The position numbers and the translations under genes are program-made. 64,000 nt of DNA from contig CP003083.1 of assembly GCA_000306725.1 (NCBI GenBank), forward strand, positions 186,001 to 250,000. Reading direction: 5' to 3'. This DNA comes from Methanolobus psychrophilus R15. Lineage in GTDB: Archaea; Halobacteriota; Methanosarcinia; Methanosarcinales; Methanosarcinaceae. The notes beneath the pieces are model-generated. The model had not been told where the DNA came from. It saw nothing but the letters and a program-made list of their open reading frames with translations, and did no database searches. Positions 1 to 64,000 of this stretch are shown one piece after another. Numbering within the stretch: position 1 is the first letter of the stretch; each line of letters opens with the position of its first letter.

Positions 1-1
1 G

Positions 2-2239
2 AATAAAGGAGGATTTACCTTTACTCTGTCAGGGAATATATTTAGTCCCCCTATTATCATCAAAAAAATAGGAGATGCCCATACTTTCAAGTTCACCACT
101 ACTAAAGTGAATACGGGAGAAGATTATTTTTCAGGATATTTCCTTGATGTTCAAACTTTAGCCGAAGTTCTCCTTCAATCAAAGCGTATTTCCCTTGAAA
201 AAGCAGGAGAAAAACTCAATACAAGCACACAGAAAATGAAAAATATCGAGCATGGAAGGGTAACAGAGAGATATATTGATTACTTGATTACTGATGTTGA
301 AACAACCTTTGAGGTATATCAAAAGCTAATTACTGAACTTGATACTTATCAAATAGATATCCCACTAACCAAGATATACAGCTCTGCATCTATTGGCAAA
401 TATGCATTGAAGCAGTTAGGAATAAAACCATTCCTTGAATTAAATCCCGATTTCTCTCCTGAGATGCTTGGAAACATCATGACCTCTTATTATGGAGGAA
501 GGTGTGAATGCACGATTAGGAAAGTTCCAACAAAAGTAACAACTCTTGATTTCACAAGCATGTATCCAACCATTGCTATGGAAATGGATCTCTGGAAGTT
601 CATTATTGCTGAATCTATTGAAATGAAAGTTGTTACTGATGAAATCAAGGAGATGCTCTCAAAAGTAAACCTTGATTATCTTCAAAATAAGAATAACTGG
701 AAGGACTTTGTTGTAATGGTTAAGTTGCAACCAAAAGATGATATTTTACCTGCGAGGAAAGATTACAAAGGCTCTGGAACAGGCTATAATGTAGGAATCA
801 ACTATCTCAGCTCTAATTCTGAATTATGGTATGCTTTACCTGATGTTATAGGCTCTGTTCTCCTTACTGGGAAAGTACCTGAGGTTGTGGAAGCAATCAG
901 GTTTATTCCAAAGGGCACTCAGAAGGGTTTAAAGAGCTCTAAGATTCTCGGAATTGATATTAATCCTGAAAAGGTCAATCTTGTTCAGGTACTTGTTGAA
1001 GAAAGACAGAAAATTAAGATGAAGGATGTTAATAAAGAAAGTCCAGAGCATCAACAACTAAAGAGCAGAGCCCAAGCTATCAAGATTCTTGTTAATGCAA
1101 TGAGCTATGGAATATTTATTGAGCTAAACCCCGAAGATAAGAAAAGTACTATTCAAGTTTATGGCTTAGATAGTTTTGAAACCTCAGAGAATAGATATGA
1201 GAAAGCAGGTAATTTTTATCATCCTTTGCTTGCCGTTATGATTACTTCAGGTTCTAAGTTATTCTTGGCTATGGCAGAAGCAAAAACCAAAGAGTTTGGT
1301 TCTGTTCATGCATATATGGATACTGATTCTATCTTTGTTCCTCCTGAACATGCACAGGAGATTATAGACTATTTTCAACCATTAAATCCATACAGCCTTG
1401 ACATTGCTTTATTGAAGGCTGAAAAAGTGGATATGTGGTTTTATGGTATATCCTCAAAACGTTATCCTCTGTATAAATTCAGGAAAAACAAAATCATTTT
1501 CAAAGATTTCAAACTTCATGGATTAGGGCATTTAACAAATCCATTCTCAAAAGATGGAGGAGGAGACTGGCATGAGGAAATATGGGAAGATCTCCTTAAG
1601 TTGCACTATGGGATAATTACAGAACTTGATATTGAAGAGAAATACTCTAATCTTTATGCAATCTCAAGGCTTACTGTTAGTACTCCTAATGTATGGAGCA
1701 GGTTTAAGACTCTTAATAAAGGGAAAGTATGGGAAGAGCAGATCAAGCCTTCAAATTTCTATCTTGTAGGATTTCAGACAACAGAAGAGAACGGGAAAGC
1801 TGTCAAGCCTTTAGCACCTTTTACAACTGATTATCAAAAGATCGTTCATGAGCCTTTTATTGATTATGGGACAGGAGAGATTAAGCACGGTTCTCATCAT
1901 TTCAAGCAATTAAGCAGGACAATAATAGAATATGCCAATCATTCTGAGTCTAAGTTTTATGGTGATATTGGAGTATTAGAAAGAAAGCATGTTAAGGCTG
2001 ATTCTGTTATTCTCATTGGGAAAGAAGCCAATAATATTGATGAGCAGGCTCTTGATGTAAAGAAGGCTCAAGAGTTCATCAACAAGCAAGAGATTATGAA
2101 GAGGATTCTCAACATGTCCCAAACAGAAGCTGAAGCCCAGGGGATTTCTAGGAGCAGGTTTCAGGGAATCAAGCAGAGAATAAGGGATAACGGAGATATT
2201 AATTTGAATACTCCGGCTGTGAGAAGATTAGTAGAGTAA
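2..2239 (+). CDS. polB: Family B DNA polymerase of an upstream casposon (5' end outside window)
   Basis: The reading frame is open from the first bases of the window, so the N-terminus is missing; the first internal ATG at 107 is not the real start. The visible protein aligns along its length with the complete polymerase at 12027-14690. It has motif A (DFTSMYPT), motif B (KILVNAMSYG) and motif C (YMDTDS) in the right order, plus an SSKRY thumb-proximal motif. The exonuclease III-type YLITDVE segment is present; Exo I and II lie upstream of the window. Family knowledge: casposons are self-synthesising transposons that replicate with their own PolB. The gene lies 1.2 kb from a terminal repeat of its own element. 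One 134-bp stretch (1454-1587) is identical to the downstream polB, unlike the rest of the gene. Confidence 0.9.
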   Translation, partial: NKGGFTFTLSGNIFSPPIIIKKIGDAHTFKFTTTKVNTGEDYFSGYFLDVQTLAEVLLQSKRISLEKAGEKLNTSTQKMKNIEHGRVTERYIDYLITDVETTFEVYQKLITELDTYQIDIPLTKIYSSASIGKYALKQLGIKPFLELNPDFSPEMLGNIMTSYYGGRCECTIRKVPTKVTTLDFTSMYPTIAMEMDLWKFIIAESIEMKVVTDEIKEMLSKVNLDYLQNKNNWKDFVVMVKLQPKDDILPARKDYKGSGTGYNVGINYLSSNSELWYALPDVIGSVLLTGKVPEVVEAIRFIPKGTQKGLKSSKILGIDINPEKVNLVQVLVEERQKIKMKDVNKESPEHQQLKSRAQAIKILVNAMSYGIFIELNPEDKKSTIQVYGLDSFETSENRYEKAGNFYHPLLAVMITSGSKLFLAMAEAKTKEFGSVHAYMDTDSIFVPPEHAQEIIDYFQPLNPYSLDIALLKAEKVDMWFYGISSKRYPLYKFRKNKIIFKDFKLHGLGHLTNPFSKDGGGDWHEEIWEDLLKLHYGIITELDIEEKYSNLYAISRLTVSTPNVWSRFKTLNKGKVWEEQIKPSNFYLVGFQTTEENGKAVKPLAPFTTDYQKIVHEPFIDYGTGEIKHGSHHFKQLSRTIIEYANHSESKFYGDIGVLERKHVKADSVILIGKEANNIDEQALDVKKAQEFINKQEIMKRILNMSQTEAEAQGISRSRFQGIKQRIRDNGDINLNTPAVRRLVE
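1454..1587 (+). repeat. 134-bp tract identical to 13893-14026 (gene-conversion tract, copy 1)
   Basis: Read side by side, every base matches the downstream polB over this interval. The flanking codons diverge at many positions in both directions. It encodes the SSKRYPLYKF...GGGDWHEEIW segment. Confidence 0.85.
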
Positions 2240-2294
2240 CTATTTTTAACAAAATTTATATTCTCGGAAGTGTAACTATATAAATAAAAAGGAC

Positions 2295-3356
2295 GTGTTT
2301 AGTAAAATGGATTTGAAAAGTGATGACTTCTTGCATAATCAAGAAAAATCAGTGTTTAATGAGACTGATTCACTAATTGCAAAAGTTTGCGATCAATTTA
2401 ATCTTAAAGACACAATAATACAATTATCTAAAAAAACACCTCTTCAAGTAACAAGCAAGTTTATCGATGCGACCATCTTGTTTATCTTTCTCTGTATTGT
2501 TTTCTCTGAAGCAGAGGTCTTAAAACTTGAGTATTCGTTTCCTATGGTAGTGTTAGCAGTAATAGGTTTTTCAGCCATTATGGAAGCATTTTATGTTAAT
2601 ACATCACTTTTAAAAAGATATATCGGCAGGGATGCCAATGTTAAACGCTTTTTAGATAAAATGCCTACGTTATCACCCGGACAGATTAGAGGTGAGATAA
2701 AGAACTTAAGATTTTCCTCTAGGTGTATTAATTATTTTCTAAGTCACATCAAATATGAAAAAAATGAATATCCTCCCTATGTTATTGAAAATATTTTAGT
2801 CACTCATATTTTGAGTAAAGAAAATTTAGACTTATTGTTTAGCCCAGCTATTTTGAAAAGCATATTGCCGGAGGTAATAATTACTGTTTTATCTCAATAT
2901 AAAAACTGCTTAACATATGAACATGTTTTGAATACATATGAGCAATTCAAAAATAATGATTCTGTTTTACGAGTTTTAGTTGCTACTCAAAGTAATTCAT
3001 ACTTACTTAAAGAATCTTCTATTGATGATACTCGATTAACTGACTATTACACCAATTATCAATTAAAGAAAAAACATATTGATTGGAAACTAAAAATAAT
3101 ACCCCTAAAAATATTTATGCCAGTTGAAAAAGGGCTTTTTTATTCATTTTCAATACTCTTTGTCATGTTTTATGTTTATGGGGATTTTATTTATGGATCT
3201 GGCATTCCAACACCTTTTAAACTACTTGAATATATTGCAATTTTCATCGGTTCTATGTTTTTAGGGGCGCTATTTGCATATGGTTTGATAGGAGGAATTT
3301 TTACAAAAATAAGCAATCAATATAATCAATATTTAGTCAAAAAAGTTTTAGAGTGA
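2295..3356 (+). CDS. Multi-pass membrane protein, unknown, casposon cargo
   Basis: I do not recognise the family. The 353-aa protein has two hydrophobic segments near residues 56-76 and 80-101 and two more near 279-300 and 309-335. Between them lies a hydrophilic, helix-rich region of about 175 residues. It follows polB by 55 bp on the same strand and is the last gene before the terminal repeat of the upstream element, so it is probably cargo. The frame opens with GTG at 2295. An AAGGA stretch just upstream could instead serve the ATG at 2307, so the exact start is open. Confidence 0.7.
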   Translation: MFSKMDLKSDDFLHNQEKSVFNETDSLIAKVCDQFNLKDTIIQLSKKTPLQVTSKFIDATILFIFLCIVFSEAEVLKLEYSFPMVVLAVIGFSAIMEAFYVNTSLLKRYIGRDANVKRFLDKMPTLSPGQIRGEIKNLRFSSRCINYFLSHIKYEKNEYPPYVIENILVTHILSKENLDLLFSPAILKSILPEVIITVLSQYKNCLTYEHVLNTYEQFKNNDSVLRVLVATQSNSYLLKESSIDDTRLTDYYTNYQLKKKHIDWKLKIIPLKIFMPVEKGLFYSFSILFVMFYVYGDFIYGSGIPTPFKLLEYIAIFIGSMFLGALFAYGLIGGIFTKISNQYNQYLVKKVLE

Positions 3357-3474
3357 TGCACTTTTGTTAGACGACCATTCAACACTATTACACTAATTAC
3401 TAATGTATTATTTTTTTAATAGGTTGTTTTTTTCTTGCTTTTTTGATTACAAATACTTAAATATCTTTTGTTAA

Positions 3475-3505
3475 GAGTTCCGTTTTTTCTTGTTAACTAT
3501 ATCCC
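3475..3505 (-). repeat. Diverged terminal inverted repeat of the upstream casposon
   Basis: Read on the minus strand from 3505, this begins GGGATATAG and ends GGAACTC. Ungapped against the left repeat of the downstream casposon (GGGTAATAG...ATACTC) it matches 20 of 31 positions. It abuts the same AATGGGAATGTGCG target copy. Position and outward orientation fit the right end of the element that carries the polB at 2-2239. Confidence 0.6.
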
Positions 3506-3519
3506 AATGGGAATGTGCG
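3506..3519. repeat. Target-site duplication, left copy (14 bp)
   Basis: AATGGGAATGTGCG occurs exactly here and at 20225-20238, immediately outside the two inverted repeats. The right copy runs into the acceptor-stem end of tRNA-Leu. A 14-15 bp duplication is what casposase integration is known to make. Confidence 0.92.
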
Positions 3520-3551
3520 GGGTAATAGGTATCCTGAGAAATAGATACTCA
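3520..3551 (+). repeat. Casposon left terminal inverted repeat
   Basis: It starts GGGTAATAGGTATCCT and ends AATAGATACTCA. It matches the reverse complement of 20193-20224 at 30 of 32 positions; the two differences are both G against A, in the middle. Confidence 0.93.
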
Positions 3552-3653
3552 AAAATTAATTAAGTTCATTGACTTGTAAATTTTATCAATAGTGAATATT
3601 CTAATCATATTTGGATAAGTATAGAATAATTAAGGATAGTAAAAAGGGAATAC

Positions 3654-4244
3654 TTACATTCCCAATAACTTCCCTTTTTGCGAAATAAACTCGTCTTCCG
3701 TAATAATTCCTTGATCTTTCAAATCTGCGAGTTTTTTGATTTGATCCGCAATATCAATATTTTGATATATAGAAGGACCTGAAATGTTTTGTTTACCATT
3801 GTTGATGTGTTCTATTATGATGTCAGAGGCTTGTTTTGCAAAAAACTTTAGGACTTTTACTTTAAATTCAACATTTGTAGTAGTTATAGTTATTTTTCCT
3901 AAAATATTATCAAAACCAATTTTTCCAGGTTTTCCCCATTTACCCGGATCTTCAAAAGTTACGCTGCTAATATTAGGATATTCAATTGCAGTAAACCCAC
4001 TTGAAGTATCTAAAAATAAACCTCCTTTAATAGCTAGAATCCTTTTGTCTGTTAATACAAGCATATTCTTCTTACCATCAAAAAGATTTTCCCAATGAGC
4101 ATATAGAGCACATTCAATTTTTTCATCTGATTGCAAATATTTGAGTATAATTTCTTGCTCTTTTGCTTTGATTGTATTGTCTGTTAGTCCCAAATCTAAT
4201 GAAACCTCTTCTTTTTTCTTAGATTTTTTAAATAATCCTATCAT
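3654..4244 (-). CDS. Bacterial-type PH domain protein with C-terminal SHOCT domain
   Basis: The 196-aa soluble protein has a lysine-rich N-terminus, then a segment (about residues 35-140) with the pattern LVLTDKRILAIKGG...YPNISSV typical of bacterial PH-like (bPH) domains. Its C-terminal 30 residues (IKKLADLKDQGIITEDEFISQK) have the SHOCT signature: short helix, LK..G.IT..EF...K. SHOCT domains usually sit at protein ends and are thought to mediate oligomerisation; no catalytic role is implied. It is the first gene inside the left repeat, transcribed outward. A TATA-like AT-rich tract lies upstream near 4290-4305. Role in the casposon is unknown. Confidence 0.75.
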   Translation of the reverse strand: MIGLFKKSKKKEEVSLDLGLTDNTIKAKEQEIILKYLQSDEKIECALYAHWENLFDGKKNMLVLTDKRILAIKGGLFLDTSSGFTAIEYPNISSVTFEDPGKWGKPGKIGFDNILGKITITTTNVEFKVKVLKFFAKQASDIIIEHINNGKQNISGPSIYQNIDIADQIKKLADLKDQGIITEDEFISQKGKLLGM

Positions 4245-4355
4245 TTAGTTATCTCCATAATTAATTTATTAGTTGTAGATAGGGTAAATCAGTATATATA
4301 AATAAGTGTTTATTAATGTTGGAAATTATAAACTAATAAAAAGAAGGTCTAACTC

Positions 4356-4430
4356 ATGACAATAGGAAGAACAATTTCAATTTATCTACCAGATGCCAAC
4401 CCGCAAGGAACAACTAATCTTCTGGATTGA
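4356..4430 (+). pseudogene. N-terminal fragment of the GIY-YIG nuclease gene (third copy)
   Basis: From an ATG at 4356, behind an AAGG-type RBS, the first 18 codons read MTIGRTISIYLPDANPQG. This is identical to the start of the GIY-YIG genes at 16322 and 19197. The homology then ends and a stop follows after six unrelated codons. It lies in the opposite orientation to the two full copies and near the other end of the element, so it looks like a breakpoint left by rearrangement or recombination. Confidence 0.8.
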
Positions 4431-4437
4431 TTCATAC

Positions 4438-5088
4438 TTATTTTTCCTGAAGATTTCCTTCAAAATCTATTTTTAAGGTGCCTTTCTTAGCAACTTTCCA
4501 AAGGGCATATGGTCCGTTATATCGAGAGACACCCTCCCCTAAAGCAATTTCATACCCCATTTTAGAAACTTGATGCAAATAGTTCATGACAATTTTTTCA
4601 AATACTTCTTTTGGATTATAATCTACCCAGTCAGCTGATATCCAAAGTTTGTTTTTACCTACAATTTTATGACAATCATCACATAAGGTAATTAGATTCT
4701 CAACTTCATGTGATTGAGATTCTTTGAATGGAATTATATGATGAACTTGCAAATTATCTGCTGATTCACAAACTTGGCATTTCTTGCCATCTCTCTCTAA
4801 AACTATGTCCCGTTGCTTAATCCATGCTTTATTGTTTGCTTTTGCTCTTGCTTTTGATCTATTTTTTCTTTGATATTTCTTAAAATTATCATATTCTTCC
4901 TGAGCTTTGTCTTTTGAAATCATCCCTAATTCATGATATCTAAATGGAATGCCACCCGCAGACTGAACAAGAGCGTACTTCCCTTTTGCTTTTATCTTCC
5001 TATAGTCATTGATTTCTTTTGCAACTTCTTCGAAATCCAAGCAGCTTTTGAAACTTTCTTTATAGATTTTAACCTCATTCTCATCCAT
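4438..5088 (-). CDS. HNH endonuclease
   Basis: The 216-aa protein has a classical HNH domain at about residues 88-140: CQVCESADNLQVHHI, then an asparagine-containing VENLITLCDDCH. The two CxxC pairs would bind the structural zinc, and the histidine pair with the Asn and final His would form the beta-beta-alpha metal site. The N-terminal 80 residues are basic and helical. HNH nucleases recur in casposons, where their role is unproven. It lies 19 bp downstream of the ribbon-helix-helix gene on the same strand, so the two are probably co-transcribed and the nuclease may be controlled by that regulator. Confidence 0.88.
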   Translation of the reverse strand: MDENEVKIYKESFKSCLDFEEVAKEINDYRKIKAKGKYALVQSAGGIPFRYHELGMISKDKAQEEYDNFKKYQRKNRSKARAKANNKAWIKQRDIVLERDGKKCQVCESADNLQVHHIIPFKESQSHEVENLITLCDDCHKIVGKNKLWISADWVDYNPKEVFEKIVMNYLHQVSKMGYEIALGEGVSRYNGPYALWKVAKKGTLKIDFEGNLQEK

Positions 5089-5107
5089 TTAATCGCCCCT
5101 TTTTTCT

Positions 5108-5524
5108 TTATCTGGTTTTCTTGATAATTTCTTCAGCTGCAGACCACATACCTCTGATAAACTCTGAATTAATTTTGATGCCTTTTTCTTCCATGAAGGG
5201 TTCAATTTCATCTGCAAATCTTCTTAAATAATCAAGGAAATCTTCTTGTTCATAGGGTTTAGTAGGCTCAAAATTAGCAATATATTCGAGGTCACTAAAA
5301 TCTATTTTTTCTATTCTATTTATGAAAAAATCAAATCCTTTCTTAAATTCAAGACTCTTCTTAGATTGTACAGCCTCCACGGCTGCTTCTAATTTGTTAG
5401 AACTTCTCTGATTTATATAGTTTTCAATGCAAATGCGAGTGACAGCGGACCAATTAACTTCTCTGAACTCATCCATTTTTGCTGAAAGTTCTTCTGAAAT
5501 TCCAACTGTTATATTCTTAACCAT
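5108..5524 (-). CDS. Ribbon-helix-helix (CopG-like) DNA-binding protein
   Basis: I chose the ATG at 5524 because the protein then begins MVKNITVGISEELSAKMDEF, a typical ribbon-helix-helix strand followed by the two-helix unit with a VNWSAVTRICIENYI second helix. An in-frame ATG at 5590 would add 22 tyrosine-rich residues that look non-coding. After residue 45 there is a charged helical tail of about 90 residues, possibly an interaction domain. RHH proteins of this size are often autoregulators or antitoxin-like repressors. The direct downstream neighbour is the HNH nuclease. Confidence 0.8.
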   Translation of the reverse strand: MVKNITVGISEELSAKMDEFREVNWSAVTRICIENYINQRSSNKLEAAVEAVQSKKSLEFKKGFDFFINRIEKIDFSDLEYIANFEPTKPYEQEDFLDYLRRFADEIEPFMEEKGIKINSEFIRGMWSAAEEIIKKTR

Positions 5525-5716
5525 ATTATCACTAAATACTGTATATTCTGTGTAATAATAAAGTTTTCTGTATAAAATGTGGTACTTCATGTTTTCTCTA
5601 TTTCAAATAATTGCATCATCGTGTATTTCTAGTGATACATAGATAAAAAATAAATTAATAAGGGTGTAAACAAATAGAACGTTTAATATATTCTCACAAA
5701 GATTAACCCAAAGATC

Positions 5717-6040
5717 ATGGCAAAATATGACTTCTTCTCGGATTTGTTAGCAAGTCTATTCAATAACCCAATAGGTTTCTTAGTGTCGTTCATCATGTTA
5801 GCAGTTCCATCAGGAACGTTTTTATGGCTTTTAATAGGAGGCACTGTTGCTGAAAATACCGGGCATGGGATAACAGGTGGGTTACTATTGCTTGTTTATA
5901 GTGCCTATGATAAAATAACCCTATTCATATTTGAAACATTTATTGATTTAGTTGTTCGTGCTGTTGTTATCGTTATTGTCATTACATCCATATTAGGCGT
6001 AATTACATCTATTTTAGCAGCATTTGGAATAAAAAAATAA
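5717..6040 (+). CDS. Small membrane protein with three hydrophobic segments
   Basis: The 107-aa protein has hydrophobic stretches at about residues 17-43, 50-62 and 77-103 and ends in two lysines. Glycines cluster in the middle segment (GHGITGGLLLLVYS). I do not recognise a family. It stands alone on the plus strand between two minus-strand units. No strong Shine-Dalgarno is visible, so it may be translated from a short leader. Size and topology would suit a membrane-acting cargo protein, but that is a guess. Confidence 0.65.
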   Translation: MAKYDFFSDLLASLFNNPIGFLVSFIMLAVPSGTFLWLLIGGTVAENTGHGITGGLLLLVYSAYDKITLFIFETFIDLVVRAVVIVIVITSILGVITSILAAFGIKK

Positions 6041-6131
6041 AAAAATAATTGCTCGTTATAAGTATAAATATTCAAGCAACCTCTTTCTTGCAGGAGTGAA
6101 CAAACTCAATGATGCAATTTTGAATAAAACG

Positions 6132-7544
6132 TTAGTTTCCGAATAGTGTTCTTATGTATGAAAGTGCTTCTATTAGCACTGGAGTTTTAGCTACATTCTT
6201 AAGTAATATGCCACTTTCTTGAATCAGATTTCCGATTAAAGAGATATTAGAGTTTACTTTCTTTGTTTCATCCAACGCTTCTTTTATTTTGGTTTTAATT
6301 TGCGACTTTTCGTTTGCATTTGCATCTAAATTGTCTACATTTTCAATTATTGTATTTAGCTTACCAATAAGTTCTTGTTTCTGTTCATCATTCAAATTTA
6401 TTTGTGTTACTTTTGAGTGTGACACAGACGCGTGATCCCCTATCGCCATATTACCATAATTATTTATGTTTTGTATATTCATGCTAGTGCCAACCTTTTT
6501 ATGTATTCCTTCTTTAATCAACCATACTTTCCGGATAATGTAAAATTTATAAGCTTGATTAAATTTATGGAATTCAAAACAAAAATCAAGTTTTTCATTT
6601 GCTTCAATATTCAGAATTTCACTTTTGAGGTTATCGTCAATACAAATATTGCAGTGACCCCCATTTTTAATATCTATTTCTCTATTGAAAATTGACTTAT
6701 TCTTATAATAAATACCAAAATTACAGTTTTCTAAAGATCCATAACCTTCATTTTGTAAATCTATTTTTCCGTCTTCAACTACGACATTTCTAATCAATGG
6801 AAAAAACAAATACCCATATTTCTCAAAAATAAGTTCATCATAGCGATTTGGATTCAAAATAATCTCTAATAAATAATGTTCAGAATTATCTTGTGTATAA
6901 GTCATGTTCATTATATCGCAAATGTTTGATTTTGTATAACATTGATATACACTGTTTAACTTTGAAATGGTAAGGCAGAGTTCAATATTGCTTAAATCAG
7001 ATGATTGATAGAGTAAAGACTGCATGTACTTGTCATTCAACAAATCCAAAATATCAACCTTGTTTTTTCCTAAAAAATCAATAGGGATAATTAATTTAGA
7101 ATTGATTCCAATAAAAATATTTGCAGGTGAGTCCACTTTAAAAGTAGATATATCAACTTCATCAGTTAGCCTATTCTGAATTATAATCCATAAGCAGTTA
7201 TTAAATAACTGTTTCCAAGCGTTATTATCTCCATTATTTAATAACAAGATAACTTTTCCATCACATTCTTTTTTAATCAGCCTGAGAGCAGATTCTAGAA
7301 AAAAGTACGATAAACAAATAGTTGAGTTTTTAATAGTCCAGTTCATTAATCGTAAAAAAAACTCAAAATCTCTTGTTGCTAAAGTTTGGACATTATCTAG
7401 AGTTAAAGATTTGCATGTGTAATCAAAATTATTGTTCGATATAATCTCCTCTAGTCTAAAAAGAGGAATTTCTAAATCATAACCCTTATACCTATTTTCT
7501 AAAATATGGCTAAAAATATCTGAGATTTCTTTAAGCTGATTCAT
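6132..7544 (-). CDS. Unknown 470-aa protein with Asn/Gly beta linker and helical hydrophobic C-terminus; possible effector
   Basis: The ATG at 7544 has a GGTG about six bases upstream and is preferred over the in-frame ATG at 7556. The first 360 residues match nothing I recognise. The last 115 have a recurring architecture: a short INNYGNMAIGDHASVSHSKV beta segment, a charged coiled-coil-like helix, then a hydrophobic end (NISLIGNLIQESGILLKNV...LSYIRTLFG). Tails of this kind are common on prokaryotic conflict effectors and are thought to associate with membranes or oligomerise. It overlaps the upstream 313-aa gene by 14 bp, so the two form one transcription unit. A casposon-borne defence or competition module is a reasonable but unproven reading. 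Confidence 0.65.
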   Translation of the reverse strand: MNQLKEISDIFSHILENRYKGYDLEIPLFRLEEIISNNNFDYTCKSLTLDNVQTLATRDFEFFLRLMNWTIKNSTICLSYFFLESALRLIKKECDGKVILLLNNGDNNAWKQLFNNCLWIIIQNRLTDEVDISTFKVDSPANIFIGINSKLIIPIDFLGKNKVDILDLLNDKYMQSLLYQSSDLSNIELCLTISKLNSVYQCYTKSNICDIMNMTYTQDNSEHYLLEIILNPNRYDELIFEKYGYLFFPLIRNVVVEDGKIDLQNEGYGSLENCNFGIYYKNKSIFNREIDIKNGGHCNICIDDNLKSEILNIEANEKLDFCFEFHKFNQAYKFYIIRKVWLIKEGIHKKVGTSMNIQNINNYGNMAIGDHASVSHSKVTQINLNDEQKQELIGKLNTIIENVDNLDANANEKSQIKTKIKEALDETKKVNSNISLIGNLIQESGILLKNVAKTPVLIEALSYIRTLFGN

Positions 7545-8472
7545 CGTTAGCACCATTAAAAAATGCTAAAGGCTTTTGAAAACGACTCAATACATGTTTA
7601 GCCGGTATGTTATACAGGTCTTTGTTAATTATATCGTCATATATAATTCTTGCAAATTCATAAAACCTAATTTCTATTTCTTCATCAGAATTCAAATCAA
7701 TCCAAGAAAGAGTGGGAATTTCTAATTCTATCTTTCCATTAATGTCCACTGTAAATTTTATTGCATATTCTTTACTTAAATCATCATGTGTTGATACAAC
7801 ACTGGATTTGAAGCTTGTGATTATAATATCCTCAGTGTCCTTTAAATCCCGTATTTTTTCAGCATCTAGATTCAATATATTTTTTGGTACTGATTTATAC
7901 TGCGCTTGTTGTGTATTTCCAAAATCGGGATCTTTTAAAGGATTAAAACTAATATCAACCAACCTATCTTGGAATTTCTCAAAACATAATTTTCTAAATT
8001 CTGTTTCGTTGAATGCTAATTGCTTTGGTAAAGATGATGACAAGAAATATTTGTATTGGGAGAAAATAAGCTCTTTTTGAATGTTTCCTCCATTAAATAC
8101 AAGTAAATTAAGTTTGTTATCTTCGTCTGGAAAATTATCTACATGAGTAGTAGAAGTGATTATGTTCTTAATCTTAAAAGCATTTCTAGACAAATACTCA
8201 TTTGTTTTGGAGTCAAATTTCGCACTGACATGTCGTCTATCTCCCATACCAGCAAACAAAAGATGAACGCTTTTATGGAGATCTTTCACGTCTATACAAC
8301 CAAAATCACGCCCTATCTTAAGTAGATGGGTTTTGAAATGTTGATTTATTTTTATTGAATCAAACTGATAATTTGTTTCATACCTTATGATGGATAACCT
8401 TGAATGTGCGTTGATATCAGTCGATGAAGTATCATACTCCCAATCAAAAGGTAAGTTAGCATCAAAAGTCAT
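7531..8472 (-). CDS. Unknown 313-aa protein, first gene of a two-gene cargo unit
   Basis: This soluble protein is rich in Asp, Asn, Phe and Lys with no membrane segment. I recognise no catalytic motif; LLVFNGGN and GMGDRRHVS are the most glycine-rich places. The C-terminus is acidic and overlaps the start of the 470-aa gene, which suggests translational coupling and a joint function. An AT-rich promoter-like region (TATTATATTTTTATAA) lies just upstream at 8481-8499. Homology search of both proteins together would show whether they recur as a pair. Confidence 0.65.
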   Translation of the reverse strand: MTFDANLPFDWEYDTSSTDINAHSRLSIIRYETNYQFDSIKINQHFKTHLLKIGRDFGCIDVKDLHKSVHLLFAGMGDRRHVSAKFDSKTNEYLSRNAFKIKNIITSTTHVDNFPDEDNKLNLLVFNGGNIQKELIFSQYKYFLSSSLPKQLAFNETEFRKLCFEKFQDRLVDISFNPLKDPDFGNTQQAQYKSVPKNILNLDAEKIRDLKDTEDIIITSFKSSVVSTHDDLSKEYAIKFTVDINGKIELEIPTLSWIDLNSDEEIEIRFYEFARIIYDDIINKDLYNIPAKHVLSRFQKPLAFFNGANDESA

Positions 8473-8539
8473 ATGAACTCAACATATTATATTTTTATAA
8501 CATAATGACTTCTTCCAATAAAAACATTAGTCCGTCTAT

Positions 8540-8910
8540 ATAAGTACTTATTCTATCGTTTGTCTTGTCGCTTTGTCCTTCGTGTCTGTCTCTTGTCTGT
8601 CTCCTACATTTGTCTCCTGAATTAACACCCAAAGAGACAAAAACGATAGCTAAAAGACACCAAAATTAGCCATTTGCAACAAGCTTTTCCCACTTTTCCA
8701 AGCGTTCTCTATTATGAGCATTAAGTGTAAAAGGCTTGTCAGCATTCGCATTTTGCTTCATATAATGCAAAGTACCCTTCGAGAAACCTAGTTTTTTCCA
8801 ATCAGTATAAGAAATACTGAGTATTTTCTGTCGTATGTCGCTTGTATCCTGTCGCTTTGTCTCATATTGTGGCTCTACGAAATCTGTCTCCTGTCTCTTA
8901 CCAACTAGAT
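8540..8910. repeat. TGTC/GACA-rich repeat region across the cas1 3' end
   Basis: More than a dozen TGTC units occur at irregular short spacing in 8561-8616 and again at 8826-8905, inside the cas1 coding end. There they encode RQ(E/D)T repeats. The non-coding block is flanked by an inverted pair: CTATCGTTTGTC at 8553-8564 and GACAAAAACGATAG at 8636-8649. The pair could form a stem with the repeats in the loop or act as a protein-binding cluster. Confidence 0.55.
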
Positions 8911-9880
8911 ACTGAGCCAATTCCCTAGTTTTCAAGAACATGACATAACTCCACATTGTCATATTTCCTTGATGACTAACCCTTTTGTTAAACCACAGGT
9001 TAATCTCTTCAGTTAGCTTCTTAGCTCCACTTGGTCTTAGCCTCAGTGAATAATTCTCTGTCCTAATGAAATCCTTGGTTTCCATTTTCTCTGATTCTAT
9101 CAGGCTAATCACTGCAAAATCAACAAGGAAACGGTAAGGCTCTTGCAGATCATAAGCCAAACTATTCTTGCTAGTTGTCATTTCATGCAGAAAACCTACA
9201 TGAGGATCTAGGCCCACAGCGTTAATGGCCCTTAGGCCCTCTGCCTCTAGCAAAGCGTAGCCGTAGTTAAGCATAGCGTTTACCATGTCCCCTGCGCCTG
9301 TGGCTCTCCGGCTTGAGTCAATTCTTGATTCAAAATCGTATTTTTCAGGAATAGCTTTTGAGAACTCGTTCCAGTACTTGTAGACAACTCCGCCCTCAAC
9401 ACCCATTATCTCTTTGATGGATTTTGCCTTCTTCAGTTTCTCAAAGTCCTCAGTTAAATTATAGTCGATTTCAGGATATCGTTGTTTGAGATAATCTAGT
9501 ACTACAAGCGTTTTATCAAATTTAGCTTCAATGAAGTTCTTTGCTATCTTGACTCTTGCTTTTTCATCTTCAAATACACGGTATTGAGCAAACTTTGTTT
9601 TGACATTAGTGCTCTCAGGCGGGAGCATTGTTGTCAATAATTTCCCATCCCAGTTGAGTATTGAAATCTGGACATTATGCTTTATCAGCCATCTTATTGC
9701 ATCAAGTGTAAGGTTCCCGTTCTGACCATAGATGATTACGCTATCAATGTCCATTCTCTTTGGAGAAAACACATACACTTCAGGGTCTTCAGTTGCCGAG
9801 GATCTTCCATCCTTGATATGGAGTTTAGCCCCACTCACTCTAATATCAATGCCATGCCCATTTAGTAAAAGGAATTTCAT
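8666..9880 (-). CDS. cas1: Casposase (Cas1 integrase) with C-terminal HTH
   Basis: The 404-aa protein is the integrase that inserts casposon ends into target DNA by attack on the tRNA-Leu target. Cas1 hallmarks are visible: an N-terminal beta domain (residues 1-85), the helical catalytic domain with Glu162 in IMGVEGG, His232 in GLDPHVGFLHE, and Asp244/Glu247 in LAYDLQEP. These correspond to the E-H-D/E metal site. Past residue 345 it has an extension (IRQKILSISYTDWKKLGFSKGTLHYM) with helix-turn-helix character, which casposases carry and CRISPR Cas1 proteins lack. Its ATG overlaps the stop of the upstream winged-helix gene (ATGA), so the two are coupled. No cas2 lies nearby. Confidence 0.96.
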   Translation of the reverse strand: MKFLLLNGHGIDIRVSGAKLHIKDGRSSATEDPEVYVFSPKRMDIDSVIIYGQNGNLTLDAIRWLIKHNVQISILNWDGKLLTTMLPPESTNVKTKFAQYRVFEDEKARVKIAKNFIEAKFDKTLVVLDYLKQRYPEIDYNLTEDFEKLKKAKSIKEIMGVEGGVVYKYWNEFSKAIPEKYDFESRIDSSRRATGAGDMVNAMLNYGYALLEAEGLRAINAVGLDPHVGFLHEMTTSKNSLAYDLQEPYRFLVDFAVISLIESEKMETKDFIRTENYSLRLRPSGAKKLTEEINLWFNKRVSHQGNMTMWSYVMFLKTRELAQYLVGKRQETDFVEPQYETKRQDTSDIRQKILSISYTDWKKLGFSKGTLHYMKQNANADKPFTLNAHNRERLEKWEKLVANG

Positions 9881-10737
9881 TTAAGATCAGTCCTCAGAGT
9901 ATTAACATTTCCATCAATCACCGCTATATCTATGCCCCGTCTTGCCTGATCCCTTATTTGAGAAAGAACTTTGGCATTTTTGTGCTTACCTTCATTTCTC
10001 AACTCAATTTCAAGGTTGAAAAGCTTCGTCCTATTCTTTTCGATTAACTTAGCAGCATATAGTTTATCATACTCGTCTTTTACATCTGCAAAGTTTTCCA
10101 TTGTCTTGACATCTTCGATTAGTTGTTCAATTACAGTCTCATCATTATACTTGCAAAGTAAGGCAATAATATTCCCTCGAAGAACAGGACGTTGTTGAGA
10201 CATAGGTGGTATATTTTTCAAAAGCGATCTCAACTTGGTAAGCATTAAGTTGATGTCGCTTGGTTGAATATTTTTATCCACAATATAGTGGTGAATAACT
10301 ACCATTAGTTGATATGATAATTCAAGGTTTTTTTCACTAAGATTTTTAACTAAAATATCTAATTGCAAGGGTTCTAAAATGTAATAATTTTTATAAGTAT
10401 CCATCTCCCCTAAAGCAGCTATTTTAGCTTCAGAATCATCATCACCAAAGAATTTAAAGATAGCATCAATATGCTTTTTTATTTCTGTATTCTCCTTTAG
10501 CAAAAAGTACTTTTCACGATAATCTGTTGGACTGATACCATATTTTGTAACTTGTGTGGAAGACAATTTTTCTATGAATCCAGCTTCTTTCAAGTCCTCT
10601 AAGTGTCGAACAATTGCTCTGTCGCTGCGGTCACCTCTAAAGGCATCTAAAATATCCGCCCTCTTTACAATTCCATAGCTAGAGAGGTATTCTTTCAAAC
10701 TTTCGTCTAAGTCTTTGCTTTTTCTTTGTTTACTCAT
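9877..10737 (-). CDS. Winged-helix DNA-binding protein coupled to cas1
   Basis: In the 286-aa protein residues 8-65 form a winged helix: LKEYLSSYGIVKRADILDAF, then DRSDRAIVRHLEDLKEAGFIEKL. The remainder is helical, with short leucine-rich repeats, and ends in a basic segment. A strong AGAGGTG Shine-Dalgarno precedes the ATG. The gene shares an ATGA overlap with cas1, and an HTH gene next to cas1 is usual in casposons. It could regulate the two divergent operons or assist the casposase; the sequence does not decide. The divergent promoter region at 10738-10900 contains a candidate palindromic operator. Confidence 0.8.
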   Translation of the reverse strand: MSKQRKSKDLDESLKEYLSSYGIVKRADILDAFRGDRSDRAIVRHLEDLKEAGFIEKLSSTQVTKYGISPTDYREKYFLLKENTEIKKHIDAIFKFFGDDDSEAKIAALGEMDTYKNYYILEPLQLDILVKNLSEKNLELSYQLMVVIHHYIVDKNIQPSDINLMLTKLRSLLKNIPPMSQQRPVLRGNIIALLCKYNDETVIEQLIEDVKTMENFADVKDEYDKLYAAKLIEKNRTKLFNLEIELRNEGKHKNAKVLSQIRDQARRGIDIAVIDGNVNTLRTDLK

Positions 10738-10821
10738 ATGAACACCTCTGTTTTTTTATAAATGTTCTTTTTTCTAAATAATAGACATATTTCTCTAAGT
10801 ATATGTTAATAATTCTTATTT

Positions 10822-10854
10822 ATATGACAACTAACATCAAATTAGATGTCATAT
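10822..10854. promoter_or_regulatory. Palindromic operator candidate between the cas1 and polB operons
   Basis: ATATGACA (10822-10829) and TGTCATAT (10847-10854) are perfect 8-bp inverted arms with a 17-bp spacer. They sit between the divergent operons, about 20 bp upstream of the TATA element of the polB operon. The obvious candidate ligands are the encoded RHH or winged-helix proteins. Confidence 0.5.
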
Positions 10855-10871
10855 TGTAGGTCAAATTTGAA

Positions 10872-10878
10872 TATAAAA
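10872..10878 (+). promoter_or_regulatory. TATA box of the polB operon
   Basis: TATAAAA lies 23-29 bases before the GTG of the 49-aa RHH gene. Archaeal transcription starts about 25 bases after the TATA box, so the message would begin at or next to that GTG and be essentially leaderless. Confidence 0.5.
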
Positions 10879-10900
10879 CATGCGGTTGTTTTAGATATTG

Positions 10901-11050
10901 GTGAGAAAAATACCATCATTAAACAGATTGACAATAACATTGGCTCCCTATTACAGGGAGAAACTTGAATTGATGTCGGACTTTTTGGGTTGTTCCCAGG
11001 CCGAAGTTGTCAGAATTGCATTACTGAAATTTTGGGAGGAAGAGAGATGA
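10901..11050 (+). CDS. Small ribbon-helix-helix protein (49 aa), first gene of polB operon
   Basis: This gene is too short for ordinary ORF cut-offs. From GTG at 10901 it reads VRKIPSLNRLTITL, then REKLELMSDFLGCSQAEVVRIALLKFWEEER. That is a textbook RHH fold: a basic beta strand, helix A, a G.S.AEV turn and helix B. Its TGA (11048-11050) overlaps the ATG of the next gene as ATGA, as also happens between the HNH and polB genes, so the whole operon appears translationally coupled. A TTG at 10898 is an alternative start. It is probably a repressor of its own operon, binding the divergent promoter region. Confidence 0.8.
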   Translation: MRKIPSLNRLTITLAPYYREKLELMSDFLGCSQAEVVRIALLKFWEEER

Positions 11051-11688
11051 GTAGGCCAAGTTTCTCTAAGGACTGCAGGACCTATGGAGAATGGTTGAAA
11101 GCTCAACCAAGAGACACTAAGTATGCAAAGGAGATCATGAGGAAACACCAGATGTTTCCAGACAAGAGCCTGAATCAATTAAGAAACCTCAGGATCAGTG
11201 ATTATGATCTTAGTAAAGCAGGATGGCAAACTTTGACAGCTCAGCAAAAGGCCGAGAGGCACCAATCTTTCCAAATTTTGAGAGCTATGAGAAAAGGTGC
11301 AAGTCTTAGCAAGATGACAGAAAAGCTTGGGATAATCAATAAAGATGCGATCAAACTGCTTGGACGTAACCTGTACAAAGAGAATGGAAAATGGAAGGTC
11401 ACAAAAACGGATAGTCTTGAAGCTGAAATGAGGTTCTATGATCGAAATGCAGGTCATACAACGATAGTAACGATAAGTTCCAAAGACCGCTATTTGATTA
11501 GTGAGTATTTTGACGCGGTAGATAAAACACTGAAAGATGGCGATACATCTCGATTAAAGAAATTCGATAATATCAAGTTTGTGGATAGTGCAGGCAATGA
11601 ACATTCATTTGAAACACGGCTAGAACGGCTTTACGAGATTGAAGAAGCACAGGTTGAACCTGAAACTCAGGAAAGATATGTACATTGA
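11047..11688 (+). CDS. Unknown 213-aa casposon protein
   Basis: The ATG at 11047 is chosen because it overlaps the RHH stop and follows GGAGGAAGAG. Upstream in-frame extension would run antiphase through the RHH gene. The protein is basic and mostly helical, with a C-terminal beta-rich part (TTIVTISSKDRYLISEYFDAVDKTLKDGD) of about 90 residues before an acidic tail. I do not recognise the family. Its place between an RHH regulator and HNH plus polB suggests a DNA-transaction role, perhaps an accessory replication protein, but no motif proves this. Confidence 0.75.
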   Translation: MSRPSFSKDCRTYGEWLKAQPRDTKYAKEIMRKHQMFPDKSLNQLRNLRISDYDLSKAGWQTLTAQQKAERHQSFQILRAMRKGASLSKMTEKLGIINKDAIKLLGRNLYKENGKWKVTKTDSLEAEMRFYDRNAGHTTIVTISSKDRYLISEYFDAVDKTLKDGDTSRLKKFDNIKFVDSAGNEHSFETRLERLYEIEEAQVEPETQERYVH

Positions 11689-11700
11689 GGAGTGGTGACT

Positions 11701-12030
11701 ATGAACAAAGAGACAACAAAAAGAAGTATAAAAAGACAAAAAATGGAAGGACAAACATCACTAAAATGCATTGAATGTGCTGAAGATGATTCTAGAGTAA
11801 TAGAATTACATCATGTATATGGAAGAAACAATTCGGAAAAGATTGTTCCATTATGCAAGAATTGTCATTTTAAAATTACAAAAGAACAAAACAAATTACC
11901 TCGTAGTGTAAGATCAAGTGCTTCATCTCGTGAAGAAAACATTCGATTTATACTGGTTTCCGTTGGTGCGTTGCTTGAAGATATTGGTAAACAACTTCGT
12001 ATGATAGGAATGGAGGTTGATCTAATATGA
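11701..12030 (+). CDS. Small HNH endonuclease
   Basis: The 109-aa protein has CIECAEDDSRVIELHHVYGRNN at about residues 21-42 and VPLCKNCHFKI following. This gives the CxxC...HH...N...CxxCH set of an HNH nuclease. The ATG at 11701 has GAGGAG eight bases upstream; a GTG at 11692 is the alternative start. The stop overlaps the start of polB (ATGA), implying coupled translation. An HNH gene directly before polB is a recurrent casposon arrangement. It is only distantly similar to the 216-aa HNH at 4438-5088. Confidence 0.85.
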   Translation: MNKETTKRSIKRQKMEGQTSLKCIECAEDDSRVIELHHVYGRNNSEKIVPLCKNCHFKITKEQNKLPRSVRSSASSREENIRFILVSVGALLEDIGKQLRMIGMEVDLI

Positions 12031-14690
12031 GTAAGATCGCTGTTAGGGGATACACAGTCAAACCAAACAATTCCCAAAATAATAACTCATACAGTAACGA
12101 CCATCCTTTGAAACATGGACATGTTTTTGTTTTTGATACTGAAACTACAACAGATCAGTATCAAAATATGAAGGTTGGCTTTTTCCAGACATATCATGAC
12201 GGTCATATTCAGGATGAAGGTCTTTTTTATGATCCTCTCATGCTCAACGAGAAAGAAACGAAGATCCTTCAGGACTATTCCAAAGAGCAGAGAATAGAAT
12301 TATACACGGCTGAAGAGTTCGTTGATACTGTTTTCTACCCAGAGGTATTTGATCAAAAAACTCTTTGTGTTGGTTTCAACCTTGCATTTGACATAAGCAG
12401 ACTGGCAAAGTATGGGAATAATTCAAAAGCAAAAAATAGAGGAGGATTCACACTCACTCTTTCAGATAACAGGTTCAAACCTCCTATTGTTATCAAGAAG
12501 CTTGGTGCAAGTAACAGCTTCAAGTTCACAACAACAAAGTACAACACAGGAACAGATTATTTCTCTGGTTATTTTCTTGATGCTCATACATTAGGTACAG
12601 TCTTGCTTCAACAAAATCGATTAAAACTTGCAGACGCCTGTGAATTGCTTGATACAAAGCACAAGAAGATGAAGGATATTAAACACGGTACTATCACCAA
12701 GAAGTATCTTGATTATCTGATAAGAGATGTTGAAAGTACTTTTGATGTATATGAGGGATTGACCAAAGAACTTGATCTTTACAATATTAGTATTCCTCCT
12801 ACCAAAATATACAGCTCTGCTTCCCTTGGAAAATACGCTTTGAAGCAGTTGGGAATTAAACCCCTAAGTGAGCAGAATTTTGATTTTCCTGATCACATAA
12901 AAGGGCAAATAATGACTTCATATTATGGTGGTAGGTGTGAGTGCAAAAACAGGAAAGTTCCAACAAAGGTAACAACTCTTGATTTTACCAGCATGTATCC
13001 AACCGTTACAATGGTAATGGGTTTATGGAAGCTCATGATTGCGGATATCATTGAAACGGAGGATGTAACAGGGGAAATTAGAGAGTTACTAGAAATAATA
13101 AATCTTCAATATCTACAAAGTGAGGGAAACTGGAAAGACTTTGTTGTAATGGTTAAACTTCGTCCAGATGAAGATATATTGCCTACAAGAATGGATTACA
13201 AAGGGGATAATGGATCATTTAACGTTGGGGTCAATTATCTGTCTTCTAACCATAAACTATGGTATGCATTACCTGATGTCATAGCTTCCGTTCTTCTCAC
13301 TGGCACAGTACCAGAGATAATTGAAGCTGTTAGATTTGTTCCAGTAGGCATTCAGGAAGGATTAAGAGAATCACAGATACTTGGAATTGACATTGATCCT
13401 GAATTGGATAATCTTGTTCAGGTGCTTGTAGAAGAGAGGCAGAAGATCAAGATTCAAATGAAAGAGTTTGATCAAGAAAGCCAAGAATATCAACATCTAG
13501 ACAGTAGATCACAGGCTATCAAAATCCTTGTTAATGCCATGAGTTATGGAATCTTCATTGAGCTCAATCCAGAGGATAGGAAAAGTGATATTGAGGTTTA
13601 TGGGCTTGATTCTTTCAATACATCACAGAACAGATATGAAAAGCCAGGTAACTTCTATCATCCCCTATTGGCTGTTATGATTACTTCTGGATCAAAGCTG
13701 TTCTTAGCTATGGCAGAAGCTAAGGTGAAGGAATTAGGAGCTACACACGCTTATATGGATACAGATTCAATTTTTGTTCCTCCTGAGCATGCTCAGCATA
13801 TCATAGATTATTTTCAGCCGCTAAACCCTTACAACCTTGATATTGCTTTGCTGAAACCTGAAAAAGTGGATTATTGGTTTTTTGGGATTTCATCAAAACG
13901 TTATCCTCTGTATAAATTCAGGAAAAACAAAATCATTTTCAAAGATTTCAAACTTCATGGATTAGGGCATTTAACAAATCCATTCTCAAAAGATGGAGGA
14001 GGAGACTGGCATGAGGAAATATGGGATGATTTACTGCAATTTCATTATGGTATGATCAGTTCCAGAGATATTGAAGAGAAATATGCAAACATGTATGCTA
14101 TTTCAAAGCTTTCTGTTAGTACTCCCAATGTATGGAACAGGTTCAAGAAGCTCAATAAAGGTAAACCTTGGAAAGAGCAAATAAAGCCTTTCAATTTCTG
14201 TCTGGTTGGATTTCAGGCAGTTGAAGAGAATGGTAGGGCAATAAAACCTCTTGCTGCCTATTGTGACAATCCGCAAACAATTGTTCATGACCCATTCGTA
14301 GACTATGAAACAGGAGAAGTCATGCAAGGCTCACACTATTTCAAGTCGTTGAGTAAAACCATATTGCAGTATGCAGAGCACCCTGAACATAAGTTTGAGG
14401 GTGATATCGGGATTCTGGAAAGGAGGCATGTTTATGCAGATAGTATCCTTTACATTGGCAAAGAAGCCAACAACATTGATGAAGAAGAGTTAGAGCTTCA
14501 GAGAGCCCAGATTTTTATTGATGAGGAATCTATCAAGCAGAAAATATTGGAACTAACCCCTGAAACAGGTAGGAAGGTTGGCATTGCCTACAGAGGCACT
14601 CTGAAGAGGATACAGGATACAATCAGGCTAACCGGAGACATCAACATGAATGCTAAATTCATGAGAAAACTTGCGGATAAGCTCATGTGA
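12027..14690 (+). CDS. polB: Casposon family B DNA polymerase with proofreading exonuclease
   Basis: This complete 887-aa polymerase should replicate the element. The exonuclease domain comes first: FVFDTET (Exo I, Asp37/Glu39), GFNLAFDISRL (Exo II, near 115-122) and YLIRDVESTFDVY (Exo III, near 229-241). The polymerase domain follows with motif A DFTSMYPT (near 318), motif B KILVNAMSYG (near 500), motif C YMDTDS (near 577) and SSKRY (near 622). All catalytic carboxylates are present. The start overlaps the upstream HNH stop. The 3' 552 bp (from 14139) are repeated at 17014-17565. Bases 13893-14026 are identical to the polymerase of the neighbouring casposon although flanking sequence is diverged. 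Confidence 0.95.
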   Translation: MSKIAVRGYTVKPNNSQNNNSYSNDHPLKHGHVFVFDTETTTDQYQNMKVGFFQTYHDGHIQDEGLFYDPLMLNEKETKILQDYSKEQRIELYTAEEFVDTVFYPEVFDQKTLCVGFNLAFDISRLAKYGNNSKAKNRGGFTLTLSDNRFKPPIVIKKLGASNSFKFTTTKYNTGTDYFSGYFLDAHTLGTVLLQQNRLKLADACELLDTKHKKMKDIKHGTITKKYLDYLIRDVESTFDVYEGLTKELDLYNISIPPTKIYSSASLGKYALKQLGIKPLSEQNFDFPDHIKGQIMTSYYGGRCECKNRKVPTKVTTLDFTSMYPTVTMVMGLWKLMIADIIETEDVTGEIRELLEIINLQYLQSEGNWKDFVVMVKLRPDEDILPTRMDYKGDNGSFNVGVNYLSSNHKLWYALPDVIASVLLTGTVPEIIEAVRFVPVGIQEGLRESQILGIDIDPELDNLVQVLVEERQKIKIQMKEFDQESQEYQHLDSRSQAIKILVNAMSYGIFIELNPEDRKSDIEVYGLDSFNTSQNRYEKPGNFYHPLLAVMITSGSKLFLAMAEAKVKELGATHAYMDTDSIFVPPEHAQHIIDYFQPLNPYNLDIALLKPEKVDYWFFGISSKRYPLYKFRKNKIIFKDFKLHGLGHLTNPFSKDGGGDWHEEIWDDLLQFHYGMISSRDIEEKYANMYAISKLSVSTPNVWNRFKKLNKGKPWKEQIKPFNFCLVGFQAVEENGRAIKPLAAYCDNPQTIVHDPFVDYETGEVMQGSHYFKSLSKTILQYAEHPEHKFEGDIGILERRHVYADSILYIGKEANNIDEEELELQRAQIFIDEESIKQKILELTPETGRKVGIAYRGTLKRIQDTIRLTGDINMNAKFMRKLADKLM
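13893..14026 (+). repeat. 134-bp tract identical to 1454-1587 (gene-conversion tract, copy 2)
   Basis: This is the partner of the tract in the upstream polB, at an offset of 12,439 bp. It ends 112 bp before the start of the 2.18-kb internal duplication. Confidence 0.85.
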
Positions 14691-14714
14691 GAGCTTATTC
14701 CTCTTTTTTATTTT

Positions 14715-15422
14715 TTACTCAAAATTGATTATCAAAGGCATGTGATCACTGTAAGAAATCCACTCATCATGTGTACCGATAGAAACACTATTGGTCCTAG
14801 AAATAACGTCATCAGAAGCAAATATGTAATCTATATGATATTGTTTATCTTTATGTTTTGTAAAATACAATGTTGGCTGCTCAGTTTCACTTCCAAATTC
14901 AATGTTACTGTGGGTATGATAAGCACTGTAAATATTGTACTGACCTAACAAATCAACAACATCTATGAAGTTAATATGATCTGGGTTCTTAGATTTCTTA
15001 TCCCAAAAAACACTAGAATTGAAGTCTCCTACAACAATTGTATTGGATTCTAATAGGTCTTTATAGTAATTCAATGAGTCCCAAATTTGAGTAACATACC
15101 TACCTTTTGAATCTGGCTTTGACCATATAGCAATCAAATTCAATTCATTCATATCTTTTAGGTTTGTTACTTTGACCGGAATAGCATATCTGTATTTTTT
15201 AGAATAAGACGAGTGCATATCTATAATGATATTGTTAAAACTGAAAATGCCCAATCCCATGTTTTCATTGTCCCCACCCCATATTGCTTCATGATAAAAT
15301 TGATTACCATATTTTGTAGGTTTTTCACATTCGGGAACAATTAATAAATCAGGATTATAAGGCAAGATTTGATTGATTTTATTTCGAAGTGCCCTATTGC
15401 AATTCCAAGTTATAATTTTCAT
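14715..15422 (-). CDS. Endonuclease/exonuclease/phosphatase (EEP) family protein, copy 1
   Basis: The 235-aa protein has the EEP (exonuclease III/DNase I-like) motif series: TWNCN at the N-terminus, VPECE (metal-binding Glu), the VVGDFN core, HIDYIFAS and the SDHMP terminal histidine. These enzymes cleave phosphodiesters or phosphomonoesters with Mg2+. No signal peptide is seen, so it would act in the cytoplasm. It is the last gene of a minus-strand unit with GIY-YIG (42 bp upstream) and converges on polB, ending 24 bp from its stop. The encoded protein is identical to that of copy 2. Confidence 0.88.
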   Translation of the reverse strand: MKIITWNCNRALRNKINQILPYNPDLLIVPECEKPTKYGNQFYHEAIWGGDNENMGLGIFSFNNIIIDMHSSYSKKYRYAIPVKVTNLKDMNELNLIAIWSKPDSKGRYVTQIWDSLNYYKDLLESNTIVVGDFNSSVFWDKKSKNPDHINFIDVVDLLGQYNIYSAYHTHSNIEFGSETEQPTLYFTKHKDKQYHIDYIFASDDVISRTNSVSIGTHDEWISYSDHMPLIINFE

Positions 15423-15464
15423 TATAAAAAAAAGTAGTATTGGTAGTATAAATTATTATTGGAT

Positions 15465-16322
15465 TTAATCCTCTTTTTCTTTTTTCCTTATGACATCATC
15501 AAGTGTTTTGATATTTCCGCCATCTTGAACTCTCCATTCTGCCCATCCGTTAGCGGTTCTAGCTAGTACAACGGAAGCAGCCATAGAAGGTGAAGAAAAA
15601 GTAAAGTCTTCCTGAAAAACATAAACACCATTTTCTTCTTTAAGTATACCTTTGTCTACAAGGTTAGCTCTAAAGGTTTTGATACTTTGTTGAATAGAGG
15701 GAGTCTCTTTTACATTTGACTTTGATCCTTTATTGACAATGAATCCTTCTTCTGTATATTCACCCACTGCATCAGCATCTTTGCTTTTGCAAAAGTACAT
15801 GTTTCTCTTGCTACGTTTTACCTGCTCGAAAATAGGATAGCCAAGAGTAGCCATTATAATCTTCAATTCATCAAAGAAACGTAAAACAAAGTCTCTATCT
15901 TGATCTGTTAAAGAAGATCTGGTAGGGGTATTACAGTTTTCCAGAGCACATTTATTGATTAATTTAGCCTGCTCACATGCGTGATTTTCAAGATACTTAA
16001 TATGGGCTTTGTTCAGATTATTCTTTTCTGAGACAAAGCATATGGCCTGATTCCAGAAATCTTTCTCTTTGTTGTGCTTGTTAAGTCTGGTTAAAAGTAC
16101 TTCAGATTCGCCAATATACACCTGAGGCTTCCCAACTTCATCTTTTTCACCTATCAGAAAATAAATACCTGGTTGTTCAAGTTCTGATCTGCTTGAAGCC
16201 TCATCTAATTTAGCTCTAGGAATGGAAACAGCTTTGACAATAGAATCAAAGAACTCGCATATTTTTACTCCCTGTGGGTTGGCATCTGGTAGGTAAATTG
16301 AAATTGTTCTTCCTATTGTCAT
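15465..16322 (-). CDS. GIY-YIG nuclease with C-terminal DUF4357-like domain, copy 1
   Basis: The 285-aa protein has the GIY-YIG core at about residues 52-110: GIYFLIGE, VYIGES, then RLNKHNKEKDFW and a downstream ENHACEQA glutamate. The C-terminal third (GVYVFQEDFTFSSPSMAASVVLARTANGWAEWR) matches the pattern of DUF4357, which often follows GIY-YIG domains. The start MTIGRT is shared with copy 2 and with the fragment at 4356. Only a few residues differ from copy 2 (Glu/Asp, Ser/Asn and Ile/Val before the core, Val/Ala later). It may nick DNA during element maintenance, but this is inference. Confidence 0.85.
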   Translation of the reverse strand: MTIGRTISIYLPDANPQGVKICEFFDSIVKAVSIPRAKLDEASSRSELEQPGIYFLIGEKDEVGKPQVYIGESEVLLTRLNKHNKEKDFWNQAICFVSEKNNLNKAHIKYLENHACEQAKLINKCALENCNTPTRSSLTDQDRDFVLRFFDELKIIMATLGYPIFEQVKRSKRNMYFCKSKDADAVGEYTEEGFIVNKGSKSNVKETPSIQQSIKTFRANLVDKGILKEENGVYVFQEDFTFSSPSMAASVVLARTANGWAEWRVQDGGNIKTLDDVIRKKEKED

Positions 16323-16347
16323 CACTTTTGCCTCTCTTATACCTCGT

Positions 16348-17013
16348 TTACTGAATCCACTTAATGAAATTGTCTTTTAATACGGATTTTATTTTTTCGT
16401 TTTTAGAATTGTCAATTGGATCGTTAAATACGCGATTTTTTCTTGACTGATGATAAATTGGCAATATATCGATACCATCAATTATGTCACTTCTAATTTT
16501 TACTTCACGGACTAAATCGGTAAAGTTTTCTGATTTTTCATATAGCTGTGGGAATAAGCTTGTGGCAGCTCCTCCCATTAGAATAATTGCATTTATACTA
16601 TCAATTTTTAGTAGTCTATCCAACCATTGCCCTAAACATTTTTCACTTTGTTTATTACTGGGAAGCCTATCTTGTCTTGTAAATATACCTGTTTTTTTGC
16701 TTTGAGATATCCTATACCAAGGGTAGCAATTACATGCATGAATCCAAAAAACATGTTCTTTAAAAGTATCAAGATCTTTTGCAGACAAACCAAAAGCTGG
16801 CAATAAGGAATCTATCAAAAAGTTATTTTCAATTGTTACAAGCCCTCCATCAGGAGAATTGCTAGTTTTCCCGTTTAACCAAGCTTGTAATGAAGGTGCT
16901 TGACTGATGAGAAGTATTTTTGGATTTTCAGGACCATGAATTAATGGTTTAATAGAATCTACTTCATCTTTAGACCATTTTTTATTGTTGTACTCAACCT
17001 CATCGTACAAATT
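16348..17013 (-). pseudogene. Uracil-DNA-glycosylase-superfamily-like gene, N-terminus replaced at a duplication junction
   Basis: The 221 residues with real coding character resemble the UDG superfamily. They have LLISQAPS (compare the family 4 GE.PG loop), a central WIHACNCYP, an AIILMGGAATSLF strand and ILPIYHQSRKN in the place of the HPSP.N loop. The upstream junction at 17013/17014 joins it to the antisense of polB. The open frame continues to an ATG at 17202, adding about 63 residues that also appear as an antisense reading of polB at 14103-14327. The original start is therefore lost. A fusion protein could still be made. It lies 25 bp upstream of GIY-YIG copy 1 on the same strand. Confidence 0.7.
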
Positions 17014-17565
17014 AGGTTCAAGAAGCTCAATAAAGGTAAACCTTGGAAAGAGCAAATAAAGCCTTTCAATTTCTGTCTGGTTGGATTTCAGGCAGTTGAA
17101 GAGAATGGTAGGGCAATAAAACCTCTTGCTGCCTATTGTGACAATCCGCAAACAATTGTTCATGACCCATTCGTAGACTATGAAACAGGAGAAGTCATGC
17201 AAGGCTCACACTATTTCAAGTCGTTGAGTAAAACCATATTGCAGTATGCAGAGCACCCTGAACATAAGTTTGAGGGTGATATCGGGATTCTGGAAAGGAG
17301 GCATGTTTATGCAGATAGTATCCTTTACATTGGCAAAGAAGCCAACAACATTGATGAAGAAGAGTTAGAGCTTCAGAGAGCCCAGATTTTTATTGATGAG
17401 GAATCTATCAAGCAGAAAATATTGGAACTAACCCCTGAAACAGGTAGGAAGGTTGGCATTGCCTACAGAGGCACTCTGAAGAGGATACAGGATACAATCA
17501 GGCTAACCGGAGACATCAACATGAATGCTAAATTCATGAGAAAACTTGCGGATAAGCTCATGTGA
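17014..17565 (+). pseudogene. polB: 3' fragment of casposon polB (duplicate)
   Basis: It repeats the last 552 bp of the intact polB, including its stop. It contains no polymerase motif, only the C-terminal tail. A 122-aa open frame from ATG 17197 remains but has no RBS of its own and is unlikely to be functional. Confidence 0.92.
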
Positions 17566-17589
17566 GAGCTTATTCCTCTTTTTTATTTT

Positions 17590-18297
17590 TTACTCAAAAT
17601 TGATTATCAAAGGCATGTGATCACTGTAAGAAATCCACTCATCATGTGTACCGATAGAAACACTATTGGTCCTAGAAATAACGTCATCAGAAGCAAATAT
17701 GTAATCTATATGATATTGTTTATCTTTATGTTTTGTAAAATACAATGTTGGCTGCTCAGTTTCACTTCCAAATTCAATGTTACTGTGGGTATGATAAGCA
17801 CTGTAAATATTGTACTGACCTAACAAATCAACAACATCTATGAAGTTAATATGATCTGGGTTCTTAGATTTCTTATCCCAAAAAACACTAGAATTGAAGT
17901 CTCCTACAACAATTGTATTGGATTCTAATAGGTCTTTATAGTAATTCAATGAGTCCCAAATTTGAGTAACATACCTACCTTTTGAATCTGGCTTTGACCA
18001 TATAGCAATCAAATTCAATTCATTCATATCTTTTAGGTTTGTTACTTTGACCGGAATAGCATATCTGTATTTTTTAGAATAAGACGAGTGCATATCTATA
18101 ATGATATTGTTAAAACTGAAAATGCCCAATCCCATGTTTTCATTGTCCCCACCCCATATTGCTTCATGATAAAATTGATTACCATATTTTGTAGGTTTTT
18201 CACATTCGGGAACAATTAATAAATCAGGATTATAAGGCAAGATTTGATTGATTTTATTTCGAAGTGCCCTATTGCAATTCCAAGTTATAATTTTCAT
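17590..18297 (-). CDS. EEP family nuclease/phosphatase, copy 2
   Basis: The 235-aa product is identical to that encoded at 14715-15422, so either the duplication is recent or the copies are kept alike by conversion. All EEP motifs (TWNCN, PECE, GDFN, HIDY, SDHMP) are intact. It is downstream of GIY-YIG copy 2 and convergent with the polB fragment. Both copies keep the same 42-bp spacing to GIY-YIG. Confidence 0.88.
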   Translation of the reverse strand: MKIITWNCNRALRNKINQILPYNPDLLIVPECEKPTKYGNQFYHEAIWGGDNENMGLGIFSFNNIIIDMHSSYSKKYRYAIPVKVTNLKDMNELNLIAIWSKPDSKGRYVTQIWDSLNYYKDLLESNTIVVGDFNSSVFWDKKSKNPDHINFIDVVDLLGQYNIYSAYHTHSNIEFGSETEQPTLYFTKHKDKQYHIDYIFASDDVISRTNSVSIGTHDEWISYSDHMPLIINFE

Positions 18298-18339
18298 TAT
18301 AAAAAAAAGTAGTATTGGTAGTATAAATTATTATTGGAT

Positions 18340-19197
18340 TTAATCCTCTTTTTCTTTTTTCCTTATGACATCATCAAGTGTTTTGATATTTCCGCCATCT
18401 TGAACTCTCCATTCTGCCCATCCGTTAGCGGTTCTAGCTAGTACAACGGAAGCAGCCATAGAAGGTGAAGAAAAAGTAAAGTCTTCCTGAAAAACATAAA
18501 CACCATTTTCTTCTTTAAGTATCCCTTTGTCTGCAAGGTTAGCTCTAAAGGTTTTGATACTTTGTTGAATAGAGGGAGTCTCTTTTACATTTGACTTTGA
18601 TCCTTTATTGACAATGAATCCTTCTTCTGTATATTCACCCACTGCATCAGCATCTTTGCTTTTGCAAAAGTACATGTTTCTCTTGCTACGTTTTACCTGC
18701 TCGAAAATAGGATAGCCAAGAGTAGCCATTATAATCTTCAATTCATCAAAGAAACGTAAAACAAAGTCTCTATCTTGATCTGTTAAAGAAGATCTGGTAG
18801 GGGTATTACAGTTTTCCAGAGCACATTTATTGATTAATTTAGCCTGCTCACATGCGTGATTTTCAAGATACTTAATATGGGCTTTGTTCAGATTATTCTT
18901 TTCTGAGACAAAGCATATGGCCTGATTCCAGAAATCTTTCTCTTTGTTGTGCTTGTTAAGCCTAGTTAACAGTACTTCAGATTCGCCAATATACACCTGA
19001 GGCTTGCCAACTTCATCTTTCTCGCCTATCAGGAAATAAACGCCTGGTTGCTCAAGCTCAGATCTGTTTGAAGCATCATCTAATTTAGCTCTTGGAATAG
19101 AAACAGCTTTGACAATAGAATCAAAGAACTCGCATATTTTTACTCCCTGTGGGTTGGCATCTGGTAGGTAAATTGAAATTGTTCTTCCTATTGTCAT
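18340..19197 (-). CDS. GIY-YIG nuclease with DUF4357-like domain, copy 2
   Basis: The 285-aa protein is nearly identical to copy 1. Substitutions lie at the DDASNRSELEQPGVYF stretch and one Val-to-Ala in the C-terminal region. Many synonymous changes cluster at 18961-19100 (the gene's 5' portion), while the 3' portion and EEP are identical. That pattern suggests copy 2 joins two sources. Unlike copy 1, it has its own upstream non-coding region (19198-19327), shared divergently with the 271-aa gene, so it may be the ancestral, promoter-bearing copy. Confidence 0.85.
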   Translation of the reverse strand: MTIGRTISIYLPDANPQGVKICEFFDSIVKAVSIPRAKLDDASNRSELEQPGVYFLIGEKDEVGKPQVYIGESEVLLTRLNKHNKEKDFWNQAICFVSEKNNLNKAHIKYLENHACEQAKLINKCALENCNTPTRSSLTDQDRDFVLRFFDELKIIMATLGYPIFEQVKRSKRNMYFCKSKDADAVGEYTEEGFIVNKGSKSNVKETPSIQQSIKTFRANLADKGILKEENGVYVFQEDFTFSSPSMAASVVLARTANGWAEWRVQDGGNIKTLDDVIRKKEKED

Positions 19198-19327
19198 GAA
19201 TCGAGCCTCATAATAAGCATTTTTAGAGTTGAACTTGCAACCATATTATATTTATATCTATAAATAAGTTAATAATGAATTAATATGTGATTGTTTTTTG
19301 AATCAATATAGATAGAAGGAGAGAAAA

Positions 19328-20143
19328 ATGAATAATCAAAGATACGTTGAATTCTATCGCATAGCACAAGCTGTACTTGGTGACAAGCTTGTAAAACCTA
19401 TTGAAGATGATAACGAAATAATATCAGAATGGGTATCAAAAGAAGGTTGGTTAATGTTACCATTGCCCTCAGAATCATGCATGAGTGATGCAAAAAACCG
19501 TAGGGGGCCAAATATTTATGTTTCTGCCAGTGATGAAGAGATTATAATTGGGATTGCAGTAAATACTTTAGAGTCCGTATACCAGTTAAAAAACATTCTT
19601 CATGAATTCCACAACAAGGAAAAAAGCGATTTACTTCATGAAATTACCCGATTAGATGACTCTTTTTTAACAAAAGTAGAACGTAAAATAAAGGAGAAAC
19701 ATTTTAATCAAGCGCCTGAATATCAGAATGAAATTAAGATACAATCAAATAAGTTGAATAATGAGTCAATCAATGAGATTTTTTTAATCGTGGATAAGAT
19801 TCGAGAAGATGGATTGAATTTAAAGAAATCCCGAGGTACGTCTCATCCTATTGAAACTCCTAGAATAGAACTTACAGGTACATCATTTGAAAATAATGAT
19901 GAGATATTCAGAGAAAAACTCAACGCTATTAAACTTATTTTCGAAGCGTGTATTAATATTAAAACAAGGACAGAATTGAATAAAATACATAAAGAGAAAA
20001 TCGTAGTCATTTGTGAAAAATGCAAAGAAATTATTCCAGAAAGTCAATATCCTCCAGGAACATTTTGTCAAAAATGTGGTTCTCTTTTAAAAAGAACTAA
20101 AATGAAGAAGATTGACGAATCATATCACTTGAGAAGTAATTAA
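19328..20143 (+). CDS. Unknown 271-aa protein with C-terminal zinc ribbon
   Basis: GGAGAG seven bases before the ATG supports this start. The first 215 residues are acidic/basic and helical, and I recognise no domain. The last 40 contain CEKCKEIIPESQYPPGTFCQKCG, a CxxC-x14-CxxC treble-clef-like zinc ribbon. It is the last gene before the right terminal repeat (50 bp), transcribed outward. The upstream region (19240-19285) is AT-rich with several TATA-like sites. It is probably nucleic-acid or protein binding cargo. Confidence 0.7.
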   Translation: MNNQRYVEFYRIAQAVLGDKLVKPIEDDNEIISEWVSKEGWLMLPLPSESCMSDAKNRRGPNIYVSASDEEIIIGIAVNTLESVYQLKNILHEFHNKEKSDLLHEITRLDDSFLTKVERKIKEKHFNQAPEYQNEIKIQSNKLNNESINEIFLIVDKIREDGLNLKKSRGTSHPIETPRIELTGTSFENNDEIFREKLNAIKLIFEACINIKTRTELNKIHKEKIVVICEKCKEIIPESQYPPGTFCQKCGSLLKRTKMKKIDESYHLRSN

Positions 20144-20192
20144 AAGGGTAATAAATATTTTCTTTTTTAGCCCTAATAACTGTTTAAAATTC

Positions 20193-20224
20193 TGAGTATC
20201 TATTTTTTAGGATACCTATTACCC
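20193..20224 (-). repeat. Casposon right terminal inverted repeat
   Basis: The reverse complement begins GGGTAATAGGTATCCT and ends AATAGATACTCA, 30/32 identical with the left end. The 14-bp target duplicate follows immediately. Confidence 0.93.
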
Positions 20225-20238
20225 AATGGGAATGTGCG
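20225..20238. repeat. Target-site duplication, right copy (overlaps tRNA-Leu 3' end)
   Basis: AATGGGAATGTGCG is identical to 3506-3519. Its last four bases belong to the tRNA (discriminator and acceptor stem), so insertion left the tRNA intact. Confidence 0.92.
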
Positions 20239-20318
20239 AGGGATGGGATTTGAACCCACGAACTCCTTCGAGAACAGATCTTAAGTCTGCCGCCTTTGAC
20301 CGACTGGGCGACCCTCGC
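20235..20318 (-). tRNA. tRNA-Leu (anticodon UAA)
   Basis: On the minus strand GCGAGGG (20318-20312) pairs with CCCTCGC (20242-20236), with discriminator A at 20235. The anticodon loop reads CTTAAGA, giving UAA for UUA codons. A long variable arm (TTCTCGAAGGAG) marks class II, and a GGGTTCAAATCCC T arm is present. CCA is not encoded. It is the casposon target. Confidence 0.95.
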
Positions 20319-20369
20319 ATATCGATTTTCGTTACTTCCCTATTCCTTCATTCTGTCCCAAATATTGGT

Positions 20370-20426
20370 AAGTCCTACACGCAGTCTCTTAAGTCCAGCG
20401 CCTTTGACCAGCTGGGCAACCCTCGC
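20370..20426 (-). pseudogene. 5' fragment of a second tRNA-Leu
   Basis: From 20426 the minus strand reads GCGAGGGTTGCCCAGC, then the D arm and a TTAAGA anticodon loop, matching tRNA-Leu at most of the first 40 bases. After the anticodon loop similarity fades. There is no T arm or 3' acceptor strand before the intact tRNA, so this is a truncated gene. Confidence 0.75.
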
Positions 20427-20511
20427 GTGATGAAAAGAACAGAGTTACTGGCCTTTGGGAATTGTAAGCCACTAATAAGAGTTAAGTTATTTAACCCTTA
20501 TTCTAGTAAGT

Positions 20512-21288
20512 ATGAAGATAACATTTCTTGGAACAGGTGTTGGGATTCCGCAGGTCGGACGGGTGCAGTCAGGGTTAATCATGGAAATTGGCGGCAGGCC
20601 CGTGCTTTTCGATTGCGGCTGCGGGGTCCTGGGGAGGATAGTGGAGGCGGGGTATGGGCATACGGACATCAATACTGTCGTGCTGACGCACCTGCATCTT
20701 GACCATGCGGGGGACTTGCTGGCACTGCTCAAGGCCAGGTGGCTCTCGGGCGCGGCAAACGCGGTGCATATATACGGGCCACAGGGGACGCAGGAGTGGT
20801 TTGGGAAGGTCATGGAATCCTACGACTATCTCCGGGGCAGGTTCGAGGTAGAGATAACCGAGCTCACTGGCGGGGAGGCATTCTCTCCTGAAGATGTTGG
20901 CGCAGAGGCCGGGGACGACTACGTGATCACATGCACGCCCACGGTTCACAGCATCCCATCACTGGCCTACCGGGTGGAGAGCAGCGGCAAGGCGGTGGTC
21001 TACACAGGCGACACAGAACCATCGGAGATGCTCTTCAGGTTTGCAGACGGTGCTGACGCACTTATTCATGAATGCTCCTTCCCGCTGGGCTTTGAGACAA
21101 CCAACCATACCACGCCGGACATGCTCACCGGCATGATGCAAAAATATCCTCTTGAAGTCAGGCATCTCTACCTTGTGCATCTCTACCCTCACATGCAGGG
21201 TCATGAAGCGGAATCTGTGGAACACATCATGCGCTACTTCAAAGGTAACATCACCATCGCTTCGGACCTGATGAAGATCGAGGTATAG
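20512..21288 (+). CDS. MBL-fold hydrolase, ribonuclease Z-like
   Basis: The 258-aa protein is typical of the RNase Z/arylsulfatase branch of the metallo-beta-lactamase fold. It has FLGTG near the start, HLHLDHAGD (residues 60-68, the metal site), a later TVHSIPSLAYR histidine, VVYTGDTEP (metal Asp) and a final HLYPH. The region between motifs II and III is shorter than in a full tRNase Z exosite, so tRNA 3' processing is possible but not certain. Base composition is clearly more GC-rich than in the casposon, marking the return to the chromosomal backbone. Confidence 0.85.
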   Translation: MKITFLGTGVGIPQVGRVQSGLIMEIGGRPVLFDCGCGVLGRIVEAGYGHTDINTVVLTHLHLDHAGDLLALLKARWLSGAANAVHIYGPQGTQEWFGKVMESYDYLRGRFEVEITELTGGEAFSPEDVGAEAGDDYVITCTPTVHSIPSLAYRVESSGKAVVYTGDTEPSEMLFRFADGADALIHECSFPLGFETTNHTTPDMLTGMMQKYPLEVRHLYLVHLYPHMQGHEAESVEHIMRYFKGNITIASDLMKIEV

Positions 21289-21426
21289 TCATCCAGCAGC
21301 AGTCCTTAAATTTATACAGTTCTTTACGGGGGCGGTGTATCAGCACTGCTGGCCGATGATTTAATGTTTTCAGTTTCAAAGCCTACCGGTAAAAAAAGTA
21401 TGACGGGCTTTTGACACAGACAGTTC

Positions 21427-21969
21427 CTATAGTTTTCCCAGCACCTCAAGGACAGCCTCACCAAATTCCTCCGCAGCCTTTGGTCCGGCAGCTGTCACCA
21501 CATTATCCGTGACGACAACATTCTCATCCTCATAGGAAGCGCCCCCCTTCTCAAGTTCCTTAATGCATGCTGAGTCCTTGAACACTGTAGCCCTCCTGTC
21601 CTCAAGCACACCTGCCCTTGCAAGCACCACAGGAGAGATGCATATGGCTGCAACTACCTTTTCATGCTCATAGGCATCCTTGACGAGCTTATGCAGTTTC
21701 TTATTGGACCAGAGGTACTCCCTTGAACCACCGCCGCCTGCAATTACCACGGCATCGAATTCTGCTACATTGGCATTGTCAATACTTATATCGGGTCTCA
21801 CTTTCCTGCCAAGGGTGCCAACGGCCTCATCCATGCTGTTGCTTGCGACTGTTATGTGCACTCCTGCATCTTCAAAGATCTCTCTGGGTTCAAAGAACTC
21901 CTCATCCCTGAAATTATTCTGTGCTATGATCATTAGTATTTTCTTGTCCGCTAGATCTGATCCTGTCAT
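21427..21969 (-). CDS. DJ-1/PfpI family protein
   Basis: This 180-aa single-domain protein carries the family pattern: KILMIIAQNNFRDEEFFEPREIFEDAG, where the FEPRE glutamate would sit near the nucleophile, an AVVIAGGGGSREYLW loop, and the nucleophile elbow VVAAICISP with Cys near 115. Family members act as glyoxalases/deglycases, proteases or stress proteins, and the sequence does not choose between them. It is single-gene, convergent with the MBL-fold gene. Confidence 0.88.
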   Translation of the reverse strand: MTGSDLADKKILMIIAQNNFRDEEFFEPREIFEDAGVHITVASNSMDEAVGTLGRKVRPDISIDNANVAEFDAVVIAGGGGSREYLWSNKKLHKLVKDAYEHEKVVAAICISPVVLARAGVLEDRRATVFKDSACIKELEKGGASYEDENVVVTDNVVTAAGPKAAEEFGEAVLEVLGKL

Positions 21970-22604
21970 ATTATCACTCTAAATATCATTTTAAACAGAT
22001 TGTGAAACCGGCTGTTGTAGAATATAATCACAGTTATTTCTTTTTCGCCTCCGCTTTATACAACAGCAGCCATTAATATGGTCATCACGAAATAGATTTT
22101 ATTTCCAGGTACTTATACTTGACTACATCCGTCTAAGTCATAAGCACCCGTTCCTCAGGTATTCCAATAAGATAAAAGTTTTACGATAAGATTAGAAGCA
22201 GTTTTCTCGATATATCCTGCACTTTTTTATTTTACAACTAATCGCCCTTATTGTGTCGGAACGATTTCCTTACGCCTGACTCACAATCTGTAATGATCTT
22301 TTTTTTGCAGGAGTGCTTACATTCTGCTTCTCAGGAACCCTGCTGGAAGGAAAACTCTATCTATATGAATATTTCGATGATTTTCAAAAAAATTATGGGA
22401 ATATTCAGTAATATATTCAACTGCCATTTATTCGCACTCATTATCCCTAGCGGAAGATTGAAAATTTTTTTACACACAAAATTAAGCAACTTCTCATAAG
22501 TTGAAAAGAATCACCTTTTTATAGTATAACGAAAAATGTATATTTATATAATTATTTATGTTAAGTATATATTAAAAACTTTTAAGACAAGGTCAGTGAA
22601 AAGT
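21970..22604. other. Non-coding stretch upstream of the chemoreceptor
   Basis: The only sizeable frame (82 aa, 22251-22499) has no RBS, family signature or normal composition, and I regard it as chance. AT-rich TATA-like runs at 22525-22575 probably serve the chemoreceptor. I see no RNA gene or repeat here. Confidence 0.5.
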
Positions 22605-24026
22605 ATGTTCAGCAACAGAAGGAAATTGCAGGAAGAAATGGTCAAAGTGTTGGATGATTTCAGGCGGGGCGATACCGGAACTCGCATGCCTGATCAATCT
22701 GACCTGTTAAGCAAGAGGTTAAGCGAGGGCCTGAACCTCCTGCTTGATGACTACCAAAGCTTAAGATCACAGCTGGACTCTCTGGAAGCATCCAGCAGAA
22801 AAACACTGGAAGAATGCGAAGGGAGTGCCAGGAAATCATTGGAAGAAGCAAGATCCAGAATTGAATTGCTCCATGAGATACCCACTCCTGTAATGGCAGT
22901 TGACAAGGAGTTCAATGTGATCTTTATGAATTCAAAAGGTGCTGCAGCGGTGGGAAGGACATCTGAAGGGTGCCTGGGCCAGAAATGCTATGATCTTTTC
23001 AATACTTTACACTGCAAGACCGATAATTGCCAGGTGGCAAAAGCCATGAAGAGCAACACAGTCTGCACGGCAGACACTGTAGCAAAACTGCCTGGCTGTG
23101 AGCTTCCGATACGTTACACCGGCACCCCTCTAAAAGATGATCACGGGAATATCATAGGTGCCCTGGAATACGTGCTGGACATAAGTGCAGAAACAAATGT
23201 CACAGCCGAAATCCAGAGACTTGCAGAGGATGCTGTAAACGGCAGGCTGGATACAAGGGCAGACCCTGACAAGTTCTCAGGTAATAACAGGGAGATAATT
23301 TTGGGCTTCAATGAAACCCTTGACTCGGTAATAGCTCCCCTCAATGTCGCTGCCGAATATATTGACCGCATATCCAAGGGAGATGTACCGGAGAAGATTA
23401 CTGACAATTACAAGGGTGATTTCAACGAAATAAAAAATAACATCAACCAGTTGATAGATGAACTGACATCCTTTGTAAATGAAATGGACAGGATGAGTCA
23501 TGAGCATAATGCAGGAGATATTGATGTCATTATGCCGGAGCAGGACTTCAGCGGTGTTTATGCGACAATGGCCAAAGGCGTGAATGATATGGTCAATGGC
23601 CACATCAGTGTCAAGAAAAAGGCAATGGCGTGCGTAAAAGAATTCGGGGAAGGTAATTTTGAAGCCCCTCTTGAGAAGTTACCGGGTAAAAAGGCCTTTA
23701 TCAATGACACTATCGAGGAGGTTCGCACCAACCTTAAGGCTTTGATCTCTGATGCAAACATATTGTCTGTCGCCGCTGTCGAAGGCAGGCTTGATACAAG
23801 AGCTGATGCTTCAAAACACAAAGGTGACTTCAAAAAGATCATTGAGGGTGTCAATAATACCCTGGATGCTGTCATTGGTCCACTTAATGTAGCTGCAGAA
23901 TATGTAGACAGGATAGCATACGGAGAGCTCCCGGACAAGATCACTGACAATTACAATGGTGATTTTAATGAGATCAAGAACAACCTGAATCGTTGCATAG
24001 ATGCAATAAATGCACCTGGTCGCTGA
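22605..24026 (+). CDS. Poly-HAMP methyl-accepting chemotaxis protein, N-terminal part (frameshifted)
   Basis: The ATG at 22605 (MFSNRRKL) follows an AAGGTC and avoids a hydrophobic 23-residue leader that looks non-coding. The protein has a coiled-coil start, a PAS domain (about residues 85-200) with a Cys-rich [15 protein letters not shown] insert, then HAMP-like repeats of the form [28 protein letters not shown]. There is no transmembrane segment, so the receptor is cytosolic. It stops at 24026 after NAPGR. A single extra C at 24015/24016 explains this: deleting it continues the frame as [17 protein letters not shown] into the next ORF. The intact protein would have about 1220 residues. Confidence 0.85.
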
Positions 24027-26277
24027 TGCAAACATGCTCTCTAAGGCTGCGGTTGAGGGCAAACTTGATACGCGTGCCGATGTCACCGGGCATAGGGGAG
24101 ATTACAGGGCTATTGTAGAAGGTGTCAATGCTACCCTGGATGCTGTCATCGGTCCTCTCAATGTAGCTGCCGAGTATGTTGACAGGATCGGGAAAGGTGA
24201 GATACCGGACAAGATCACTGATGATTACAATGGTGATTTCAATGAGATCAAGAACAACCTCAACCGATGTATAGATGGCCTGGGTGCTCTTGTAGAGTGT
24301 AATAATGTCCTCCAGAGGCTTGCAGTGAATGACTATACCTGGAAGATAGAGGGCAGCCACACAGGAATTTTCGGGGAGATAGCAAAGGCTTCAAATGAAG
24401 TGTTAGGCCATTCCATTGTGATCCAGGATACTGTAAAACAGATATCTGTGGGCAACCTTCAAATGCTTGGCACTTACAGGAAAGTCCAGAGACGCTCAGA
24501 GAACGATCAACTCCTGCCGGCGTTCATTTCCATGATGGAGAATATAGAAGGGCTTGCAGATGAATTCATGAAAATGGGTGCTGCTGCAACGCAAGGCAGG
24601 CTTGAACACAGGGCCAATGCAAGTGTGTTCGAAGGAAAATATCGTGAAGCCATAGTGGCTGTCAATAGTTCCTTTGATGCTGTCATCTGCCCGCTGAATG
24701 TTGCTTCTGAATACTTTGAAAAAATCTCTGCAGGTGATATACCTAAAGAGATCACAGATGCTTATTGCGGGGACTTCGATAAGATCAAGAGCAATCTCAA
24801 CAGATGTATCTTTGCAATTAAAGCCTTGGTGGAGGACGCTGAAATGCTGGCACAGGCAGGAGCGAGCGGCCAGTTAAGTACCCGCGCAGACACCTCTAAA
24901 CATCAGGGGGATTACCGCAAGATCGTGGAAGGTGTGAACAATTGTCTGGACGCCGTCATAGGCCCCTTAAACGAAGCCGCAAGAGTAATCACAACTTATT
25001 CCGAAGGCGACCTGAGTACGAGGGTGACAATTGATGCAAAAGGTGACTTCAAACTATTAGGTGATACACTTGATGGATTTGGCGATACGCTGCAGAGCAT
25101 TATCAATGATTCATGCGAGGTCCTGGCTTCGGTAGCATCTAATGACCTTACAAGAGCTGTGCAGGTTCACGGATTCGGGGATTTCACACAACTCACCGAT
25201 GGTGTGGAAAATTGCAGGCTCTCCTTAAATGAAATTGTTGCCAATGTGAAGGAACAATCCGAGCATATAGCAGCAGCGGCCCAGGAAATATCAAGCTCTA
25301 GCGAGGAACTCTCAGCAACCAGTGAGCAGATAACCAGCACAGTTGGCGAGATATCCAAAGGTGCTCAAGAACAGGCTACCAAAGTCGAAGAGGTTTCCCG
25401 TGCTATGAGTGATATGAGCAAAAGTGTTCAGGAAGTAGCCTGCAACTCTCAGCAGGCGGCAGGGAACACCGTAGAGTCTAACAGGCTCATGAAGAGTCTG
25501 GGGGATATGTCAAAAGACCTGTTGCTGAAAATGGATAACATTAAGTCTGCAGTGGGAGAATCATCCAATGTCATCATGGAACTTGACGATAAATCAAAAC
25601 AGATAGAAGAGATAGTCAGCCTTATCACAAGTATTGCAGACCAGACAAATCTGCTTGCCCTCAATGCAGCTATTGAGGCTGCAAGAGCTGGAGAACATGG
25701 TCGCGGGTTCGCTGTGGTTGCAGACGAGGTGCGCAAACTTGCCGAGGATTCCGGCAATGCAGCCAAAGAGATCGCAAAACTTATCCATTACATACAAACC
25801 GGGACACAGAATGCAGTCGCATCAATGAAAGTAGGAACTGACGAGGTTGCCATTGGTGCAGTCTCTCTTGAAAAAGCAGTCAATGAGATTGATAAAGTTG
25901 TCGGGACAGGAGAAAGCATAATGAAGATGGTGCAGGAGATAGCTGCTGCTTCAGAGCAGCAGGCAGCATCGATACAGGAAGTCACTTCTTCAGTTGAAGA
26001 GGTATCCTCCATTTCCGAGGAGATGGCGGGAAGCACTACAGAGGCTTCTGCTTCGGTCCAGGAGCAAACAGCCTCAATGAATGAACTTTCAAGGTCTGCC
26101 CAGGGGCTGGCAGACATAGCATCGGATATGCAGAATGTAGTGTCTAAGTTCAGTTTAGATACAAATAAGAGTAAAGATGTAAACACCAGAAAAGAAAGCG
26201 TGAATAAGAGCGGAGCAGCAGTTGCTGCAAAAACATTAACAAGACAAAGAGCAGACTCTAAGAGGATGCTAGCATGA
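24010..26277 (+). CDS. Poly-HAMP methyl-accepting chemotaxis protein, C-terminal signalling part
   Basis: This is the continuation of the preceding gene in the next frame. It holds more HAMP-like modules ([13 protein letters not shown]...[18 protein letters not shown]), then the methyl-accepting signalling coiled coil. The conserved hairpin tip lies near residues 535-580: [18 protein letters not shown], followed by [16 protein letters not shown]. It would contact CheA/CheW at the array. The apparent ATG at 24010 lacks an RBS and the modules run straight on from the upstream frame, so it is not an independent start. Either the gene is inactivated, or the extra base is a sequencing error or a recoding site. 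Confidence 0.88.
24015..24016 (+). other. Single-base frameshift in the chemoreceptor gene
   Basis: AATGCACCTGGTCGC would be AATGCACTGGTCGC if it matched the equivalent module boundary (ALVADAN). One C is surplus, at the border of two highly similar HAMP modules. Confidence 0.8.
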
Positions 26278-26346
26278 GAAGGAATAAATGCAGTTTCGTT
26301 CAAATAAATAGAACTGAATAGAATTTCAATAATTGACAATAACCCC

Positions 26347-26373
26347 ATACCTTCCGGCAGTGCCGGAAGGTAT
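26347..26373. terminator. Perfect 13-bp inverted repeat after the chemoreceptor
   Basis: ATACCTTCCGGCA and TGCCGGAAGGTAT are separated by one base, 70 bp downstream of the chemoreceptor stop. No T-run follows on the plus strand. A transcription-ending hairpin or a protein site are both possible. The stretch 26374-26757 contains no credible gene. Confidence 0.45.
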
Positions 26374-26757
26374 CGTACCCATGCTCATACTCCGATATTC
26401 ACTGTACCCACTCTTTATTCCCCACTCCATTCCTGACCACTCCCAATCCACCATTCCCCAACTGAACCACCATAGTCCATCGTTTCCCACTAAACCGCTC
26501 ATACTCCACTTATTGTGTTCCTGCAAAGGGATAAGGCAAAGGTCAACGTTTTTAGGGGGCTGAGGGGATGAACCTTTACCCTTATTCCGTTTTGCAGTTG
26601 CATTTCGTTTTTCCGTTTTACTTTCCCGGAGATTCCGGTTAAGTTACATATCGTGCCTATATGCTAATTGGTCATTGCAGTTTCCTGCATTGCAGGTGTT
26701 AGACCTGCAAAACCTACAAATCAATAATAATATATAAATATATCTATACTAAAATAT

Positions 26758-26777
26758 ATAATGATTATCATCATTAT
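26758..26777. promoter_or_regulatory. Palindromic operator, metal-regulator (Fur/DtxR)-like
   Basis: ATAATGAT-TATC-ATCATTAT is a perfect 8-4-8 palindrome directly behind an AAAATATATA TATA-like run. Its base pattern is close to the classic Fur-type box with alternating ATAAT/ATTAT. It overlaps the ATG of a possible 48-aa ORF and lies 154 bp before the 414-aa gene. Confidence 0.5.
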
Positions 26778-26922
26778 GAGAGTTCATATTTATAGAGTGA
26801 CTCCCCCCTCTGATAAAGAAAGAGCTGCTGATAAAATAGATTCTTTTTCATGGATGTGCCGCCAGCCTGCAGAAGTTCATCCCGTCCACAAAACAGATAT
26901 CAGAACAAGTCCACAATCATAA
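26776..26922 (+). CDS. Possible 48-aa leader ORF
   Basis: An ATG directly at the palindrome opens MRVHIYRVTPPSDKERAADK and runs 48 codons to TAA, 8 bp before the next gene. There is no recognised family and no RBS; it would have to be leaderless. It overlaps in another frame the 5' extension of the 414-aa gene, which is why I start that gene later. Confidence 0.3.
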   Translation: MRVHIYRVTPPSDKERAADKIDSFSWMCRQPAEVHPVHKTDIRTSPQS

Positions 26923-26930
26923 ACATCAGT

Positions 26931-28175
26931 ATGAAACTCGATGACAGGATATACGGCTCACAGATGAGCACTATAGAGAGAGAGCTCCTCTTCAACCGGG
27001 AAAATACCGGTTTTGTCAGATTTGACGGCAATAGCAGACGCACATTCTATCTCGAACCATCTCCTTTTTTAGTATCAGACAAAAATGAGGTATTCTATCT
27101 TATCAGCGGCAAGGCACCAAGCAAGAACGAACTTATAAAAGCGGAGGTAGCAGATTCCGAGATAGTTCACAGGGGAGGGAAGGGCGGATTCTCCAAAACG
27201 AAAGTTAATTTTGTCAAGAGCTGGGAGACCATTGACCCTAATTCTATCTCAAAGACCAGGAGCCTCATGGACTTCGAGGAAGTCATTGACTACCTGAAAA
27301 TGCCTTATGTAGGGGATAAAGGCGTACTCGACTGTATTGGCATGGGAAGTGCTCTGTACATTTCCTCCACTCCACCATATACGCGGCACGCAGGAGGCAT
27401 TAATGCAGCAGTTCTGGGAAAACAGAAAAGCTGGAATGCATACACCGGTTCAATGAACGCTGTAATCCCTTCAGATTTCAGAAGAGCATCTTCAGATTAT
27501 TACTACAAGCTCTCAGAGCAGGACCGGGAATTTGAAAGAGGAACGAGAAGAGAGGTCAGCCTTTCATATCTGAATCCGGCGGTGACGCCAATGCAACTGC
27601 CTCTAATACTTGATATCGAGGATGTGAAAAGCCGGAGCAAGATCAACGCGTACTGTAAAGAGGATTACTCTGTACTGAATGCGCACCTTCTTGATACCCT
27701 GTTGATGAATCCGTCCATACCTGCATCTCTGGACCCTTACATCACTGAGAAGACCTATGAACTCAGGAACGACCTGATGGATATGGGCGGACTTCCTTAT
27801 AACCAGGACCTGGGCTCTGCAATTTCCCTTATGAGTCTTGCTTATTCAAGGCTGCAGCATAAAACGGAATGCTCAAAAGATGATGTTAAGGAAGTCTTTG
27901 ATTTCTGGGTGGATATGACTCACAATGTCAGCAGGGAACTGTCAACCCCTGTTACCCTCACTGAACTGTACAGCCTCAGGAGAAGTGAAAAAACCCTTTA
28001 TACTGACCTGTGCGCAGCCTTTGGCACGGATGTTGATGTATCTGTTGTAGAGGCAAAAAAAGCGACATCGTTAAAAGAATTGCAATTTGAGGCTGCACTA
28101 GAAAAACTCAACCTCAAGGGGTATGTGCTCCTTATGGGCAACTACCAGACTATACGTATATTGTGTAAAGTATGA
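26931..28175 (+). CDS. Unknown 414-aa archaeal protein
   Basis: I take the ATG at 26931 (MKLDDRIYGSQMSTIERELL); 27 further upstream codons are open but look non-coding. The protein is soluble. A beta-rich N-terminal part to about residue 150 includes GKGGFSKTKVNFVKSWE, a middle part contains GMGSALYISSTPPYTRHAGG, and the C-terminal part is helical. I recognise no catalytic motif or named family. It stands alone behind the palindromic operator, which suggests metal- or stress-linked control. Confidence 0.7.
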   Translation: MKLDDRIYGSQMSTIERELLFNRENTGFVRFDGNSRRTFYLEPSPFLVSDKNEVFYLISGKAPSKNELIKAEVADSEIVHRGGKGGFSKTKVNFVKSWETIDPNSISKTRSLMDFEEVIDYLKMPYVGDKGVLDCIGMGSALYISSTPPYTRHAGGINAAVLGKQKSWNAYTGSMNAVIPSDFRRASSDYYYKLSEQDREFERGTRREVSLSYLNPAVTPMQLPLILDIEDVKSRSKINAYCKEDYSVLNAHLLDTLLMNPSIPASLDPYITEKTYELRNDLMDMGGLPYNQDLGSAISLMSLAYSRLQHKTECSKDDVKEVFDFWVDMTHNVSRELSTPVTLTELYSLRRSEKTLYTDLCAAFGTDVDVSVVEAKKATSLKELQFEAALEKLNLKGYVLLMGNYQTIRILCKV

Positions 28176-28409
28176 AGAGTTATCAGATCCATTGTATAGT
28201 CTTTTGTACACCAATATGATAACAAAGCCGGAAGTATTCGAAAAAAATAATTCTTCCAGCTCTCTTTTATTATGCCGGAATTTCAGTGCATAAATGAAAG
28301 TTCAATGTCATTGAAATTAATAGGTTGTTTAGAAAATCATCCATTGTGCCATCTTTAGCCGCGATGCAAAATTAATCCAGGTTTAGGTTAAATAAAAAAG
28401 GTGACTTAC

Positions 28410-28645
28410 TATGTGTTGCGGGCAGTGGGGTACCCGCAAACGTGGGAGTGGATTGATGAGAGATGTTGGGGAACATCTCGGATTCGTAAGGAGAGAGGCG
28501 CCTTAAAGCGTGGTGGCTTCCAGGCGCCTCATCCTACTACACAACCGTAAATGAAGACTTAAGGGATATTGGGGAGTATCTCGGGTTCGTAAGGAAAGAG
28601 AAACCTTAAAGCGAGGTGGTTTCCAAGTGTCTCACCTTATCCTTC
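28410..28645 (+). ncRNA. Candidate structured RNA with two tandem similar units
   Basis: Two units of about 74 nt, at 28461-28534 and 28564-28637 (period 103), share roughly 80% identity. Each begins with a GGGG-loop hairpin: GATGTT/AACATC in unit 1 and GATATT/AGTATC in unit 2, where base changes keep the pairing. Both then carry TTCGTAAGG and CCTTAAAGCG, able to pair as TAAGG/CCTTA, and a GGTGG.TTCC element. Unit 1 also has a GAGGCGCCT/AGGCGCCTC clamp. A GCGGG/CCCGC hairpin precedes them (28418-28437). No ORF covers the region, and neither unit resembles a riboswitch class I know. Strand is inferred from the downstream gene. A mobile or repeat origin is the alternative. Confidence 0.45.
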
Positions 28646-28869
28646 ACTGGTTCTACAAAGTCAAAACTAGTATAAAACTCATTTCCTCTGGCCGGAAAAT
28701 GCTTTCCTATACAGAAAATTGACTGCTGTTTTTTAGATGATCTTTACCTGAATGTCTTTTCTCATTTTTCTCAGCAGAGTATTCTGCATTTAAACGGACT
28801 TAGATGACATTATTCTTCTCTCGTAGTTGCGAACCTATTATATCAGGAAAGATATCATTTTATAGTTGT

Positions 28870-29433
28870 ATGATTGACAGGATATACATTTCCTATACTG
28901 AAAATGACGAAAACCTTGCGCAGGAACTGGCGCAGGCGCTATGGGCCGTGAACCTGGAAAGCTCATCTTCCATGTACAATAAGGTTCTAAATATTTCCAT
29001 GGCGCAGCGCATCCGTTTTGGTATCAGTCATTCAGATTGTATAATTCTCCTTCTTACCAGAGAAGGCGCCCTGTCACCGCGCGTCAATCAGGAAATCGGT
29101 CTGGCTGCCGCAGGTGGTGAGAATCTGTTCATTGTTCTTGCAGAGGAGGGTGTTGAGATACCCATACTACTGCAGTACATGTGTCCAATAGTGTTTATGC
29201 AGGATACCTATACGGATGCCCTGGGATACCTCATATATACATTGAGGAACCTCACAAAGTTTGAATGGCTCAGGATACAATGCCCCCACTGCGGGGAGGA
29301 GATGACCCAGTACATCACGCCACAAGAGGAAGTGGACAGGTCCATCCTGGCAGGAACTCAACTGAACACAATATGCAACTACTGTGAAAGCAAGCTATTT
29401 CTTGATCCCAGGACATTCAAACCTGTTCTGTGA
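28870..29433 (+). CDS. TIR-like domain protein with C-terminal zinc ribbon
   Basis: The start is MIDRIYISYTEND at 28870; the frame opens earlier at 28804 but those 22 residues look spurious. Residues 3-130 have the TIR/TIR_2 pattern: a DRIYISYTENDENLAQEL first strand and helix, SHSDCIILLLTREG, then SPRVNQEIGLAAA with a candidate catalytic glutamate. The C-terminal 55 residues hold CPHCGEEM and CNYCESKL, a four-cysteine zinc ribbon. Prokaryotic TIR domains are often NAD-hydrolysing immune effectors, but signalling scaffolds also exist. The tandem structured RNA lies about 230 bp upstream. Confidence 0.75.
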   Translation: MIDRIYISYTENDENLAQELAQALWAVNLESSSSMYNKVLNISMAQRIRFGISHSDCIILLLTREGALSPRVNQEIGLAAAGGENLFIVLAEEGVEIPILLQYMCPIVFMQDTYTDALGYLIYTLRNLTKFEWLRIQCPHCGEEMTQYITPQEEVDRSILAGTQLNTICNYCESKLFLDPRTFKPVL

Positions 29434-29516
29434 TACATATTACATTGAAGACTGCATAGCGATAAGTATTATTAATTATAAATGCTACGTCGTCTGATAT
29501 TTGTGATGGGAATAAT

Positions 29517-29804
29517 ATGGCCGAAGATTTGATAGACGAACTGCTCAGATGGATAGTAAGTGTCGACCGTCGTGTAATATTGATGGATTATCTGAAAGAA
29601 CATACTATAGCAAAAGCATCGGATATTGCTCACGAGACCAACCGGTCTACGCAGAATATCAGCCGTGCCCTTAAGGAATTTGAGGACATGGGGCTGCTTG
29701 AATGCCTGACCCCAGAAAAAACAACATGGAAAAGGTATGTCCTTACAGCTGATGGCAGGACATTGATCGAAAAATGGAAGGAAAATAATTCGGGCCTTTT
29801 TTAA
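29517..29804 (+). CDS. Winged helix-turn-helix regulator, 95 aa
   Basis: The protein is a single MarR/ArsR-type winged helix: VILMDYLKEHTIAKASDIAHETNRSTQNISRALKEFEDMGLLECL, followed by a wing (KTTWKRYVLTADGR). No metal-binding cysteines or sensor domain are seen. It lies 83 bp after the TIR gene on the same strand, so the two could be co-expressed. It converges with the carbonic-anhydrase gene, with only four bases between the stops. Confidence 0.82.
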   Translation: MAEDLIDELLRWIVSVDRRVILMDYLKEHTIAKASDIAHETNRSTQNISRALKEFEDMGLLECLTPEKTTWKRYVLTADGRTLIEKWKENNSGLF

Positions 29805-29808
29805 ACTC

Positions 29809-30354
29809 CTATGCTTCCGTAGCAAGATTCTTGTAGCCGCTCACGAGATTGATGTTAGCTTTTACAACAGACTGCTTGAACTTAACAAGTTCAGAACTTA
29901 GCCCCTCAAGGCATTCCACAGCATCCTGACTGGTTATGCTCATGCCGTCAGGCACCACCTTGCCGGCAGGGATGTGGACCTTGCGGACAGTAGCATTGTG
30001 AAGGACGAGCGTATCATCACCTACGATGCAGTCAAACACCACAGAGCCAAAACCTACAAAGCAACCCTCACCTATTATGCAGGGGCCATGCACTATGCAT
30101 CCGTGTGCAAGGGATGTGTTACTGTTGATCACCACATCGGAGTTGGAAAGAGAGTGAATTATGACATTGTCCTGTATGTTGCAGTTGTCACCAATTGTAA
30201 CAGATGAGCCAGGCTCGTCCGCCCTGATGATTGCATTGTGAGCCACAAATACATTATCCCCAATAGTGACATTTCCAACGATAATGGCGGTTTGGGAAAC
30301 CCACGCTTTTTCACTTATCTGCGGCATCTGGTTCTGGGGGTTTGGGTACAGCAT
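29809..30354 (-). CDS. Gamma-class carbonic anhydrase family protein (CamH-like)
   Basis: The 181-aa protein is a left-handed beta-helix with hexapeptide repeats (IVGNVTIGDNVFVAHNAIIRAD). The three zinc-binding histidines are present: His67 in NVIIHS, and His84 and His89 in LAHGCIVHG. The loop after His67 is short and lacks the acidic glutamate insert of the prototype Cam, which points to the CamH branch. The N-terminus has no signal peptide. It would interconvert CO2 and bicarbonate, though some homologues are inactive or are acyltransferases. A GAAGGTG Shine-Dalgarno precedes the ATG. Confidence 0.85.
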   Translation of the reverse strand: MLYPNPQNQMPQISEKAWVSQTAIIVGNVTIGDNVFVAHNAIIRADEPGSSVTIGDNCNIQDNVIIHSLSNSDVVINSNTSLAHGCIVHGPCIIGEGCFVGFGSVVFDCIVGDDTLVLHNATVRKVHIPAGKVVPDGMSITSQDAVECLEGLSSELVKFKQSVVKANINLVSGYKNLATEA

Positions 30355-30404
30355 TTAGTTCACCTTCTTTTAATTTACGTTATCATCAAGGCACGAGGGA
30401 CCTC

Positions 30405-30444
30405 AAAGTACGATTTTTCTGAAGAGATGGTTTTATCGTACTTT
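30405..30444. promoter_or_regulatory. 10-bp inverted repeat upstream of the carbonic anhydrase gene
   Basis: AAAGTACGAT (30405-30414) and ATCGTACTTT (30435-30444) are perfect inverted arms with a 20-bp spacer, 51 bp upstream of the minus-strand start. It could be an operator. The rest of 30445-30654 shows nothing recognisable. Confidence 0.35.
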
Positions 30445-30654
30445 TCAATTCAACGTGATGTTAATATGAGAATTTATGACAATTTATTTAAACCTGTTGA
30501 TTAGAATGACTTGTTTACCTGATGAACTACAAAGCAAGTTATGAATAAGCTGCACAGTCAAGTCTCATGGGATTGGCTGGGAAGGTACAGATATGTTTAT
30601 TGCAGGTAAAACCAAAACCTTAAATCAACTCATATTGGATATAAGTGTTATACT

Positions 30655-31260
30655 ATGTACACAAAGCGCAATCACAGTCTGTCAACAATATCTGATACTC
30701 TCATGAAACAGGACGCTGCAATCTCTCCATTTGAAAGGGTAGATAGCACTGAGCAGAGTCTCCACGACCAACTATTGGCCGGTGATTATGAGATAGCAAC
30801 CTTTGGCGCCGGAAGTTTCTGGAGAGTTGAAGCCATATTCCGCCAGGTAGTAGGTGTTATAGGCACAGCCGTGGGTTATGTTGGAGGTACAGTCGACTAT
30901 CCAACATATGGGCAGGTCAGCACCGGCAAGACAGGTCATGTAGAAGCTGTGCAGGTTATATTTGACCCTGAGATCGTTTCTTACGATAAACTGCTGGAGC
31001 TCTTCTGGGAATTACATAATCCGACTGCCCCCGGGAAGGACTCAGAAACCCTTTCCAGCCAGTACAGGTCCATGATATTCTATCATAATGAAAGACAGCG
31101 CAGAATAGCTGCAGATTCAAAAAAAGAAAAGCAGGATGCCGGATACTTCAAAAGGGATATTGTTACTGAAATATTGCCAGTGACGCGTTTCTACAGGGCT
31201 AAAGAATATCATCAGCAATATTATGAAAAAATGGATTCCGGCGGGCACTTTATAAAGTAG
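30655..31260 (+). CDS. MsrA-family protein lacking the catalytic cysteine
   Basis: The 201-aa protein aligns with peptide methionine sulfoxide reductase A: GAGSFWRVEAIFRQVVGV, GYVGGTVDYPTYGQVSTGKTGHVEAVQV, then SQYRSMIFYH. In MsrA the N-terminal motif is GCFW; here it is GSFW, with Ser54 (AGT) in the place of the catalytic Cys. The whole protein contains no cysteine, so no resolving Cys exists either. It also carries about 45 extra N-terminal residues. It cannot use the known sulfenic-acid mechanism. Possible readings are a binding protein or regulator derived from MsrA, or a decaying gene, but the frame and the other conserved residues are intact. Confidence 0.85.
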   Translation: MYTKRNHSLSTISDTLMKQDAAISPFERVDSTEQSLHDQLLAGDYEIATFGAGSFWRVEAIFRQVVGVIGTAVGYVGGTVDYPTYGQVSTGKTGHVEAVQVIFDPEIVSYDKLLELFWELHNPTAPGKDSETLSSQYRSMIFYHNERQRRIAADSKKEKQDAGYFKRDIVTEILPVTRFYRAKEYHQQYYEKMDSGGHFIK

Positions 31261-31451
31261 GTTGTTTTTCTGAGCCAGTTACATACGCTTTCCAAAAAGT
31301 TCATATTTGCTGAACATAAATAATTTTTTGATAACAACGCAGCATATAAATATATATTTATGTGAAAACTTATATAATATAGCTATATTGCAAGCTATAG
31401 CTTTTGTTCTTCTAAAGTATATAGACTTTGATATCATTTCTGGATATAATT

Positions 31452-33887
31452 ATGACGGATGAAGCCAAATCACAAAAACAGCTTGCTGAAGGGCTGAATG
31501 AGGTTAAGGGTCTGCCGGATGTTTCAAAAGGATCTATTCACTCCTTCCAAGAGAATCTCGAAAATAAATTGCATTGGAAAACCACATTTTTAGATAATTT
31601 ACTCATGTCTGTACCTGATCTTATATTTTATAAAGACATGAAAGGTGTATATCTGGAGTGTAATCCTGCCTTTTCTGAGTTTACAGGTCGGGCGATCGAT
31701 GAAATAATAGGGAAAACGGATTACGACCTTTTTAAAAAAGAAGTCGCTGATTATTTCCGTATGAATGATTGCAAGACGATGAAAGATGGTCGCCCCCGTA
31801 AAAATGGCGAGTGGGTCATTTATCCGGATGGCAGGCGCGTCTTTCTTGAAACCCTGAAGACCCCCTTAAAAGCGCGGGATGGCAAACTTATGGGAGTACT
31901 GGGAATTAGCCGCGATGTTACGCACAGGAAAAGTAAAGGGGATATTTTACTTGACTTCCAGGGTGAATTGTTTCAAATTGTTAATAGTAGCTTGTGTCCT
32001 ATATTCGTAATAGGCAAGGATCACACTGTCATCTACTGGAACAAAGCATGTGAGAGTATGTTTGGAATAACCGCAGCTGAAATGGTCGGTACCAAAGAAC
32101 CCTGGAAGGCATTTTATCCCCGGAAAAGACCCCTTCTTGCTGACCTGATAGCAGACGGTCAAAAGCAGCTAATAGAAAATTACTATGGCAATAAGAACCT
32201 GAAATCCTCATCAATAGAAGGTGGATATGAGGCTCAGGACTATTTTCCTCAAATAGATAAATGGATATTATTTAATGCTGCACCACTTAGGAATATGGAA
32301 GGGAGCGTTGTCGGGGCCATAGAAACCCTGCAGGATATCACTATTAGCAAAAAGGCTGAAGAAAGACTTGCAAAACAGCACGAACAGCTTATTTCTATCC
32401 TTGAAGCCATTGATGAGCCTGTTTATGTGTGTGACCCGAAGGATTATGAATTACTCTTTGCGAACTCTCCAATCAAAGATGAGCATGGCATTGATATTAT
32501 CGGCAAGAAATGTTACTCGGTACTACAGAACCGCGATTCCCCCTGTCCCTTTTGTACCAATGACAAAATATTCGGAGAAAACATCGGGAAACCCTATCTG
32601 TGGGAATTCCAGAACAATGTGAACAAACGCTGGTATCGATGCATCGACAAAGCAATAAGCTGGCCAGATGGACGTATGGTCAGGTTTGAGATGGCCATAG
32701 ACCTAGATGAATATAAATTAGCACAAAAGGCTTTGCAGCAGAGTGAGGAAAGATTTGAGGCTATCAGTACTTTCGCACAAGATGCGATTATAGCAATAGA
32801 TAGTGAAGGTCATATCAATTTCTGGAATAAGGCAGCTGAGAGGATATTTGGTTACTCAAGTAAAGAAGCACTGGCAAAGAATGTCCATTTGCTGCTAGCT
32901 CCGCAGGATTATCAGGAAAAATACCACCCTGCATTCTCGCGATTCCAGAATACAGGGAAAGGTTCAGCTATGGGAAAAACCCTTGAGCTGAGAGCAAAAA
33001 AGAAAGATGGGACCGAGCTTTCTGTCGAATTATCTCTTTCAGCTGTCATATTGAATAATAAATGGACTGCTATTGGGGTAATCCGTGATATCACTGAACG
33101 GAAGATAGTCGAAGATACACTGCTTCAGGCCACCAAAGAAGCAGAGAATGCAAATCGTACAAAGAGTGAGTTTCTTGCGAATATGAGCCATGAACTAAGG
33201 ACTCCTCTTAACGCAATCATAGGTTTTTCAGATGTTCTGCTTGAAGGGCACTTCGGGGAACTGAACAATAAGCAACATCGATATTTGGACAATATCTCAA
33301 ATAGTGGAAGGCATCTTCTTGGTATTATCAACGACATACTTGATATTTCTAAGGTGGAATCTGGAAAATCAACACTGGTGTTTGAAGTAATATCTATCCA
33401 TAGTATGCTGGAAGAAATGATGTCTTTTATGCAGCCACTTGCAGCAGATAAAGAGATAGTGTTGAAACTGGAAATAGCGCCAGGACCTGACAACCTGCTG
33501 GCAGATAAAGCGAAGGTGAAACAGGTACTTTATAACCTTATAGGCAATGCCATAAAATTTACGGATATAGGCGAATATATAACAATCAACGCAAAAACAG
33601 AAGGAAACATGGCGTATATATCCGTGATAGATACAGGGATCGGTATTGGTGCTGATGACAAGGAAAGACTTTTCAGGCCTTTTACCCAACTTGATTCTTC
33701 CACTCACAGAAAATATGAGGGTACGGGTCTTGGCCTTGCCCTTTCTAAGGAACTCATTGAACTCCACGGCGGAATAATATGGGTGGAAAGTGAACCCGGC
33801 AAGGGCAGCACTTTTACATTCACGCTTCCCCTAGACAGGGGTCTTTGTCATATAGTGGATAATGAGAGAAAGGAGGAACAAGAATAG
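31452..33887 (+). CDS. Soluble multi-PAS sensor histidine kinase
   Basis: The 811-aa protein starts at ATG 31452 (MTDEAKSQKQ). It has several PAS domains: one near residues 45-165 (LLMSVPDLIFYKDMKGVYLECN), one near 180-300, a Cys-bearing one near 315-425 (CYSVLQNRDSPCPFC) and one near 440-560. HisKA follows with the phospho-acceptor His in MSHELRTPLNAI (near 580), then HATPase_c with VLYNLIGNAIKFT (N box), DTGIGI (G1) and GTGLGLAL (G2). No membrane segment is present, so it senses a cytoplasmic signal such as redox state or a small ligand. No response regulator lies nearby. Confidence 0.92.
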   Translation: MTDEAKSQKQLAEGLNEVKGLPDVSKGSIHSFQENLENKLHWKTTFLDNLLMSVPDLIFYKDMKGVYLECNPAFSEFTGRAIDEIIGKTDYDLFKKEVADYFRMNDCKTMKDGRPRKNGEWVIYPDGRRVFLETLKTPLKARDGKLMGVLGISRDVTHRKSKGDILLDFQGELFQIVNSSLCPIFVIGKDHTVIYWNKACESMFGITAAEMVGTKEPWKAFYPRKRPLLADLIADGQKQLIENYYGNKNLKSSSIEGGYEAQDYFPQIDKWILFNAAPLRNMEGSVVGAIETLQDITISKKAEERLAKQHEQLISILEAIDEPVYVCDPKDYELLFANSPIKDEHGIDIIGKKCYSVLQNRDSPCPFCTNDKIFGENIGKPYLWEFQNNVNKRWYRCIDKAISWPDGRMVRFEMAIDLDEYKLAQKALQQSEERFEAISTFAQDAIIAIDSEGHINFWNKAAERIFGYSSKEALAKNVHLLLAPQDYQEKYHPAFSRFQNTGKGSAMGKTLELRAKKKDGTELSVELSLSAVILNNKWTAIGVIRDITERKIVEDTLLQATKEAENANRTKSEFLANMSHELRTPLNAIIGFSDVLLEGHFGELNNKQHRYLDNISNSGRHLLGIINDILDISKVESGKSTLVFEVISIHSMLEEMMSFMQPLAADKEIVLKLEIAPGPDNLLADKAKVKQVLYNLIGNAIKFTDIGEYITINAKTEGNMAYISVIDTGIGIGADDKERLFRPFTQLDSSTHRKYEGTGLGLALSKELIELHGGIIWVESEPGKGSTFTFTLPLDRGLCHIVDNERKEEQE

Positions 33888-34095
33888 CACATTACAAACT
33901 ATTCGAGATACTTATGAAACTGCTTGGAGCAGTTGATAGAGGATTCTGAGATAAAACGTCAGATGGCCCTGATCAGGCGGGCTGACTCACAGCATCAACA
34001 GACATGCACTACTCAAGACTCTGATTATTTACATAATCCCATCGACATGGGATCGTTCCACGGGCATCTTTACCAGAAAAAGAGAATGATCATCT
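33888..34095. other. Short intergenic stretch
   Basis: This separates convergent genes. A 62-codon frame at 33924 has no RBS or family signature. I see nothing else. Confidence 0.4.
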
Positions 34096-34731
34096 TTATT
34101 CAGCAAAGATGACCTTCACTTCAGTAACATCCCAGAGGGACTCGACCTTTTCTGTTATATCTTCCCTTATAGCTGCAGCGAACTGGTGGTTGGAAGGCAG
34201 ATCAAGCAGTATCCTGACAGACCCGTCCTTTACGTCTATCTTTGTCACCAGTTCCGTCCTGACGATGTCCAGCCCTGCCATGGGATTCATGACATGCTTG
34301 AGCCGGCTCCTGACCACGACCTCGGTGGTAGGCTCCTTTGCGCTCACAAGCCCGTGCTTCTCCTCATAGTCACGTATCGCAGATCTGAGGCCTTCAACGG
34401 CAAGCACCGAGCAGTGGGCTTTTACCGGCGGGAGGCCTCCAAGCTCTTCGGTGGCCTGTTTCCAGCTTATCTCTTTTGCTTCATCGATGGTTTTGCCTTT
34501 GGCTAGCTCAGTGATTATTGAAGCTGTGGCAATATTGGATGCACATCCGTATGATTCGAACTTCACATCATCTATGACCTTTGTTTCCGGGTTAACCTGC
34601 AGGTAAACTGCAACCATGTCACCACAGGCCGGACTGCCTTCCAGTCCTTTACCATCCGGGTTCTCCATCTTTCCCACATTCCGGGGATTTTTGAAATGCT
34701 CTAGAACTTTCTCACTGTATGGGAACTTCAT
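34096..34731 (-). CDS. iscU: IscU/NifU-like Fe-S scaffold fused to a C-terminal NifU/DUF59-like domain
   Basis: In the 211-aa protein residues 1-130 are an IscU scaffold with the three cluster ligands Cys36 (GSPACGD), Cys63 (SYGCASN) and Cys107 (KAHCSVL), and the Asp38 that tunes cluster release. The last 75 residues (IVRTELVTKIDVKDGSVRILLDLPSN) form a small alpha/beta domain like the C-terminal Fe-S assembly domains, without CxxC. It receives sulfur from the adjacent cysteine desulfurase, 39 bp upstream in the same operon. It is longer than a typical 130-150 aa IscU because of the extra domain. Confidence 0.88.
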   Translation of the reverse strand: MKFPYSEKVLEHFKNPRNVGKMENPDGKGLEGSPACGDMVAVYLQVNPETKVIDDVKFESYGCASNIATASIITELAKGKTIDEAKEISWKQATEELGGLPPVKAHCSVLAVEGLRSAIRDYEEKHGLVSAKEPTTEVVVRSRLKHVMNPMAGLDIVRTELVTKIDVKDGSVRILLDLPSNHQFAAAIREDITEKVESLWDVTEVKVIFAE

Positions 34732-34770
34732 TATATTACCTCGATATGTAACTTAATATTGAATTTCAAT

Positions 34771-35943
34771 TCACCTGTTCTTCTCGTAAAGCGGACTGAT
34801 AGCCCTAAGCTGTGCCACTATTTCTTTCACGGCATCGATTATGCCGTCCACATCATCCATGGTGTTATATCGGCCAAAGCTAAAACGCAGGGATCCGTGC
34901 GCTCTTTCATGGTTCCCGCCTATGCCCATGATCACATGGCTTGCCTCAAGTGACCGGCTGAAGCATGCGGAGCCGGTGCTCACTGCAAATCCCCTCATGT
35001 CCAGATGCAGTGTCATTGATTCGCCTTCAACATAATGGAAAGTTACGTTCGCGTTCTGCGGTATACGCTGATGCCTGCTGCCATTCAGCGTCACATGGGG
35101 GACCTCTTCCTCAGCTCTCTTTATAGTATGGTCCCTAAGAGATGCAAGGAATTTATTTTCCTCAGGTGTCACAAGCTCCACAGCCTTTGCAAACCCAACA
35201 GCACCTGGGATGTTCTCAAGTCCCGCACGACGATTGGATTCCTGGAATCCTCCATCCATCCATTTGTGGATGGGTGTGCCCTCCCTGATATACAATGCTC
35301 CGACACCCCTTGGGCCGTGGATGGTATGTGCTGACATCGTTACAAGGTCAACTGGTATTTTGCTGACGTCGATAGGCACCCTGGTGAAACTGTGTGTCGC
35401 ATCCGTGTGCAGCAGCACATCCTTCTCTTTACAGATCTCTGCAATGGCCTTTAGGTCCTGGAGAGTTCCTATTTCCTGGTTCGCATGCTGTATGGAAACA
35501 AGGGTGGTGTTCTCGTTAATGGCACTCTCAAGTTCTTCCAGGTCAAGCACACCTTCGGGACTCACACTGATGTAATCTGCCTTGTAACCCTGTTTTTCCA
35601 GGACCCTGGCGGTATTGAGCACGGGGAAATCCTCGATCTTCGAGACAATTATGTGGTTGCCTTTCTTTTTCGTGAGAGCCGAGGCGACACCTTTGATTGC
35701 CATGTTGCTTGATTCCGTTTCACCGGAAGTGAGCACTATCTCATCCGGAGTTGCCCCCAGGGATGAAGCTATCGTTGCGCGTGCACTCTCAAGCCCTTCC
35801 TTGGCATCGATACCCATGGAATAACCGAACTCTGAAGTGGCTACTGCGTAAGTATCAAAGTAATATGGCTTCATAGCATCCAGCACCCTTTCATCAAGGC
35901 GGGTACTGGCAGCGTTATCAAGATAAACTGTCTTATCCAACAT
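34771..35943 (-). CDS. iscS: IscS/NifS-like cysteine desulfurase with non-canonical PLP site
   Basis: The 390-aa class V aminotransferase-fold protein retains the catalytic cysteine (Cys327, STGSACFSR), Asp181 (LHTDA) and the NRRAGLENIPG segment. At the position of the PLP Schiff-base lysine (SAHKIHGPKG in the family) it reads MSAHTIHGPRG, so Thr207 replaces Lys. The ring-stacking His of the TEHKAV segment is also absent (IEDFPV). An IscS from Archaeoglobus with the lysine replaced by Asp is known, so this is a recognised archaeal deviation; it may mobilise sulfur from another donor or act as a cluster-assembly partner. It sits between the DsrE-like and IscU genes. Confidence 0.9.
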   Translation of the reverse strand: MLDKTVYLDNAASTRLDERVLDAMKPYYFDTYAVATSEFGYSMGIDAKEGLESARATIASSLGATPDEIVLTSGETESSNMAIKGVASALTKKKGNHIIVSKIEDFPVLNTARVLEKQGYKADYISVSPEGVLDLEELESAINENTTLVSIQHANQEIGTLQDLKAIAEICKEKDVLLHTDATHSFTRVPIDVSKIPVDLVTMSAHTIHGPRGVGALYIREGTPIHKWMDGGFQESNRRAGLENIPGAVGFAKAVELVTPEENKFLASLRDHTIKRAEEEVPHVTLNGSRHQRIPQNANVTFHYVEGESMTLHLDMRGFAVSTGSACFSRSLEASHVIMGIGGNHERAHGSLRFSFGRYNTMDDVDGIIDAVKEIVAQLRAISPLYEKNR

Positions 35944-35977
35944 TTAACCTCCAACAATTAAACTTAAACATATCGAT

Positions 35978-36397
35978 CTAAATGAAAAGTGTGATACTGG
36001 CATCCTTTGCTTCATGGATGTAAGTACCGACTGCTCCGTAATCATCTATCCATTCCCTGCGCAGCTCCTCAGGCTTTATCCCCATTATTTCCATTGTCAT
36101 CTCACAGGCTATTATCCTGCCGCCAAGTTCTTTATAATCCTCCATGAGCTTCTCAAGAGGCGCGACGTTGGCTTTCTTCATCCTCTTGCTAACCATCCAT
36201 TTTCCAAGTCCCAGCATGTGCATCTTTGATAAGGGCCCTTTCTCCAGACCCCCTTTCTTAAGTCGCTGCAGTCCCCAGAATGTGAAATAAAGGGATGCCT
36301 CCATTCCCATGGAGAGAGCACCATTGCCTATGATGAGGGCACTGTATATCTTATCCAGGTCCCCGCTATGGACCACGATAACTGTCTTTCCGGACAT
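35978..36397 (-). CDS. DsrE/DsrF-like sulfur-relay protein
   Basis: The 139-aa protein has the DsrE fold pattern: a KTVIVVHSGDLDKIYSALIIGNGALSMG N-terminal strand-helix, a YFTFWGLQRLKKGG loop, and the conserved cysteine in GGRIIACEMTMEIMGI (Cys98). In this family that residue carries persulfide sulfur. It lies 12 bp after the TusA-like gene and 34 bp before iscS on the same strand, so it likely hands sulfur between them. Confidence 0.87.
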   Translation of the reverse strand: MSGKTVIVVHSGDLDKIYSALIIGNGALSMGMEASLYFTFWGLQRLKKGGLEKGPLSKMHMLGLGKWMVSKRMKKANVAPLEKLMEDYKELGGRIIACEMTMEIMGIKPEELRREWIDDYGAVGTYIHEAKDASITLFI

Positions 36398-36409
36398 TTT
36401 TACCGCCGC

Positions 36410-36631
36410 CTATCTTTTTATCCTTATCTTCCAGTCGTTGTCTTTACCTTCGATATCAACAACTTCAAGCCCCATAGCCTCACAAGCCATAGGTATCTCT
36501 TTTTTTGAAGCCGGGTGTGTTCCCATGACCACGACCTCATCTCCAGGCGATGCTTTTCTCAGTGCTTTACGACATTCCACGAGAGGGACAGGACATGTCT
36601 GACCCCTTACATCGATTTCCACCTTTGCCAT
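36410..36631 (-). CDS. tusA: TusA/SirA-family sulfur carrier
   Basis: The 73-aa protein carries the CPxP signature (VRGQTCPVPLVECRKAL), with Cys13 as the persulfide-accepting residue, and the C-terminal beta strand IEGKDNDWKIRIKR. It is the first gene of the operon tusA-dsrE-iscS-iscU. The upstream region 36690-36790 is rich in TATA-like sequence for the minus-strand promoter. Confidence 0.9.
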   Translation of the reverse strand: MAKVEIDVRGQTCPVPLVECRKALRKASPGDEVVVMGTHPASKKEIPMACEAMGLEVVDIEGKDNDWKIRIKR

Positions 36632-36920
36632 AATAATCCCCGTTGGACGGATGCAACAGCAGGTTAACGCTGTTAACTCCTATGTACTATCTACAATAAT
36701 ATAGTTCTAACCCTTGACAGATATCTATACTGATACTAATCAACACTTTATATCTATCACTATATTCTTTGCAGTATTTAACAGTGCAGCACTCTACATT
36801 ATTTGTCTAGGTCTTATTGTAACTTCTATTTGTAGTCTATAGTTGTAACCGTAGCCAAGGGATTGCATGTGTAATTGAGTAAATACATCGCCTTTAACAT
36901 AACTAAAAAAGACGTAGGAT

Positions 36921-38369
36921 TTATTCTTTCAGTATCTTTCTTATCAGAACAAACCCGATGATATTGATAATAACTATCAGGACACTGCCAATAAGATAGC
37001 GCGGGTTCCTGAGGAATACCCCGCTTGTGGAAGCTGCGGCAGGCAGGCTGAAATCAATATGTTCGCTTCCGGCAATAAATATCTCCTTTTTCATAACCGA
37101 TATTGAGCTATCATCGGATGTGAAGTGGATATTGTAATTGTAACCGGTTTCCACTCCCCGGAGCAGGCTACTGTCGGAGAGAGTGGTCGAAAAAATAGTG
37201 TCTCCTTCTCTAATGATCTCCAGGGTGCCTTTTTGAGGCACTGATACTTTCAGGACTGTATTGTCCCTGAGTGGTATCGCATTCCCGTCGGACAATCTGA
37301 GTTCGTTTGGCAGATATAATATATCAAGTATTGTAGGAGCAATATCTTCCTGCCCGTAACTGCCTTCTATGATGCTACTTGCAATGCCGGATGCCGATAC
37401 AACGAAAGGCACCATTTGTGCCTCATTGGTCCTGGAATATTTGGCTGCCTGGTGGCCGCCACGGGAATCCGGGTTTGGGAAAGCCATGCCGTGATCTGCC
37501 GTGAGGATAAAAGCAAGGTTATTCTCCTTGCATTTTACATAAAGGTCCATGCATGCAGCATCAATGCCATCGATAGATGTAATATAGCCAGTATCTTTTT
37601 TGTAGTGACCTGCAGAATCGATGGCACCTACATTAATTGTAAGCAGGTATTGCTCTTGCGGATAATTGGCGTGCATGTGATCAATTACATCCATTGCGGT
37701 GTAGATAGCCCAATTATTATATGTGTCGTACCGCTGCTGAGAACCTTCCGGGAATTGCTTAAGCTGATCATTCAGTACCGGTATGCTATCCTGCATAAGG
37801 GCAGCTACTTCCATTGGTATCTGTTTTTGCCCTGCAGAGTTAACATTTGTCATGACGAGCATCTCAGGCTGGTTGACAGAATTGGTGACATCACGTACCA
37901 TAACATCCTGCTTGGAGCACAGGCTCGCGAAATCGCCTTTGTGCATTACTGCAAAAGTGTAATAATCGTATTCATGAGCTACATCGTAGATGGTGGTGCC
38001 CGACCCTCCTATTACATCGGACAGGGCCTTTGAGTAACCCGTAACAAGGACAGAGTGCCCGGCTTCCGTATATGTCTGGGGAGCCCGCACATCAAGCACC
38101 CTGTAACTCTGGCTTAAAATAAGTGAAAGGTTACCCCCCTGCGATTTAGGAAGCATCTGGCCATCCAGCGCGTAAGGTGTTAACTCGGGATAGATATACG
38201 GGGAGCCCAGGCCATCGATGATCAGGATTACTGCTCCTTGTGGCATATCGACTGGGTTTACTTCCAGAATCTCTGTTGCGCTGGCTGTCTGCAATGCAAA
38301 GGCCAGCAAAACAAGAATCAATAGTACTCTTGAGTGTGTAAAAAGTGATGTTTTTTGTATTCTTTGCAT
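36921..38369 (-). CDS. Membrane-anchored alkaline-phosphatase-superfamily protein
   Basis: The 482-aa protein has an N-terminal signal peptide (VLLILVLLAFALQTASA), an extracytoplasmic domain and a C-terminal transmembrane anchor (LIGSVLIVIINIIGFVLIRKIL). Superfamily metal motifs are visible: LIIDGLGSPY at about residue 49, the TYTEAGHSVLVTG nucleophile region, GAIDSAGHYKK and LTADHGM. Fold relatives include phosphodiesterases, phosphoglycerate mutases and sulfatases, and the substrate cannot be read from the sequence. It is probably a cell-surface hydrolase. Confidence 0.8.
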   Translation of the reverse strand: MQRIQKTSLFTHSRVLLILVLLAFALQTASATEILEVNPVDMPQGAVILIIDGLGSPYIYPELTPYALDGQMLPKSQGGNLSLILSQSYRVLDVRAPQTYTEAGHSVLVTGYSKALSDVIGGSGTTIYDVAHEYDYYTFAVMHKGDFASLCSKQDVMVRDVTNSVNQPEMLVMTNVNSAGQKQIPMEVAALMQDSIPVLNDQLKQFPEGSQQRYDTYNNWAIYTAMDVIDHMHANYPQEQYLLTINVGAIDSAGHYKKDTGYITSIDGIDAACMDLYVKCKENNLAFILTADHGMAFPNPDSRGGHQAAKYSRTNEAQMVPFVVSASGIASSIIEGSYGQEDIAPTILDILYLPNELRLSDGNAIPLRDNTVLKVSVPQKGTLEIIREGDTIFSTTLSDSSLLRGVETGYNYNIHFTSDDSSISVMKKEIFIAGSEHIDFSLPAAASTSGVFLRNPRYLIGSVLIVIINIIGFVLIRKILKE

Positions 38370-38473
38370 GTCTTCTGTGAGGAGGAATCGCTATAATAAA
38401 GTTTCTATTTGAAACGCATTTTTATAAAAAGACCTGAATGAACTCTTGTGAAGTAAGGGATAAATAATTAGTT

Positions 38474-39607
38474 CTAGCTCTCACTTTTTAATCTATCCTT
38501 AATAAGCAGTGATAACAGGAGTATAATGGCACAGGCTGCAAAGATAGCTTCAAATCCGAGAATGCCAAGAAAAACACCGGCAAACACTGGCATCAGTCCA
38601 ATGCCTGCATAAATGCACGTGTTAAAGATGCCCATTGCAAGCCCCCTCCGGATTCTCATATTGGTGACTGCCAGCGGTAAGCCTACCATGCCGGTGCCGG
38701 AGCCTGCACCAATAAGTGCAAATCCGGACAAGGGGTGCACGATGGTTAACAACGTGCCAGTTGCAGCGATTGCTACTCCTGCCCGGATCATTTGCCTGTA
38801 GTTCAAGTTCAATCTGCCTGCAGCTATATTTGCTATCATCGCACTGACATACATTGCTGCGATGGATATCCCAAGTGCAGTTTTGCTAAGGGTCTCCTGG
38901 CTGTAGTCCGGATAAAAAGCTATCACTACTCCGGTTATCCCAAAGAGCAGGAATGTGATTATCCATATGCGGGAGTATTTTGCATTTGTAAAGTGACCGG
39001 CAATTGTACGCACTCCGGGTATATCCGGTTCCTTTACTCTCACTTTCGGACTCGTTTCATGGCTCCTGTTCTCCTGCTTCAGGATCATTGCGCCAGCTAT
39101 CAAAAGCAGGATTGCCAGTGCGGTGAAAATGAAGATGCCGCCTTTGATATGCCATTGCGCCAGGTAGCCTGCCAGCGCGACTCCCAGTGCCAGACCGGCA
39201 TTCAGCAGGAAGTTGAACTCGCCAATATACCGGCTCTTCTCTTCGTATTCTGACAGCATTGCATAGGCCACCGGGAAGAAAGCCCCGCAGGCAACCCCCT
39301 CTGCCAGTCTTGCAAGCACAAGCACGAACAGGTTCTCGCTGATAAGGAGCACTATACCGGAAACCAGCGTCAGCAGGATTGAAAACACAATCAGCCGGAG
39401 GCCGTCGTACCTGTCCGAAAGCAGGCCAAAAGGCAGCATCATCACCAATGCCCCTATGAAGTATCCCGAGAACAGCAGGCCCGATGCAAGAACCCCTGCA
39501 CTCCCCTTCCCCAAAGCCGCTATTTCCGGCAGTACAGGTATAACTGCATTGGACAACCCCATTATCAAGAATACAGTAAAGTAAAGCAATAGCCTGTTTT
39601 TGTCCAT
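38474..39607 (-). CDS. MFS transporter
   Basis: The 377-aa protein is hydrophobic throughout, with about 12 predicted helices. A GLLSDRYDGLRLIVFS loop between helices 2 and 3 corresponds to the MFS motif A (G..aDR.G.r), and a central hydrophilic loop (QENRSHETSPKVRVKEPD) separates the two halves. It is an efflux or uptake permease of unknown substrate, and single-gene. An overlapping frame on the same strand is a shadow. Confidence 0.88.
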   Translation of the reverse strand: MDKNRLLLYFTVFLIMGLSNAVIPVLPEIAALGKGSAGVLASGLLFSGYFIGALVMMLPFGLLSDRYDGLRLIVFSILLTLVSGIVLLISENLFVLVLARLAEGVACGAFFPVAYAMLSEYEEKSRYIGEFNFLLNAGLALGVALAGYLAQWHIKGGIFIFTALAILLLIAGAMILKQENRSHETSPKVRVKEPDIPGVRTIAGHFTNAKYSRIWIITFLLFGITGVVIAFYPDYSQETLSKTALGISIAAMYVSAMIANIAAGRLNLNYRQMIRAGVAIAATGTLLTIVHPLSGFALIGAGSGTGMVGLPLAVTNMRIRRGLAMGIFNTCIYAGIGLMPVFAGVFLGILGFEAIFAACAIILLLSLLIKDRLKSES

Positions 39608-40146
39608 TCCCCTTTGTCACCACTCCACAGTGATTGGCCCGGAGCTTAATAGCCTTTATCGTGAAAGCTGCCCATGGCCAACTCTCACTTCCCCAGGATC
39701 AGAACGAGTGCACTTAGTGAGAATCTTTTAAGGCACATGCAATTCGCAATAGGCGGGATTTATGGTTTGACTCCCAAAAATCATCCAAATTTGAATTAGA
39801 ATGTAAAATAATTTTACATTAGAAATTTACGTTCTTATAATATCAATTTTCGTTTGTTTAACATATTTTTCTTTTACTAGATACTATTGTGTATACAATA
39901 ATTTGTAGTCATCCAAAAATTAGTCTCCTAGATAAATTTAATATTAAATCAATAAAAAAGTGAAGTTGAAATAAAAAAATAGAAAATGACACCATATATT
40001 ATAATGCTATTTTTATAATCTCTCTTTTTATCTGTAGGCTCTATACTCGACAAAATAACAATATCAATATAAAATTAATCTTATATTAATATTGTTTTGC
40101 CATTTTTTCAGGATGATTTAAATAAATTCATAACTACCTATTTGAC
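39608..40146. other. AT-rich intergenic stretch before the IS element
   Basis: I see no credible ORF, RNA gene or repeat. Composition falls sharply in GC after 39760, continuing into the IS region. Confidence 0.4.
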
Positions 40147-40266
40147 TAACCCAAGTTTGACAGTTTTCACTCCTTGATGAAGAGAATGTCTTCTCTTCGG
40201 ACCTAGAATTTTCTTTTTTTTGTCAGGAAAACCTATTTGACAGTTTAAACAATTTCATGCAAAATT

Positions 40267-41541
40267 CTACGATTTTGCCCATTTTTGCCTTAAAATCAGT
40301 GTATTTATGGCATCAAAATTGGCGTAAATGTACTTTTTCGACCGATCTTTCAGGAAATCTACGGTAACTGTCAAATTCAATAAGCTTTTTTTGATGAACT
40401 TTGTGGACTTATGCTTGAGTTCATTGAACTCATATCGCATCAGCGATATGAACAACTGTGCAATGAACCCAATAATAATAGCTCCATAAACACTAGCATC
40501 GGACCACACTCTCAACGGTTTTATCTCAATCTCATTCTTGAGAGAATTGATGATCTTCTCGATAGAATCCTTTTTCCTGTATGTTTGAAGAGCCTGTTTT
40601 AGTGTCAAATTCTTACTCGATTTCAGACAGAAAAATCCTTCTCTGCCTGTTATCAAATGTTCCTCAAGAAGTTTGATAGCTTCTTCTTCATCAATATCCG
40701 TCAGTTTTGTCTGCAGAGAATAAACGACATCAACAAGGACATTGTTAATCCTGAACTTTTTAGGCAGCTTTTTGTTTTTGTCAATAGATTCTTGTATCTC
40801 TTTTGCTTCCTGGATCTGCCTCATGATCTTCCTGGCTCTTGATTCAAGTTGCTCCTTCTTGAGCTTTTCAGAGAAGTAGAAGTAGTTGACACTACTTGGT
40901 TTAACGATTTTCAGGCCATAGATACCATCTTCTGAATCAACGATCTCAAGAGAATAGTTCCCGAAGTTTGCAATTATCTTGTCATCGCTCTTATTGAGCT
41001 TTCTTGCAGTCAGATACTGCATATCATCTGCCCTTATCATGGCAGTGTTCTCTGTACTATGAGCTCCTTTATCGAAAACAACAAGTGATCCCTGCTTCAA
41101 CCTCTTGTTAACCTGTTGATACGTTTTCCTGAAGTGCTTTTGATCATGTAGATTTCCTTGTTCTACTGTGATGCCAATTGGCACATTGATAGGATCAGCA
41201 AGTTCTGCTATGCCTAAAGTTATCTGTTTCTTATCCGGCCTATGGTCACGACTATAACCATATTTACCCAATGGCGATTTATCACCGTGCAGGACAATAC
41301 TTGTCCAGTCCATGTTGATGTTAGTATGTTCGAAATCGTATCTGCCAAACAATCTGTCCTGGATATCGGAAATAATCGTTTCACGATTATTTCCCAGGGT
41401 TTCAAGAATCCTGTAAAGTGTTCGTTCACTGAATTCTTCAAGAGGATTCAGATTAACCCCTCTTTTTTTAAGTATCGGATAAATCCAAGTTGTTACTCGT
41501 CCCACTTCATCCAAGATTTTTATGTTTTTGTTCCTTTTCAC
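40267..41541 (-). CDS. DDE transposase, IS1634-like (IS4 superfamily)
   Basis: The 424-aa protein has the conserved series NMDWTSIVLHGDKSPLGKYG (first Asp), YSRDHRPDKKQITLGI, IGITVEQGNLHD, SLVVFDKGAHSTEN (second Asp) and YLTARKLNKSDDK, with a C-terminal helical part. GTG at 41541 behind AAGG is the likely start. Full-length relatives that I recall are longer, so the N-terminus may be shortened, and activity is uncertain. An 8-bp hairpin (AGGATAGC/GCTATCCT, 41551-41570) sits just upstream. Confidence 0.8.
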   Translation of the reverse strand: MKRNKNIKILDEVGRVTTWIYPILKKRGVNLNPLEEFSERTLYRILETLGNNRETIISDIQDRLFGRYDFEHTNINMDWTSIVLHGDKSPLGKYGYSRDHRPDKKQITLGIAELADPINVPIGITVEQGNLHDQKHFRKTYQQVNKRLKQGSLVVFDKGAHSTENTAMIRADDMQYLTARKLNKSDDKIIANFGNYSLEIVDSEDGIYGLKIVKPSSVNYFYFSEKLKKEQLESRARKIMRQIQEAKEIQESIDKNKKLPKKFRINNVLVDVVYSLQTKLTDIDEEEAIKLLEEHLITGREGFFCLKSSKNLTLKQALQTYRKKDSIEKIINSLKNEIEIKPLRVWSDASVYGAIIIGFIAQLFISLMRYEFNELKHKSTKFIKKSLLNLTVTVDFLKDRSKKYIYANFDAINTLILRQKWAKS

Positions 41542-41568
41542 CTTAATTTTAGGATAGCTTACGCTATC

Positions 41569-41787
41569 CTAGACAGTTCCCTTCCTTTTCAGTGTTCTCA
41601 ATTGATGAAGATTAAAAGAAAAAGCTGTCATCAACATCTTCACATTTACTCTTTTTACTGTTGTAAGAAGCACTTTTCCTGCTTTGAACACTTCCTTTGC
41701 TACTGCATAGACTCTTTCACATGTAACTCGCTGCACACTTATCCGCTCATTTCTGAGAATCTCCGCTATATTACTTTTGACTGTCAA
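41569..41787 (-). pseudogene. C-terminal fragment of another transposase (IS5/IS1182-like)
   Basis: This short frame has only a TTG as possible start, located at the inverted repeat. Its sequence, VQRVTCERVYAVAKEVFKAG, then VKMLMTAFSFNLHQLRTL, has the ER.FA..K..F..G and K..FT...FNL.QL pattern of transposase C-termini of the IS5/IS1182 kind. The catalytic part is absent. Confidence 0.55.
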
Positions 41788-41797
41788 AGTTGGGTGA

Positions 41798-43345
41798 CTA
41801 ACTCAAAAAGTGAGAGTTCCATGGAATGAAAATATTGACTTCATCTTTTGGATCACAAGAAAGGCAAGCAAAATCATTTACTAACGCGGGTTACTCTAGC
41901 AACTCCAAAACCACCATCAGTTAAAGAGTATTTACCGACAGGTCTTAGTGCTAGTATTAGCAAAGATCCGGCTGAATGGCTGACAGTTTAGAACGTTATA
42001 AAAATTACAAATTAATATTAATAAGTGAAAATGTAACCTATTAAAGTTACAACCAAATAAATTTTGAAGTATATGCTTGAGTATATATTAGAAACAATGT
42101 TCGTACCACTACAAACAGCATCTTCAGTATATTTATTCTAAAGAATAAGTTTATATTACTTATCAACTTCTAAATTTTAAAACAAAATAAAATAATAAAG
42201 TATAATTAATTAATGCTATATTTATATAATTGTTTTTAACTTGTTTAGTGTATACTCAGTAAACAAAAAAAGTAAATATAATCATAGCATAATAAAAATT
42301 CATTTTAACAATTTTTATAATTTGGTAGGATTGATAAGAATAAACGGAGGTGTGAGAAACTGAGGGATTGCTTAATAAAAAGTATTATGTTTATGCAATA
42401 AGGTAATGATAGATTTTCGTAGTTCACAACGTATTATATTTTTAATAAATTTGTGCATTATTATAACTATCAATAATATCAAGTGTGTTTCTTCTTTACA
42501 CTGCAGTGCAAAAAAGTGCAGCCTTGTGCATTCATATATACTATATGCATGAGTTTGCCTGGAGTTTTCAACCCTATATTTCTCTTAACTCGTGAATTCT
42601 ATAGACTATGGGAATGGAGGGTTTTCCACCTTCAACCCTGTGATGATCTACAAGAAAAGATTCAAAATACATACATCTTGTTTTGTCAGAACTATATTCT
42701 TATAGTTATTGTAATGATAGCAAGCGGCGTCCTTTCCTTAAATTCATGTTTCAAGGGAACTCAATTTTGAAATGAATGGATAACATGTGCCATGAAGTGA
42801 AATGTGAAAGGCTATTGTAGGCTGGCTCAAAAAAAGACGTTCATGCGAGTAAAAATTAACTGGAATAGTAATTTTAATTACAGTGACATCGCCATTTTGC
42901 CCTATACGTACTGACTAGAATTATGACTGCGTAGTGTAGACTAAACGTGCCAAATATAAATATATAAAAATACTCTTATAATATTGGGTTATACTCCATC
43001 TTAAGTGTGCAATATTACTTAAATGCATAATTTAAACTTTAAATATTATGTAACCTCTCACTTTTTCAGGGGGAATATTGGATGGGTTTTGTTTGTAATA
43101 TGGCGAACAAAGTAAATAAAATATGAATAAATATATTAAATTTAATATATAATATTTATTTAATAGTTATATTTTTATTTAAATGCGCATATTTTTTGTA
43201 ACTACTTTTAGTTACATAGCAATATGCAGTTTAATGAGTATATTCTATAAACGGTATCAGTTAATTTTATGTACTCCATAAAATTTAGATATTACTAGCT
43301 TACGGATGTATCAGGAAATTGTAGAAACACGTTTCTTAATACTGT
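41798..43345. other. 1.5-kb AT-rich gene-poor stretch
   Basis: A frame at 41839-41991 (ending KDPAEWLTV) may be the tail of a gene destroyed by the IS, but it has no start and no family signature. A 95-codon ORF at 42483 lacks an RBS and reads like non-coding sequence. Long A/T runs occur from 42000 to 43330. No RNA gene or CRISPR-like repeat was found. Confidence 0.45.
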
Positions 43346-43843
43346 TTAAATTTGTAAATAAATATCAAAGAGTTCTCCGAACTCAGGATATTTTTTGCGT
43401 GCCCTGTAGAGGTATTGACGGACATATTTTTTATTGTTTGCTTTTGCGAACAGGGTTTCAATCTCAGCCCGGGTGAATATTGTTTCCAGCTTCTTCAGTG
43501 GGATCGCCTGTAAAGCTAATAATTCCTCAGTAGGTTCAATGTTCTCCTCATTTACTGTATCCGCATCTTCCGATGCCGGGTGCTGTAGAGAAGTGACTTC
43601 CAAGAGAGGATGTTCTCCAAGCCATACCCAGTACTCATCATACAGGATAGCATACATTCGCCCACATGCAGAGCACCTAGAAGCGACCACGGTCTTGTCA
43701 CCTTGCAGATGATAACTTATACTGACAACATCAGCATTACATTTACTGCAAGTACCAATAAGATTCTGTTCAAGATTATCAAGGAGAAGCTCTATCTCGC
43801 TGGTTTTGAGGATATTGTTCTGCAGGTCATAAGTATAAGGCAT
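43346..43843 (-). CDS. Unknown 165-aa protein with zinc ribbon
   Basis: CSKCNADVV and SRCSACGRMY form a CxxC-x24-CxxC zinc ribbon at residues 32-62. An acidic linker follows, then a basic helical C-terminal part (RQYLYRARKKYPEFGELFDIY). I do not recognise the family. It looks like an archaeal nucleic-acid-associated protein, but there is no direct proof. It is divergent from the next gene, with a 150-bp AT-rich promoter region between. Confidence 0.75.
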   Translation of the reverse strand: MPYTYDLQNNILKTSEIELLLDNLEQNLIGTCSKCNADVVSISYHLQGDKTVVASRCSACGRMYAILYDEYWVWLGEHPLLEVTSLQHPASEDADTVNEENIEPTEELLALQAIPLKKLETIFTRAEIETLFAKANNKKYVRQYLYRARKKYPEFGELFDIYLQI

Positions 43844-43991
43844 AGCTTCACCAAAAACTGAGAGATTGAGAATGTAACTTTTATACTACTATAATATAAG
43901 CTCTTTTAATTCTTCATGATATCAAACTTTAAAAACCTATTTATAGATAGAAGTAGATATAAAAAAAGGCTATATCAATATAGTAAGAGGT

Positions 43992-44324
43992 GTGACTATA
44001 GAATCAATTCGATCAAAAATAATACGAAGACTTCAACGCTTTATCGAACTTGATGTCAATGGTCTTCGCAGTTGTATACTATCAAAATTCCTGAACGTCA
44101 AGGAAACCACCGTCGACGAATTGCACGCAGCCATCACTGAAAAGTATGCGGTCTCACGCAGTGCTGTCGCATCAATGGTCGGATACATATACTCAAAAAT
44201 AGGAATACTCAGATCCCATAAGGAATCCTACAAAACCCCCATAATCTATTCCCTGAAAGAAGAGTATGTGGATCTTATCAGAAATGCGCTTGAATCAGGC
44301 AATACCCCAAAGCCAGCAGCGTGA
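43992..44324 (+). CDS. DUF2551-like winged-helix protein
   Basis: This 110-aa protein with a GTG start behind GAGGT resembles DUF2551, a family I know from Methanosarcinales. It has SKIIRRLQRFIELD, a helix-turn-helix-like TVDELHAAITEKYAVSRSAVASMVGYIYSKIG, and PIIYSLKEEYVDLIR. It is probably a DNA-binding regulator. The next gene follows after 9 bp and also carries a winged helix, so the two form an operon. Confidence 0.75.
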   Translation: MTIESIRSKIIRRLQRFIELDVNGLRSCILSKFLNVKETTVDELHAAITEKYAVSRSAVASMVGYIYSKIGILRSHKESYKTPIIYSLKEEYVDLIRNALESGNTPKPAA

Positions 44325-44333
44325 TTTAGCAGG

Positions 44334-44741
44334 ATGGGCATGTCCATAGTCAAGAATGCGCCACGGACATCTACCACTATCGTTATACGTTCCGATGCCA
44401 ATGCACGCATAACTCATTCTAGGGACCCCTATTATAACCTGATGAGACGGCTCTTCCAAGAAGAAGCTACTGCCATGCGCGGCCAGAAGTTCCTTGTCAT
44501 GGTAGAAGAGCGACAGAAGAGCGGCAACCCTATCAAGACCAGCGAATGGGAAAAAATGCTTAAGGAGCTTGACATCGGACGCGCTTCCTTTTATGCTATG
44601 CGCAATAAGCTATTGGGCGCGGGCCTGATATCTAATCGCAATGGAGAGTATCGGTTATCCGGCCAGTTCAGCAAGGACCTCATTGACCTGGCCCGATGGT
44701 GGTGGACAGCCGTCCTTAATGAGAATCCTGAAAGCCTTTAA
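44334..44741 (+). CDS. Predicted winged-helix protein, 135 aa
   Basis: Residues 45-120 read [50 protein letters not shown], a helix-turn-helix with wing ([11 protein letters not shown]). A WWW triplet occurs in the C-terminal helix. No ligand domain is seen. It is co-directional and nearly contiguous with the DUF2551-like gene. The family name is not known to me. Confidence 0.75.
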
Positions 44742-44807
44742 AAACTCAGGAGGCTTCGACCGATATCTTAATATCTTACTATTGCAATTTAGGAATACTT
44801 TCATAGA

Positions 44808-44883
44808 AGCCCGGTAGTGTAGTGGTCAATCATGCAGGACTCTGGATCCCGCAACCTCGGTTCGAATCCGTGCCGGGCTACCA
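44808..44883 (+). tRNA. tRNA-Gln (anticodon CUG), CCA encoded
   Basis: AGCCCGG (44808-44814) pairs with CCGGGCT (44873-44879), followed by discriminator A and an encoded CCA (44881-44883). The anticodon loop is CTCTGGA, giving CUG, and the T arm is GGTTCGAATCC. Class I structure with no intron. Confidence 0.93.
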
Positions 44884-44987
44884 AAATCCTTTACATAGTG
44901 CTATTTTTAGGCCATTCATCAGCTATTCTTCAGCGCATTTCTTCCTGTGTACTTCATCACCTCTAATCCCTTCTTTTGATTAAACGA

Positions 44988-45209
44988 ATGCACCTAAAGA
45001 TTACTTCCCCTTTCCGGGATAAGCAGTGGCTCGGACATATCACCGACCTAGTAAAATATCCACATAGCGTGAAGAGAATCGTTCCAAGAAGTTATACGTA
45101 TGAATATTTCTTTTCCCTGTCTGCAAGCATAAAGATAGGAGGAAAGGTGAAGGATTTTATACGCCATGCTGTGTTGTTAGGGTGGCTTGTAGAGGTGCTG
45201 GAACCTTAA
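44988..45209 (+). CDS. Hypothetical 73-aa protein
   Basis: From ATG 44988 it reads MHLKITSPFRDKQWLGHITDLVKYPHSVKRIVPR and ends WLVEVLEP. It is basic with one mildly hydrophobic end. No family is recognised and the RBS is weak. Codon use looks plausible, but I cannot exclude chance. Confidence 0.35.
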   Translation: MHLKITSPFRDKQWLGHITDLVKYPHSVKRIVPRSYTYEYFFSLSASIKIGGKVKDFIRHAVLLGWLVEVLEP

Positions 45210-45229
45210 AATGGCCACATGTAACCCAT

Positions 45230-45958
45230 CTATGCAAATACCCAGAGCCAGGAATAATAGAATCCTGCCACTAAAAAAATGATTGCTGCTGCAAGCCTCA
45301 TGTTTTTCTCAACCGCATGGAACTTATTCACAAACTCACCTACCCTGGAGACCGAGTACACCAGAAGAATTGAGAAGAATATTACCGGTAATGCTGTTGC
45401 AATTGCAAACATTGAGGGGATAATGATCGGATCTCCTGAAGCCATTGATATAGGTATAAGCATCCCAAAGAACAGGACAGCACTGAATGGGCAGAATGAG
45501 AGAGCGAAGATAAAGCCAAGCAGGAACCCACCCGCATACCCTTTGTCCCCGCATCTTTCACTCAGTTTACTAATCATGCCACATCCTTTGAAAGAAGGCA
45601 TCCTATCGGCTGTAAGCATGAGAAATCCGAGAAGGATGAAGAACGGACCCAGTAACATTCCTCCGTTTTTCTGTAAAAACAGAGCAATATCCTGGCTGCT
45701 CAACCCTACCCAGAGAATAGATGATGCCACAAGCACGTATGCAAACATTCGCCCAAGAGTATAAACAAGACCTACTGCTACAGTGTGCCTGCCATGGCCA
45801 ATCCTTTTAGAGATGTAAGCTATAGCAGTTATGTTGGTTGTCAGGGGACAGGGGCTGATAGCAGTCATCAGACCTATGAAAAAGGCAGCGACCAGCGGGA
45901 TATCATTGCTTCCCATTGATTGCAGAGACCCAAACAGGAACCCTAAAAGATCAGTCAT
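45230..45958 (-). CDS. arsG: ArsG-type / DsbD-like membrane permease
   Basis: The 242-aa protein has six or seven transmembrane helices. The first carries TAISPCPLTTNITAIAY and a later one ALSFCPFSAVLFFGM. This paired PCP/CPF cysteine-proline arrangement is typical of the CcdA/DsbD fold and of ArsG-type aromatic-arsenical efflux permeases. It starts at 45958, directly next to the ArsF-like stop, so translation is coupled. It may move reducing equivalents or an arsenical across the membrane; the arsenic genes within 4 kb favour the latter. Confidence 0.8.
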   Translation of the reverse strand: MTDLLGFLFGSLQSMGSNDIPLVAAFFIGLMTAISPCPLTTNITAIAYISKRIGHGRHTVAVGLVYTLGRMFAYVLVASSILWVGLSSQDIALFLQKNGGMLLGPFFILLGFLMLTADRMPSFKGCGMISKLSERCGDKGYAGGFLLGFIFALSFCPFSAVLFFGMLIPISMASGDPIIIPSMFAIATALPVIFFSILLVYSVSRVGEFVNKFHAVEKNMRLAAAIIFLVAGFYYSWLWVFA

Positions 45959-46402
45959 TCAGAGCCCTTCCAGTTTTTCATTGATGACTCCACGCAGATA
46001 GGCCATATATTTCTCTTTGTCATTTATCAGATACCAGACATTCACATTCTGCTCGGCAGTAAAACCGTTCTCATTATACGTACCTATCCACAAAGACGAG
46101 TATGCAGCCCCGTACCTTTTAGCCAGTTCCCTGTTCTCGGGCAGGTCATAATTCACGTGCCTGAAGACAAGATCACCTGACTGAATCTCATCTGCGAAAT
46201 ACTCGTTTACAGTAGCCTCAGCATACGCTCCGACAACCCGGCAGCTGTAACATTGCATGTTTCCATAAAAGTGGATAACTTCAATATGAGGGTCTGCTTT
46301 TAACTTACTGTCGGTAGTCTGTGCGCTATCCTCTTTATTATTCCCAATACAGCCTACTGAAAGCAACATAAGGACAACCAGAATGATTAATAATCTATTC
46401 AT
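45959..46402 (-). CDS. arsF: ArsF-type thioredoxin-like lipoprotein
   Basis: The 147-aa protein has a lipobox (LLSVGCIGN, Cys18) that would anchor it outside the membrane. A thioredoxin-like domain follows with the redox pair Cys51-x-x-Cys54 in FYGNMQCYSCRVVG. Homologues are annotated as the ArsF subunit of a nitro-arsenical reductase system paired with the ArsG permease, and the same adjacency is seen here. Function beyond exported thiol redox is inferred. Confidence 0.8.
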   Translation of the reverse strand: MNRLLIILVVLMLLSVGCIGNNKEDSAQTTDSKLKADPHIEVIHFYGNMQCYSCRVVGAYAEATVNEYFADEIQSGDLVFRHVNYDLPENRELAKRYGAAYSSLWIGTYNENGFTAEQNVNVWYLINDKEKYMAYLRGVINEKLEGL

Positions 46403-46467
46403 CTAAACACCATGTAAAATACATTTTTTATTAAGTGGATATATGCAAGGTAGTAATTTTCTTGATA

Positions 46468-46623
46468 TCAAAAGGTAAAGCTTCTATTTCTTTCATTCAT
46501 CATTAACTTCACTATCTGCTCGTAAAAATCCTTATGCATAGCTGCCCTGGCAATTTCAGATCCCATTTCAGCATATTGCGAAATGTAGGGCCCGTCTGTG
46601 AGGATGATTGTCAGGGTTGCCAC
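46468..46623 (-). pseudogene. Truncated DsrE-family protein (51 aa)
   Basis: From GTG at 46623 the frame reads MATLTIILTDGPYISQYAEMGSEIARAAM. This closely fits the N-terminus of small DsrE-family proteins (about 110 aa), but it ends after 51 codons with MNERNRSFTF. The conserved C-terminal cysteine half is missing and I find it in no frame downstream. It follows the iron-sulfur regulator by 10 bp on the same strand, so it was probably once co-transcribed with it. Confidence 0.6.
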
Positions 46624-46633
46624 TGCTTGCCCC

Positions 46634-47431
46634 TTAAAGGTATTCCATAAGAGCCCTCAGGTGCTCCAGGTTAACAGCATATTTTTGCTCAAGCAAAGGC
46701 GTGCATTTATCCAGTGTTGTTTCTTTACCTACCAGCCGGATAGCAAAGGAATAGCAGCTTTGCTCACCACATATATGGCAGTTGGTCTTGGGAAGGTATT
46801 CATAGATATGTGAATGGTCCACCTTTACCTTTTCCCGTTTAACAGGTGTGATGCCCTTTTCAATGGCTGAGTTAATGGTATTTTTGATATCCTCAAGGAT
46901 CTGCCCGGCCTCATCATCACCAGTGATCATGGTCATGGTGATATTGCCAGTTGAGTAAGCAGTGATCAGAATATTTCCTTTCTGTATGATTAATATCCCA
47001 AGCTTTTCCGAATATCTTGCCCTTGGAAAAAGAGGTTCCAGCACTTGCAGTGCGCCCTCCAGGGGTGGGTCCATTCTTGCAATGACCCGGTATTTATTCG
47101 GATCTGCTATACAGGGCAAAAGTTGCCTGATTTCTACAACTTCTATCGACTTTGTTCCTGAAAGGTCTTTCCTGGCCTCTGCAGGCTTTCCCTCCTTGGA
47201 CTCAAGCAGGTTCTTACCAAAGTCAGTTAATTCCAGCATTTCCTCTCTAATGCTAATAAGTCCTGCACGCTGTAGTATCTGCAAGTGATAGTCCAGCATG
47301 GCCTGGCCCAGAGCCCTGCCAATATCTTCCTTTGATCTGGCATTCTCACTCAGTAAACTCATGATCTTTCTTCTGGCGGCATTTGACATGGCATTACTCA
47401 CCAGTTTTATCTCTGCTGGGGATTCAGGCAT
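46634..47431 (-). CDS. ArsR-type winged-helix regulator with C-terminal [4Fe-4S] motif
   Basis: In the 265-aa protein residues 7-80 are an ArsR-like winged helix (ARRKIMSLLSENARSKEDIGRAL, then YHLQILQRAGLI). The middle (100-200) is an alpha/beta domain resembling a duplicated TBP/ACT-like half. The end has Cys218, Cys221, Cys226 and Cys243 (TNCHICGEQSCYSFAIRL), the spacing of the 4Fe-4S motif of corrinoid Fe-S proteins. This would make an Fe-S-sensing regulator, possibly of thiol or arsenic stress. It is adjacent to the arsF/arsG pair and the truncated DsrE gene. Confidence 0.8.
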   Translation of the reverse strand: MPESPAEIKLVSNAMSNAARRKIMSLLSENARSKEDIGRALGQAMLDYHLQILQRAGLISIREEMLELTDFGKNLLESKEGKPAEARKDLSGTKSIEVVEIRQLLPCIADPNKYRVIARMDPPLEGALQVLEPLFPRARYSEKLGILIIQKGNILITAYSTGNITMTMITGDDEAGQILEDIKNTINSAIEKGITPVKREKVKVDHSHIYEYLPKTNCHICGEQSCYSFAIRLVGKETTLDKCTPLLEQKYAVNLEHLRALMEYL

Positions 47432-47784
47432 ATTTCCTCACCTCTGCTATCATCGTCTTATTCATGGTTATAGTGTTCCTTAATGAAGAAAGTCCATGAG
47501 ACTGGAAATCAATCGGTACAGAAAACACAGACATCCTAAGTTTAGCGCCACAAATTGCAATTATCCTTATATCTGGCAATTGTAACTAAGCTTTTCATTT
47601 ATGCTATCATATGTGGAAATGCGTATATATGAATGTTGTGATTCAATAACTGTTGACACTCCCAATTTTATACAATAAGTCGCTCTTTAAAATAGGGTTA
47701 AAATATTTTTGCGTAAAATGCAGCTTCACAAACTACCCAATTTAAATACAATAATATGGACTTATAGGTTGGGGATTAGTATTG
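47432..47784. promoter_or_regulatory. Divergent promoter region between the Fe-S regulator and GntP permease
   Basis: This 350-bp region has no gene. AT-rich TATA-like tracts occur at 47700-47760 for the permease. No clear palindromic operator was seen. Confidence 0.35.
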
Positions 47785-49086
47785 ATGGGACCAATTAGTA
47801 TTCTATTAGTTACACTGCTGTTCATTCTTATTCTTACTGCACGGTTGAGAGTGCACCCTTTCCTGAGTTTGATCGGCGGCTCTCTACTAGTCGGAGTTCT
47901 GGCAGGAGAGACTCAGGGAACTATGGAAGCGATCACTACTGGCATGAGCAGCATCTTTGCGGAATATGCTATTGTAGTTACTGGCGGAAGTATCATAGGA
48001 GTGATACTGCAAAAGAGCGGTGCAACCTCGATAATAGCAGATGATATAATAAAAATATTCAAAAAGCCAGTATTGGCGCTTTTGCTGCTGGGATTCATGT
48101 TCGCAGTGCCTATGATGTGCCTGATATTGGCATTTATAATCTTTCTTCCAGTTGCCAAAGACCTGAGTGAAAAGCTCAACCTGAAGAAAGGTGTTACAGA
48201 AGGTGCCCTCGCGCTGGGAACAATGGTTTCCTTCGGTCTGATATATCCTTCACCCGGTATTTACGCTTTTATAAGAGACGTAGGTCCCACCGCTGAGATA
48301 AGTGCATTCAGAGTATTAGTCACTGGACTATTCATTGCTGTGCCTGTTTCACTGGTAGGATACCTTTACATAATAAAGGTATACAATATGAAGACAAAGG
48401 AGGATTACTTCCGACACACATCTCCTGCAAAGAACCCCGCTGTCGCAGGTCCTCTTCCCAGCAGGGTAGCTTGCTATGCACCCATCATCATTCCGGTTGT
48501 ACTTATTCTTATGCGCATCACTACGCATTCCCCTGTGTTCTATTTCATTGGCAATCCTGGTATGGCACTGATGTCAGGGGCGGTCATGGCAATGGTATTA
48601 CCAACCAGGAATTTCGTCTCTGCTGATGTAAGAGCGTGGGTCGAGAAAGGCATCAGGAGAAGCGGTCTTGTAATGCTGGACATATGCGGAGGCGGTGCAC
48701 TTGGAGCAACCCTTGCAATGGCAGGTGTTGGCGAAGCACTTGGCAACATTCTGCTAGTTTCAAGCATTCCCGCACTGTTAATTCCGTTCGTGATAGGGGC
48801 AGCCATCCAGACCGTGCAGGGTTCAAGGATGGTGACATTGTTCGTTGCATCTGCACTGGTTGTACCTATTATGCCACAACTTGGACTGCCTGCAGAAATT
48901 GTGCTCTTCTCGATGGCTTCAGGAACATTTCTCATATCTCATTTTAATGACCCCTTCTTCTGGGTATTGGGAGACTTTGCGGATATGGAGATTCCCCAGA
49001 TACTCAAAACATACACAATGGGAGGCATAGTTATGGGTATTACCAGCATGACAATGACTGGTGTGATCTATTATGCATTCTATTGA
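47785..49086 (+). CDS. GntP-family permease
   Basis: The 433-aa protein has about 12 membrane segments. GntP-type features are the N-terminal LRVHPFLSLIGGSLLVGVLAG, the FAEYAIVVTGGSIIGVILQKSGA loop, ILAFIIFLPVAKDL, and the C-terminal GSRMVTLFVAS and LISHFNDPFFWVLGDF. GntP members carry gluconate or other organic anions. In an archaeal arsenic/thiol setting the substrate is open. ATG 47785 is taken over the preceding TTG. Confidence 0.85.
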   Translation: MGPISILLVTLLFILILTARLRVHPFLSLIGGSLLVGVLAGETQGTMEAITTGMSSIFAEYAIVVTGGSIIGVILQKSGATSIIADDIIKIFKKPVLALLLLGFMFAVPMMCLILAFIIFLPVAKDLSEKLNLKKGVTEGALALGTMVSFGLIYPSPGIYAFIRDVGPTAEISAFRVLVTGLFIAVPVSLVGYLYIIKVYNMKTKEDYFRHTSPAKNPAVAGPLPSRVACYAPIIIPVVLILMRITTHSPVFYFIGNPGMALMSGAVMAMVLPTRNFVSADVRAWVEKGIRRSGLVMLDICGGGALGATLAMAGVGEALGNILLVSSIPALLIPFVIGAAIQTVQGSRMVTLFVASALVVPIMPQLGLPAEIVLFSMASGTFLISHFNDPFFWVLGDFADMEIPQILKTYTMGGIVMGITSMTMTGVIYYAFY

Positions 49087-49210
49087 ACAGGAGATTTCCT
49101 TCCCTTTTTCTCTTTATAAGCAAGCAAAAAGTAGATTGTGCGGAAAACAGGCTTGTATTTCAGTTTGTGATTTTCAAGCGTGCACTAAGTATTAATAGCA
49201 TTGTCAATAT

Positions 49211-49226
49211 ATACGCATATACGCAT
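49211..49226 (+). promoter_or_regulatory. Tandem 8-bp repeat at the arsR start
   Basis: ATACGCAT occurs twice head to tail (49211-49218, 49219-49226) and runs into the ATG of arsR. A repressor bound here would block transcription or initiation; autoregulation by ArsR is the obvious guess. Confidence 0.35.
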
Positions 49227-49635
49227 GTACGAAACAACAACGAAACCCAGGGAAGCAACAGGGCAATGGGAAGACTTTTTCAAAGTACTTTCCGATGAAA
49301 CGAGGTTGAGAATCCTCATGCTTTTGAGTCAGAGAGAACTTTGTGTGTGCGAGATATGTCAAATATTAGACCTGCCTCAACCCAAGATATCACGTCATCT
49401 GGCGAAAATGCGCGATCTCAATTTTGTAAAAGACCTCAGGGAAGGACAATGGACTTTTTATTATCTCAGCATTGAAGATCCGCTTTTAAGGAACATTATG
49501 CACCAGTTGTCTGCAAATGGTCACACCCATGCTGTTATTAGTAATGACATGGAACGGTTTGCCCGAAAAGAGAAATCAGGAAGCATGTGCCAACGAGCTG
49601 AACGAATCTCTGTACAAGTGGAGCCCAGAAAGTGA
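49225..49635 (+). CDS. arsR: ArsR-family arsenic/metalloid-responsive repressor
   Basis: The 136-aa protein starts at MYETTTK (49225). Its winged helix shows DETRLRILMLLSQRELCVCEICQILDLPQPKISRHLAKMRDL. The ELCVCEIC motif on the DNA-binding helix is the classical ArsR metal site that binds As(III)/Sb(III) through three cysteines. The stop overlaps the next gene's start (TGATG), so it leads the ars operon arsR-DUF169-Met-rich-arsD. Confidence 0.9.
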   Translation: MYETTTKPREATGQWEDFFKVLSDETRLRILMLLSQRELCVCEICQILDLPQPKISRHLAKMRDLNFVKDLREGQWTFYYLSIEDPLLRNIMHQLSANGHTHAVISNDMERFARKEKSGSMCQRAERISVQVEPRK

Positions 49636-50366
49636 TGAAAGAAACTTCAGATATTCTCAAAAGCGTATTGAATTTGCAGCGAGAACCTGCGGGCATCAAG
49701 TTCTTAAAAGCCGGAGAAGAAGCAACTTTTACAGAAGCTTATGATGCAGGGACTAAGTCAAGGTACTGCCAGGCACTGATGAGAGTCGGAAAAGGAGAAA
49801 ATGTGTTGCTGACTGCTGAGAATATCTCTTGCCCTGCTTCTGCGGCTGCCTTTGGTCTGAAACCTTTGCCCATGCTCTCTTCCGGGCAGATGCTATTCAA
49901 AATGAGTCTGTTCGAAAGCCCCGATGCTGCCAGGAACGCTATGGAAGGAATGGTCCGGCTTGAGCAAGGGAAATATGCAGCAGTTCTGTGTTTCCTTGAG
50001 AACATCGAAATGGAACCTGACGTTGTTGTTATTGAAGGCTTGCCTGAACAACTGATGTGGCTGTCACTTGCATCCATATACGACACCGGAAAAAGATTAG
50101 AGTTCAATACAGCCGTGTTCCAGGCAACATGTGTGGATTCGACTGTGATACCCGTTGTGACAGGAAAGCTAAATTCTAGTCTGGGTTGCTACGGATGCAG
50201 AGAAGCTACAGATGCACTCGATGAAGAGAATCTCATAGGCATACCTTACGGAGAGATGGAAAGAATCACCCTGAACCTTCAAAAACTTGCTGCAAAGCCT
50301 ATGAAGAAAGTAAGATCAAAGGATGCACTGAAGTCGTTCAGCGGATGTGGATCTGACAGTGAATAA
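49635..50366 (+). CDS. DUF169-family protein
   Basis: The 243-aa protein has the DUF169 pattern: LQREPAGIKFLKAGE near the N-terminus, SRYCQALMRVGKGENVLLTAENISCPASAAAFGL with conserved cysteines, and VTGKLNSSLGCYGCRE near residue 190. The family is common in methanogens and of unknown biochemistry; the conserved cysteines suggest a metal or thiol role. It is translationally coupled to arsR, which implies expression under arsenic control. Confidence 0.85.
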   Translation: MKETSDILKSVLNLQREPAGIKFLKAGEEATFTEAYDAGTKSRYCQALMRVGKGENVLLTAENISCPASAAAFGLKPLPMLSSGQMLFKMSLFESPDAARNAMEGMVRLEQGKYAAVLCFLENIEMEPDVVVIEGLPEQLMWLSLASIYDTGKRLEFNTAVFQATCVDSTVIPVVTGKLNSSLGCYGCREATDALDEENLIGIPYGEMERITLNLQKLAAKPMKKVRSKDALKSFSGCGSDSE

Positions 50367-50388
50367 TACTACTAAAAGGAGGAATGAG

Positions 50389-50724
50389 ATGAACGATCAA
50401 CAGAACCCGATGGAAATGATGAAGATGATGATGTCAGGTGGAAAAATGCCTGAGATGATGCAGAAATGCATGGTTACTATGGAAACAATGGAAAAAGCCG
50501 TTAAAAAAAGTGCAGAGCTTGGGGCATATGCTACTCCTGAACTACACAGAATGTTTGAGGAATGGATGGATAGTGCCAGTGAAGACCTTTTGGAGGCACT
50601 GGATGAAACCCGGGACATAGGAGATCTCTCCAGTAAGCTTGGATTGTCGCAGCAGAGCATTAACATACTCTTGTTGAGACTTGCATCTATGGGGAAGATA
50701 CAAATAGATATTGCAAAGATGTAA
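50389..50724 (+). CDS. Met-rich small protein in the ars operon
   Basis: The start at 50389 has a strong AAGGAGG. The 111-aa protein begins with a Met-rich stretch (NPMEMMKMMMSGGKMPEMM, 10 Met), which could bind soft metals. A C-terminal winged-helix-like helix pair follows (GDLSSKLGLSQQSINILLLRLASMGKI). I do not know the family. Confidence 0.75.
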   Translation: MNDQQNPMEMMKMMMSGGKMPEMMQKCMVTMETMEKAVKKSAELGAYATPELHRMFEEWMDSASEDLLEALDETRDIGDLSSKLGLSQQSINILLLRLASMGKIQIDIAKM

Positions 50725-50850
50725 CTGGATCAGCCCCTCACTTTATTTTTTTGTTTTCTTACGACAGCAAATGTATAATAGGGGTGATAACACACCCTTC
50801 TATAGCAAGCCATATCCTGGCTTTTGGGTACCTAAAGGAGTGGAGATATA

Positions 50851-51198
50851 ATGGTGAAAATGATCATTTTTGATCCTGCAATGTGTTGTTCTACAGGTTT
50901 GTGCGGGCCTGTTATAGACCCGGATCTTTTGAGACTGTCAACAGCAATAAACAATCTGCAAAAAAAGGGAATCGATATTAAAAGACATAATCTCAGCAAT
51001 GATCCGCAGGCTTTTGTAGATAACAAGATTATCAATACAATACTGGATCGAGAGGGAGTCGATGTGCTACCTGTGACTATTGTTGATGATGAAGTGGTCA
51101 AGACAAAGAAATATCCTACAAACGAGGAACTGGTAAGTTTTTTGGATCTGCCTGAAAACTACTTAAGGTCTTCAGGAGTACCTGCCAACAAGGATTGA
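50851..51198 (+). CDS. arsD: ArsD arsenic metallochaperone
   Basis: The 115-aa protein has the ArsD start MIIFDPAMCCSTGLCGPVID with Cys12, Cys13 and Cys18, the three residues that bind As(III) and pass it to ArsA. The later vicinal cysteine pairs of plasmid ArsD are absent, as in many chromosomal forms. It sits upstream of arsA, from which it is separated by a 600-bp scar of IS1 and inverted arsA sequence. That scar may uncouple arsA from the operon. Confidence 0.93.
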   Translation: MVKMIIFDPAMCCSTGLCGPVIDPDLLRLSTAINNLQKKGIDIKRHNLSNDPQAFVDNKIINTILDREGVDVLPVTIVDDEVVKTKKYPTNEELVSFLDLPENYLRSSGVPANKD

Positions 51199-51273
51199 TC
51201 TGGCAGACAGCTTTTTTATTAAGGCATTGGTAAGTATATATAGTTATATATTATGATAGCCTACACATAAAGC

Positions 51274-51442
51274 GTGAATTGTCCCAAGTGCAATAGCTTT
51301 AATAACAAAAAGAACGGTAAAATCAATGGACTCCAACGCTATCAATGCCATGAATGTAGATACAATTATACAGTAGAACTTAAGTCTACTGCCTCTCCTC
51401 CCTCCGTTAAAAGACAAGCTTTACAGCTATACCTTGAAGGAT
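51274..51442 (+). pseudogene. IS1-family InsA N-terminal fragment
   Basis: GTG at 51274 opens NCPKCNSFNNKKNGKINGLQRYQCHECRYNYTVE, the zinc-finger start of IS1 InsA-type proteins, continuing to RQALQLYLEG. There the homology stops at the junction hairpin, and the DDE part is absent. The frame runs on to 51492 only by chance. Confidence 0.8.
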
Positions 51443-51478
51443 CTGCTGTACGGCCAAGGCGGATGTACGGTACAGCAG
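51443..51478. repeat. 9-bp inverted repeat at the IS1/arsA junction
   Basis: CTGCTGTAC (51443-51451) and GTACAGCAG (51470-51478) are perfect inverted arms with 18 bp between. The second arm ends exactly where the inverted arsA copy begins. It probably marks the IS1 remnant's boundary or a fold-back point. Confidence 0.6.
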
Positions 51479-51765
51479 AATGCAACTGCTGATGCAATTG
51501 TTGTTTTTCCAACTCCACCTTTACCCATGGTGAATATCACTTCTTTGCCGGATGAACAGAGGTCATCTATAACATCCCTGAGTTTTGGGATCTGCCTGGA
51601 ATTAAGCTTCTCATCACTGATGCTTGCCTTGTCTTCATACAAGAATGCCCTGACATTCTCAATGCCAATGATATTGTATGATCTAAGAGGGATCTCATAC
51701 ATATCTAATCTCTTAAGATCAGGAGGCATGCTTTCAATGGATCCCTGTTGCTTTTCAAAGAGACT
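51479..51765 (-). pseudogene. arsA: Inverted 287-bp copy of the middle of arsA
   Basis: This is the reverse complement of 52575-52861, reading MPPDLKRLDMYEIPLRSYNI and GKGGVGKTTIASAVA on the minus strand, apparently without differences. It lies upstream of arsA in opposite orientation, with 809 bp between the two copies. It is not a gene but creates a large inverted repeat around the arsA 5' half. Confidence 0.92.
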
Positions 51766-51815
51766 ACTAACTATACTTAATTAACAATGCCTTTATTAAA
51801 AGAGGGGGAAGGAAT

Positions 51816-53564
51816 ATGTTGAATGGAACATTCGATCCAAAACAAGTAGAGCTTGCCAAATATCTTTTCTTTACAGGTAAAGGTGGTGTTGGGAAAACAT
51901 CCGTTGCCTGTGCGGCTGCTGTGACTCTGGCTGATAACGGCAAGAGGGTTCTGCTGATCAGCACGGATCCGGCTTCAAACCTGCAGGATGTATTCCAGAC
52001 TGAGCTGAACATAGAAGGAGTTCCTATTAAAGGTGTCCCAAATCTGGTCGTGGCTAATCTTGACCCTGAAGAGGCTGCCAGGGAATACAGGGAAAGTGTA
52101 GTCGCACCGTACAGAGGAAAACTGCCCGATGCCCTGGTCAAAAATATGGAGGAGCAACTTTCAGGCTCATGCACTGTTGAGATAGCTGCTTTTAATGAGT
52201 TCTCAGGGTTCATAACTGACGAGAATACGGGACAGAATTACGATCACATAATTTTCGACACAGCACCTACCGGACATACCCTGCGGCTGATGCAGCTGCC
52301 CTCGGCCTGGAGTAACTTCATAAGTGAAAATACACATGGAGCTTCTTGTTTAGGCCAGCTTGCAGGACTTGAAAGTAAAAGGGAGATGTATAAGCAAGCA
52401 GTCCAAACCCTGTCCGATAAAGACAAGACCACTCTTATACTTGTTACACGCCCGGAGAACACGTCTCTTAAAGAAGCTGAAAGAGCTTCAATAGAATTGA
52501 GGGAGCTTGGTGTTAATAATCAAATACTTCTGATCAATGGCGTATTGCAAACGTATGACGATACTGTGTCCCGGAGTCTCTTTGAAAAGCAACAGGGATC
52601 CATTGAAAGCATGCCTCCTGATCTTAAGAGATTAGATATGTATGAGATCCCTCTTAGATCATACAATATCATTGGCATTGAGAATGTCAGGGCATTCTTG
52701 TATGAAGACAAGGCAAGCATCAGTGATGAGAAGCTTAATTCCAGGCAGATCCCAAAACTCAGGGATGTTATAGATGACCTCTGTTCATCCGGCAAAGAAG
52801 TGATATTCACCATGGGTAAAGGTGGAGTTGGAAAAACAACAATTGCATCAGCAGTTGCATTAGCCATGGTCCGGAGGGGCTCTAAAGTTCATCTCACGAC
52901 AACAGACCCTGCTGCTCATATCAAGTTTGTTATTGAAGATAGCGAGAACTTGACCACAAGCAGGATTGATGAAGAGGCAGAGCTGGCCAGGTACAAAGAA
53001 GAAGTGCTCTCAAAGGCCAGGGAAACAATGAGTGAAGATGATATCGTCTATATTGAAGAAGATCTGAGGTCTCCCTGTACGCAGGAAATTGCAGTTTTCA
53101 GAGCATTTGCCCAGATCGTAGAAAGATCCAAAGATGAGATCGTCGTTATTGATACAGCACCCACCGGACATACTCTGCTGCTGCTTGACTCGACCCTAAG
53201 TTATCATAGGGAGATCGAGCGGTCACAAGGCGACGTTCCGCAAGCCGTTCAGAATCTATTGCCCAAGCTGAGGGATCCTGATAAAACAGAGGTGCTTATC
53301 GTTGCATTAGCCGAGACTACACCTGTGCATGAGGCAATGAGACTTGAATCGGACTTGGAACGTGCCGGTATCAGCAGTAAATGGTGGATAATCAATTCAA
53401 GCCTGTATGCTACTCAGACAACAAACAAGACTCTCAGGGCAAAGGCCAGCAATGAGATCGAGTGGATAAACAAGGTTGATGAACACTCTAATGGGAATTT
53501 TGCAGTCATAGAGTGGAAGGCAGATGAAATCAAAGGAGAGAAACTGCTGGACCTGATAGAGTAG
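51816..53564 (+). CDS. arsA: ArsA arsenite-translocating ATPase (two-domain)
   Basis: The 582-aa protein has two homologous nucleotide-binding halves with P-loops FFTGKGGVGKTS (near residue 18) and FTMGKGGVGKTT (near 330). Each half contains a DTAPTGHTLRL/DTAPTGHTLLL signature, and metalloid-site cysteines occur in SGSCTVEIAAF, GASCLGQL and SPCTQEIAVF. It binds As(III) from ArsD and energises efflux; I saw no arsB/acr3 in the window. An AGAGGGGGAAGGA RBS precedes the ATG. A 287-bp segment is duplicated in inverted orientation upstream. Confidence 0.95.
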   Translation: MLNGTFDPKQVELAKYLFFTGKGGVGKTSVACAAAVTLADNGKRVLLISTDPASNLQDVFQTELNIEGVPIKGVPNLVVANLDPEEAAREYRESVVAPYRGKLPDALVKNMEEQLSGSCTVEIAAFNEFSGFITDENTGQNYDHIIFDTAPTGHTLRLMQLPSAWSNFISENTHGASCLGQLAGLESKREMYKQAVQTLSDKDKTTLILVTRPENTSLKEAERASIELRELGVNNQILLINGVLQTYDDTVSRSLFEKQQGSIESMPPDLKRLDMYEIPLRSYNIIGIENVRAFLYEDKASISDEKLNSRQIPKLRDVIDDLCSSGKEVIFTMGKGGVGKTTIASAVALAMVRRGSKVHLTTTDPAAHIKFVIEDSENLTTSRIDEEAELARYKEEVLSKARETMSEDDIVYIEEDLRSPCTQEIAVFRAFAQIVERSKDEIVVIDTAPTGHTLLLLDSTLSYHREIERSQGDVPQAVQNLLPKLRDPDKTEVLIVALAETTPVHEAMRLESDLERAGISSKWWIINSSLYATQTTNKTLRAKASNEIEWINKVDEHSNGNFAVIEWKADEIKGEKLLDLIE

Positions 53565-53647
53565 TGTGATCATCCAAGATACTTGCATTGTGAAAGCAAT
53601 AGTGATAATTTGGTACTTGTTTAGAATATGTACCATTAATTCCGGCA

Positions 53648-54121
53648 TTATTCCTTGAACGTAATGTAGATCCACTCTTTGATCTCGTCCCTGACCCGGC
53701 GAAACACCCTGAGCTGTTCTTCCTTCGAACCTTCAGCCGATGCAGGATCATCAAAACCCTTGTGGATCACTTTCTTCGCCCTTGGAGAATCGTCATCTTT
53801 TGAAGCCGGCACTTCTAAAGGCATGCTGCATATAGAGCAGGCCTGTTTAGCCCGATCGCAGACAGTTACAGCAACATCGAATACAATATCCTGAAACTCT
53901 CTGGCCTTTTTGGAACGCTGAGAAGAAATGTCAATGCCAATCTCCTGCATGACCGTGACCGCACGAGGGTCTACATGTGTCGCCTCAACCCCGGCGCTAT
54001 AAGCCTCGTACCGGCCACCGGAGACTGCTTTAAGAAGGCCTTCGGCCATCTGGGACCTGGCTGAGTTGTGTGTGCATAAAAAGAGAACCTTCTTTTTTTC
54101 CTGCAATCTCTTACCTGTCAT
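53648..54121 (-). CDS. arsC: Arsenate reductase ArsC (LMW-PTP fold)
   Basis: The 157-aa protein has the phosphatase-loop motif FLCTHNSARSQMAEG (Cys-x5-Arg). Redox cysteines follow in VTVCDRAKQACSICSMP, and a general-acid Asp in GFDDPA. This is the thioredoxin-linked ArsC type, which reduces As(V) to As(III). It converges on arsA on the opposite strand. A small thioredoxin-like protein at 55557-55790 could be its electron donor. Confidence 0.92.
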   Translation of the reverse strand: MTGKRLQEKKKVLFLCTHNSARSQMAEGLLKAVSGGRYEAYSAGVEATHVDPRAVTVMQEIGIDISSQRSKKAREFQDIVFDVAVTVCDRAKQACSICSMPLEVPASKDDDSPRAKKVIHKGFDDPASAEGSKEEQLRVFRRVRDEIKEWIYITFKE

Positions 54122-54170
54122 TATCTTATGGTTTTATCTATGATTCCATATTATCATTTTGGAAGCAGCT

Positions 54171-54443
54171 CTAAAAGTTGCCTATGAGAAAATTCCCCTT
54201 CATCATCTCCCCCACAAGATTTGCCTTTTCACAGTTGGAGGCTTCTTTTGGTTTGCAGTTGAGCAGGATACTCATTAGTCTGTCAGCCAGCCGGTAGAAT
54301 TCCATATCTTCAAGTGTCATCAGGAGATCGGATAATCTTTCGCTGAACTCCCTGCATTTATTATAATCGCATACTGCCTGCTCATGCAGTCTGCATATAG
54401 ATAGAAGCTCTTCCACGAGGTCTTTCGGAATATCCTTATCCAT
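54171..54443 (-). CDS. Small unknown protein, 90 aa
   Basis: The protein is acidic and helical, with four cysteines (SICRL, VCDYNKC, NCK, SNCEK). It starts MDKDIPKDLVEELLSICRLHEQAVCDYNKC. No family is recognised. It lies between arsC and the MtrA-like gene on the same strand, so it is probably part of the same minus-strand unit. The cysteines would suit metal or thiol binding. Confidence 0.65.
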   Translation of the reverse strand: MDKDIPKDLVEELLSICRLHEQAVCDYNKCREFSERLSDLLMTLEDMEFYRLADRLMSILLNCKPKEASNCEKANLVGEMMKGNFLIGNF

Positions 54444-54504
54444 GATAATCGAGCGCTCAGCATATATCTGAATAGTTAAGGAGACAAAAGGTCCAAATCA
54501 ACTT

Positions 54505-55101
54505 TCAGCTTTTTCTTATTTTGGACACCATTTTTTGTTGAATCAAAGTGTCATACTTCTTCCAGCTATTCTCATCGATTTCCGGCATGGGATATGTTGA
54601 AGCTTCGCTCCTTTCCTTGCCTTTGCAGGAGTCAATTGCCCTCTGGATAGTTTCCAGATCCGTGATATCTATGAGATCGACAATCTCGATTTCCCTTACA
54701 AAGCGGTTTATTGCGGTCATGGGGATCTCATCCAGGTAAGGGATCACTCCCTTTGAGCCGATTATCTTCTTATAATCGCCCATGGTCGAAACCCCGTTTT
54801 CTACAAGTGCCATAATGGACTGGCCAGCAAAGTGTTTGCTTTCTTTGCCACAGACTATCAGGCAGTTAATTCTGGGATTTGAAAGTACGTTTACAATTAC
54901 TTTCTGAATACCAAAATTCTCTGTAAAGCACGTACCACATATTGCATAGTTTTGCAAGCCCAGCTTTTCATAGTCAGAAGCAAGTGTCACGACTGCAACA
55001 GGAGAGTCAGGGTCCCCTATCACATAGTCACCATCAGTTACAGGCCAGCCACTAATATCTTTTGAGATATTTATTGAGTCTGTTGCAGCCACGACATTCA
55101 C
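54505..55101 (-). CDS. Soluble MtrA-like corrinoid protein
   Basis: The 198-aa protein resembles MtrA, the corrinoid subunit of tetrahydromethanopterin:coenzyme M methyltransferase. It has SGWPVTDGDYVIGDPDSPVAVVTLAS, YAICGTCFTENFGIQKVI, and LIVCGKESKHFAGQSIMALVENG, where the histidine is the expected cobalt ligand. No C-terminal membrane anchor is present and no other mtr genes are nearby, so it is a stand-alone cytoplasmic paralogue. Its place beside arsC, DGC and thioredoxin genes suggests methyl transfer linked to thiols or arsenic, which is inference. Confidence 0.85.
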   Translation of the reverse strand: MNVVAATDSINISKDISGWPVTDGDYVIGDPDSPVAVVTLASDYEKLGLQNYAICGTCFTENFGIQKVIVNVLSNPRINCLIVCGKESKHFAGQSIMALVENGVSTMGDYKKIIGSKGVIPYLDEIPMTAINRFVREIEIVDLIDITDLETIQRAIDSCKGKERSEASTYPMPEIDENSWKKYDTLIQQKMVSKIRKS

Positions 55102-55134
55102 CTTTGTTATTGGATTATGTTGTTCAGTCTGGCC

Positions 55135-55533
55135 TTAATTAGTCAAAGCATCCTCTACTTTGGCCATAATCTCATTTACTTCAGTTTCCTGCAGATCCAG
55201 ACTTCCGCCCTTTTTCATGCCGAGCTCGGTTATCACTATGCTCTTATCTACTGTGAAGCCTGCGCGTTCCAGTGACTTCTTAGCACAGACCAGGGAACAA
55301 CCATCGATAGCAACTATCTCGCCTGTCCCTTCAGTACTTTTTATTATTCCGGGAACATCGCCTCCGATACCGACAGTACACATGATCTTGCCTTTTCCCT
55401 GTTTAGTAAGCTCAACTGCAACTTTGTTTGCCATTTGTCCCACATTGGAACCACCTGCACATGCATATAGTCCGATAACTGCCGCTTCACATGCACATTT
55501 TGCTCCTTGCGTCATTTTTAGTTCTTCTGCCAT
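55135..55533 (-). CDS. DGC-domain putative zinc-binding protein
   Basis: The 132-aa protein has the family landmarks CACEAAVIGLYACAGGSNVGQMANKVA at the N-terminus, a central GGDVPGIIKS and the IDGCSLVCAKKSLE motif (DGC) near residue 82. The cysteines are thought to bind zinc. It lies between the MtrA-like and thioredoxin-like genes in one minus-strand cluster and is often seen with redox-active disulfide proteins in anaerobes. Confidence 0.85.
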   Translation of the reverse strand: MAEELKMTQGAKCACEAAVIGLYACAGGSNVGQMANKVAVELTKQGKGKIMCTVGIGGDVPGIIKSTEGTGEIVAIDGCSLVCAKKSLERAGFTVDKSIVITELGMKKGGSLDLQETEVNEIMAKVEDALTN

Positions 55534-55556
55534 GATATGTCCTTATTATTTTGCAC

Positions 55557-55790
55557 TTATGATAACCATTCTTTTACCTTCTCTATCGTCGGAACCTTCC
55601 CTGCAATCTTTACATCACCATCGATCACAACAGCAGGCGTGATCATCACTCCGTAATCCAGTGCAGCATTTATATCCTCGACTTTGACCACTTCTGCGTT
55701 AACACCAAGCTCAGCGACTGCCTGCTCAACTAGTTCCTTTGTCTTCTTGCACTTTGCACAACCTGTTCCAAGTATCTCTATTTTCATCAT
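55557..55790 (-). CDS. Small thioredoxin-like redox-active disulfide protein
   Basis: The 77-aa protein has IEILGTGCAKCKKTKELVEQAV with the CxxC at residues 11-14, the cis-Pro in MITPAVVIDG, and a glutaredoxin-like length. It is the first gene of the minus-strand cluster thioredoxin-DGC-MtrA-like-90 aa-arsC. It is a probable reductant for ArsC or for the neighbouring metal proteins. Confidence 0.88.
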   Translation of the reverse strand: MMKIEILGTGCAKCKKTKELVEQAVAELGVNAEVVKVEDINAALDYGVMITPAVVIDGDVKIAGKVPTIEKVKEWLS

Positions 55791-55835
55791 ATCACCTTTG
55801 CTTATACAATTATCATATGGGAAGTGAATTTAACT

Positions 55836-56150
55836 TTACTTCCCTCTTTTTAATATTGAGATCAGTTCGTCCGCATGAGGCATGTTCTTCCTGATCTTGT
55901 CAAAAACTGCTTCCATATCATATTCAACCCTGATGAGCTCGGCCTGTAATGTATCGGTATCAAATACCGCGCAGCTTGCTCGGATATCTCCGTCCCTGGG
56001 CTGACCCGCAGAGCCGGGGTTTATCAGGGTCATATTCCCCACTTTACGTGTGAAGGGGATGTGCGAATGACCTGTGAATATGAAATCTGCATCGACCTTT
56101 TCTATATACTCCTTTACTGTTTCTTCTTTCTTCACGCCGTTAACTCTCAT
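55836..56150 (-). pseudogene. C-terminal half of a YfcE-like metallophosphoesterase
   Basis: The 104 residues contain FIFTGHSHIPFTRKVGNMTLINPGSAGQPRDGD, the GHSH and NPGS motifs of calcineurin-like phosphoesterases. The N-terminal DxH, GD and GNH metal motifs are missing. I do not find them in any frame of the 56151-56560 region, so the gene was truncated from its 5' side. It might still be translated from the ATG at 56150, but the metal site would be incomplete. Confidence 0.75.
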
Positions 56151-56739
56151 TTTGTTTTAATTCATTGTGATTCTTATAAAGTTACAACACCTGATAACAA
56201 TCATGTCATAGCCATAAAGTAGGCCTATCTTATGGTCAATTAGTATTATCATCGATAAATCATTATTGATATAATGTCATTTCAGGGTGTTTATATTATT
56301 TACTGTTCTGAACATTAACCACTGAAGTTACTTTGAATCATGCTCTAGTTCCCATTGGCAGTTAAAGTCATATTAGTCATGTCACAGATATATTGGGAAC
56401 ATGTATATACATGTATATATAGGATACTTAAAAATGTATCGTTGTTCTTTTAAGAGAAGCAGATAATTCAGCTCTGTAAAAATCCTCATTTGAATAAATA
56501 ATACAACCTTGATATACCTGCCAAGGTTATGTACAAGATTTTGATTTTAATCTCAAACAAGTTTCATAATTGTAAAGTCCCTTTGTAAAATAGCGGTAGA
56601 GATTTGAATTGGTTTTGAGAGTTGTCTGATGAATAGTAGAAGTTTATTAAGTCACGCTTACTACCACAACCAATACCTGGAGAAGAAGATGAGTTAGACG
56701 TGCACTTGAAAAAGAATAAGATTTCATTTTTTGTGCATT
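56151..56739. other. Intergenic stretch without supported gene
   Basis: AT-rich, with a TACATGTATATACATGTATATA repeat-like tract at 56399-56420 that could hold promoters. A 61-codon frame at 56564-56749 overlaps the end of the 46-aa gene and looks like chance. Confidence 0.4.
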
Positions 56740-56880
56740 TTAAGGACATATCAACTCAAACTGAATCACATCAGGAAAATCTTGCTGGAATATTTCTTTA
56801 GCTTCTTCTGTTGTATCGGCGTGTATAGGCACCTCTCTTAAAATGTCTTCATCTTCCCGGAATTGAACCCAAAAACACAT
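56740..56880 (-). CDS. Small 46-aa protein
   Basis: ATG at 56880 follows a strong GAGGAGAGG. The frame reads MCFWVQFREDEDILREVPIH, then DTTEEAKEIFQQDFPDVIQFELICP. Balanced composition and the RBS support a real gene despite its size. The next gene upstream ends 15 bp before it, so the two are co-transcribed. I know no family. Confidence 0.6.
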   Translation of the reverse strand: MCFWVQFREDEDILREVPIHADTTEEAKEIFQQDFPDVIQFELICP

Positions 56881-56895
56881 AGTGTAGTCCTCTCC

Positions 56896-57030
56896 TCAAC
56901 ATACCATTATCTGTTCAAGTCTGGCAGTCCCTTTCCATGTCCAGTATCCACATATTTCACAATGCTGCGTGCTTTGGTTCATATCACGCAGGAGTGCCTT
57001 ACATTCAGGACATTCTTTTAGTTGCTTCAA
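56896..57030 (-). CDS. Small zinc-ribbon protein, 44 aa
   Basis: TTG at 57030 opens KQLKECPECKALLRDMN; CEICGYW and WKGTARLEQ follow before a stop after 44 codons. CPEC and CEIC form a rubredoxin/zinc-ribbon-type four-cysteine site. The TTG start is the weak point; an upstream start is blocked by a stop. It forms a two-gene unit with the 46-aa gene. Confidence 0.6.
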   Translation of the reverse strand: MKQLKECPECKALLRDMNQSTQHCEICGYWTWKGTARLEQIMVC

Positions 57031-57459
57031 TTATTCACCCCATTTATACCAGTATTACATATTTTCTTCACCCTAATACCTTTAACTTGGGTTTTGTTTT
57101 AAATTGGATTACTGTGATAATAACACTCCCCCTATAGATTATGTAGTTCTATTATGGATTATCGAGTAATTTACTTACTTAGTAATCATTTAGTTTTTCA
57201 ATTATCAGGTTTAGACCAAATAGTGGCCTAGAAGATTCCCACCCGGAGTGTGAAACACCTCTCTGTGAACTCAGTGTTCTCTGTGGCTGCAATATGGACG
57301 CTTTTTTATAGGTTTAATGATTACGCAAACTTCAAATAGTTACCATGCCGGAAGGCAAGACAATGCAGTAAAAAGAAAAAATCTGCACTTGTAGCACAGT
57401 TGCAGCAACATGAGATTTTCATCAGAACTTAAGATATTGGTCTTCCTATCCTGTCAAGT
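57031..57459. other. Intergenic stretch without supported gene
   Basis: I see no ORF with coding character, RNA gene or repeat. It lies downstream of the PstS-like gene on the minus strand. Confidence 0.4.
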
Positions 57460-58386
57460 TTAGTTGACCGGCAGATACCCAATATCCGAGAGAATTTCCT
57501 GCCCCTGAGCACTCAATACGAAATCAATATATTCTTTTACAGTTCCCTCAGGCTCACCATCGGTATAATAGTAAAGTGGTCTGGAAAGCGGGTAGGTTCC
57601 TCTCCTAATTGTATTGGCATTGGGATAAAATATGCCTTCTGATGTACCAAGTCCAATCATTTTCACACTTTCATCCATATATGCGAGTCCGATATATCCT
57701 ATAGATGCCGTGCTCAATGAAACATCCTTGACCACAGCTTCGGTGTTGGGTTCAATAATCGCGTTTTTAGTATAGGCTTTGTCCCCGAGTACATGTTCCT
57801 TGAAAAATCCGTAGGTTCCTGAACTTTGGTCACGAACCATAACCCTGATCTTCTCGTCATTGCCTCCAAGTTCCTTCCAGTTTGTAACTTCTCCGCTGTA
57901 GACCATTTGGAGCTGTTCAACGCTTAAGCTTTCGAGAGGATTGTTCTTGTTGACGATAACAGATATGCCATCCCATCCAATGATAGTCTCTACAGGCTCA
58001 ATGCCTTTATTATTCGCACTTTTGATCTCTGATTCTTTAATTTTTCGTGAGGCCATAGCGATTTCAACTTCGCCTTCAATAAAACTGGCAACTCCTAGAG
58101 AAGAACCCCCCCCAATAACGATAATCTCATTGCCGGGGTGCAGTTCCATGTAAATTTTGGATTCGGCGATTGAAACCGGCAGAATTGTATCCGAACCTTT
58201 GATAAATATCTTGCTTCCGGTATTACCAGCGTCAATACTTATTGCCGGTGCCGGTATATCCATATCTTTTGTGGAGGGCGTTGTTAATGCGTCCTTCTCC
58301 TGAAAAACTGAGTGTGACAGAAGTAGAACAGAAAGCAGTAATATGCAAATAGTGACTCCTAATATGTATTTATTAATTTGAGACAT
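57460..58386 (-). CDS. pstS: PstS-like phosphate-binding protein
   Basis: The 308-aa protein starts at MSQINKYILG; a signal anchor (LGVTICILLLSVLLLSHS) exports it. The substrate-binding fold shows IKGSDTILPVSIAES, GGGSSLGVASFIEGEVEIAMASR, and VMVRDQSSGTYGFFKEHVLGD, residues that hold phosphate. No pst permease genes follow within the window, so it may work with a distant ABC transporter or as a sensor input. It is divergent from the PhnD-like gene, with about 150 bp of shared AT-rich promoter between. Confidence 0.88.
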   Translation of the reverse strand: MSQINKYILGVTICILLLSVLLLSHSVFQEKDALTTPSTKDMDIPAPAISIDAGNTGSKIFIKGSDTILPVSIAESKIYMELHPGNEIIVIGGGSSLGVASFIEGEVEIAMASRKIKESEIKSANNKGIEPVETIIGWDGISVIVNKNNPLESLSVEQLQMVYSGEVTNWKELGGNDEKIRVMVRDQSSGTYGFFKEHVLGDKAYTKNAIIEPNTEAVVKDVSLSTASIGYIGLAYMDESVKMIGLGTSEGIFYPNANTIRRGTYPLSRPLYYYTDGEPEGTVKEYIDFVLSAQGQEILSDIGYLPVN

Positions 58387-58535
58387 ATAAATCAACCCTT
58401 ATATATACAATTGATATTATATGTATATAAATCTATAGTTTTAAATACTATAAATCTATTTATATTTTAAATGCATTTTTAGTATATATTTTAGTCAATA
58501 TCCGGAATTAAAAACGATGTTGTTGTGGATAAAGA

Positions 58536-59471
58536 ATGAAAGGACCTAAATTGAATTATGGCAAGTACCTGCTCCTAATCTCCCTTCTTATAATCATTGT
58601 ACTGGTAACTGTTTCTAGTGGATGTTTCGAAGGCGAGAAGGCTTTGAAAGTATCTCTTGGGAATACAGATATTCTTGATAAACAGGATACTAAGGGCAAA
58701 TCTGTCCGTATAGGTGTTTTTTCAATGGCATCACCAAAAATGACCATGGAATACTATCAGGACTTCCTTGACTATCTGTCAAAAGATACAGGTCTTGATT
58801 TTGAGCTTGTCCAAAGGGATAATCCTGCTGAAATAAACTATTTGCTGAAAACTGAATATCTGGACGCTGTATTCGTAAGAGAGAGCGATTATTTCGAAGG
58901 CTATGAGGATTTTGGAATGCAGGTAATTGCAGTGCCTGTAATTCATGGAGATATACGCTATTCCTCATATGTGATCACAAGGTCTGATGGCAATATCAAC
59001 TCCCTGGAAGATTTGCGCAACAAACGATTTGCATTCAATAGTTATCGCTTTAATCGCGGAGAAGTTGTCCCCGACTATATGCGCCCTTTGATAAATGAAT
59101 CTCCTGATTCTTTTTTTTCCAGCTACATCTACAGTAACAGCCAGGATAATTTTATTAATATGATTGCTCAGGGGACTCTTGACGGTGCTGAGGTTGATTG
59201 TGTTATGTGGGATTATGTCGTGGAGGATTCTGAGGATTATTCGTCGAATTTGCAGATAATACATACATCTCCACCGCAACTCGTCCATGCAATTGCGGTC
59301 CACCCGGACACTGATAAGGAATTCAGGGACAAGATAAAGTCCTCACTGCTCACGATGCACGATTCCCCCACTGGAAGAGATGTTCTGAAGAACATGCATT
59401 TTGATATGTTCCTTCAAATGGACCATGATACATATGCAAGCCACGAAGATGATTCGCGGAAGGTTGAGTAA
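58536..59471 (+). CDS. PhnD-like substrate-binding lipoprotein
   Basis: The 311-aa protein has an N-terminal membrane segment and lipobox (VTVSSGCFEG). A PhnD/TAXI-like binding domain follows: VRIGVFSMASPKMTMEYYQDFLDYLSKDTG, LEDLRNKRFAFNS, then a DGAEVDCVMWDYV loop. It lies 2 bp before the histidine kinase, so the two are one unit. An exported binding protein coupled to a kinase usually presents ligand to the kinase sensor domain. Phosphate or phosphonate is the likely ligand, given the divergent PstS. Confidence 0.85.
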   Translation: MKGPKLNYGKYLLLISLLIIIVLVTVSSGCFEGEKALKVSLGNTDILDKQDTKGKSVRIGVFSMASPKMTMEYYQDFLDYLSKDTGLDFELVQRDNPAEINYLLKTEYLDAVFVRESDYFEGYEDFGMQVIAVPVIHGDIRYSSYVITRSDGNINSLEDLRNKRFAFNSYRFNRGEVVPDYMRPLINESPDSFFSSYIYSNSQDNFINMIAQGTLDGAEVDCVMWDYVVEDSEDYSSNLQIIHTSPPQLVHAIAVHPDTDKEFRDKIKSSLLTMHDSPTGRDVLKNMHFDMFLQMDHDTYASHEDDSRKVE

Positions 59472-59473
59472 CA

Positions 59474-61285
59474 ATGGACAAACAATCAAGGAAAATTACC
59501 GCCTATTTCGGTCACTTCAGCATCAGGACACAATTAATCCTCAACGTTGTCGGTATTATCCTCATCCTGGGTATTCTGATGGGCTCGTATCTCAATGTGG
59601 TCCAAACGAATATGATGAAAACAGAACTTAATGAGAAAGGCATCTCTATCACGCGTAATCTGGCCGAGAATAGCATAAATCCGATCCTCACAGATAATCA
59701 AGTCCGTCTTCAGTGGCTTGTGGATACGATAAAAGAAAGTGAACCTGAAGTTATGTACGTATTCATAATTGATGAAAGCGGGGAGGTGATGGCTCATACC
59801 TTCAAACGGGGATTTCCGGTGGAGCTCCGGGGATTGAATCCTGCTGTTGGCGAGACAAGCACCTTGCTGCTTGATACAGAAGAAGTGTATATCAGAGATA
59901 TCTCTTATCCTATTCTTGAAGGAAAAGCCGGCGAGGTTCATGTTGGCGTGAGCCAGGAAAGCATAAGGGCCACAGTAGACAAATTCACTGTAACTCTGGG
60001 AATATTCGTCTTTTTACTAATGATTGCCGGTTCCAATGTTGCATATATCGCAGGTACAGTCATCTCCCGCCCAATAATGGATCTCAGGGAAGGAGTGGAG
60101 ATCTTCGGTGAAGGCAACTTTGATTACAAGGTCAGCATCGACTCTCAAAATGAGATTGGTCAGCTTGCCAGTTCTTTCAATGATATGGCATCACATATAG
60201 GTCACCTGATAATCGAGAAAGAGAAAGCTGCTACGGAAGTACTTGATACAAGAAACTACCTCACAAAGATAATATCCGGTAGCCTTGATGGGATAGTTGT
60301 TAGTGACGGTGTCGGGAAGATAGAGTTTGTAAACGAGGCATTCGTAGGAATAGCTGAGTCTCAAGAAAACGAGTTGATTGGATTAGATATGTGTTCCCTT
60401 TTTAAAGAAAAAAGTGAAGAACTTAAGTCTTTTTTGAAAAATACGGAGATTAGCGACACTTTTGTACGCGAGCTAAGTTTCATCACCCGTGATGGCAAGC
60501 TGAAATATGTTATCCTGAGTATGGGGAGTGTGAAATACAGGAGTGAGCTGAAATATGTCTCCGTTGCAAAAGATATCACGGAAATAAAGAAACTGGAACA
60601 AATGAAAAGCAACATCATTGCAAATATTTCACATGAATTACGCACCCCTCTAAACATAATGAAAGGATTCGTAGAAATATCCATTGATGAGCATAACAAT
60701 GATAAAAGGCGCCTTTACCTGCAAAAATCCTTGCAAGCTCTTGAAAAGCAGAACTGGATGATTCAGGACCTTTTGGAAGTTGCTCGGGGAGATAGTGAAA
60801 TGGAGGAACTGAACATGGTAAAAACAAATATTAATGGAGTTGTTGAGATGGCATGTCGGGATATTAAAGGGAAACTCGATGCTTCAGGTATAAATGTTAC
60901 AATAAAACTCGGTACTGACAGGTTCGTGAAGGCGGAGCCTGAAAAGCTTGCTTATGCGCTTACAAAGATTATTGACAATGCATTGAAATTCACTGACAAA
61001 GGCGGAGATATCGAAATAGGTACGTTACTGGATGATGATGGGGCAGTTATCTACACCAGGGACACCGGAACAGGCATTCCAAAGGAAAATCTGGCAAAAG
61101 TATTCGAGAAATTCTATCAGGTAGATGGCACTTCAACTCGCAAGTTCGGAGGAAATGGTCTTGGGCTTGCTATAGCAAAGACTATAATGGAGAAACATAA
61201 AGGTAAACTGTGGGTAGAATCAAAACTTGGTGAAGGCAGTATCTTTTATTTGAGTGTTCCTTATTTTGTTGATATTGACACCTAG
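59474..61285 (+). CDS. Membrane sensor histidine kinase with HAMP and PAS
   Basis: The 603-aa protein has TM1 near residues 20-42, an extracytoplasmic sensor domain of about 130 aa, and TM2 near 172-196. HAMP follows (RPIMDLREGVEIFGEGNFDYKV), then PAS near 265-365, HisKA with ISHELRTPLNIMKG (phospho-His) and HATPase with IDNALKFTDKG, DTGTGIP and GNGLGLAIAK. All kinase boxes are present. With the co-transcribed PhnD-like lipoprotein it probably senses an oxyanion outside the cell. No response regulator is adjacent. Confidence 0.92.
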   Translation: MDKQSRKITAYFGHFSIRTQLILNVVGIILILGILMGSYLNVVQTNMMKTELNEKGISITRNLAENSINPILTDNQVRLQWLVDTIKESEPEVMYVFIIDESGEVMAHTFKRGFPVELRGLNPAVGETSTLLLDTEEVYIRDISYPILEGKAGEVHVGVSQESIRATVDKFTVTLGIFVFLLMIAGSNVAYIAGTVISRPIMDLREGVEIFGEGNFDYKVSIDSQNEIGQLASSFNDMASHIGHLIIEKEKAATEVLDTRNYLTKIISGSLDGIVVSDGVGKIEFVNEAFVGIAESQENELIGLDMCSLFKEKSEELKSFLKNTEISDTFVRELSFITRDGKLKYVILSMGSVKYRSELKYVSVAKDITEIKKLEQMKSNIIANISHELRTPLNIMKGFVEISIDEHNNDKRRLYLQKSLQALEKQNWMIQDLLEVARGDSEMEELNMVKTNINGVVEMACRDIKGKLDASGINVTIKLGTDRFVKAEPEKLAYALTKIIDNALKFTDKGGDIEIGTLLDDDGAVIYTRDTGTGIPKENLAKVFEKFYQVDGTSTRKFGGNGLGLAIAKTIMEKHKGKLWVESKLGEGSIFYLSVPYFVDIDT

Positions 61286-61447
61286 TATGGGTTTTAGTCC
61301 TGGTAAGTCAATCTTCTTTCTTCTGAAGATCACAGGTAAGAACGTTAAACAAAATAGTCAACTCCAGAATTCTCTTCAGTACATACTTTCATATTAAAAT
61401 AGTCTTTTTTAATAAATTATATATAGATATACGGTTTTTATATATCC

Positions 61448-62089
61448 ATGAAAAAAGCTTTGATCTTTGACCTAGACGGCGTATTGGTAGACTCCATGGA
61501 CTTTCATGCCACAGCTTGGAGGACAGCTTTTAGAGAAGCCGGAATTGAAGTAGATATAAGGGATATATTTGAGATAGAGGGTGCCAATGACCGAGGGATT
61601 GTAGAAAGGGTGCTCCGGAAAGAAAAGCATGTTTTCAGTGACGATGTCTTCATTTCGGTTCCTGCAAGAAAACATGAATTATTCAATGTGGACAATGTGA
61701 AACCATTCAATGGAATGGAAAAGTTCCTGTGCGAAATGCATGAACAATTTCACCTTGCCCTTGTTTCCGGTTCTGACAGGGGTGCCGTGGAAAAAATGAC
61801 AGACAGGTTTTACTCTGGTGTTTTTGATGTCATTATCAGTGGTAATGATGTGATTCGGGGGAAACCCTTTCCTGACCCATACCTGAAAGCTGTGGAAATG
61901 CTTTGTGTCAAGAAGGAAGAATGCATTGTAATTGAGAATGCACCTTTAGGAGTTGAAGCTGCAAAGAATGCAGGGCTTTTTTGTGTAGGATTGCCAACCT
62001 ATGTGGATGCTGCACATCTGGAGTATGCAGATAGGGTCTTAAAAGACCATGCAGAACTTCAAGGATATCTCCGGGAACTCTACGCCTGA
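61448..62089 (+). CDS. HAD-superfamily phosphatase / beta-phosphoglucomutase-like
   Basis: The 213-aa protein carries HAD motif I (LIFDLDGVLVDSM), a cap domain (residues 18-85), motif II (LALVSGSD), motif III Lys in GKPFPDP and motif IV (CIVIENAPLGVEAAKNAG). The GKPFPDPYLKA and ENAPLGVEA forms are typical of beta-phosphoglucomutase-like enzymes. The substrate is unproven. It is a single gene with TATA-like sequence (TTATATATAG) about 25 bp upstream, hence possibly leaderless. Confidence 0.88.
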   Translation: MKKALIFDLDGVLVDSMDFHATAWRTAFREAGIEVDIRDIFEIEGANDRGIVERVLRKEKHVFSDDVFISVPARKHELFNVDNVKPFNGMEKFLCEMHEQFHLALVSGSDRGAVEKMTDRFYSGVFDVIISGNDVIRGKPFPDPYLKAVEMLCVKKEECIVIENAPLGVEAAKNAGLFCVGLPTYVDAAHLEYADRVLKDHAELQGYLRELYA

Positions 62090-62109
62090 ATAAATAAGAC
62101 GATAGAAAT

Positions 62110-63240
62110 TTATTCTTCATTTGAGTTTTCCAATAGCTCCCTTACAAAGGCAGGGCCGTAGAACACCTCTGCTTGCTGCCTTAATTTTTCTGTGTTCTCC
62201 ATGAATCTGCCTTTATAGACAACTTCCCTTATCATAGAAAGAATCTCTTCAGAAGATACAGAATAATCAAGCTTTCTGCCATACTCCATGTCCTCCACGA
62301 CTTGGGCATTGTTCTCCTGCTCATTATGACCTTTGTCAGGGAATGAGAACAAAGGCAGTCCAAAGCTTAGAGTTTCCATAAGGGTCCCATGCCCACCTGC
62401 AGAAATTACAAGATCACTTGCTTTGTAATACGGGAACGGGTCTGCTATAAATGTGCAAATGTTAACATTCACGGGAACTTCGTGCAAGTCATCTTTACCA
62501 ATAGCAGGACCGGTTATGAAAGTATATTTGATAGATTCATCCATTCTGGCAGCGCCCATAATATTTTCCAATATTTTCTTCCTGTAACCAAAACCACCTA
62601 CAGTGCACAATACCTGCGGCCTGGATAGGTCCTTTGCAAGCACTTCACCATACCTTTTTCGAACAAGTGGACCGCTGAATTTCACTTTACCTACAACATC
62701 TGCCGGGAATGCAAGATTGCGTACACATACAGTATGCGGTTTTGGGAAGTCAGGAACTACGATGATGTCTACTTTCCTGTAGATGTAGTGATAGAAATTC
62801 CGGACAAATCTTCCAAGTAATCTCACAACCTGTCCTTTATTAGCGAAGAACTCTTCCATGTTGGACTGGTTCACTATCATGCAGGTTCTGATTTTTTTGG
62901 ACTTTGCTGCCAGTATTGCAAGATAATACCCGTCAGAGACAACTACATCAGGATTTATTTTCCTTATCAGGGAAAATACGGAGCGAATATCCTTTGCTGA
63001 GATGTTTTCCATTGTCTTCTTTATGGAAGCCTCCAGGTCAAAACTTCCAGCTTTGCCTTCCAGCCGGAGTTCCTGAGGTATAAAAGAAACTTCATACCCT
63101 GAACTCTCAATAAGCTCTTTTGAGAAGCCATATGCTCCAAAATGGACAATATGCCCTGCTGATAATAGTTCCCTGCCAAGGGAAATACTCCTCCCCGTGT
63201 GGCCCAGACCCTCGCCACATGTGAAAATGAAGAACTTCAT
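62110..63240 (-). CDS. MurG-like/UDP-sugar glycosyltransferase
   Basis: The 376-aa protein starts at MKFFIFTCGEGLGHTGRSISLGRELLSAGH (63240); 34 further upstream codons look non-coding. It has the GT-B fold pattern: N-terminal GEGLGHTGR loop, DVVVSDGYYLAILAAKSK, then VLCTVGGFGYRKKILENI and the C-terminal donor-binding SAGGHGTLMETLSFGLPLFSFPDKGHNEQENNA. It would transfer a sugar to a lipid or protein acceptor at the cytoplasmic membrane face. It is divergent from the PHP-domain gene. Confidence 0.87.
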   Translation of the reverse strand: MKFFIFTCGEGLGHTGRSISLGRELLSAGHIVHFGAYGFSKELIESSGYEVSFIPQELRLEGKAGSFDLEASIKKTMENISAKDIRSVFSLIRKINPDVVVSDGYYLAILAAKSKKIRTCMIVNQSNMEEFFANKGQVVRLLGRFVRNFYHYIYRKVDIIVVPDFPKPHTVCVRNLAFPADVVGKVKFSGPLVRKRYGEVLAKDLSRPQVLCTVGGFGYRKKILENIMGAARMDESIKYTFITGPAIGKDDLHEVPVNVNICTFIADPFPYYKASDLVISAGGHGTLMETLSFGLPLFSFPDKGHNEQENNAQVVEDMEYGRKLDYSVSSEEILSMIREVVYKGRFMENTEKLRQQAEVFYGPAFVRELLENSNEE

Positions 63241-63430
63241 AATATCGTGCTGTCTATTTTTGTACAATATTAATTTACATTGCATATGAGAATTGTAGTA
63301 GATAGTATATTTGTGTATAGAATATATATTAACATGACTCAAATATATTATATATACATAAAGTATTTACTTATGGGCTGTTATATAGACAAATGTTAAT
63401 TGAAGAATTTGAGACCAATAAAGAGGAGTG
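63241..63430. promoter_or_regulatory. Divergent promoter region
   Basis: This 190-bp region is AT-rich with TATA-like runs (TATATATTAACATG, ATATATTATATATACATAAAG) in both directions. No palindromic operator was seen. Confidence 0.4.
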
Positions 63431-64000
63431 ATGATCTTGCCCCATAGGATAGATCTCAATAAACAAAAAATCATTTCTTCCGAAAAGGCTGTCGAAATTC
63501 TGGGAAACGGTTGGCATAAAGCGGATTTGCATGTACATACCTGCTGCTCATATGATGTGCCACCAACAGAATCAATGCGTCCAGAGAACCTACTCCAGAA
63601 AGGGAAGGACAATAGTCTTGATTTTGTAACATTTACAGACCATGATACTGTAAAGGCCTATGACATCCTTGGCTGGAAGCGAGACGACCTGACACCTGGC
63701 GTGGAGCTATCGGTCAGCGATCCGGTGAATGTGGGGCACACCGTGCATATTAACGTTTTTGGATTTGACAGGCAACAATATATGGAGTTCAGCAACCTTG
63801 CCAAGAAGGAGTGCAATATCTACAGCACCATAGATTATTTCAGGAGCAATGATCTTCCATACATATACAATCATCCATTCTGGTTCCAAGTTGGTGATAG
63901 GCCCAATATCTTCGCAATTCCCGAAATTGCCAGGCACTTCCCGGTGATAGAATATAACATGCAGGACCTGAAGCAGAAAAATCTGTTTGCGATGATCCTT
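63431..64000 (+). CDS. PHP-domain metal-dependent phosphoesterase (3' end outside window)
   Basis: ATG 63431 follows AAGAGGAG, and the frame is open to the last base (190 codons). It carries PHP landmarks: KADLHVHTCCSYD (two metal-binding His), DFVTFTDHDTVKAYD (motif II), a GVELSVSD glutamate, HTVHINVFGF (motif III) and YIYNHPFW. Enzymes of this fold hydrolyse nucleotide or sugar phosphate esters; the substrate is open. Plus-strand coding is clear, and the minus-strand frames here are shadows. Confidence 0.88.
   Translation, partial: MILPHRIDLNKQKIISSEKAVEILGNGWHKADLHVHTCCSYDVPPTESMRPENLLQKGKDNSLDFVTFTDHDTVKAYDILGWKRDDLTPGVELSVSDPVNVGHTVHINVFGFDRQQYMEFSNLAKKECNIYSTIDYFRSNDLPYIYNHPFWFQVGDRPNIFAIPEIARHFPVIEYNMQDLKQKNLFAMIL

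Follow-up and report, generated by a model that had tools for sequence, protein, structure and literature searches.

A dispersed family of structured, probably cold-induced small RNA genes in Methanolobus

Positions 28405-28680 of the window, the whole 64,000-nt stretch of Methanolobus psychrophilus R15 DNA analysed herein, hold a single copy of a dispersed RNA gene family that is real, structured and multi-copy, absent from Rfam and previously uncatalogued; in genome coordinates, the window copy lies at 214,371-214,680. On balance, the copies are best read as multi-copy stand-alone sRNA genes that are regulated through an upstream box, probably in the cold, and whose products act in trans by means of loops and a linker that bind a common partner. 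Confidence in the parts of this reading varies: the RNA is very probably a stand-alone sRNA and is probably induced by cold, while a role as a decoy for the common partner, suggested by analogy, is an open contender that falls somewhat short of being probable.

Distribution of the family

A covariance model built from 17 units (R1) located 23 units in about 20 places of the R15 genome (3,072,769 bases) at E <= 4e-4. An earlier, sequence-only reading of this DNA had proposed a covariance search of archaeal genomes; a second model built from 94 units (R2) recovered the unit in 12 of 27 members of the genus Methanolobus and in none of the remaining 211 genomes of the class, to which stricter filters were applied. 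Nine of the 12 RNA-bearing genomes hold 7-36 units apiece, the other three (G079, G089 and G093) have only one or two, the match in G093 being weak (E 0.007), and at least 13 members lack the RNA; in R15 and its close relatives, each genome has some 5 to 20 loci with the RNA. An exact-core scan of approximately 85,000 genomes likewise gave matches confined to Methanolobus records, including M. halotolerans SY-01, isolate Soudan_28, and bin DJKA59_ANT-F21. A weak R1 match in another genus (G011, E 0.006) was not recovered by R2 and was treated as chance. Among the genomes searched, the family is confined to Methanolobus.

Rfam 15 returned no family over the element, either at the gathering threshold or at E <= 10, and together with the strong covariation described below this bears out the suggestion, made from the sequence, of a structured noncoding RNA of no known class. 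A viral or plasmid origin was rejected, as the viral contigs and plasmids searched contained no copy. At one R15 locus (L161, G000:C1:887553-), a shortened copy seems to be opposed by another, degenerate copy in inverted orientation, perhaps the trace of a recombination event.

Structure of the RNA

The window copy (Table 1) contains two direct repeats, 28459-28536 and 28562-28639, which are 79% identical across 78 nt and spaced by 103 nt. The two repeat units recognised in the sequence-only reading are thus present, but their proposed length of 74 nt was too short, the conserved unit measuring approximately 86 nt once its outer stem is counted. The RNA gene also takes in the hairpin at 28416-28439, the promoter region (28298-28394), and the 3' box. 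Relative to dinucleotide shuffles, the fold of unit 1 outperforms 200 of 200 (z -5.3), that of unit 2 is weaker (z -2.3), and the entire 261 nt reaches z -4.0. The second unit is optional, since two units were counted from match spans at 25 of 83 sites; at the window site itself, two relatives have a single unit, and a second unit has therefore been gained or lost in place.

Table 1. Features at the window copy and its neighbour, in window coordinates
Feature	Position	Strand	Basis
Upstream palindromic box AAGTTCAATGTCATTGAAATT	28298..28318	+	Family-wide promoter scan; kept in syntenic copies
Box-to-TATA spacer, with family-wide 18-nt periodicity of A	28319..28379	+	Autocorrelation
Promoter core GGTTTAGGTTAAATA, BRE/TATA-like	28380..28394	+	Core in 77/83 sites
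Predicted transcription start	28413..28416	+	Inferred from core position, 19-22 nt past TATA
Hairpin I, TTGCGGGCAGTGGGGTACCCGCAA	28416..28439	+	Folds; present at most sites, stems varied
Unit 1: hairpin II 28460-28479 (loop GGGG), linker, stem III 28495-28530	28457..28542	+	R1 108.4 bits, covariation
Unit 2: architecture as unit 1, stem III weaker	28560..28645	+	R1 90.2 bits
3' box with CTAGTATAAAA; TATAAAA 28671-28677	about 28660..28690	+	TATAAAA count against shuffles
TIR_2-domain gene, neighbour outside the RNA gene	28804..29433	+	PF13676

Each unit proceeds from hairpin II, capped by a GGGG loop, through the linker GGAUUCGUWAGGAGA to stem III, which includes the conserved stretch UUAAAGCGUGGUGGUUUCCA as well as an internal stem, and a weaker outer stem closes the unit; the stretch GCGUGGUGGUUUCC is also part of the family RNA. 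Across a 94-unit alignment fitted to the covariance model, pairing is kept in 95.9% of cells, two-sided changes occur at 15 of 21 pairs (6.9 in shuffles), and two-sided cells number 150, as compared with a shuffled value of 44.8 and no more than 18 when the partners are slid. The shuffles overstate significance because related copies are not independent, a weakness from which the slid controls are free, and an independent MAFFT alignment of 17 units agrees (22 two-sided cells versus 5.9). The GGGG-capped stem and the compensating changes that had been noticed in it are thereby confirmed over 94 units, and such two-sided stem changes indicate selection on the RNA. The loops, also singled out from the window sequence, are indeed strongly conserved (GGGG 88-97%, GUGGUG 94-98%); loop and linker columns as a whole are as conserved as the stems (88.0% versus 86.7% in paired columns), although the stems covary. 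A small peptide encoded across hairpin II (in the window, MRDVGEHLGFVRREAP) was considered and rejected: its frame is broken in many copies, what is conserved is therefore not a peptide, and the two-sided changes over hairpin II preserve the stem rather than the peptide.

Promoter and upstream box

The core GGTTTAGGTTA[AT]ATA lies upstream at 77 of 83 sites, and the extended promoter pattern has 21 matches in the genome as opposed to one in the control. Ahead of the core, 72 of 77 upstream regions have an above-threshold match to a palindromic box, AATTNNAATGNCATTNAAATA, versus 4 of 77 shuffled regions and 54 of 500 random stretches, a count that is optimistic because the score matrix was trained on the same sites. 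Spacing was left out of this training, and the distance from the box centre to the end of the TATA element takes the values 33, 51, 69, 87, 105 or 123 nt, within 1 nt, for all except five of the 72 boxes; the window box, centred 87 nt ahead of the end of its core, occupies one rung of this 18-nt ladder. In the DNA between box and TATA, A recurs with a period of 18 nt (z 8.4 by autocorrelation over 50 non-redundant upstream regions), as against z 0.1 at lag 18 in a distal control region. Perhaps a palindromic operator that may sit on any 18-bp rung upstream of TATA reflects a repeating protein array.

Homology between copies begins within the common promoter, and the same promoter and box are found at sites with differing flanks. 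As expected of stand-alone sRNA genes, the copies thus combine a promoter of their own, conserved independently of the flanks, with a conserved RNA structure. Past the last unit, TATAAAA occurs in 45 of 83 downstream regions (2.5 in shuffles); this 3' box may serve to terminate or process the RNA, or may act as a TATA element on the antisense strand. A 3' terminator hairpin was discarded as a candidate, the 3' region folding no better than its shuffles.

Related promoters occur elsewhere. In R15, L163 (G000:C1:2063434+) and L165 (G000:C1:2931284+) have the same pattern ahead of short ORF-like stretches in which CPEC..C..CGYW zinc-ribbon motifs are repeated, which suggests that other genes may sit under the same control. 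At L162 (G000:C1:2927993-), this promoter is followed by a hairpin-I-like start and then by a 54-aa ORF (MKSLKTWEEISDIDYDG...); the ORF is accompanied by an SD-like sequence and has no NCBIfam match. The interval G000:C1:2922149-2941402 places an RNA copy (L012), the zinc-ribbon locus L165, and L162 between two cold-induced TRAM genes. Genus members without the RNA (L168-L175 and L177) have, in most cases, a full box-like palindrome near a gene for an MfnD-like ATP-grasp ligase. In the three readable upstream regions of TRAM cold-shock genes, the box score stays within background, and these genes were dropped as candidate co-members of the regulon; given these promoters without a box and the ligase-adjacent palindrome in relatives that lack the RNA, the box is not proven as a cold signal.

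Relation to published cold-induced sRNAs

The main text of a transcriptomic study of M. psychrophilus R15 describes "nine highly conserved" cold-induced intergenic sRNAs, reports that their promoters are preceded by a conserved motif termed the "cold box", and places R15 transcription starts 19-22 nt after TATA (Li et al., 2015; PMC5378194). Those sRNAs resemble the present RNAs, as the paper describes them, in organism, intergenic location, several near-identical copies, and a motif upstream of the promoter. The organism was matched through gene positions: four TRAM genes and fibrillarin, taken from two papers on R15, sit at the locations expected from their gene numbers, and of two Hsp20 genes one agrees with Mpsy_0869, whereas the other does not agree with Mpsy_0075. 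In the present family, too, the promoters of near-identical putative sRNAs are preceded by a conserved motif, compared with the "cold box" by description only. By the same descriptive matching, the nine sRNAs are likely to belong to this family, which has thus probably been partly seen before, as cold-induced transcripts. Unlike the present account, the main text of the paper neither gives a structure nor describes a family beyond R15 or an 18-nt ladder (PMC5378194).

Proposed mechanism

Each copy would be transcribed from its own TATA promoter into an RNA of approximately 150 nt when it has one unit or 260 nt when it has two, with a box-binding regulator in control, probably under cold conditions. 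The RNA would then act in trans, the least certain part of the scheme and one that we infer, with the invariant loops (GGGG and GUGGUG) and the GGAUUCG linker as putative binding sites for one common partner. That partner would most likely be an RNA-binding protein, titrated in the manner of bacterial CsrB or RsmZ, and the high copy number, together with the optional second unit, would raise the dose. The family does have the recurrent hairpins and the invariant loop motif expected of a decoy of the CsrB/RsmZ type, and the decoy reading is preferred because of the invariant loops in all copies, the duplication of the unit, and the gene dosage.

Alternatively, the copies may be sibling antisense sRNAs, also stand-alone, in which the loops or the purine-rich linker would base-pair with mRNAs, or with 16S rRNA at its 3' end, and thereby alter translation. 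Pairing is the mode of most studied trans-acting sRNAs, the invariant single-stranded stretches could serve as seeds, and SD-like purine stretches occur in the sequence; nevertheless, identical loops in all copies would imply common targets, and unit duplication and high copy number fit dosage better, so this explanation is considered unlikely.

Genomic context and remaining alternatives

A non-autonomous, MITE-like mobile element that happens to fold, which the sequence-only reading had named as the alternative that would undo its proposal, would account for the dispersal of the copies, the many copy lineages within one genome, and the tandem and decayed copies. The two-sided stem changes and a conserved promoter that extends a variable distance upstream speak against it, and it is judged improbable because several sites are syntenic between species and the searched viruses and plasmids are devoid of the element. 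The window site is instructive in this regard: the gene order (a 441-aa gene, the RNA, the TIR gene, a winged HTH gene, a hexapeptide protein gene, and PMSR) is syntenic in relatives, and unit 1 is 88-93% identical between species, compared with mostly 42-65% for intergenic DNA outside the promoter and RNA.

A leader or riboswitch for the downstream gene, here the TIR gene, could be envisaged from the window, where, as in G085, G077 and G072, the TIR gene follows the RNA on the same strand (at a further site, L059, the examined stretch ends before the TIR gene, which sits further along that genome). The genes that follow the other copies, which were checked as originally proposed, speak against a tandem riboswitch. 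Among 83 sites, with neighbours taken as ORFs of at least 80 aa rather than curated genes, the next downstream gene shares the strand of the RNA at 31 and lies on the opposite strand at 51, and for the next upstream gene the counts are 42 and 40, respectively; the neighbours include FilR1-type regulators, cation efflux, BrkB-like and PGF-CTERM proteins, and no downstream gene common to the sites was found, nor is there a consistent same-strand gene directly downstream. In G075 (L081), moreover, the RNA is directed away from the TIR gene. Given such variation in neighbours and orientation, the RNA is no riboswitch or leader of the TIR gene; leader function is refuted as a general role and is now a most improbable account, although the promoter and the hairpin-I-like start ahead of the L162 ORF imply that leader use may exist elsewhere.

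The idea of an RNA-linked TIR immune or signalling unit is not supported, as only one of the roughly 20 R15 sites has the TIR gene next to the RNA and adjacency varies between species: G097 (L154) has the TIR gene without an adjacent RNA, and G054 has the TIR gene and lacks the RNA. One point in favour of a link is that the TIR_2 gene is found in 9 of 27 genus members, nearly the same set as the RNA-rich ones, a co-occurrence that common descent can explain. No relatives of the TIR gene were detected in the viruses searched, and its candidacy as a catalogued defence protein was dropped since PADLOC gave no match.

R15 has an unusual expansion of 33 FilR1_middle regulator genes, many of them clustered, and the 3' flank in the window resembles, on our reading of an alignment, the decayed 3' end of a FilR1-type gene. 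A functional pairing in which such a regulator binds the box or the RNA, the two forming co-duplicated modules, would fit the 13 of 21 RNA sites that lie within 2.5 kb of one of the 33 genes (0.91 expected; 7 of 5000 circular shifts reach this count) and the 22 of 83 sites that converge on a FilR1-type gene downstream, but it is very improbable, as part of the association stems from co-duplication in which flanks are shared, many sites, including that in the window, have no intact FilR1 neighbour, and FilR1 orientation is not constant.

Significance and comparison with known systems

A conserved structure has been defined for few archaeal sRNAs, and the present fold is backed by covariation. 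The family offers many natural copies with a common promoter signature in an organism for which temperature transcriptomes have been published, and hence a concrete route to post-transcriptional regulation in a cold-living methanogen; the spacing ladder of 18 bp is unusual for a promoter and lends itself to direct testing. A more far-reaching proposal, rather doubtful at present, is that of a lineage-specific archaeal decoy-RNA system, with tens of near-identical G-rich hairpin modules per genome and an 18-bp ladder operator, in which an RNA-binding protein would be titrated under a cold switch.

Three known systems invite comparison. The Methanosarcina RNAs sRNA154 and sRNA162 are also intergenic methanoarchaeal sRNAs with stem-loops; they are single-copy, and R2 finds no unit of the present family outside Methanolobus in the class. 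The RNA repeats of type III toxin-antitoxin systems similarly consist of tandem structured repeats ahead of a gene, whereas the present repeats are dispersed, with varied neighbours and no common toxin gene. No CsrA is known in archaea. Bacterial CsrB and RsmZ share with the present RNAs the repeated hairpins, the conserved G-rich loops, and a dosage set through repeats and paralogs; they differ in having another loop motif and one to a few loci, as compared with about 20 in R15, where titration is putative.
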